Positions 1 through 20,194 of a stretch of 20,194 nt of DNA are shown in pieces. The translations under genes and the position numbers were made by a program. Position 1 is the first letter of the stretch; each line of letters begins with the position of its first letter. The stretch spans positions 1 to 20,194 of the IMG/VR virus record IMGVR_UViG_3300043446_004370; one strand, 5' to 3'. The notes below the pieces were generated by a model. The model saw only the letters and a list, made by a program, of their open reading frames with translations. It was not told the DNA's origin and did not search any database. The DNA is from a virus.

Positions 1-379
1 AGAGGACGTTCTCGATCTCGATGTCCTCGCGCAGGTAGTCGAGCAGGTTGATCAGCGCGGTGTTCTGCACCGGCGTGTAACCCGAGCCGTGAATGCCGAG
101 CAGCTTGTGGTTGTCGCTGCGGACGATGGCGCAGTGCTCGGAGGACTGCAGCGGGCCATCGGGGCCCATGAAGAAGGCGGGGCGCTTGTCGGCAGTCCAG
201 TCGAGGCCGGCGATGGCGAATGCCTCGCAGGCGGAGACGTTCTCGGGGACCATCGTGCCGACGCGGCCAATGAGCGGGTTCACGGCGTAGCCCTTGTCGC
301 GGTAGCGGCCGTGAACCATGGGACCGACACCATCAGAGGCGTAGGCGGTCGTGACGCGGTTGGTGCTGCTGAGAGTCAT
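1..379 (-). CDS. DUF932 phage/plasmid-like protein (C-terminus cut by window edge)
   Basis: The reading frame is open from ATG 379 to the left edge, giving 126 residues and no stop. It shows the N-terminal pattern I know from DUF932 (phage/plasmid-like protein) members: an 'LIGR..TMVPENV' segment near residues 36-50, 'AGLDWT' followed by 'KRPAFF', then 'IVRSDN...LLGIHGSGYTPVQN'. The family is common on phages and plasmids and has no settled biochemical role. An ATG also lies 6 nt upstream (385), but AAGGA sits 8 nt before ATG 379 and only 2 nt before ATG 385, so 379 is preferred. It is the last visible gene of the leftward operon and seems to have its own promoter (480-508) and a 100-nt leader with a perfect 6-bp hairpin at 436-453. 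The family call is fairly sure; function is unknown. Confidence 0.8.
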   Translation of the reverse strand, partial: MTLSSTNRVTTAYASDGVGPMVHGRYRDKGYAVNPLIGRVGTMVPENVSACEAFAIAGLDWTADKRPAFFMGPDGPLQSSEHCAIVRSDNHKLLGIHGSGYTPVQNTALINLLDYLREDIEIENVL

Positions 380-479
380 TTGCATAGTCCTTGTTGAGAA
401 TCGGCAGAGCGCCGGTGTGGATGACGTGCGTTAAGCCGAGGCGCACCCCTCGGGAGGTCGGCTGTGCGGGCCTGGTTGG

Positions 480-508
480 AGCGTAGGGCGGTTGAGCTGG
501 AGGGTCAA
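480..508 (-). promoter_or_regulatory. Candidate promoter for the DUF932 gene
   Basis: On the minus strand TTGACC (503-508) is followed after 17 nt by TACGCT (480-485). The -35 hexamer is part of the recurring motif CTGAATAGGTTGACC and abuts the stop codon of the upstream gene at 510-512. Transcription would start near 473 and leave a leader of about 95 nt before ATG 379. The -10 match is moderate (4 of 6). Confidence 0.4.
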
Positions 509-509
509 C

Positions 510-863
510 CTATTCAGGACAGGACGGCGTCGCGTACAGAACCCGGCGCTTAGCCGGGGCGTTGGGGTAGGGGTCCGGCGTGGGGACGCCGGCGTCCAGC
601 GCGTCGTAGTGGTAGAAAGCGCTGTGCCACTCGCGGTAGGCGGGGACGTCCTCGGGGAAGGGGTAGTCCGCGGCCTCCCAGTCGGACTCGGGTGTGCCGT
701 CGGGGGCGAACCAGCCACCCTCGTCGGCTGTCCAGCCCGCGTCGTGGCGCGCCCAGGCGATGCGCTCGTCTTCGGCCATGGCGGCCTCGACGGCAGGGAG
801 GTGCGTGTACCAGGAGTCGCCAACCTTGGCGGCCATGGCGAGGTTGAAGGAAGGGTCAGTCAT
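510..863 (-). CDS. Hypothetical acidic phage protein
   Basis: A 117-residue protein rich in Trp, Asp, Glu and Pro, with no motif I recognise. The middle reads 'DAGWTADEGGWFAPDGTPESDWEAADYPFPEDVPAY', split here only by turn-like proline and glycine, and the composition is strongly acidic; the C-terminus is basic. There are no membrane segments. ATG 869 is also in frame, but GGAG lies 8 nt before ATG 863 and only 2 nt before 869, so 863 is chosen. Its start overlaps the end of the HNH gene by 8 nt (ATGACTGA), which suggests translational coupling. The function is unknown. The gene is believable because of the ribosome-binding site, the gene-like composition and its exact fit in the operon. Confidence 0.7.
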   Translation of the reverse strand: MTDPSFNLAMAAKVGDSWYTHLPAVEAAMAEDERIAWARHDAGWTADEGGWFAPDGTPESDWEAADYPFPEDVPAYREWHSAFYHYDALDAGVPTPDPYPNAPAKRRVLYATPSCPE

Positions 864-1350
864 CCACATGTCTCCAAATGCGCTTTAGAACGATCTGGCT
901 GATTAGCCCTTGAGTTACCCCGTATTGTTGCGCCAACTTTGGAGTTGATGTGCTGCCAGACGCGTATAAAGCACGTATTTCACGCACTAAACTGTCGCTT
1001 AGTTTAGCTTTGCAATTACGCGTACCTTTGGCGCCTGACTTCTTGCGGCGGCCTCGGATAATCATATCGTGTTGATTATCCAAATGCGTGCCAAGCTCAA
1101 GGTGCAGTGGATTGCAACATTTTGGGTTGTCACACTTGTGCCGAATGACAAGTCCCTCTGGGATTGTTCCGTGAGCGAACATCCAGGCAAGGCGATGTGC
1201 TAAATAATTCCGCTTGTTGGCTCTGACTATGGCGTAACCACCTTTGTGCGAGATGGGACCAGTCCACTCCCAGCACAAGCCCGCAGGACCTGCTTCAACC
1301 CGGCTCCAGAATCGCCACCAGTTTGGTGATGCCGTTAAAAGATCACTCAT
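856..1350 (-). CDS. HNH homing-type endonuclease with C-terminal HTH
   Basis: A 164-residue free-standing HNH endonuclease that would make site-specific cuts in DNA lacking the gene. Residues 50-100 carry the HNH core: 'AHRLAWMFAHG', then His71 in 'RHKCDN', Asn80 and His83 in 'CCNPLHL', and 'GTHLDNQHDM'. Cys73 and Cys78 may bind zinc. Residues 113-160 form a helix-turn-helix-like tail ('VREIRALYASG...LAQQYGVTQGLISQI') that is also found in the HNH gene at 9099-9635. ATG 1350 overlaps the stop of the upstream gene (ATGA), and its own stop overlaps the next start by 8 nt, so it is inserted without breaking the operon. GC is lower than its neighbours (about 50% at 901-960 by hand count), consistent with transfer. 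Confidence 0.88.
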   Translation of the reverse strand: MSDLLTASPNWWRFWSRVEAGPAGLCWEWTGPISHKGGYAIVRANKRNYLAHRLAWMFAHGTIPEGLVIRHKCDNPKCCNPLHLELGTHLDNQHDMIIRGRRKKSGAKGTRNCKAKLSDSLVREIRALYASGSTSTPKLAQQYGVTQGLISQIVLKRIWRHVDD

Positions 1351-1604
1351 TCTCCTAAGTGCATTAGATGGGCTTCGAGGTAATCACGCACTGAGCATAG
1401 ATGTGCAATCTGTACGTCTCGCTGCGTGCGTGCTTTGTAGTAGGCGTCACTGCCTTGAGGGTAGTAATCTCTTCCGTTCATTTCGATTGCTTGAAAGGCG
1501 CGGAGCGTTTCCTGCAACTTCGCGTAGGCCGCTTGATAGCCCTCGGTGAGCATTGCGCGGCTGGTGCCGTTCAGGTGGACGGAGGGGAGGGTGAGGTCAG
1601 TCAT
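1347..1604 (-). CDS. Small hypothetical phage protein
   Basis: An 85-residue, mostly helical protein of unknown function. The central part ('MLTEGYQAAYAKLQETLRAFQAIEMN') looks like an amphipathic helix, followed by 'GRDYYPQGSDAYYKARTQRD' and a second helix near the C-terminus. A GTG directly before ATG 1604 is possible but less likely, because ATG 1604 overlaps the previous stop in the coupling arrangement TGATG. The end overlaps the HNH start by ATGA. The 3' half has reduced GC, like the adjacent HNH gene, perhaps because it was carried along with it. The gene is supported by its overlaps on both sides; no family was recognised. Confidence 0.7.
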   Translation of the reverse strand: MTDLTLPSVHLNGTSRAMLTEGYQAAYAKLQETLRAFQAIEMNGRDYYPQGSDAYYKARTQRDVQIAHLCSVRDYLEAHLMHLGE

Positions 1605-1807
1605 CACAGCGGTGCATCCACGTAGAAGTAAGAACCGGGGCCGAAGTCCCGCAGCAGCTCAGGAAAGGCGGTGTTGAGCCGCTCTCGGTTGCGGGCGTCG
1701 CCGGCGAACCAGGCGCGGGCAAGGCGCTCGCAGAAGCCGCCGCCGTTGCGCTCAATTGCGACCCAGGTGCGGTGCAGCTGGGTGTGGGTCAGGGTGGTGG
1801 TTGTCAT
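1604..1807 (-). CDS. Small hypothetical phage protein
   Basis: A 67-residue protein of unknown function, with a likely helical N-terminal half ('LHRTWVAIERNGGGFCERLARAWFAG') and a short C-terminal part ending 'FGPGSYFYVDAPL'. The aromatic 'GSYFYVD' close to the C-terminus may be a beta strand. It starts in an ATGA overlap with the gene at 1804-1968 and ends in a TGATG overlap with the next gene, so it is probably translated by coupling; no Shine-Dalgarno sequence is visible. Similar small proteins are common in phage accessory operons, but I cannot name a family. Confidence 0.68.
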   Translation of the reverse strand: MTTTTLTHTQLHRTWVAIERNGGGFCERLARAWFAGDARNRERLNTAFPELLRDFGPGSYFYVDAPL

Positions 1808-1968
1808 GAGGTGGGTTCGGGATACAGGTGGGAGAGCAGTTCAGAGACAACGGACTCGTAGAAGTCACATTTGATCGGGTTTTGAGCTGTCACCTGGGCG
1901 TTATCGGCAGCGCGGATGCACGCCAGCACCCAGCGGATCTGGGCCGGACTTAGTACGACTTCCCTCAT
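1804..1968 (-). CDS. Very small hypothetical protein (54 aa)
   Basis: A short frame encoding 54 residues, starting 'MREVVLSPAQIRWVLACIRAA' and ending 'LLSHLYPEPTS'. It is believable despite its size. Its ATG overlaps the stop of the upstream gene (ATGA at 1965-1968), its own stop overlaps the next ATG in the same way (1804-1807), and it fills what would otherwise be a 157-nt hole in a closely packed operon. The sequence is helical, without Cys clusters or membrane segments. No family was recognised. Confidence 0.6.
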   Translation of the reverse strand: MREVVLSPAQIRWVLACIRAADNAQVTAQNPIKCDFYESVVSELLSHLYPEPTS

Positions 1969-2324
1969 GCCACGGCCTCCGTGATGGCGGTGTAGTACGT
2001 CGGGTTGTTCTCAGCGACGCCGTGCGACTGCTCCCACTTCTGGGTGACTTGCAGCGCCTGCATCTCGCGCTCGGTCTCGGCGGAGTAGGTCCAGCGGCTG
2101 CGCTCCTTGAGCACACAGCGGACAGCACCCAGCTCGACGGAGCTGAGGCCCTGGCGCTGCATGTGCTTCAGCAGCCAGGCGCGCTCGGTGTCGTATTGAG
2201 CGGTGAGCTCCTGTATCTGGAGCTGTAAAGCGCGGGCGGCGGCTAGGTGCTTGCCGACGTCGCCCGCAGGCGTGTAGGCGCGTTTGCGCTTCGGCGCAGT
2301 GCGTCGGGAAAGAGTTGCAGTCAC
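1965..2324 (-). CDS. Hypothetical coiled-coil phage protein
   Basis: A 119-residue protein. After a basic N-terminus ('RRTAPKRKRAYTPAG') comes a predicted coiled-coil helix at about residues 25-58 ('HLAAARALQLQIQELTAQYD' and onward), then a compact C-terminal part with 'VLKERSRWTYSAETEREMQAL' and 'NNPTYYTAIT'. The basic head plus coiled coil would fit a nucleic-acid-associated protein, but that is only an inference. The start is GTG 2324 with no clear ribosome-binding site; no better start is available. It overlaps the following gene by ATGA. A DUF-like or Gam-like relationship was considered and cannot be supported by eye. Confidence 0.65.
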   Translation of the reverse strand: MTATLSRRTAPKRKRAYTPAGDVGKHLAAARALQLQIQELTAQYDTERAWLLKHMQRQGLSSVELGAVRCVLKERSRWTYSAETEREMQALQVTQKWEQSHGVAENNPTYYTAITEAVA

Positions 2325-2365
2325 AGCGGAGAGAGGATGAGAAGGATGTGAGCCACGAAGCGGGC

Positions 2366-2617
2366 TCAGTAGTCGGTGTCGTACGCGTCGGAGACGTCCT
2401 CGGGGAGTGTCGCCTCGGTGGGCTCGACGAGGTACTGCTGCACCGTGTAAGGGTCGGCCCGAAGGGCGTACGCCTCCATGAGCTGGTCCGCTTCGTCGGC
2501 GGATTGGGCCCAGTGTTCGTGCTCCCAGTCGTCCGACAGGAAGTGCCAGACGGCGACGAGCTCGGGGGCCGGAGCTGGGTCAGGGGGCGCCATGGGGCGT
2601 GGATCGAGGCATGTCAT
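2366..2617 (-). CDS. Small acidic hypothetical protein
   Basis: An 83-residue protein of unknown function: a proline-rich start ('MAPPDPAPAP' at residue 9), then 'LVAVWHFLSDDWEHEHWAQSADEADQLMEAYALRADPYTVQQY' as the likely folded part, and an acidic tail ending 'DAYDTDY'. The frame stays open much further upstream, but that part is arginine- and proline-rich noise. ATG 2617 is chosen because it overlaps the stop of the preceding frame (ATGA at 2614-2617). The conserved-looking tryptophans and acidic residues resemble many small phage early proteins. Confidence 0.62.
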   Translation of the reverse strand: MTCLDPRPMAPPDPAPAPELVAVWHFLSDDWEHEHWAQSADEADQLMEAYALRADPYTVQQYLVEPTEATLPEDVSDAYDTDY

Positions 2618-2763
2618 GGCCCGGGGAACTGGGTGAGGGTCTGAGCGGGCGGCAACGAAGCGGGCGCCGAAGGCGCACGGCGGCCGTAGTCGATGGCCAT
2701 GCCCGCAAGCGCGAGGCCGAGGCACAGGCCCCAGACGTATTCGGCGAGCTGCCAGGGCGGCAT
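2614..2763 (-). CDS. Small predicted membrane protein
   Basis: A 49-residue frame starting 'MPPWQLAEYV'. It contains one likely transmembrane helix at about residues 6-24 ('AEYVWGLCLGLALAGMAI'), followed by 'DYGRRAPSAP', so the basic, proline-rich tail probably faces the cytoplasm. It would be a single-pass inner-membrane protein of unknown role. An upstream in-frame ATG at 2814 would add 17 arginine-rich residues that look non-coding, so 2763 is preferred. The stop overlaps the next gene by ATGA. A promoter-like motif lies just upstream (2793-2821). Confidence is limited by its length. Confidence 0.5.
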   Translation of the reverse strand: MPPWQLAEYVWGLCLGLALAGMAIDYGRRAPSAPASLPPAQTLTQFPGP

Positions 2764-2792
2764 AGGGGTGGAACGGCGACGGGTACGTCTGC

Positions 2793-2821
2793 AGTGTGGG
2801 GTGGAACGGGGCATAGGTCAA
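2793..2821 (-). promoter_or_regulatory. Candidate promoter with the recurring GATTTGGTTGACC motif
   Basis: The minus strand carries CTGATTTGGTTGACC, with TTGACC at 2816-2821. A weak -10-like CACACT (2793-2798) follows after 17 nt. It lies in the 74-nt gap between the stop at 2838 and the small membrane protein start at 2763. The -35 side matches other copies in the window well, the -10 side poorly. Confidence 0.3.
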
Positions 2822-2837
2822 CCAAATCAGGAACAGG

Positions 2838-3566
2838 TCAAACGCCGACAAACGAAGCGCCACGGCCGTGGGCCTCGACGTAGATGTCGGTCTTGGCGCC
2901 GTCGCACAGGCGGCAGGTCAGGCATTGCGCCTGGGAGTCGGGCGCGGTCGCTGGGCACAGCTTGCCGCTGGTGGCGGCAGCACCCTGAGGCACCACGGCG
3001 AACGTGCGCCAGCCGGCCGCTGACGCGGCCAGGTAGTCGGCGAAGCTGTCGCAGCTGGCTTGGAACAGGCCGCGGGCCCACTGCGCCCAGGCGTATCGCC
3101 ACTGGTGGGTGTAGCCGGTATGGCCGTCGGCCAGCGCGTTCAAGTCGCGCACCACGGACTCGTGGAGGATGGCCGGGTCGCCGTAGCTGCCCCAGCGGAT
3201 GCGGCGGCCACGGAGATGGTGAGCGTGCTCGGGTGACCAGTCGGGATAGCTGCCACGGGCGAAGGCACGCCAGACGGCAGCCACACTCTTGGGAACGTCC
3301 ACGTAGCAGGAGCGGACCCAGCGGCCGAGCTCGGTGACCCAGCGGCGGCGGTGCGGGCAGTCGCCACAGATCGTGCGGTCGGCGCCGGTGGCGATGGCTT
3401 CGCTCGGGTGCATGTCCGGGCGGATGATGAACACCTGCGCCATGTCGCCGGTCTTGGCGTTGATGCTGCGCAGGGTCAGCACCGCCACAAAGGGGGATCC
3501 GTCGATCGGGGATAGGCCCCGGTCGATCACGAAGCCGCGCAAGGCGCGGCGGGGTTTGCGAGTCAT
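2838..3566 (-). CDS. Conserved phage protein with two cysteine clusters
   Basis: A 242-residue protein of a type I have seen in phages and plasmids but cannot assign a function. Features in order: a strand-rich N-terminus; 'ICGDCPHRRR' (Cys67, Cys70) followed by 'SCYVDV' (Cys87); 'RRIRWGSYGDPA' near 121-132; 'GYTHQW' at 151-156; 'AAGWRTFAVVP' at 183-193; and a C-terminal cluster with Cys204, Cys215, Cys218 and Cys221 ('CLTCRLCDG'). The spacing suggests metal or iron-sulfur binding. The frame is open upstream to 3800, but that part is a shadow of the neighbouring gene; ATG 3566 lies 4 nt after the neighbour's stop. Lack of a CxxxCxxC signature argues against radical SAM. Confidence 0.75.
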   Translation of the reverse strand: MTRKPRRALRGFVIDRGLSPIDGSPFVAVLTLRSINAKTGDMAQVFIIRPDMHPSEAIATGADRTICGDCPHRRRWVTELGRWVRSCYVDVPKSVAAVWRAFARGSYPDWSPEHAHHLRGRRIRWGSYGDPAILHESVVRDLNALADGHTGYTHQWRYAWAQWARGLFQASCDSFADYLAASAAGWRTFAVVPQGAAATSGKLCPATAPDSQAQCLTCRLCDGAKTDIYVEAHGRGASFVGV

Positions 3567-3570
3567 GGCG

Positions 3571-4005
3571 TCAGTCCAGGGCGTAGTGGAACCAGCCGTA
3601 GCCGGGACGGAACACGTAGAGGTGCTCACAACCGTGGTCGCGCCAGAACGCTTCGTAGTCGGCGCTGGTCTGAGGGGGTTGGGCGTAGGTGTCCACGCCG
3701 GCGCCGCACCACGGGCCAATGCCGCGCTCGTGGTGGTAGAGCGGTTGCGGGTCGCGGAGCGCCGTGCGCGGGGCATCGAAGTCGGCGCGGCCATTGGCAT
3801 CGCGGGTGTAGTCGCTATCCCACGTCTCCGGGGTACGGAGCGATGACATAGAGCCCGGGCGGATCAGGGCTTGAACCTTGCGGACTGAGCCGTAGTGCTC
3901 CTCGAGGATGGGGAGCTGGTGGCCGGGACTTCCGTCCCAGTGGCAATAGACGGCGCGCACCTTGCCCGAAGGCAGGGCGTAGCCGATGGCGGAACGAGTG
4001 GCCAT
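3571..4005 (-). CDS. Conserved phage hypothetical protein (MATRSAIG family)
   Basis: A 144-residue protein starting 'MATRSAIGYALPSGKVRAVYCHWDG' in two blocks, with 'ILEEHYGSVRKVQALI' next and a C-terminal 'HLYVFRPGYGWFHYALD'. I recognise this arrangement (ATRSAIG, then Y-CHWDG, then LxxHY) from many phage accessory proteins, all without known function. No catalytic motif is visible. ATG 4005 is directly preceded by a leader repeat shared with the start of the gene at 5519, which supports this start even though no Shine-Dalgarno sequence is evident. The next gene begins 4 nt after its stop, so the two are probably co-transcribed. Confidence 0.8.
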   Translation of the reverse strand: MATRSAIGYALPSGKVRAVYCHWDGSPGHQLPILEEHYGSVRKVQALIRPGSMSSLRTPETWDSDYTRDANGRADFDAPRTALRDPQPLYHHERGIGPWCGAGVDTYAQPPQTSADYEAFWRDHGCEHLYVFRPGYGWFHYALD

Positions 4006-4037
4006 TGCTGAGAACTCACAGCTTGAGAGGGATGGAG
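4003..4037 (-). repeat. Leader repeat, copy 1
   Basis: The 17-nt sequence CCTCTCAAGCTGTGAGT (4014-4030, minus strand) is identical to 5526-5542. Similarity extends over about 33 nt, from TCCATCC upstream to CAGCAATG at the start codon. It sits immediately before the start of the gene at 3571-4005. A GC-rich hairpin region precedes both copies. Confidence 0.75.
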
Positions 4038-4095
4038 CGCGAAGCGCCCAGGGGCCCGACCTCGGGGGGAGGAACGGGCTCGGGGGTGCATCAGC

Positions 4096-4395
4096 TCAGA
4101 TACGGGAGGCGATTAAGTCAGGCCGTTCGGCTTGGATGGCATCAGCGATTGCAGCCGTGGTATCGGCTGACCACTCGGTGTCAGCACCGTTACCCCAAAG
4201 GGCATCGGCAATGGCTTGCAGCAGCTGCTCACTGCGCTCGACAGAGAAGCCGTTCTCGGCGCCGATGCGGGCTATTTCAGAGTCGGAGAAGTTCTCGATC
4301 TGATTCCATTCGCCCTCTGAGAAGGCGTCGTCCGGGACGATGTAGCAAGTGTGCGCGGTCAGCATGGTGCCGCTGCGGTCGATAACGAGGGTCAT
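4096..4395 (-). CDS. Small hypothetical phage protein
   Basis: A 99-residue acidic protein of unknown function: 'MTLVIDRSGTML', then 'CYIVPDDAFSEGEWNQIENFSDSEIARIGAENGF', and a helical C-terminal half ('SEQLLQAIADALWGN' and 'TAAIADAIQAERPDL'). The frame is open further upstream, but ATG 4395 overlaps the stop of the preceding gene (ATGA at 4392-4395), so it is the likely start. There are no membrane segments or cysteine clusters. After its stop there is a gap of about 90 nt that holds GC-rich hairpins and the leader repeat of the next gene. Confidence 0.7.
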   Translation of the reverse strand: MTLVIDRSGTMLTAHTCYIVPDDAFSEGEWNQIENFSDSEIARIGAENGFSVERSEQLLQAIADALWGNGADTEWSADTTAAIADAIQAERPDLIASRI

Positions 4396-4679
4396 TGCGC
4401 GGTGGGGCAAAGAACGGAGTAGCCGCGGATGCGGCTGTAGCGGGTGGCGCAAGTGCTGCCTTCCTTGAAGACAGGAGTGATGCCGTTGGCTTTGCACCAG
4501 TTAGCGAAACGGCCGGCGTCACAGTCCTCTTCGAGGTAGACGAAGGCGCCGCGCTCGTAGGAGAACGGCGTGAACACCGAGCGCCAGTGCGGCCCGATGA
4601 TCCGGGCCAGGAAGGCTTTGGGGACCTTGACCCAGGCATGGCCGGGGTCGGCGTAGACGAGGAAGGTACGGGTCTTCAT
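4392..4679 (-). CDS. Conserved small phage protein (YADPGHAW type)
   Basis: A 95-residue protein with an N-terminal 'FLVYADPGHAWVKVPKAFLARI', a middle 'SYERGAFVYLEEDCDAGRF' and a C-terminal 'STCATRYSRIRGYSVL'. The order YADPGH-W, then EEDCDA, then the RSRIR-like segment is one I know from widespread phage hypothetical proteins; no function is established. AAGGAACTG with the core AGGAA lies 8 nt before ATG 4679, a good ribosome-binding site. A very similar TGACC/AGGAACTG leader precedes the gene starting at 5217. The end overlaps the next gene by ATGA. Confidence 0.8.
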   Translation of the reverse strand: MKTRTFLVYADPGHAWVKVPKAFLARIIGPHWRSVFTPFSYERGAFVYLEEDCDAGRFANWCKANGITPVFKEGSTCATRYSRIRGYSVLCPTAQ

Positions 4680-4699
4680 TCGTGCAGTTCCTTAATGGG

Positions 4700-4933
4700 T
4701 CAGAGGCGGACACGATGGCCGGCAGGGAGCTCGCGGTTACGGCGAGTCAGCTCCATGCCGTAGGTCGCGGCCTGATCGAGGTAGTAGCCCTCACGGGAGG
4801 GATTCCAGCCGCGCATACCGTCGGCCGCCTTGCGGCAGTCAGCGATGACATACCGCAGGCTGTATTGATCGAGAGTCCGGGCGTGGGACTCCCAGCGAGC
4901 GAAGTGCTCGGGTGTGGCGTGCTCGGTGATCAA
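4700..4933 (-). CDS. Small conserved-looking phage protein
   Basis: A 77-residue helical protein. The core reads 'LDQYSLRYVIADCRKAADGM', followed by 'REGYYLDQAATYGMELTRR'. The combination of an 'xCRxAxxxM' helix and 'GYYLDQAxTYGMEL' resembles short phage proteins I have seen repeatedly, without known function. ATG 4933 overlaps the stop of the upstream gene (ATGA at 4930-4933), and 20 nt separate its stop from the next start. It has no metal-binding or membrane features. Confidence 0.72.
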   Translation of the reverse strand: MITEHATPEHFARWESHARTLDQYSLRYVIADCRKAADGMRGWNPSREGYYLDQAATYGMELTRRNRELPAGHRVRL

Positions 4934-5217
4934 AAGTCTTCCTCCCAGGAATAGGTTTCAGGGAACTCGAATAGGTCGCCGTCTTGCGTCAGAAAGTGCC
5001 TCACGCCACCCACTTCGTGGCAGTAGTCGCTGAGGATGGAATCCCAGGCGTCCCAGTAGCACTCGCACTCCGGCCCCATAGAGAGATCGGAGACATCGGC
5101 GGCATTGACGCCGGCACATTCGACAGCTGCCGCGCCGTAGCAAGCAGCCCAGACTTGCGGGACATAGATCCCGTGGTGCCCGTCAACGATGCAGACGGGC
5201 TCGGTGAGAACGGTCAT
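4930..5217 (-). CDS. Small acidic phage hypothetical protein
   Basis: A 95-residue acidic protein: 'CIVDGHHGIYVPQVWAACYG', a middle 'SMGPECECYWDAWDSILSDY', and a C-terminal 'FLTQDGDLFEFPETYSWEEDF'. The 'DG-HGIYVPQ-A--YG' opening and 'YW-AW--IL' middle resemble a phage protein family of unknown role. The frame is open up to 5388, but ATG 5217 has AGGAA 8 nt upstream and fits the composition change. The leader shares a TGACC-AGGAACTG arrangement with that of the gene at 4679. The end overlaps the next gene by ATGA. Confidence 0.75.
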   Translation of the reverse strand: MTVLTEPVCIVDGHHGIYVPQVWAACYGAAAVECAGVNAADVSDLSMGPECECYWDAWDSILSDYCHEVGGVRHFLTQDGDLFEFPETYSWEEDF

Positions 5218-5237
5218 TTGCTCAGTTCCTGAATCGG

Positions 5238-5519
5238 TCAAACGAGCTCGCGGAGATGCGAGAAGCCAGGCACTTCGTGAGCCCAGGCAGGAGAGGGCAG
5301 GTTGCGCCGCAGCTCGTTGTAGAGGGACACGGTTATGCCCATGCGTTCGGCAAGGTAGGCGCACTCGCGCCAGATACCAGGCACGCAAAGGTGGCCGGCG
5401 TGACCTTCATCCCATGCGGCCACACGGGCTGGCACAGGGAGTTCCTCATCGACGAGGACGTACAAACGGCGCGGATTCCCGTTGGAATCGTTACTAGCGC
5501 AAAGGTGTTGAAAGTACAT
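5238..5519 (-). CDS. Small phage hypothetical protein (NDSNGNPRR type)
   Basis: A 93-residue protein starting 'MYFQHLCASNDSNGNPRRLYVLVDEE'-like in two blocks. The 'ASNDSNGNPRR-YV--D' opening is frequent among phage accessory proteins, function unknown. The C-terminal half has 'GIWRECAYLAERMGITVSLYNELRR', probably helical. An in-frame ATG at 5567 exists, but ATG 5519 is chosen because the same leader repeat is placed directly before the start at 4005. It is the first gene after the terminator of the putative non-coding RNA, so it may depend on read-through or on the leader repeat as its own control element. Confidence 0.72.
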   Translation of the reverse strand: MYFQHLCASNDSNGNPRRLYVLVDEELPVPARVAAWDEGHAGHLCVPGIWRECAYLAERMGITVSLYNELRRNLPSPAWAHEVPGFSHLRELV

Positions 5520-5548
5520 GCTGATACTCACAGCTTGAGAGGATGGAG
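5517..5548 (-). repeat. Leader repeat, copy 2
   Basis: Second copy of the element at 4003-4037: CCTCTCAAGCTGTGAGT at 5526-5542 (minus strand), with matching flanks TCCATCC and CAGCATG. Just upstream on the minus strand is a perfect 6-bp hairpin with a four-base loop (5546-5561). Confidence 0.75.
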
Positions 5549-5565
5549 GTGAAAACACCTCAGCC

Positions 5566-5596
5566 AAAAGACCCCCGGACGCAGCGCGCCAGGGGG
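5566..5596 (-). terminator. Rho-independent terminator at the 3' end of the putative ncRNA
   Basis: On the minus strand CCCCC-T-GG (5596-5589) pairs with CC-GGGGG (5578-5572), with one bulged T and a 10-nt loop, followed by TCTTTT (5571-5566). This is a classical hairpin plus U-run, reading leftward. Confidence 0.6.
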
Positions 5597-6640
5597 AACT
5601 TCTGGGGGAGATGGTTTGTGCGTGATAGGCAGAGCCGAATGCCCATTGCCACGGTCAACACGCGGTGACCGTATGTGCAGAGCCGGGGTAAGCCGGGTTG
5701 CGTATTCCCATAGGTACAGCAAGACAGTCGCGCCCCGGTTCGCCAGGGTTGCGCTGTCAGCTTCACTGCCTGCCCACTAGACAGCTACTAGCTTCGAAGG
5801 GCTCAGAGCCCGCGCCTGCTAGTGCTCACCTAGGCCCGATGGCTCGGGCTTGGGCTCGGCATCATGCCGCTGCACCTATTCCCCCATACCATCCGGGTCG
5901 GTTAGGGCTGAACACCTATCCCTAGGTGCCCTCCTCTGAGAGGCCCGCACAAGGCGGGTCAGCTTGTCCCTCCGGCGAAGCCAGGATTCAGACGATACGT
6001 AGGCCAGACCGCAGGCAAATCGCCGCCCCTGGTACAGACCCCGGCCCTTACGGGCTCATTGTCCGATACGTCTTCCCTCCAAGCTGGGCAGGCTCACCCG
6101 ATCACGGGCTCGACACTGCGCTCGGCACGGTTGTTGTTCGTAGCAAGATCAGAGCATTACATAGGCAGTTCACGAATAGGACGCGCCGCCGGAGCGGCTG
6201 GCCCGACCCTTCCGGATCGGTGCACCTAACCTAGCACCACTGCCGCGGGATCCGTCAAGCGGACCGGCAACAGAATCGCGAAACCCGCACAAGGTGGGAA
6301 GCGCGATCGGCAGACGGGCGCAGCAAAGCTGCGGGGCCCCATCGGCCAGGGTGTTCGGTTGTCTAGGTGCGGGTGGGCATAGGATGCCCTTGGCGGACCG
6401 CGAGCGGTCCGGGACGCGATCCGCGGCTGGCCACGCTGGCCACCGGTCCCGATCGCTCCGCCAATGTAGCCGACCGTCCGGCCGTCCGGTCAAACTCGCT
6501 TAACATCCAGTCATCTCGGTTGAGACGCAAGGCGAGACTTTTACGCGCGCGAAGGCAAATAGAAGTCGCACCGAGACTCATGAGACTAGGCCCGGGACGG
6601 GCCCCGAAGGGCTGAGGACACCTCCACAGATACAGAAAAA
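5597..6640 (-). ncRNA. Candidate large structured non-coding RNA (about 1 kb)
   Basis: The stretch has no convincing gene: all frames are short, overlapping and of noise-like composition. Hairpins are dense: 5651-5672 (7 bp), 5723-5758 (nested), 5799-5811, 5834-5849, 5913-5928, 5944-5958, 6044-6055, 6203-6220, 6284-6298, 6320-6332, 6375-6389, 6395-6410 and 6601-6612. Read on the minus strand, four loops are canonical RNA tetraloops: GGGA (5919-5922), GUAA (6048-6051), GGAA (6210-6213) and C(UUCG)G (6605-6608). On the plus strand none of the three GNRA loops is GNRA, so the RNA should run leftward. It ends in a terminator at 5566-5596 and starts below an AT-rich, promoter-like patch (6630-6670). 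Giant phage RNAs such as GOLLD or ROOL are known, but membership is not shown. I saw no tRNA. A replication origin is the main alternative. Confidence 0.5.
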
Positions 6641-6663
6641 ATGTATGTATATGTACGGGGTCT

Positions 6664-7041
6664 TCAGCTAATCCGAGCTTTTGTAATTAGACCGTTCACA
6701 ATGTCTGCTCGGGTGCAGTTGCGGGCATCGCACTCGGTGCGTAGCCAAGCGGCGTTCTCGGGGCTGAGTATGACTCGAAGATCCCGTTTGCCTTCTCCTG
6801 CTTTCTTCTCCTTCGCCCGCTGTGCAACTGCGGTGCGCCGCGACGACATTGATTCCCAGCGGTCGTAGGTGCTCTGTTCGATCTGCCCGAGCTCGATGGC
6901 GCGGCGGAGTCGTAACTGCACGGCCTGGCGGGAGACACCCAAGACCTTCGCGACGTCCACCCAACGCACGAACCCGTCGCGCTGGTAGATCACCTCACAC
7001 GTCGCGATCAGTTGGGCGAGGGAAGCGGCGCTTGGAGCCAA
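6664..7041 (-). CDS. Putative DNA-binding regulator with HTH and RHH parts
   Basis: A 125-residue protein. Residues about 22-46 ('DGFVRWVDVAKVLGVSRQAV' and onward) fit a helix-turn-helix. After a charged linker (residues 66-86), residues about 87-122 ('RDLRVILSPENAAWLRTECD' then 'RADIVNGLITKA') have the strand-helix-helix pattern of a ribbon-helix-helix (CopG/Arc-like) domain. Two DNA-binding modules in one small protein are uncommon. The start TTG 7041 is uncertain, since no Shine-Dalgarno sequence is seen and no ATG is available near the beginning. The gene lies between the sigma factor operon and the putative ncRNA, so it may regulate either; that is an inference. Confidence 0.65.
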   Translation of the reverse strand: MAPSAASLAQLIATCEVIYQRDGFVRWVDVAKVLGVSRQAVQLRLRRAIELGQIEQSTYDRWESMSSRRTAVAQRAKEKKAGEGKRDLRVILSPENAAWLRTECDARNCTRADIVNGLITKARIS

Positions 7042-7061
7042 GGCGGGGTGCGTTGAAGTGA

Positions 7062-7082
7062 GGTCAACCTAGCACAGGCGCC
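7062..7082 (-). promoter_or_regulatory. Recurring TAGGTTGACC motif upstream of the HTH-RHH gene
   Basis: The minus strand reads GCCTGTGCTAGGTTGACC, with TTGACC at 7062-7067, 20 nt upstream of the TTG start at 7041. It matches other copies at 503-515, 2816-2830 and 13352-13367. No good -10 is found at the normal distance, so it may be an operator rather than a -35 box. Confidence 0.3.
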
Positions 7083-7092
7083 GATGGCTCTG

Positions 7093-7287
7093 TCAACCCC
7101 CATCGTCGCTCGCGCTCGGGCCGTGGTACAGGGCTTCCAGCTGGCTGACGAAGTCGACCTCGGTGCCTTCGTAGGGCTCGTAAACCTCCTGCTCCACGAT
7201 GATCCGGGAAATCCGAGGGCTGCGCACCAGCCAGCGCAACAGGCAATGCTCGTACCAGCGCAGGGGCATCAGGGGTTCGCTGCTCAT
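7093..7287 (-). CDS. Small hypothetical protein coupled to the sigma factor
   Basis: A 64-residue protein, 'MSSEPLMPLRWYEHCLLRWLVRSPRISRIIVEQEVY' in outline, then an acidic stretch 'EPYEGTEVDFVSQLEALYHG' and a short disordered tail. Its ATG overlaps the stop of the sigma gene (ATGA at 7284-7287), so the two are probably translated together. A basic helical half and an acidic helical half would suit a protein partner of the sigma factor, such as an anti-sigma or co-activator, but nothing in the sequence proves it. No family recognised. Confidence 0.65.
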   Translation of the reverse strand: MSSEPLMPLRWYEHCLLRWLVRSPRISRIIVEQEVYEPYEGTEVDFVSQLEALYHGPSASDDGG

Positions 7288-8156
7288 GGCGTGTGCCCCT
7301 GCATCCGCAGGAGAAAGCGCAAGCGATTCAACGCTGTGCGCTGCACCTGACCGGCCCGAGAGCGGGAGAATCCCAGCTCTTCAGCGATCTCGCGCAGCGT
7401 GCGGTTCTCAAAGAACACGCCGTGAAGGATCTGGGCTTCGACCTCGGGGAGGCGCTTGAGGGCGGCGGTCACCACCTCGCGGGTGTCGTCTTGGCGTAGG
7501 GCTTCCTCAGGGGACCCGGTTGTCAGCGTGGTATCCGCCGCGATCAGCTCCAGCAGGGCGTTGCCGTCCTCGGTGCAGAGAGTGTCGAGGCTGCGGCAGG
7601 CCGTGGCGGCCTGTAGGTCGAGCATGGCACTGATGCGCTCCGGGGTGGTGGCGCAGTGGTCGGCGATCTCGGTGAAGGATGGTGGGCACCCGTTCACCGC
7701 GGTGTACTCCGAGGTGAAGCGCTGGGCGCGGGCCAGGATCTCGTGCGTGTTGATCGGTAGCCGGATCAGGCGGGCATAGCTGTGGATGGCGCGGGTGATC
7801 GCCTGGCGGATCCACCAATAACTATAGGTTGAGAGGGCGTAACCCCTTGTAGGATCAAAAAGCTCTAAGCCTCGTATTAGACCCATATTGCCTTCTTGAA
7901 TCAAATCGTTTAGGTCTAATCCACGATTTTGATAGCGCTTGGCAATGCTGACAACTAAGCGTAAATTCGTCTGCACCATGATTGTCATTGAGCGCTGGCC
8001 ACGCTTGCGCACTGGCTGGGGTGCGTGAGACCGGCCATCCGGCCAGTGCACCCACTCGTGGATCCTTATGCAATGACGAAGCTGAGCTTCTTTTGTAAGG
8101 ACTGGGTATCTACCTATATCGGTGAGATAGTCCTTAATGCTTATGCTACTTATCAT
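7284..8156 (-). CDS. Phage-encoded sigma-70 family RNA polymerase sigma factor
   Basis: A 290-residue sigma factor that would direct host RNA polymerase to phage promoters. Region 1.2 lies at about 6-35 ('IKDYLTDIGRYPVLT'), region 2 at 62-135 ('NLRLVVSIAKRYQNRGLDL', 'DLIQEGNMGLIRG', 'FDPTRGYALSTYSYWWIRQA'), region 3 at 140-200 and region 4 at 228-284. In region 2.3-2.4, Trp114, Trp115, Gln118 and Thr121 are kept, so -10 recognition should be normal. In the 4.2 recognition helix the usual 'RERVRQIE' is 'RSRAGQVQ' (265-272): positions matching E. coli Glu585 and Arg588 are Ser266 and Gly269. GAGG lies 6 to 7 nt before ATG 8156, which overlaps the HNH stop by 11 nt. The 5' third is much lower in GC than the rest. 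Confidence 0.93.
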   Translation of the reverse strand: MISSISIKDYLTDIGRYPVLTKEAQLRHCIRIHEWVHWPDGRSHAPQPVRKRGQRSMTIMVQTNLRLVVSIAKRYQNRGLDLNDLIQEGNMGLIRGLELFDPTRGYALSTYSYWWIRQAITRAIHSYARLIRLPINTHEILARAQRFTSEYTAVNGCPPSFTEIADHCATTPERISAMLDLQAATACRSLDTLCTEDGNALLELIAADTTLTTGSPEEALRQDDTREVVTAALKRLPEVEAQILHGVFFENRTLREIAEELGFSRSRAGQVQRTALNRLRFLLRMQGHTP

Positions 8157-8709
8157 TTGACACCTCGGGGGCTGGTGCGTCCGAAACGCCGAGGACGCTG
8201 TTGCGATGGGCTATCGCCGCGCAGTGCGCCTCGTAGTCAGAGGAAAAGTACCCAGCAAACATGTACGTACCTTGATTCGGCATTCTCCACTTAGCCATCC
8301 ATTTGTCCTTGTACTTTGTGGCGTATCTATACGGGGACTTTCCTTGCACCCCTTTGTTCATGCAATTTTCGCTTCTTGAGGTCCATCGAAGGTTTTCGAT
8401 GGCGTTATTGCTTTTGTTCCTGTCGACGTGGTCGGCCTCGGTGTCTGTAGGGCCTGGCCATTTGTCGTGGAGTAGCAAGACTATATGGTGGCATCTATAG
8501 CGGTGACCTTGAAGCACTACTTCCCAGTAGCCTAAATTGCTAATTGTGCCTGCAACAGTTCCGACCTTTACGCAATAAGCCGTTGATTCTTTCCATAGAA
8601 GTCCACTAGGACTCCCGGGGTCGTATTGGAAGAAGTGTTCGAGAATTGCTACGTGGATGCGGGAGAGCCTTTTGCGTAGCTGTCCCGCCCTGGTCTGTGG
8701 GTTCACCAT
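8146..8709 (-). CDS. HNH endonuclease with C-terminal AP2-like domain
   Basis: A 187-residue free-standing homing-type endonuclease. The HNH core is at about residues 88-145: 'RYRCHHIVLLLHDKWPGP', 'EADHVDRNKSNNAIENLRW' with the His and Asn typical of the fold, then 'TSRSENCMNKG'. The C-terminus ('SPYRYATKYKDKWMAKWRM', 'GYFSSDYEAHCAAIAHRNSV') matches the AP2-like DNA-binding module that often follows HNH domains in phage nucleases. The frame is open upstream to 9003, but that part is antisense-like noise; ATG 8709 starts where the composition changes. It ends 11 nt inside the sigma factor gene. GC is low. The target could be the adjacent sigma gene, as homing genes often sit next to their cut site. 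Confidence 0.88.
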   Translation of the reverse strand: MVNPQTRAGQLRKRLSRIHVAILEHFFQYDPGSPSGLLWKESTAYCVKVGTVAGTISNLGYWEVVLQGHRYRCHHIVLLLHDKWPGPTDTEADHVDRNKSNNAIENLRWTSRSENCMNKGVQGKSPYRYATKYKDKWMAKWRMPNQGTYMFAGYFSSDYEAHCAAIAHRNSVLGVSDAPAPEVSNDK

Positions 8710-8738
8710 GTCTGATCTGGTCGTCTGGTCATTGTCAA
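8710..8738 (-). promoter_or_regulatory. Possible promoter before the HNH-sigma pair
   Basis: The minus strand reads CCAGTTCTGGTTGACA with TTGACA at 8733-8738, a perfect -35 consensus, overlapping the stop of the upstream gene. After 17 nt comes TCAGAC (8710-8715), a weak -10 that abuts the HNH start at 8709, so a transcript from it would be nearly leaderless or begin inside the gene. A short inverted repeat CTGGT...ACCAG overlaps the site. Confidence 0.3.
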
Positions 8739-9088
8739 CCAGAACTGGATGGGGGAGGGTAAATGGAAGTTGAAGGTTCGGCGGGATGGCGCGTGGCTGG
8801 GATGTCCTGCTGAGCGGGGAGCGCGTCGCCCGAGGGCGGATGGACCTGGAGGATGGGCGCAGCGTGCTCGGGGTCGTGCGGGTGGCCGCAGAACATGGGG
8901 TCACGGTCCGATGTGAGGTGGTCGGCGAGGGCCCACTGGGATCGGATGATCTCCTCGAAGCAGCGCTCCAGGAGCGGGGCGTAGCCGGAGAACTCGAAGG
9001 CACCGTCCGGGCCGTTGCGTAGCTCCCAGCGGTAGTAGCCGTCCTCGGTGGAGCGGATGGTGATGAAGAGGGGGGAGGTGTAGGTCAT
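8735..9088 (-). CDS. Hypothetical protein, N-terminal YegP/DUF1508-like segment
   Basis: A 117-residue protein. Residues about 5-45 ('FITIRSTEDGYYRWELRNGP' then 'FEFSGYAPLLERCFEEIIRS') loosely recall one YegP/DUF1508 repeat, in which a 'DG-YRWxLxxxNG' strand pair precedes a helix; this is a weak resemblance only. The C-terminal third is proline- and serine-rich and probably disordered, with 'CGHPHDPEH' between them. ATG 9088 is preferred to 9139, because the latter lies inside the preceding HNH gene, whose stop is at 9099-9101. No clear ribosome-binding site. The two flanking genes are both HNH nucleases, so this one is bracketed by mobile DNA. Confidence 0.6.
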   Translation of the reverse strand: MTYTSPLFITIRSTEDGYYRWELRNGPDGAFEFSGYAPLLERCFEEIIRSQWALADHLTSDRDPMFCGHPHDPEHAAPILQVHPPSGDALPAQQDIPATRHPAEPSTSIYPPPSSSG

Positions 9089-9098
9089 GGGGCTTTGA

Positions 9099-9635
9099 TT
9101 ATGTGAGCCATGCCCACGACTTTCGATTGCGGATTTCACTCACTGTCGGCTGGCTAATTTGATACTGAGCTGCAACCACTGCTAGCGGGGCTGAAGACGC
9201 CCGTATTTCTCGGACTATTTCTTCGTCCAGTCTGCACTGTGGATTGCGTGTCCCGCGTAAGTGAGTGCCGTGTCTAACTTTGTCAGCGTGATTGGAGCTG
9301 CGAGTGCCCCATCTAAGATTTGAAGCGTGGTTGTCTGTTCGAACTCCATTGATATGACAGACTTCTTCCCCATCGGCCTGTTCTCTTAAGAATGCTAAAG
9401 CAACTAGGCGATGCACTAGTACTAGTTTCGGACGCCTTCCGGGACGCGATAGGCCCACAAAAAGGTAGCCATTAGAGCATTTGTTTAGCTTGAGCTCTTT
9501 GCCCTTAAAGCACCGTTTTTGCAACCCCCAGCGACTCAGCTGCACGACAGACCGGTCAACAGAACGAACTCTGCCATCTTTTGATACTTGATACATTCCC
9601 TCCCAGCCAGGAATGTCTCTCCACTCGTAGGTCAC
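9099..9635 (-). CDS. HNH endonuclease with NUMOD4 motif
   Basis: A 178-residue homing-type endonuclease. Residues 1-30 ('YEWRDIPGWEGMYQVSKDGR' then 'VRSVDR') are a NUMOD4 motif, a DNA-binding element of phage homing nucleases. The HNH core follows ('LVHRLVALAFL', 'EEVCHINGVRTDNHASNLRW'), then 'GTRSSNHADKVRHG', and a C-terminal HTH-like segment ('EEIVREIRASSAPLAVVAAQ' then 'YQISQPTVSEI') that resembles the tail of the HNH gene at 856-1350. It begins with GTG 9635 overlapping the ThyX stop (GTGA). AGGGAGG lies 8 nt upstream, inside thyX. Long open frames upstream are out-of-frame ThyX. GC is lower than in ThyX. Confidence 0.9.
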   Translation of the reverse strand: MTYEWRDIPGWEGMYQVSKDGRVRSVDRSVVQLSRWGLQKRCFKGKELKLNKCSNGYLFVGLSRPGRRPKLVLVHRLVALAFLREQADGEEVCHINGVRTDNHASNLRWGTRSSNHADKVRHGTHLRGTRNPQCRLDEEIVREIRASSAPLAVVAAQYQISQPTVSEIRNRKSWAWLT

Positions 9636-10351
9636 GGAGCGAGCCTCCCTTTTAGAAGCCTGTTCTTTTCGTACCAGCTGGAGACTTCTGGTGCCCAAGA
9701 CTTGAAGTGGGGCCACATCAACTCGCACAACTTCTGAATTTCGAGCTGCGCATCTCTTTTGAAACGCAAATCCATGAAGTGCATCAGCGCTCGGAGCGAG
9801 AAGCTCACCACGAAGTGCTGTCGGATCGCATAGGGGATGAGATCCCTGGCGTGCTCCTCGGCGAAGCCACGGTCGATCGCGGCCTTGTAGCGGACTGCGG
9901 CGTCCAGGCACTGCGTGTAGTCCACGAAGCGCAGGTCTTCCGTGTACTCGTAGGCGTGGCCTTGGCGATCTCGGTACTTGCCGATGGGGCGGAGGTAGAA
10001 GACCTCCTCGATCTCGCGGGCGCCGGTAGCTGCAGCGCAGATGCGCTGGCCGGTGTACCGGCCGGACTGCACGTCGAAACTCACGCCCACGCGATGGGTG
10101 CGGGCCTGCTGCATCACTGAGTGAGGGAACCAGCCGCAGGCGAACGTGATCGACGGATGTTCCAGCGGTCCGTAGTGGCCGCGCTCGCCGGCAAGGAGGT
10201 GCTTCACCACGAGGGCGCCGGCCTCGGGTTCGCTCGGCGGGTGCTCGGTGAAGACGAACTCCTCGCTGTAGTCCTGGTGCATCGCCCACCAGCACAGGGT
10301 CTGCGGATGCTCGGTGCGGTTCAGCACCTCGACGCGGAAGTAGGGGTCCAT
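9632..10351 (-). CDS. thyX: FAD-dependent thymidylate synthase
   Basis: A 239-residue ThyX, which makes dTMP from dUMP using methylene-tetrahydrofolate, NADPH and FAD. This would feed phage DNA synthesis. The signature is 'RTHRVGVSFDVQSGRYTG' at residues 84-101, and the conserved C-terminal substrate-binding segment is 'SFSLRALMHFMDLRFKRDAQ' (184-202, with Arg187, His191 and Arg196). 'GERGHYGPLEHPSITF' at 55-70 fits the family. The opening 'MDPYFRVEVL...HQDYSEEFV' and the 'THRVGVSFDVQS' form of the signature match the subtype I associate with cyanobacteria and cyanophages. ATG 10351 overlaps the previous stop in TGATG. The frame is open upstream, but that is non-coding shadow. The stop overlaps the GTG of the HNH gene. 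Confidence 0.95.
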   Translation of the reverse strand: MDPYFRVEVLNRTEHPQTLCWWAMHQDYSEEFVFTEHPPSEPEAGALVVKHLLAGERGHYGPLEHPSITFACGWFPHSVMQQARTHRVGVSFDVQSGRYTGQRICAAATGAREIEEVFYLRPIGKYRDRQGHAYEYTEDLRFVDYTQCLDAAVRYKAAIDRGFAEEHARDLIPYAIRQHFVVSFSLRALMHFMDLRFKRDAQLEIQKLCELMWPHFKSWAPEVSSWYEKNRLLKGRLAP

Positions 10352-10581
10352 CAGCCCTTGCGGAAGGTGATCGGTTTCGACGAGCACTCGATCTGAGCGA
10401 CGCGCCAGGCTTTGCCGTCCATATCGAGCACTGTCAGGTGCGGGCAGCCCATCCACAGCTCGCCACCGACGATCTTGTAGGTGCTGTCCAGGGCACGGCC
10501 TCGGATGTAGACGACGTCGCCGAGATGGAAACGCCAGGGAGGTGTCAGGCGGCTATGTGCCTCGGGAAGATGCGCGTTCAT
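10351..10581 (-). CDS. Small hypothetical protein, possibly SH3-like
   Basis: A 76-residue protein with a strand-rich core: 'FHLGDVVYIRGRALDSTYKI', 'GGELWMGCPHLTVLDMDGKA' and 'WRVAQIECSSKPITF'. The 'GDVVYIRG' opening and alternating pattern suggest a small beta barrel such as an SH3-like fold, but the assignment rests on pattern alone. ATG 10581 overlaps the stop of the dNMP kinase-like gene (ATGA), and its stop overlaps the ThyX start (TGATG), so it is embedded in the nucleotide-metabolism operon. No catalytic residues are obvious. Confidence 0.7.
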   Translation of the reverse strand: MNAHLPEAHSRLTPPWRFHLGDVVYIRGRALDSTYKIVGGELWMGCPHLTVLDMDGKAWRVAQIECSSKPITFRKG

Positions 10582-11153
10582 GACGTGAGCTGCGGTGTGG
10601 TGGCATCGATGACGCGGCGGACCGCTTGGTACAGTTCCACGAGGGAGCCGTCGTTGGTCAGGCGGCGGTCGAAGTAGGGGAAGTTGTCCAAACCGCCCTC
10701 GCTGGCGTGGTTGCCACGGCGAGTGGTGCCGGGACGGGTCACCATCCACAGCTCGCCCCCGAGTTCGCGGACAAGCTCCGCTTCGTTGGCGAAGCGCACG
10801 TCGTCGCAGATCACGGGCAGGTCGTTGGCCAGGTAGTAGTCGACGTTGCGCTGCCAGCACTTCAGCCAGACGTCGGGGCTGATGCACTCGCGACCCCACT
10901 CCGTGCCGATCGTGCACAGGAGGTGGCGAGGGCTGACACCGAGCTCGGGGATGATGCGCTCCTTCTTGGAGGGGCCGAACAGCTCGTCTACTTGGTCGTG
11001 GGTATAACCCGTGTGAGCCAGGAAGCTCCGCACCATCGCCTTGAGCGGCCCGGCAAAGCTGACGGTGCGGTAGCCGTAGCTCGTCAGATACGAGGCGACG
11101 CTGGACTTGCCGGACTGCGGAGCGGGGCTGTAAAGACCGATGAGCCGTGCCAT
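10578..11153 (-). CDS. Deoxynucleoside monophosphate kinase-like P-loop protein
   Basis: A 191-residue protein. The P-loop at residues 8-17 reads 'YSPAPQSGKSSV', a nucleotide-binding motif with Ser in place of the usual first Gly, as seen in phage dNMP kinases. Next come 'SFAGPLKAMVRSFLAH' (a dNMP-kinase hallmark) and 'LGVSPRHLLCTIGTEWGREC', where 'R-LL-TIGTEWGR' is also typical, then 'VICDDVRFANEAELVRELGG' with the DDVR motif. It would phosphorylate dNMPs, including dTMP from ThyX downstream. ATG 11153 starts 2 nt after the previous stop. It overlaps the next gene by ATGA. Confidence 0.88.
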   Translation of the reverse strand: MARLIGLYSPAPQSGKSSVASYLTSYGYRTVSFAGPLKAMVRSFLAHTGYTHDQVDELFGPSKKERIIPELGVSPRHLLCTIGTEWGRECISPDVWLKCWQRNVDYYLANDLPVICDDVRFANEAELVRELGGELWMVTRPGTTRRGNHASEGGLDNFPYFDRRLTNDGSLVELYQAVRRVIDATTPQLTS

Positions 11154-11155
11154 GA

Positions 11156-11554
11156 CTACTGGAGAGACTTGAAGAAGGGTTCGAGGATGTCGGGAGAAAG
11201 AACGCCGATGAAGGACAAGTGCATGGCCTGCCCAGCGCGGCGATAGATCTCAGGAGGTGCGCCGCTCTCGGGGTCGCCGAGGATCGACCAGAGGAGATTT
11301 GTCAGCTCTGTTGTGATGCGATCGGCGTTGTCCGGTTCAATGAACAACGACGTGACTGCGGCCAGGGCTTGGGCTGCCAGAAGTTCCGGGTCCAGGCCGA
11401 ACTCGGTGAGTTCTTCCCTTAGGCTGCGCAAGGCGAGGGAGTCAGGGACAAGGACTGCTTCCACGCTGATGTCGCGGGCCATGGCCATCTGGCCGATCAA
11501 GGACCCAGCAAGTGCGTAGGACAGGTAGTCACGCACGGTGGTTGAGCTACTCAC
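11156..11554 (-). CDS. Hypothetical helical phage protein
   Basis: A 132-residue, largely helical protein of unknown function, with 'RDYLSYALAGSLIGQMAMAR' near the N-terminus, 'LRSLREELTEFGLDPELLAA' in the middle and 'AGQAMHLSFIGVLSPDILEP' near the end. The small-residue-rich N-terminal helix could be mildly membrane-seeking, but there is no clear transmembrane segment. It starts with GTG 11554 overlapping the nuclease stop (GTGA). The next start is 2 nt after its stop. Position between the nuclease and the dNMP kinase suggests a role in replication or recombination, which is only context. Confidence 0.68.
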   Translation of the reverse strand: MSSSTTVRDYLSYALAGSLIGQMAMARDISVEAVLVPDSLALRSLREELTEFGLDPELLAAQALAAVTSLFIEPDNADRITTELTNLLWSILGDPESGAPPEIYRRAGQAMHLSFIGVLSPDILEPFFKSLQ

Positions 11555-12261
11555 GCCCTGGCCCCCTTGCGCTGCCGGGCATATGTGAAGCGGCGCAGAC
11601 GAGCCAGGAAGTGCTTGTAAAGCTGCTCCAAGGCCCGGGCATCGAGCGTTTCGATCTGCGGGGGCGAGTCGGCAATGGCCACGACGATCTTGGCCTGGGT
11701 GATGTTCAGGCCGAAGTCGGCGTAGACGTAGTTCGCGGCGGCGGTGTAAGCCGCACACTGCAAGGAGTACTCATAGATCTTGTCCGGCTTGCGCGGACTG
11801 TCCGCAGTCTTCCAATCGCACAAGGTCGGCTGGTCGCCATCCTCGGTGAGGTAGCAGATTGCGTCGAGCGTGCCGGCGAAACCGTCGGGATGCCAGACCG
11901 CACCCTCCAGTAGCAGGGCCTTGTCAATCGTGCCCAAAAAAGGGCGTGTCGACTTCCAGTACGGAGTGGTGGCGATGCTGTACGCGGGTTCTGCACCGTC
12001 GGTCAGCCACCGTTCAATGTTCAGGTGATGGCCGTTACCGCGGAAGCAGGCGAAGCTGCTGATGAAGTCGGCGCGCTCCGCGCCAACCGACTCGCGCCAA
12101 AGCTCAAGGCCGGTGTTGTCGCGGGATCCTGAAAGGATCGTCGTGACGCTGTGCTGGGTGCCGACTGGTGTGGCGTACAGCCGCTCGTCGCCCTCGTGGG
12201 AGCGAACGGGCTCGTACCGCGGCAGAAATGGAATGCGCCCATCAACGAGTGCAGAGGTCAT
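11551..12261 (-). CDS. PD-(D/E)XK nuclease (RecB/Cas4-like exonuclease)
   Basis: A 236-residue nuclease. The active-site motifs are in order: 'RGNGHHLNIERWL' at 74-86 (the His of the RecB-type motif), 'GFAGTLDAICYL' with Asp133, 'PTLCDWKTADS' with Asp149 and Lys151 (the D-x-K core), and 'YSLQCAAYTAA' with Gln168 and Tyr172. This is the arrangement of RecB-like exonucleases, and phage members usually resect DNA ends for recombination or repair. No cysteine cluster is present, so it is not a full iron-sulfur Cas4. ATG 12261 overlaps the XRE gene by 20 nt. The SSB-like gene lies just upstream in the same direction, an arrangement that would suit recombination. Confidence 0.85.
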   Translation of the reverse strand: MTSALVDGRIPFLPRYEPVRSHEGDERLYATPVGTQHSVTTILSGSRDNTGLELWRESVGAERADFISSFACFRGNGHHLNIERWLTDGAEPAYSIATTPYWKSTRPFLGTIDKALLLEGAVWHPDGFAGTLDAICYLTEDGDQPTLCDWKTADSPRKPDKIYEYSLQCAAYTAAANYVYADFGLNITQAKIVVAIADSPPQIETLDARALEQLYKHFLARLRRFTYARQRKGARA

Positions 12262-12505
12262 GCGAGTAATCGATACCTGGCTGGGGTAAGAGCAGGTCGT
12301 TGGGCTCGCACTCGAAGATGTCGAGCAGGGCGACGAAGACTTCGGGGTCGAGGTAGCGGCTGCGGGCGAACCGAATGCGGTTCAGCGTGTTAAGCGTGAC
12401 GCCGAGCTCAATGGCGAGCTTGGGGGCCGACCAGCCACGTTTGAACGCACAGTGTTCGACGTTGCGCGCATAGATGGTGACCAGAGACGGCTTCTGTGAG
12501 GCCAT
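12242..12505 (-). CDS. XRE/Cro-CI family regulator
   Basis: An 87-residue helix-turn-helix protein. The HTH runs from about residue 26 to 50 ('WSAPKLAIELGVTLNTLNRI'), followed by the conserved C-terminal helix 'DPEVFVALLDIFECEPNDLL' typical of the XRE family, in which 'L-IFECEP-DLL' is a hallmark. It would repress or activate neighbouring transcription. The start could be TTG 12511, but ATG 12505 is better. A CTAGTCTGGTCG element (12513-12532) lies 14 nt upstream and recurs before the AbrB-like gene at 20101, so it is a candidate operator. The gene is separated from the SSB-like gene by a terminator-like hairpin. Confidence 0.88.
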   Translation of the reverse strand: MASQKPSLVTIYARNVEHCAFKRGWSAPKLAIELGVTLNTLNRIRFARSRYLDPEVFVALLDIFECEPNDLLLPQPGIDYSHDLCTR

Positions 12506-12512
12506 GGGCAAA

Positions 12513-12532
12513 CGCTTTTCGACCAGACTAGG
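12513..12532 (-). promoter_or_regulatory. Shared CCTARTCTGGTCG element upstream of the XRE gene
   Basis: The minus strand carries CCTAGTCTGGTCG, 14 nt before ATG 12505. The plus strand at 20070-20082 carries CCTAATCTGGTCG, 18 nt before ATG 20101. The 12-of-13 match, placed similarly before two regulator genes, suggests a common operator or -10 region. No -35 was identified. Confidence 0.35.
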
Positions 12533-12535
12533 AAA

Positions 12536-12559
12536 GGGGGTGGGTGTAATGCCACCCCG
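12536..12559 (-). terminator. Terminator-like hairpin after the SSB-like gene
   Basis: On the minus strand GGGGTGG (12558-12552) pairs perfectly with CCACCCC (12543-12537), with an 8-nt loop, and is followed by a short CCTTTCC tract. The 3' tract is weak in U. The hairpin sits between the SSB-like stop and the XRE start. Confidence 0.4.
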
Positions 12560-12576
12560 TTTCGGAACTGGGTAAA

Positions 12577-13113
12577 TCAGGCCGAGGCTTCAGCGAAAGG
12601 GTCGTCGCCGTCGAACAAGGCCGGCAGGTTGCAGGTCCATTCGCCGTAGGCGGCCTGGATGTCCTTGGCCACGGGCTTCGGCGGGGACGCGAGCAGGGTG
12701 TACTCGGTCTTCTTGCCCTCACCTGTCTTGCTCAGCTTGACGTCGTAGCCGGTGGGGTCGCCGTAGTCCTCGTCCTTGACGTACTTGAAGAGCTGATCCA
12801 TCAGCGTCTTCTGGGTCATCTGGAGGATTTTGAAGTCCTCGGCTGCGTAGTCGTAGACCTTGACAGCGATAAAACGCTTCAGCGGGGCATAGCCCTCTTG
12901 GACTCGGATGTTGGCTGGAAGCTTCTCGGGCTTGGTTTCCCAGCGGACAGGCTTGTTTTCGTCGGTCCAGGCTTCGAAGCCGCTGATGCCCTCTCCGAAA
13001 AAGCGGAGACGGAGCTCGCCCTCGATCTTGGAGGGGTTGATGTAGCGACCGGAGCCTGAGGACTCCTTGGAGATCTCCTCGATGAGGTCGAGGGACAGGA
13101 ATGTAGCGGTCAT
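12577..13113 (-). CDS. Predicted phage single-stranded DNA-binding protein
   Basis: A 178-residue protein. Residues about 30-55 ('GELRLRFFGEGISGFEAWTD'), 88-110 ('IAVKVYDYAAEDFKILQMTQ') and 111-135 ('KTLMDQLFKYVKDEDYGDPT' then 'GYDVKLSKTGEGKKTEY') follow a pattern I know from phage SSB proteins annotated as gp32-like, in which 'Q-TQK...L..DEDxGDPxGYDxxxxxxGxGxxTxY' is typical. The C-terminus 'ALFDGDDPFAEASA' is acidic with DDPF, resembling the acidic tip that SSBs use to contact partners. It would coat single-stranded DNA during replication and recombination. ATG 13113 overlaps the preceding gene by ATGA. The call is fairly good but rests on pattern. Confidence 0.65.
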   Translation of the reverse strand: MTATFLSLDLIEEISKESSGSGRYINPSKIEGELRLRFFGEGISGFEAWTDENKPVRWETKPEKLPANIRVQEGYAPLKRFIAVKVYDYAAEDFKILQMTQKTLMDQLFKYVKDEDYGDPTGYDVKLSKTGEGKKTEYTLLASPPKPVAKDIQAAYGEWTCNLPALFDGDDPFAEASA

Positions 13114-13307
13114 TGCAAGATGTCGATCAAAAGAGGTGACGGGGCGGCGGGCGCGCAGGCGTGGTTCCGAATGATCTGCTCGCAGATCTCGGAGGGAGAA
13201 GAGCCGGTGCGAGTTGCCAGGTCGACGAGGTGTTGGTGCGCCGTGTCCGTGAGGTACAGATGGCGCTTGCGCTTCCGCTCGCCGTAAAGGAGATGGGGAG
13301 TGCCCAA
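13110..13307 (-). CDS. Small ribbon-helix-helix-like regulator
   Basis: A 65-residue protein. Residues about 14-48 ('KRHLYLTDTAHQHLVDLATR' then 'TGSSPSEICEQIIRNHA') show the RHH pattern: a strand, then two helices, with 'SSPSEICEQIIRN' as the second helix. The basic N-terminus 'GERKRKR' may add DNA contacts. The start is TTG 13307; no ATG is available and the frame is closed at 13334. The leader from the candidate promoter would be only about 15 nt. It overlaps the SSB-like gene by ATGA. A 7-bp inverted repeat at 13358-13380 next to the -35 may be its own operator. Confidence 0.65.
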   Translation of the reverse strand: MGTPHLLYGERKRKRHLYLTDTAHQHLVDLATRTGSSPSEICEQIIRNHACAPAAPSPLLIDILQ

Positions 13308-13328
13308 ACCTGGGGGTCGACTGACGAC

Positions 13329-13357
13329 ACCCTAGTCCGGACGGACGGGGACGTCAA
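13329..13357 (-). promoter_or_regulatory. Candidate promoter of the RHH-SSB operon
   Basis: The minus strand reads CCGGATTTGGTTGACG, with TTGACG at 13352-13357, a 17-nt spacer and TAGGGT at 13329-13334. Transcription would start near 13322, just before TTG 13307. It shares the GATTTGGTTGAC core with the copies at 2816-2830 and, in part, 14687-14705. Confidence 0.45.
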
Positions 13358-13380
13358 CCAAATCCGGTTGACCGATTTGG
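13358..13380. promoter_or_regulatory. Inverted repeat, candidate operator
   Basis: CCAAATC (13358-13364) and GATTTGG (13374-13380) form a perfect 7-bp inverted repeat around CGGTTGACC. It overlaps the upstream part of the promoter at 13329-13357 and lies next to an RHH gene, a class that often binds such sites. Regulation is inferred. Confidence 0.4.
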
Positions 13381-13387
13381 AAGAATT

Positions 13388-13807
13388 TCAGGAGGGGTCC
13401 CGACGGCGGCGCAGGGGCAGGCGGTTGATCACGCGCCGGAAGATGGCCCCGAGCTCTGGGTAGTCGTGCAACGCGCCGTAGATGGCGAACTTGGACCTGC
13501 CGTTGTCGCGGTACACGGGGATGACCGGGGGCTCAGTCGCTCCGGTTGCCGCGTCGCTCAGCAGGTCCAGATACGGCTGCAAGTATTCGAGGTCTGCGGA
13601 GTCGCAGGTGACGTCGAAATACTCGCCAGCCTCGTCTTCGTAGCAAAGCAGCCGGACGCTGGGGCCGTAGGGCGTCTCATGCATCCTCACTTGTGCTAGC
13701 CCCACGTACTCCCAGGAGATCGTTTCAGTCGGGTGTGCCGTGGATTCGCTGAGCACTGCAGCAGCTGCGTAGTAGTGGCAATGTACCCCTACTTCTAGTG
13801 CCGGCAT
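13388..13807 (-). CDS. Hypothetical protein
   Basis: A 139-residue protein of unknown function. It has a strand-rich middle ('ISWEYVGLAQVRMHETPYGP', 'VRLLCYEDEAGEYFDVTCDS'), a helical 'LEYLQPYLDLLSDAATG', then 'PPVIPVYRDNGRSKFAIYGA', and a basic C-terminus 'RRVINRLPLRRRRDPS'. No metal site or membrane segment. ATG 13807 is the first start; no clear Shine-Dalgarno sequence precedes it. It sits between the putative regulator at 13848 and the RHH-SSB operon promoter, about 40 nt after the former's stop. The gene is believable by length and composition. Confidence 0.62.
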   Translation of the reverse strand: MPALEVGVHCHYYAAAAVLSESTAHPTETISWEYVGLAQVRMHETPYGPSVRLLCYEDEAGEYFDVTCDSADLEYLQPYLDLLSDAATGATEPPVIPVYRDNGRSKFAIYGALHDYPELGAIFRRVINRLPLRRRRDPS

Positions 13808-13847
13808 TCGTCGTGCACCCTAGCTGTGGGGAACCGCCCACAAAGCT

Positions 13848-14624
13848 CTAACTACTGATGGCCACGATCAGCTGCTCCTCGTCTTCGGGGCCCCCAATCC
13901 CTGCTGTCAGAACGCTTATGGCTGGTAGTTCCATCAAGAGCTGGTCCGATGTCCAGCGCGCCCGGCCGTGGATTACGGCCAGGAGTCTCTCGACTCGCTC
14001 GGTCTCGCGCACCGGGTAGTGCGACCGGACGACCCGGTCCAGGTCATCGATCAGATCTAAGCCCTGGGCCATCAGCAGGCGGCGGACGAGCTTGCCCCAC
14101 GCCACGGACATGTCACCGGCCTGACCTTCGGTGAAAAACCGCGTGGCGATGTCGATGTCCTTGGGGACGCGGGCTCCGCAGAACACCTCGACCCACCAGC
14201 CCAGGGGTGGGGGGTTGCCGTCCTCGGTGATGGCGTAGGCGCCGCTGTAGAAGTTAGAGCTGCTGGTGCCGGGGAGCAGCTTCTTCGTCGTGGCGTAGCG
14301 GTGGATGTAGTAGTTCAGGCGCTCGATCGCCACGAAGGTGCGGGGACCCGGGCTGAACAGCTTTCCGTGGCGGAGGCCGCTGATCTGGCTGGAGTGGAGC
14401 CAGCCCTTGTTGTCGGGGAGCTCCAGGCAGCTGGTCGCCAGGTTGACCATGACCGGATGGGACCAGCCATTGGTGTCCATCCAGCGCGTGAACAGGAGGG
14501 AGAAGTTCCGGACACCGTTGTCGAACTGGTCTCTAAGCGTCCCAGACGAGTCCCGCTCTAGGGCGAGGTCGGTGGTGGCGTTTTCCAGCAAGCAGGTGAG
14601 CTCCGGATAGCAACGGGTTGTCAC
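13848..14624 (-). CDS. Hypothetical protein, possible DNA-binding regulator
   Basis: A 258-residue protein. Residues about 40-105 ('LLFTRWMDTNGWSHPVMVNL', 'GWLHSSQISGLRHGKLFSPG', 'PRTFVAIERLNYYI') have an HTH-like pattern in which 'HSSQISGLRHGK' could be the recognition helix; the similarity to XRE proteins is weak. The middle contains 'DGNPPPLGWWVEVFCGARVP', and the C-terminal part is helical. It is transcribed away from the primase-helicase gene, with a 172-nt shared intergenic region, a position typical of a regulator of both directions. I recognise no family with certainty. ATG 14624 lies near the divergent promoter region. Confidence 0.6.
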   Translation of the reverse strand: MTTRCYPELTCLLENATTDLALERDSSGTLRDQFDNGVRNFSLLFTRWMDTNGWSHPVMVNLATSCLELPDNKGWLHSSQISGLRHGKLFSPGPRTFVAIERLNYYIHRYATTKKLLPGTSSSNFYSGAYAITEDGNPPPLGWWVEVFCGARVPKDIDIATRFFTEGQAGDMSVAWGKLVRRLLMAQGLDLIDDLDRVVRSHYPVRETERVERLLAVIHGRARWTSDQLLMELPAISVLTAGIGGPEDEEQLIVAISS

Positions 14625-14686
14625 TCAACCATAAAAGTGTTTGAGCCCAGCCTGCAACTCTTTAAGGAAAAACCCACACCTTTAGC

Positions 14687-14705
14687 CCTTGTCCGGATTT
14701 GGTGG
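14687..14705 (+). promoter_or_regulatory. Motif copy upstream of the primase-helicase gene
   Basis: CCTTGTCCGGATTTGGTGG on the plus strand matches the CCGGATTTGGTTG core of the promoter at 13352-13367, 92 nt before ATG 14797. No -10 is clear. The divergent gap at 14625-14796 also holds an A-rich segment and a hairpin (14745-14767). Confidence 0.3.
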
Positions 14706-14744
14706 TCCCGGTACGGTGACCAGGGCCGGTTGGCCCGGCGCATG

Positions 14745-14767
14745 AAAAAGGGGGCGGTGAGGCCCCC
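14745..14767 (-). terminator. Leftward terminator in the divergent region
   Basis: On the minus strand GGGGGC (14767-14762) pairs with GCCCCC (14755-14750), with a 6-nt loop, followed by TTTTT (14749-14745). This is a classic intrinsic terminator, but it faces leftward, where the only transcript to stop would be antisense to the primase-helicase gene. On the plus strand it would be just a hairpin in the leader. Confidence 0.45.
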
Positions 14768-14796
14768 CATGTGCTGCAAATTCGTTCGAACCCTAA

Positions 14797-17736
14797 ATGG
14801 TTGCTTCACAATCTGCAAGTCCTACTCCTGACGACCTCGGGGGTAAGGCCATTGATCTGCTGCGGAAGGGCGTCTTCCCCAGCTGGTGGCGCTTCGTGCC
14901 AGTGGCTGGCAAGGAGACCTACGTCGAGAAATGGCCGTCCGCGCCCCTGACGGCGGAGCTGTGCATCGAGGCGTACAAGGCTCGCCAGTCCTACCGCGGC
15001 GTTGGGGTTGTCACCGGCAAGCACTCGATGGGCCTCATCGCCCTCGACATCGATGGCCCGGAAGCCGATGCCCGATACAAGGCCGAGGCGGGCGAGGAGT
15101 ACGAGCCCTACGGCGAGGAGCAGACGATGTCCTGGACGTCCGGGCGGCCGGGCCGGCGCCAGATCATCTACCAGCTTCCCCAGCAGATCATCGATGAGCT
15201 CGAAGACATCTCCACGCTGATCCTCCGCTTGGACGGTGCCTGGCACAAGGGCAACTCCGACGTCGAGCGTCAGGGCTCCAAGCAAGGGCAGGGCGTCATC
15301 CAGGACGGCGATGCCCCCTATGAGGAAGTCGTTCTGCGTTTCAACGCCTGTCAGTCGGTGCTGCCGGGCTCGCCCCACCCCGATACAGGCGGGCGCTATC
15401 GCTTCCTGAACTACAACGAAGGTCGCGTCGCCAGGGCGCCGGGTTGGGTGCTCAGCGTGCTCCTGGGCTTCCGCAAGCCAGTGCCGTGGCTTCCCGATGC
15501 CACTCAGAAAGAGCTCGATGCCGAGCTCGGGGGGCAGACCGTCATCCCACCGCGGCAGATCCGCGGCTGGTTCTTCAAGGCGGAGGTGCAGGCCAAGCTC
15601 CAGCCCCGCTTACAGGAGCTGGTGTTTCAGCACCCGGTGTTCGACAAGTACGGCTGGCACCAGCGCGGGGGGCATAGCCCGCAGATGATGTCGGGCTGCC
15701 CCTGGCACGGTGGCAAGAGCGGCAACACGTTCCAGTTCTCCTCCGAGAGCGGTTGCTGGCACTGCAAATCGTGCAACGTCGGCGGTGACGTGCTCGACTT
15801 CATCCACAAGATCAGGGTCGACGACCTCTTCGCCGGCAAGCCCACCGGGGCGGACTTGGAGAAGTACGTCGCCGACCTCGCGGAGAAGATCGGCTTCAAC
15901 TACCCAGAGGACGCCAGGGCTCAGATCACCAAGGAGGTCCCGCGGCTCGTCATGAACGCCAGGGACTTCCACGAGGCCCTGATCAAGATCCACGACGAGG
16001 AGATGAACCCCGCGCTGCGGGTGGCGCGGATGGCCGAGCTCGCGGCAGAGACCGGGCGGCGGCTCAACGGGGCGCAATGCCTCGCTGCCATGGATGAGTA
16101 CCGGTACTACCGGGACTCGCGCCGGCAGAACGAGAAGAAGCACTGGTGGCAGGACGTGGAGCGCATGCAGTTCCTCGTGCCGAACCTGCTGATGAGGCCC
16201 ACCCAGGTGATGCTGCACGCCGCTGGCGGCCTCGGGAAAACGTCGGCATGCATGGGCCTGGCTACGGCAGTGGGCCGAGGGACCCCGATCAAGATCCGCG
16301 GCATCGAGCTCCCTGTGAAGCAGGGCACGGTGCTCTGGGTTCAGAACGACCAGAACCCAGCCAAGCTCCTGCAGGACTGCGAGGACAACGGCATCAACCC
16401 CGCCCTTGACAAGTGGTTCATCGTCAAGCGCGGCTTCCAACTCAACCACACCCACGAGTTCGCCGAATGGATTCGGGCGTACAGGCCCGCGCTCGTCGTG
16501 GTGGACTCGATCGGCTCCTGCTCCACCAAGATGCAGGTCGAGGAGAAGGACAAGGCGTTCGCGAGCCCCTTCTATTACTACTCCGAGAAAAACGGTGACC
16601 CAGGCGAGGGGGGCTTTCCCGCCACCTCGATCATCTGGATCCACCACGACAACGCCCAGGGGGACGCCAGGGGGACCCGCTACCTCGTGGCGGCGGTCGA
16701 TGAGCAGTGGCATCTGAGGACGCTCTCGGAGGACGAGCGGGAGGCCCTGAGGGAGCGGAGGTACAGCCCGAGCAACTGCCGCATGATCCAGATCAAGAAG
16801 TCACGCCTGGGGCGACAGGGCGACCTGCTGGTGGTCGAGCGGAACCAGGATTTCGCGTACTCGGTGTGGGACTACACCCCGACGGAGCGGCGAGAGGACC
16901 AGGGCCAGGGGGATCCAGAGCCGAACACGATGGCGTTGCGCATCGTCAAGGACCGGGTGCTGAAGGCCCGGAGCGAGGACGGCGATGGGAACGACCGCAT
17001 GACCGCCAAGGAGGTCTGGGAGCGGCTGGTCGCAGAGATGGGCGGTCAAGGTCGCCAGGCGCCCTCGAGCAAGACGGTGAAGCGGTGGTTGGACCGGTGG
17101 GTGACGAATGGCGTGCTCGTGGAAGGGAAGAAGAAGGTGCTGCCGGGCTCGGATAAACCGGTGACCTCCTACACACTCCCCACCACCTCCTCGCGTGCGT
17201 TGCCCTCGTTTTCGTGTCCGTTGGTAGTTGCTCCCCGAAATCCCTTGCAGGAACAGGAAAAAGCAATGGACAATGGGGAATCACCCGAGGACGTTGTCCA
17301 TTGCTCTGGCGACGCCCAACCGGATCAGGAAAGCAATGGACACCGACCAGAACATGAGCAGGTTGTCCATTGCAATTTCCCAGTCCCCGAGGGCGATCTC
17401 GGGGAGCAAGGACCAACGGACACCAAAACGCGGGGTAAGAAGGAGTCCCATGACCGACCACAACCGGATCCAGCAGCACCAGCGATGGCTCCCGAGCTCG
17501 GAGAAGGCGCGGAAGCGCCTGGCGACGTGGGAGCGGAAGTTCCGGGAGGCGAAGACTCCGGGCGGTCGTCACTGGGCGATGAGCCAGATCTGGCGGTGCA
17601 CAACGGAGCATCACCCGCTTGTTCAGATGTGGCTGGACCGGGATCCCCGGTTCAACGACATGACGTGGACGTTCCCGTCCTGAAGAACTGCGTCGTCACG
17701 CCGGAGCAGTGGGCTGAGTTCAACGGCGACTGGTGA
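14797..17736 (+). CDS. Primase-helicase: prim-pol, zinc finger, RecA-like ATPase, winged helix
   Basis: A 979-residue replication protein that would make primers and unwind DNA. An archaeo-eukaryotic prim-pol domain spans about 20-225, with Asp84 and Asp86 in 'IALDIDGPE' and a 'VLPGSPHPDTGGRYRF' SxH-like motif (188-203). A CHC2-like zinc site follows: Cys301, His304, Cys323, Cys326, then 'GGDVLDFI'. A RecA/RepA-like ATPase at about 465-690 has Walker A 'GGLGKTS' (Lys481) and Walker B 'ALVVVDS' (Asp570). A winged-helix segment ('TAKEVWERLVAEM...TVKRWLDRWVTNGVLVE') lies at 736-778. Residues about 800-960 are low-complexity and disordered, encoded by DNA with inverted repeats and a nested gene; the end 'VLKNCVVTPEQWAEFNGDW' again looks structured. 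No Shine-Dalgarno sequence is seen at ATG 14797. Confidence 0.92.
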   Translation: MVASQSASPTPDDLGGKAIDLLRKGVFPSWWRFVPVAGKETYVEKWPSAPLTAELCIEAYKARQSYRGVGVVTGKHSMGLIALDIDGPEADARYKAEAGEEYEPYGEEQTMSWTSGRPGRRQIIYQLPQQIIDELEDISTLILRLDGAWHKGNSDVERQGSKQGQGVIQDGDAPYEEVVLRFNACQSVLPGSPHPDTGGRYRFLNYNEGRVARAPGWVLSVLLGFRKPVPWLPDATQKELDAELGGQTVIPPRQIRGWFFKAEVQAKLQPRLQELVFQHPVFDKYGWHQRGGHSPQMMSGCPWHGGKSGNTFQFSSESGCWHCKSCNVGGDVLDFIHKIRVDDLFAGKPTGADLEKYVADLAEKIGFNYPEDARAQITKEVPRLVMNARDFHEALIKIHDEEMNPALRVARMAELAAETGRRLNGAQCLAAMDEYRYYRDSRRQNEKKHWWQDVERMQFLVPNLLMRPTQVMLHAAGGLGKTSACMGLATAVGRGTPIKIRGIELPVKQGTVLWVQNDQNPAKLLQDCEDNGINPALDKWFIVKRGFQLNHTHEFAEWIRAYRPALVVVDSIGSCSTKMQVEEKDKAFASPFYYYSEKNGDPGEGGFPATSIIWIHHDNAQGDARGTRYLVAAVDEQWHLRTLSEDEREALRERRYSPSNCRMIQIKKSRLGRQGDLLVVERNQDFAYSVWDYTPTERREDQGQGDPEPNTMALRIVKDRVLKARSEDGDGNDRMTAKEVWERLVAEMGGQGRQAPSSKTVKRWLDRWVTNGVLVEGKKKVLPGSDKPVTSYTLPTTSSRALPSFSCPLVVAPRNPLQEQEKAMDNGESPEDVVHCSGDAQPDQESNGHRPEHEQVVHCNFPVPEGDLGEQGPTDTKTRGKKESHDRPQPDPAAPAMAPELGEGAEAPGDVGAEVPGGEDSGRSSLGDEPDLAVHNGASPACSDVAGPGSPVQRHDVDVPVLKNCVVTPEQWAEFNGDW
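17214..17423. repeat. Cluster of inverted repeats inside the primase-helicase gene
   Basis: Six related motifs alternate in orientation: GTGTCCGTTGGT (17214-17225), AGCAATGGACAA (17262-17273), TTGTCCATTGCT (17294-17305), AGCAATGGACA (17332-17342), TTGTCCATTGC (17363-17373) and ACCAACGGACAC (17412-17423). The second and third are a perfect 12-bp pair with a 20-nt loop, the fourth and fifth a 10-bp pair with a 21-nt loop, and the first and sixth a perfect 12-bp pair enclosing both. An iteron-type origin or protein-binding array is the leading idea. Confidence 0.75.
17450..17683 (+). CDS. Nested overlapping gene, small basic protein
   Basis: A 77-residue frame entirely inside the primase-helicase gene, in another plus-strand frame. 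It begins with ATG 17450, preceded by the strong ribosome-binding site AGAAGGAG with a 4-nt spacer. The protein has 'IQQHQRWLPSSEKARKRLAT', 'WERKFREAKTPGGRHWAMSQ' and ends 'VQMWLDRDPRFNDMTWTFPS', and it looks more protein-like (helical, basic, Trp-rich) than the host frame here, which is low-complexity. It may be a small DNA-associated phage protein; no family is recognised. The overlap may explain the odd composition of the primase C-terminus. Confidence 0.5.
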   Translation: MTDHNRIQQHQRWLPSSEKARKRLATWERKFREAKTPGGRHWAMSQIWRCTTEHHPLVQMWLDRDPRFNDMTWTFPS

Positions 17737-17768
17737 CCAGATCGTGAACCACCTCTAGGCTGACCAGA

Positions 17769-17807
17769 GCAGGGCAAGGGGAGGGGTCAGCCGCCCCTTC
17801 CCCCTGC
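17769..17807. terminator. Hairpin between convergent genes
   Basis: GGGG-A-GGGG (17778-17786) pairs with CCCC-TT-CCCC (17794-17803), closed by GC pairs at 17769-17770 and 17806-17807. No U-run follows on either strand, so it would be an inefficient intrinsic terminator or a Rho or processing barrier. It lies between the primase-helicase stop and the stop of the minus-strand gene at 17869. Confidence 0.4.
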
Positions 17808-17868
17808 GTCACCACCGTTCACCGCTGGTGGCCGCGTAGCTCGTAGCCCCGAGCCCGCTCGCTCAAGC

Positions 17869-18066
17869 CTACGTGTGAGGGCAGGAACTGCATCGTTGCG
17901 TTATGTCCTTCAGGCTCTGTTCCATCAATTGGCATATCAGCGCCTTCGCGCTGAAGTGGCCTCTGATCAAGGAACTGGCCAGCTTTTTCAACTCAGTCAT
18001 GTCGGTGCACTCGTCGATTTGCCTGAGTGCTGACTCCTCCGCGAACTTCAGCGCGAGGTTGTCCAT
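17869..18066 (-). CDS. Small hypothetical helical protein
   Basis: A 65-residue protein: 'MDNLALKFAEESALRQIDEC', 'TDMTELKKLASSLIRGHFSA', 'KALICQLMEQSLKDITQRCS' and a short Cys-containing tail. It is an amphipathic helical protein of gene-like composition. It recalls small cyanobacterial or cyanophage proteins, but I cannot name one. The gene runs opposite to its neighbours: convergent with the primase-helicase and divergent from the polymerase, whose start is only 24 nt away, so promoters must overlap coding DNA. Its start region contains a GGTTGTCCAT-like match to the inverted-repeat motif. GC is lower than the flanks. Confidence 0.62.
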   Translation of the reverse strand: MDNLALKFAEESALRQIDECTDMTELKKLASSLIRGHFSAKALICQLMEQSLKDITQRCSSCPHT

Positions 18067-18089
18067 CCATTTGCAGCAGTTACTTCACA

Positions 18090-20039
18090 ATGCCATCGAA
18101 ACTTGTTGAGGACGCTTGCGAAGCGCTTCGCCGTCCAGACTTCGACGTGGTGCGTGGGCCGAGCCAGGCCACCATGCTGCGTCAGCGCGTCGCCCAGATC
18201 GCAGCGTCCACCGAGCCTTTCGGGGTTGATACCGAGACCACCGGCCTCGATTCACGAGTGGATCAGGTGCGGCTGATTCAGCTCGGAATGAAAGATTTCG
18301 CACTGATTGTTGACCTAAACGGATGGCGCAAGGACGGTGAGCGGGCCGTGCCGTGGGACGCCGAGGGACTCCGTGACCTTAAGGAATTGTTAGAGGGACC
18401 CCAGCGCAAGATTCTGCAGAACGCGGCGTTTGACCTGAACTTCCTTTGTGGTGAGGGGGTCGTTCTCGGGGGAGCGCTGTTCGACACCATGGTCGCCGCC
18501 AAGCTGATCAACAACGGGTCGGGGGCGAAGAACGACCTCGGGGCGATCGTCGAGCGCAACCTGGGCTTCGAGATGCCGAAGGAGCTCCAGAAGTCGGATT
18601 GGAGTGGGGAGATCAGCTCAGATCAGTTGGTCTACTCGGCACGGGACGCCATCTGCCTGCCTCACCTGGCGCCGCTGCTGAGCCAGAAATTGCGCGGCGA
18701 CATCATGCGCGGCGACACCACCAACTGGGATCTGTTTGCGCTGGAGATGCGGGCGCTTCGCCCGATCGCGCTGATGCAGTGGCACGGGTTCGGGTTTGAC
18801 CGCGACGGTGCGGAGGAACTGCGTCTGTCCCTGACAGAGGAGTCTGAGGCTCTCAAAACGCTGTTCCTGGAGCACCTGGATCAGGAGATTCGACGCAACC
18901 TGCCTGACGATCCGAACTCGTGGTTGCCGCGGGACCCGGATGGGAGCATCAACACCAGAGAGAAGGACTCAGGGGTCAAACGGCTTGGCACAAAACTTTA
19001 CAAAGGCTTCAACCCGCGCTCGCCGAAGCAGATGGCGGAGGGCTTCGAGAAGGCCGGGATCCTGCTGCCCCCCGACGAGAAGGGAGCCCCGAGCTTGGAC
19101 CAGAACCTGCTGGCGTTTTTGCGGAGCAGTGAAGAGCTGGTTGATCAGTACCTCAACTGGAAGACCTCGGTGACGAAGGTCAGCAACATCGAGAAGCTGC
19201 TGGAGTCCATTGGTCCGGATGGTCGGATTCACTGCAACTACAGGCAGATGGGCACCGAGACCGGGCGGCTGAGCGCGGCATCTCCGAACCTTCAGCAGGT
19301 CAACCGCGGCAAGGACTTTCGGAGCAAGTTTGTGGCGGCGCCGGGGTACGCACTTGTCGTCGCGGACTTCTCTCAGGTGGAGCTGCGGGTCGCTGCGGAG
19401 CTCTCGGGGGAGGAGCGCATGCTGGAGGCATATCGAGCGGGGCGCGATCTTCACACCGAGACCGCTTCATTGATTACCGGTGCGCCGCTGGATAAAGTTA
19501 CTAAAGAAGCCAGAACTTCTGCTAAGATGGCTAACTTTGGGTTGCTATATGGCGCGGGTGCAGCAACATTGCAGAAACAGGCAATTGCTCAGTACGGCGT
19601 AGATATGAGCGTCGATGAGGCCAGGGACATTGTCGAAGGCTTCCGCACGGCCTACCCCAAGCTTTATCGCTGGCAGCAGGAGGAAGGTACGCGCACTACG
19701 AAGTACGTGCATACCGCACTCGGTAGACGCCGAATGCTGACGGGTTTCAATGACAAATACACCACGCGCATCAATACGCAAGTTCAGGGTACGGCTGGTG
19801 ATATTGCTAAACTTGCTATCGCCAAGTTGTGGGATGCAATCGTCGCTGCTCCTGCTGATGAAGCCAAGTTGATCGCCATGGTGCACGACGAAATCGTCCT
19901 TGAGGTCAAGGAGGGGCGCGAGGAGCACTGGGCGGCTGTGCTCAAGAACGCGATGGAGTCAGCCGGTGCAGAAGTCTGCTCGAAGGTTCCCATCGAGGCC
20001 GAAGTGTCATGGGGTAAGACCTGGGCAGATGCGAAATAA
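18090..20039 (+). CDS. Family A DNA polymerase with 3'-5' exonuclease
   Basis: A 649-residue replicative polymerase related to the Klenow part of Pol I; no 5' nuclease domain is present. The exonuclease has Asp47 and Glu49 ('GVDTETTGLD'), 'NAAFDLNFL' with Asp115, and 'YSARD' with Tyr182 and Asp186. The polymerase has 'TETGRLSAASPNLQQV' (389-404), motif A 'DFSQVELR' (Asp426), motif B 'RTSAKMANFGLLYG' (Arg475, Lys479, Phe483, Tyr487) and motif C 'VHDEIVLEV' (His599, Asp600, Glu601). Phe483 corresponds to E. coli Phe762, so this is the Phe variant. The frame is open to 18027, but ATG 18090 avoids overlap with the divergent gene. GC falls from about 70% to 48% around motif B. Confidence 0.95.
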   Translation: MPSKLVEDACEALRRPDFDVVRGPSQATMLRQRVAQIAASTEPFGVDTETTGLDSRVDQVRLIQLGMKDFALIVDLNGWRKDGERAVPWDAEGLRDLKELLEGPQRKILQNAAFDLNFLCGEGVVLGGALFDTMVAAKLINNGSGAKNDLGAIVERNLGFEMPKELQKSDWSGEISSDQLVYSARDAICLPHLAPLLSQKLRGDIMRGDTTNWDLFALEMRALRPIALMQWHGFGFDRDGAEELRLSLTEESEALKTLFLEHLDQEIRRNLPDDPNSWLPRDPDGSINTREKDSGVKRLGTKLYKGFNPRSPKQMAEGFEKAGILLPPDEKGAPSLDQNLLAFLRSSEELVDQYLNWKTSVTKVSNIEKLLESIGPDGRIHCNYRQMGTETGRLSAASPNLQQVNRGKDFRSKFVAAPGYALVVADFSQVELRVAAELSGEERMLEAYRAGRDLHTETASLITGAPLDKVTKEARTSAKMANFGLLYGAGAATLQKQAIAQYGVDMSVDEARDIVEGFRTAYPKLYRWQQEEGTRTTKYVHTALGRRRMLTGFNDKYTTRINTQVQGTAGDIAKLAIAKLWDAIVAAPADEAKLIAMVHDEIVLEVKEGREEHWAAVLKNAMESAGAEVCSKVPIEAEVSWGKTWADAK

Positions 20040-20064
20040 CTGACATCCTTTCCTCGTGCGTTCG

Positions 20065-20085
20065 CCTGTCCTAATCTGGTCGTTG
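20065..20085 (+). promoter_or_regulatory. Regulatory element upstream of the AbrB-like gene
   Basis: CCTGTCCTAATCTGGTCG lies 18 nt before ATG 20101. The left part CCTGTCCT recurs at the promoter-like site near 503-525 (minus strand), and CCTAATCTGGTCG matches the element before the XRE gene (12513-12532). TAATCT (20072-20077) could act as a -10, but no good -35 is seen. Confidence 0.35.
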
Positions 20086-20100
20086 TTTCCCCGCTTACCG

Positions 20101-20194
20101 ATGCTGGTTGGCAAGGCACTCCTCGATCTGGTCAAAGAGCACGAGGATATGAATCAAACTGAACTGGCACGGGCTGCTGGCTACGTCCGCGCCA
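20101..20194 (+). CDS. Cyanobacterial AbrB-like regulator (start only)
   Basis: Only the first 31 codons are in the window. They begin 'MLVGKALLDLVKEHEDMNQT' and continue 'ELARAAGYVRA'. Cyanobacterial AbrB-like (cyAbrB) regulators start with 'LTGKALLAKVKEL...SK-ELVR-CGYV', and the match in spacing and residues is good. Full-length members are usually larger, with further sequence such as 'LNFTAFYEALL' that cannot be seen here. It would be a DNA-binding regulator, and it is the best single pointer to a cyanobacterial host. A short non-cyAbrB phage regulator is the alternative. No Shine-Dalgarno sequence is seen; the start is set by the similarity. Confidence 0.6.
   Translation, partial: MLVGKALLDLVKEHEDMNQTELARAAGYVRA

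Follow-up and report, generated by a model that had tools for sequence, protein, structure and literature searches.

Genomic context of the phage sigma factor

The sequence studied is the 20,194-base virus record IMGVR_UViG_3300043446_004370, analysed here over its whole length and referred to as the window. A gene on its minus strand (7284..8156) encodes a sigma-70 family factor of 290 amino acids and lies near the end of a minus-strand operon that runs from an SSB-like gene through HTH, exonuclease, dNMP kinase, ThyX and HNH genes to sigma, with a Prim-Pol primase and a family A DNA polymerase on the divergent strand. Two HNH endonuclease genes separate ThyX from sigma (9099-9641 and 8146-8697, both minus strand), the end of the latter overlapping the sigma start, and a third is located at 856-1350 (minus strand). 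The host is likely a cyanobacterium, as judged from the nearest cellular relatives of the sigma factor, which are cyanobacterial in 80/80 cases (best 80 listed), and from the DNA polymerase, whose two best phage matches are Pseudanabaena phages. The photosynthesis gene psbA was set aside as proof of host, being absent in 27/27 related records, many of them fragments.

The protein matches the Pfam models Sigma70_r2 and Sigma70_r4 at 76.5 and 49.8 bits, above the respective cut-offs of 24 and 24.1, with sigma regions 3 and 1.2 slightly below theirs (24.1 vs 25.3 and 19.9 vs 22). The profile of PHROG 351, a family of phage sigma factors, covers residues 53-283 (E = 1.5e-60, 206.8 bits), the closest solved chains are RpoS and SigA, and a Foldseek search with a predicted model (pLDDT 74.7, pTM 0.47, with an unreliable domain arrangement, TM about 0.4) returned sigma chains in initiation complexes at E of about 1e-12. 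Together, the two Pfam regions, PHROG 351, the solved-chain alignment and the fold match bear out the proposal of an earlier note on this DNA that the gene encodes a phage sigma factor: by homology it is a member of the sigma-70 family, with a predicted role in core RNA polymerase binding and initiation. Its scores lie below the curated cut-offs both for the cyanobacterial RpoD/SigA family TIGR02997 (221.6 vs 384.5 bits) and, for the whole protein, the FliA/WhiG group 3 family TIGR02479 (90.9 vs 189.6 bits).

Residues of regions 2.4 and 4.2

Region 2.3-2.4 (residues 105-125; 7782..7844, minus strand) reads S109 T110 Y111 S112 Y113 W114 W115 I116 R117 Q118 A119 I120 T121 and keeps W114, W115, Q118 and T121. 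The part of the region 4.2 recognition helix defined by alignment (residues 262-275; 7332..7373, minus strand), which in the predicted model belongs to a helix spanning 265-285, reads S264 R265 S266 R267 A268 G269 Q270. Alignment to solved E. coli RpoS (ELGFSRSRAGQVQ vs EIGLTRERVRQIQ) places S266 (codon 7359..7361, minus strand) opposite a glutamate and G269 (codon 7350..7352, minus strand) opposite an arginine, which we take to be E585 and R588 in sigma-70 numbering. All six residues singled out by the earlier note (W114, W115, Q118, T121, S266 and G269) are present in the translation of 8156-7284. The interval to which it assigned them, 7359-7398, holds the Ser266 codon (it spans residues 254-266, plus one base of 253) and leaves the Gly269 codon just outside, by 9 bases.

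E585 and R588 are both named for sigma-70 in a published account, according to which R584 touches base -31, E585 touches the template base at -33, the substitutions E585Q and R588H relax -33, and no direct contact by R588 is seen in the structure (PMC2613000). The same source reports that E. coli extended -10 promoters can do without region 4.2, and a further one lists R584, E585, R586, R588 and Q589 among the residues tied to the -35 box (PMC4943231). The window sigma retains the equivalents of R584, R586 and Q589 and lacks the E585/R588 equivalents of the cyanobacterial RpoD/SigA subfamily, having S266 and G269 instead. The direct prediction from these residues would be a relaxed reading at -33, with no new hexamer.

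The extent of the replacement was assessed in 208 aligned rows, comprising the best 80 cellular relatives listed and 128 viral relatives. W114, W115 and Q118 are invariant in 208/208 rows, in keeping with the claim of a usual -10 reader, and T121 is variable (T in 61 and S in 45 of the 128 viral rows; T in 73 of the best 80 cellular rows listed). Position 269 is arginine in 80/80 of the cellular rows (best 80 listed); among the 128 viral rows it is R in 44, S in 42, G in 20, K in 8, H in 6, Q in 3, Y in 1 and a gap in 4. At 266, 77/80 cellular (best 80 listed) and 47/128 viral relatives carry E or D. The -35 recognition residues are thus replaced as claimed, and alignment with cyanobacterial group 1 and 2 sigma factors indicates that the replacement is not common to host relatives (best 80 listed), so the observation that the earlier note had named as counting against it, the same residues in host factors, was not made there. 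More divergent host sigma factors were covered in part, in 20 regions (without L309, part of L310, L315, L316 and L317). Group 3-like rows among those read carry Q, N, S, H, K or T at 588, most group 1/2-like rows carry R, the L308/L313 type has R in a DTAR context, and the S/G pair was found in none of the factors read from this subset.

Region 4 as a whole (residues 226-284; 7305..7481, minus strand) scores best, when scanned alone, against WhiG (40.0 bits), FliA_WhiG (39.4) and RpoS (38.9), ahead of cyanobacterial RpoD (29.5), the FliA/WhiG model leading RpoS by less than 2 bits. Across region 4 of 19 clade members, FliA_WhiG matches 19/19, cyanobacterial RpoD 14/19 and the RpoD C-terminal model 9/19. 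Residues 1-147 match cyanobacterial RpoD at 163 bits, far above any group 3 model. The protein therefore looks like group 2 in its head, followed by a region 4 with a drift in the group 3 direction; a domain swap as the origin of region 4 is not claimed, because the scores are too close. With E585/R588 tied to base -33 and region 4 matching FliA/WhiG best, a changed reading is plausible.

Conservation and probable recurrence of the altered helix

Within subclade A (14 sequences including the window), R265, R267 and Q270 are invariant (14/14 each), S266 occurs in 12/14 (C in 2), G269 in 12/14 (S in 2), and position 268 varies. Its sister, subclade B (19 sequences), has R at 265 in all 19, H in 10, Y in 7, S in 1 and Q in 1 at 266, mixed residues at 267, variation at 268, S in 16 and K in 3 at 269, and T, S, A or V at 270; the loop between regions 4.1 and 4.2 is shortened in both subclades alike. 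Mean entropy of the recognition helix in subclade A is 0.79 bits, vs 1.23 and 1.38 bits for regions 3 and 4.1. Since the new helix is near-invariant there, it seems to be selected rather than decaying.

A tree built without region 4 (regions 1.2-3.2) places A and B within a clade of 26 phage sigma factors with 98% support, and the R588 arginine is missing in 26/26 of them; cut or partial rows (L006, L044, L045, L075, L079, L170, L172) were excluded, as were rows of high identity (>=90% for viral, >=85% for cellular ones). The helix change is, by these alignments, fixed and conserved in phages and not common to the nearest host factors (best 80 listed). Another phage group (L183-L187, L195) shares the S and G, its helix reading TRSRVGQ or SRSAVGQ, and a single clade uniting L183/L184/L185/L186/L195 with the window clade was rejected in a post hoc AU test on 39 rows selected after inspection of the tree (p-AU 0.0163). 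The S/G pair was thus apparently reached independently in a second phage lineage, and the helix change is probably recurrent in phages; such an apparent repeat in two lineages argues for an adaptive change. As a separate observation, the window sigma and L002:4808-5674 are identical over residues 187-290, their differences being confined to the first two thirds, as if the shared part had been recently exchanged.

Promoter-like sites around the sigma gene

Promoters were surveyed in stretches of 15 related records, with 28 sequences (including the window and single loci) used for gene calling, by counting TTGAC-17..19-TANNNT in regions upstream of genes. The motif occurs in subclade A in 11/85 regions before sigma (shuffled 0.1), 10/170 after it (0.7) and 0/34 on the divergent strand, and in clade B in 12/76 before (0.6), 1/119 after (0.5) and 0/42 on the divergent strand; these counts rest on a home-made gene caller and on non-independent regions of related records, the TTGAC sites in each set being carried by 3 to 4 orthologous families. 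In the window, a promoter-like TTGACG-N17-TAGGGT lies ahead of the sigma operon (13329..13357, minus strand), and 11 clade A records show TTGAC-N17-TAGGNT at 4.1-5.6 kb before sigma. Immediately after the sigma gene comes TTGACA-N19-TAGGTT with a TGC extended -10 (7066..7096, minus strand), conserved in close relatives; a second copy (74% identical, 31 nt) precedes the non-coding RNA unit described below (6228..6258, minus strand). Farther downstream, TTGACC-N17-TACGCT (480..508, minus strand) is conserved in clade A as TTGACC or TTGAGC-N17-TA(C/G)NNT.

The sites nearest the sigma gene have a distinctive form. Four close records (G000, G001, G002, G163), the only ones with this N19/TGC class, carry TTGAC(A/G)-N19-TAGG(T/C)T after GTGC at +82 to +212 and again at +896 to +1050 behind sigma, and at the first of these sites the spacers have diverged with both elements kept. 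Other clade records keep TTGAC(A/G) behind sigma, with GTGC 13 bases further on. Promoters nearest the sigma gene thus retain the -35 element and gain an extended -10. The G at -33 is kept in nearly all conserved phage promoter sites, so any relaxation at -33 has left no visible trace.

Searches for a different -35 element were made in the upstream regions of the related records, and neither dyad counts, directed 5-mer counts nor TTGNNN/TTGCGY counts gave a consistent non-TTGAC motif; a two-block expectation-maximisation search on one of four sets gave mostly weak motifs. The enriched -35 in subclade A is TTGAC, with no common alternative as a sign of new specificity. A TTGCG(C/T)-N17-TA lead in clade B was dropped because it came from a single orthologous region, and some apparently conserved upstream regions (comps 2, 4, 14, 17) were set aside because they read like coding DNA missed by the gene caller. 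The earlier note had expected phage promoters to depart from the host consensus, an expectation at odds with subclade A, where TTGAC-N17/18-TANNNT is enriched before and after sigma and the promoters are largely host-like. Its claim of an altered -35 reader accordingly stands for the residues, which are replaced and kept as a clade feature, but not for a changed -35 sequence. The loss of canonical promoters after sigma in clade B fits its idea, and would be explained equally well by read-through. The TTGAC promoters behind sigma may also belong to the host sigma, in which case the targets of the phage sigma would be unseen.

A lead to another -35, TTGTCC-N16/18-TANNNT, has 9 matches on the divergent strand of clade A. 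Clade B records (G006, G010, G005, G007, G008 and others) have a divergent early promoter region in which TTGACA-N17-TANNNT is accompanied by a palindrome like TGAGTCTCAATAGACTCA, as for a putative repressor or activator site. One promoter-like site occurs twice in the G013 contig, at 432-460 and 70424-70452; its placement close to either end of this 70 kb record would fit a genome that is circular or terminally redundant.

A large non-coding RNA unit behind sigma

Directly downstream of the sigma gene lies a large non-coding unit of about 0.65 kb (5566-6258, minus strand), which starts at the second promoter-like site and closes in a terminator-like hairpin with TCTTTT after it. Relatives of the unit occur in twelve loci (L002, L003, L016, L042, L163, L164, L169, L173, L037, L260, L280, L289); other clade members have different non-coding sequence at the same place. 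Conservation of the unit far exceeds that of the proteins: across 871 nt of the RNA region window and G002 share 95% identity, with sigma proteins at 76%, and window and G006 are 87.6% identical over 644 nt with sigma at 47%. In a 9-sequence alignment, both partners change in 19/198 predicted pairs (6.0 after shuffling, no more than 3 in slid versions), and in a model-fitted alignment of a 175-position domain 30/62 pairs covary (shuffled 7.5, slid at most 6); the model of this domain strongly matches 13/72 sources (>=92 bits). The downstream terminator core is present in 40/46 clade loci with enough sequence and in 0/145 other loci. Single-sequence folding is unremarkable (z -1.78).

Rfam holds no credible match: the window gives no hit with E of 1 or below, and the region gives four, all at E >=3.2. 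The unit has 0 matches in 50,697 phage records and, in 388 cyanobacterial genomes, two short chance-like matches only; a CRISPR link of these two was rejected, there being no repeat array around them. From its conservation and covariation, the unit probably represents a large structured RNA that is new and belongs to these phages. In size it resembles GOLLD and ROOL, two large RNAs of phages whose function is unknown (PMC12286853), but their sequences do not match it.

Structured leaders also occur nearby. A near-invariant leader, GGCTGAGGTGCTTTGCACC...CTCAAGCTGTGAGTTCAGC-ATG, is present behind the terminator in many clade loci (about 5490-5600 and about 4006-4070 in the window, both minus strand) and comprises a hairpin followed by a GCUG..CAGC stem touching the start codon; variant copies stand ahead of other genes with the stems retained in different bases. 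Ahead of ORF 2-385 (about 380-450, minus strand) is the hairpin CCGAGG-GGTGCG-CCTCGG, the loop of which could pair with a downstream CGCAC. Its clade B counterpart is CGGAGG-GCTGCG-CCTCCG with CGCAGC, as in a putative pseudoknot kept by compensating changes.

Proposed mechanism and alternatives

The reading we favour, and hold with about even confidence, is that of a group-2-derived phage sigma with host-type -10 reading and a weaker or relaxed -35 reading, above all at -33, offset by an extended -10 and by spacing. It builds on the residue sequence, its conservation and phylogeny, the host-type promoter ahead of the operon, and the TTGAC(A/G) plus TGC promoters behind sigma in close relatives. 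A host-type promoter would drive an early operon in which the phage sigma is transcribed late, and the sigma would then steer host RNA polymerase to phage promoters. Region 2 would keep the host's way of reading the -10. Region 4.2 would present a conserved, lineage-specific helix with R584, R586 and Q589 kept and the -33-linked E585/R588 pair lost, most likely leaving -35 reading weaker or relaxed, chiefly at -33, and this loss would be made good by other contacts such as the extended -10 (TGC) and spacing, without a wholly new hexamer.

If the new helix instead read a different -35 hexamer, polymerase would leave host promoters for phage late genes. Both specificity residues are replaced, region 4 has moved closer to the group 3 sigma factors, known to recognise different -35 sequences, and canonical promoters in clade B fall from 12/76 regions before sigma to 1/119 behind it; the enrichment of TTGAC behind sigma in the window's own subclade (10/170, shuffled 0.7) and unbiased searches that gave no other -35 motif beyond one orthologous clade B region of TTGCG(C/T)-N17-TA make this unlikely. 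We regard it as quite improbable that region 4 no longer reads sequence at all, with the -35 contact coming from an activator or anti-sigma of the phage at region 4 in a T4 middle-like manner, or with extended -10 promoters needing no -35. The TGC directly behind the sigma gene and the dispensability of region 4.2 at such promoters in E. coli (PMC2613000) would suit it, but conservation of the helix exceeds that of regions 3 and 4.1, TTGAC is retained at those same extended -10 promoters, and no activator was identified in the analysis. Neutral change in an otherwise ordinary, host-like sigma of group 2, with the same promoter choice as the host's, would account for the TTGAC of the conserved promoters and for the retention of R584, R586 and Q589; it sits poorly with an R588 found in 80/80 cellular relatives (best 80 listed) and lost in 26/26 of the phage clade, and with a replacement that is fixed and has apparently arisen twice, and we give it little credence.

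A bolder reading, and a doubtful one, joins the sigma and the structured RNA into one takeover cassette. A host-type promoter would make the sigma, the rebuilt region 4 together with a TGC extended -10 would read TTGAC(A/G)-N17/19-TGC promoters sited directly behind the sigma gene, a main product would be a large, structured RNA belonging to an undescribed family, and the helix change would have evolved at least twice in phages, to favour such promoters over host ones. The clade provides a natural series at the 585-588 pair (E-R, S-G, H-S, Y-S) against an unchanging region 2, and bears on how a phage sigma derived from a housekeeping-type host factor may set its own promoters apart from the host's. 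Of the two finds, the RNA unit next to sigma may prove the greater surprise.

Relation to known sigma factors

Literature searches, mostly judged from titles, turned up no paper on this helix change. SPO1 gp28 and T4 gp55 are phage sigma factors of other design and of separate lineages that redirect host polymerase, T4 gp55 having no known region 4; they resemble the window sigma in described function. Group 3 sigma factors (FliA/WhiG, SigB/F/G), which are not known to have an arginine at the 588 position, are like the window sigma in region 4 and unlike it in region 2, which is clearly group 2. The cyanobacterial group 1/2 factors (TIGR02997) show the reverse, being close to it in region 2 and keeping the R588 that it lacks (80/80 of the nearest, best 80 listed).

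The nearest parallels are phage-borne. Cyanophage group 2-like sigma factors are already known (PMC3751600, PMC6157547), and the window sigma is, by homology, a variant of these marked by the helix change. Its best matches among 50,697 phage records are cyanosiphovirus sigma factors, those of Synechococcus phages S-CBS1, S-CBS3 and KBS-S-2A/KBS2A, at 36-37% identity (known phages at most 37.6%); annotated as RpoD or group 2, these are likewise phage-borne, group 2-like and full length. The two types differ in region 4.2, where S-CBS1-type rows (L061, L066) retain SRERIRQ and a GLNG loop, whereas S/G and a shorter loop mark the window clade.
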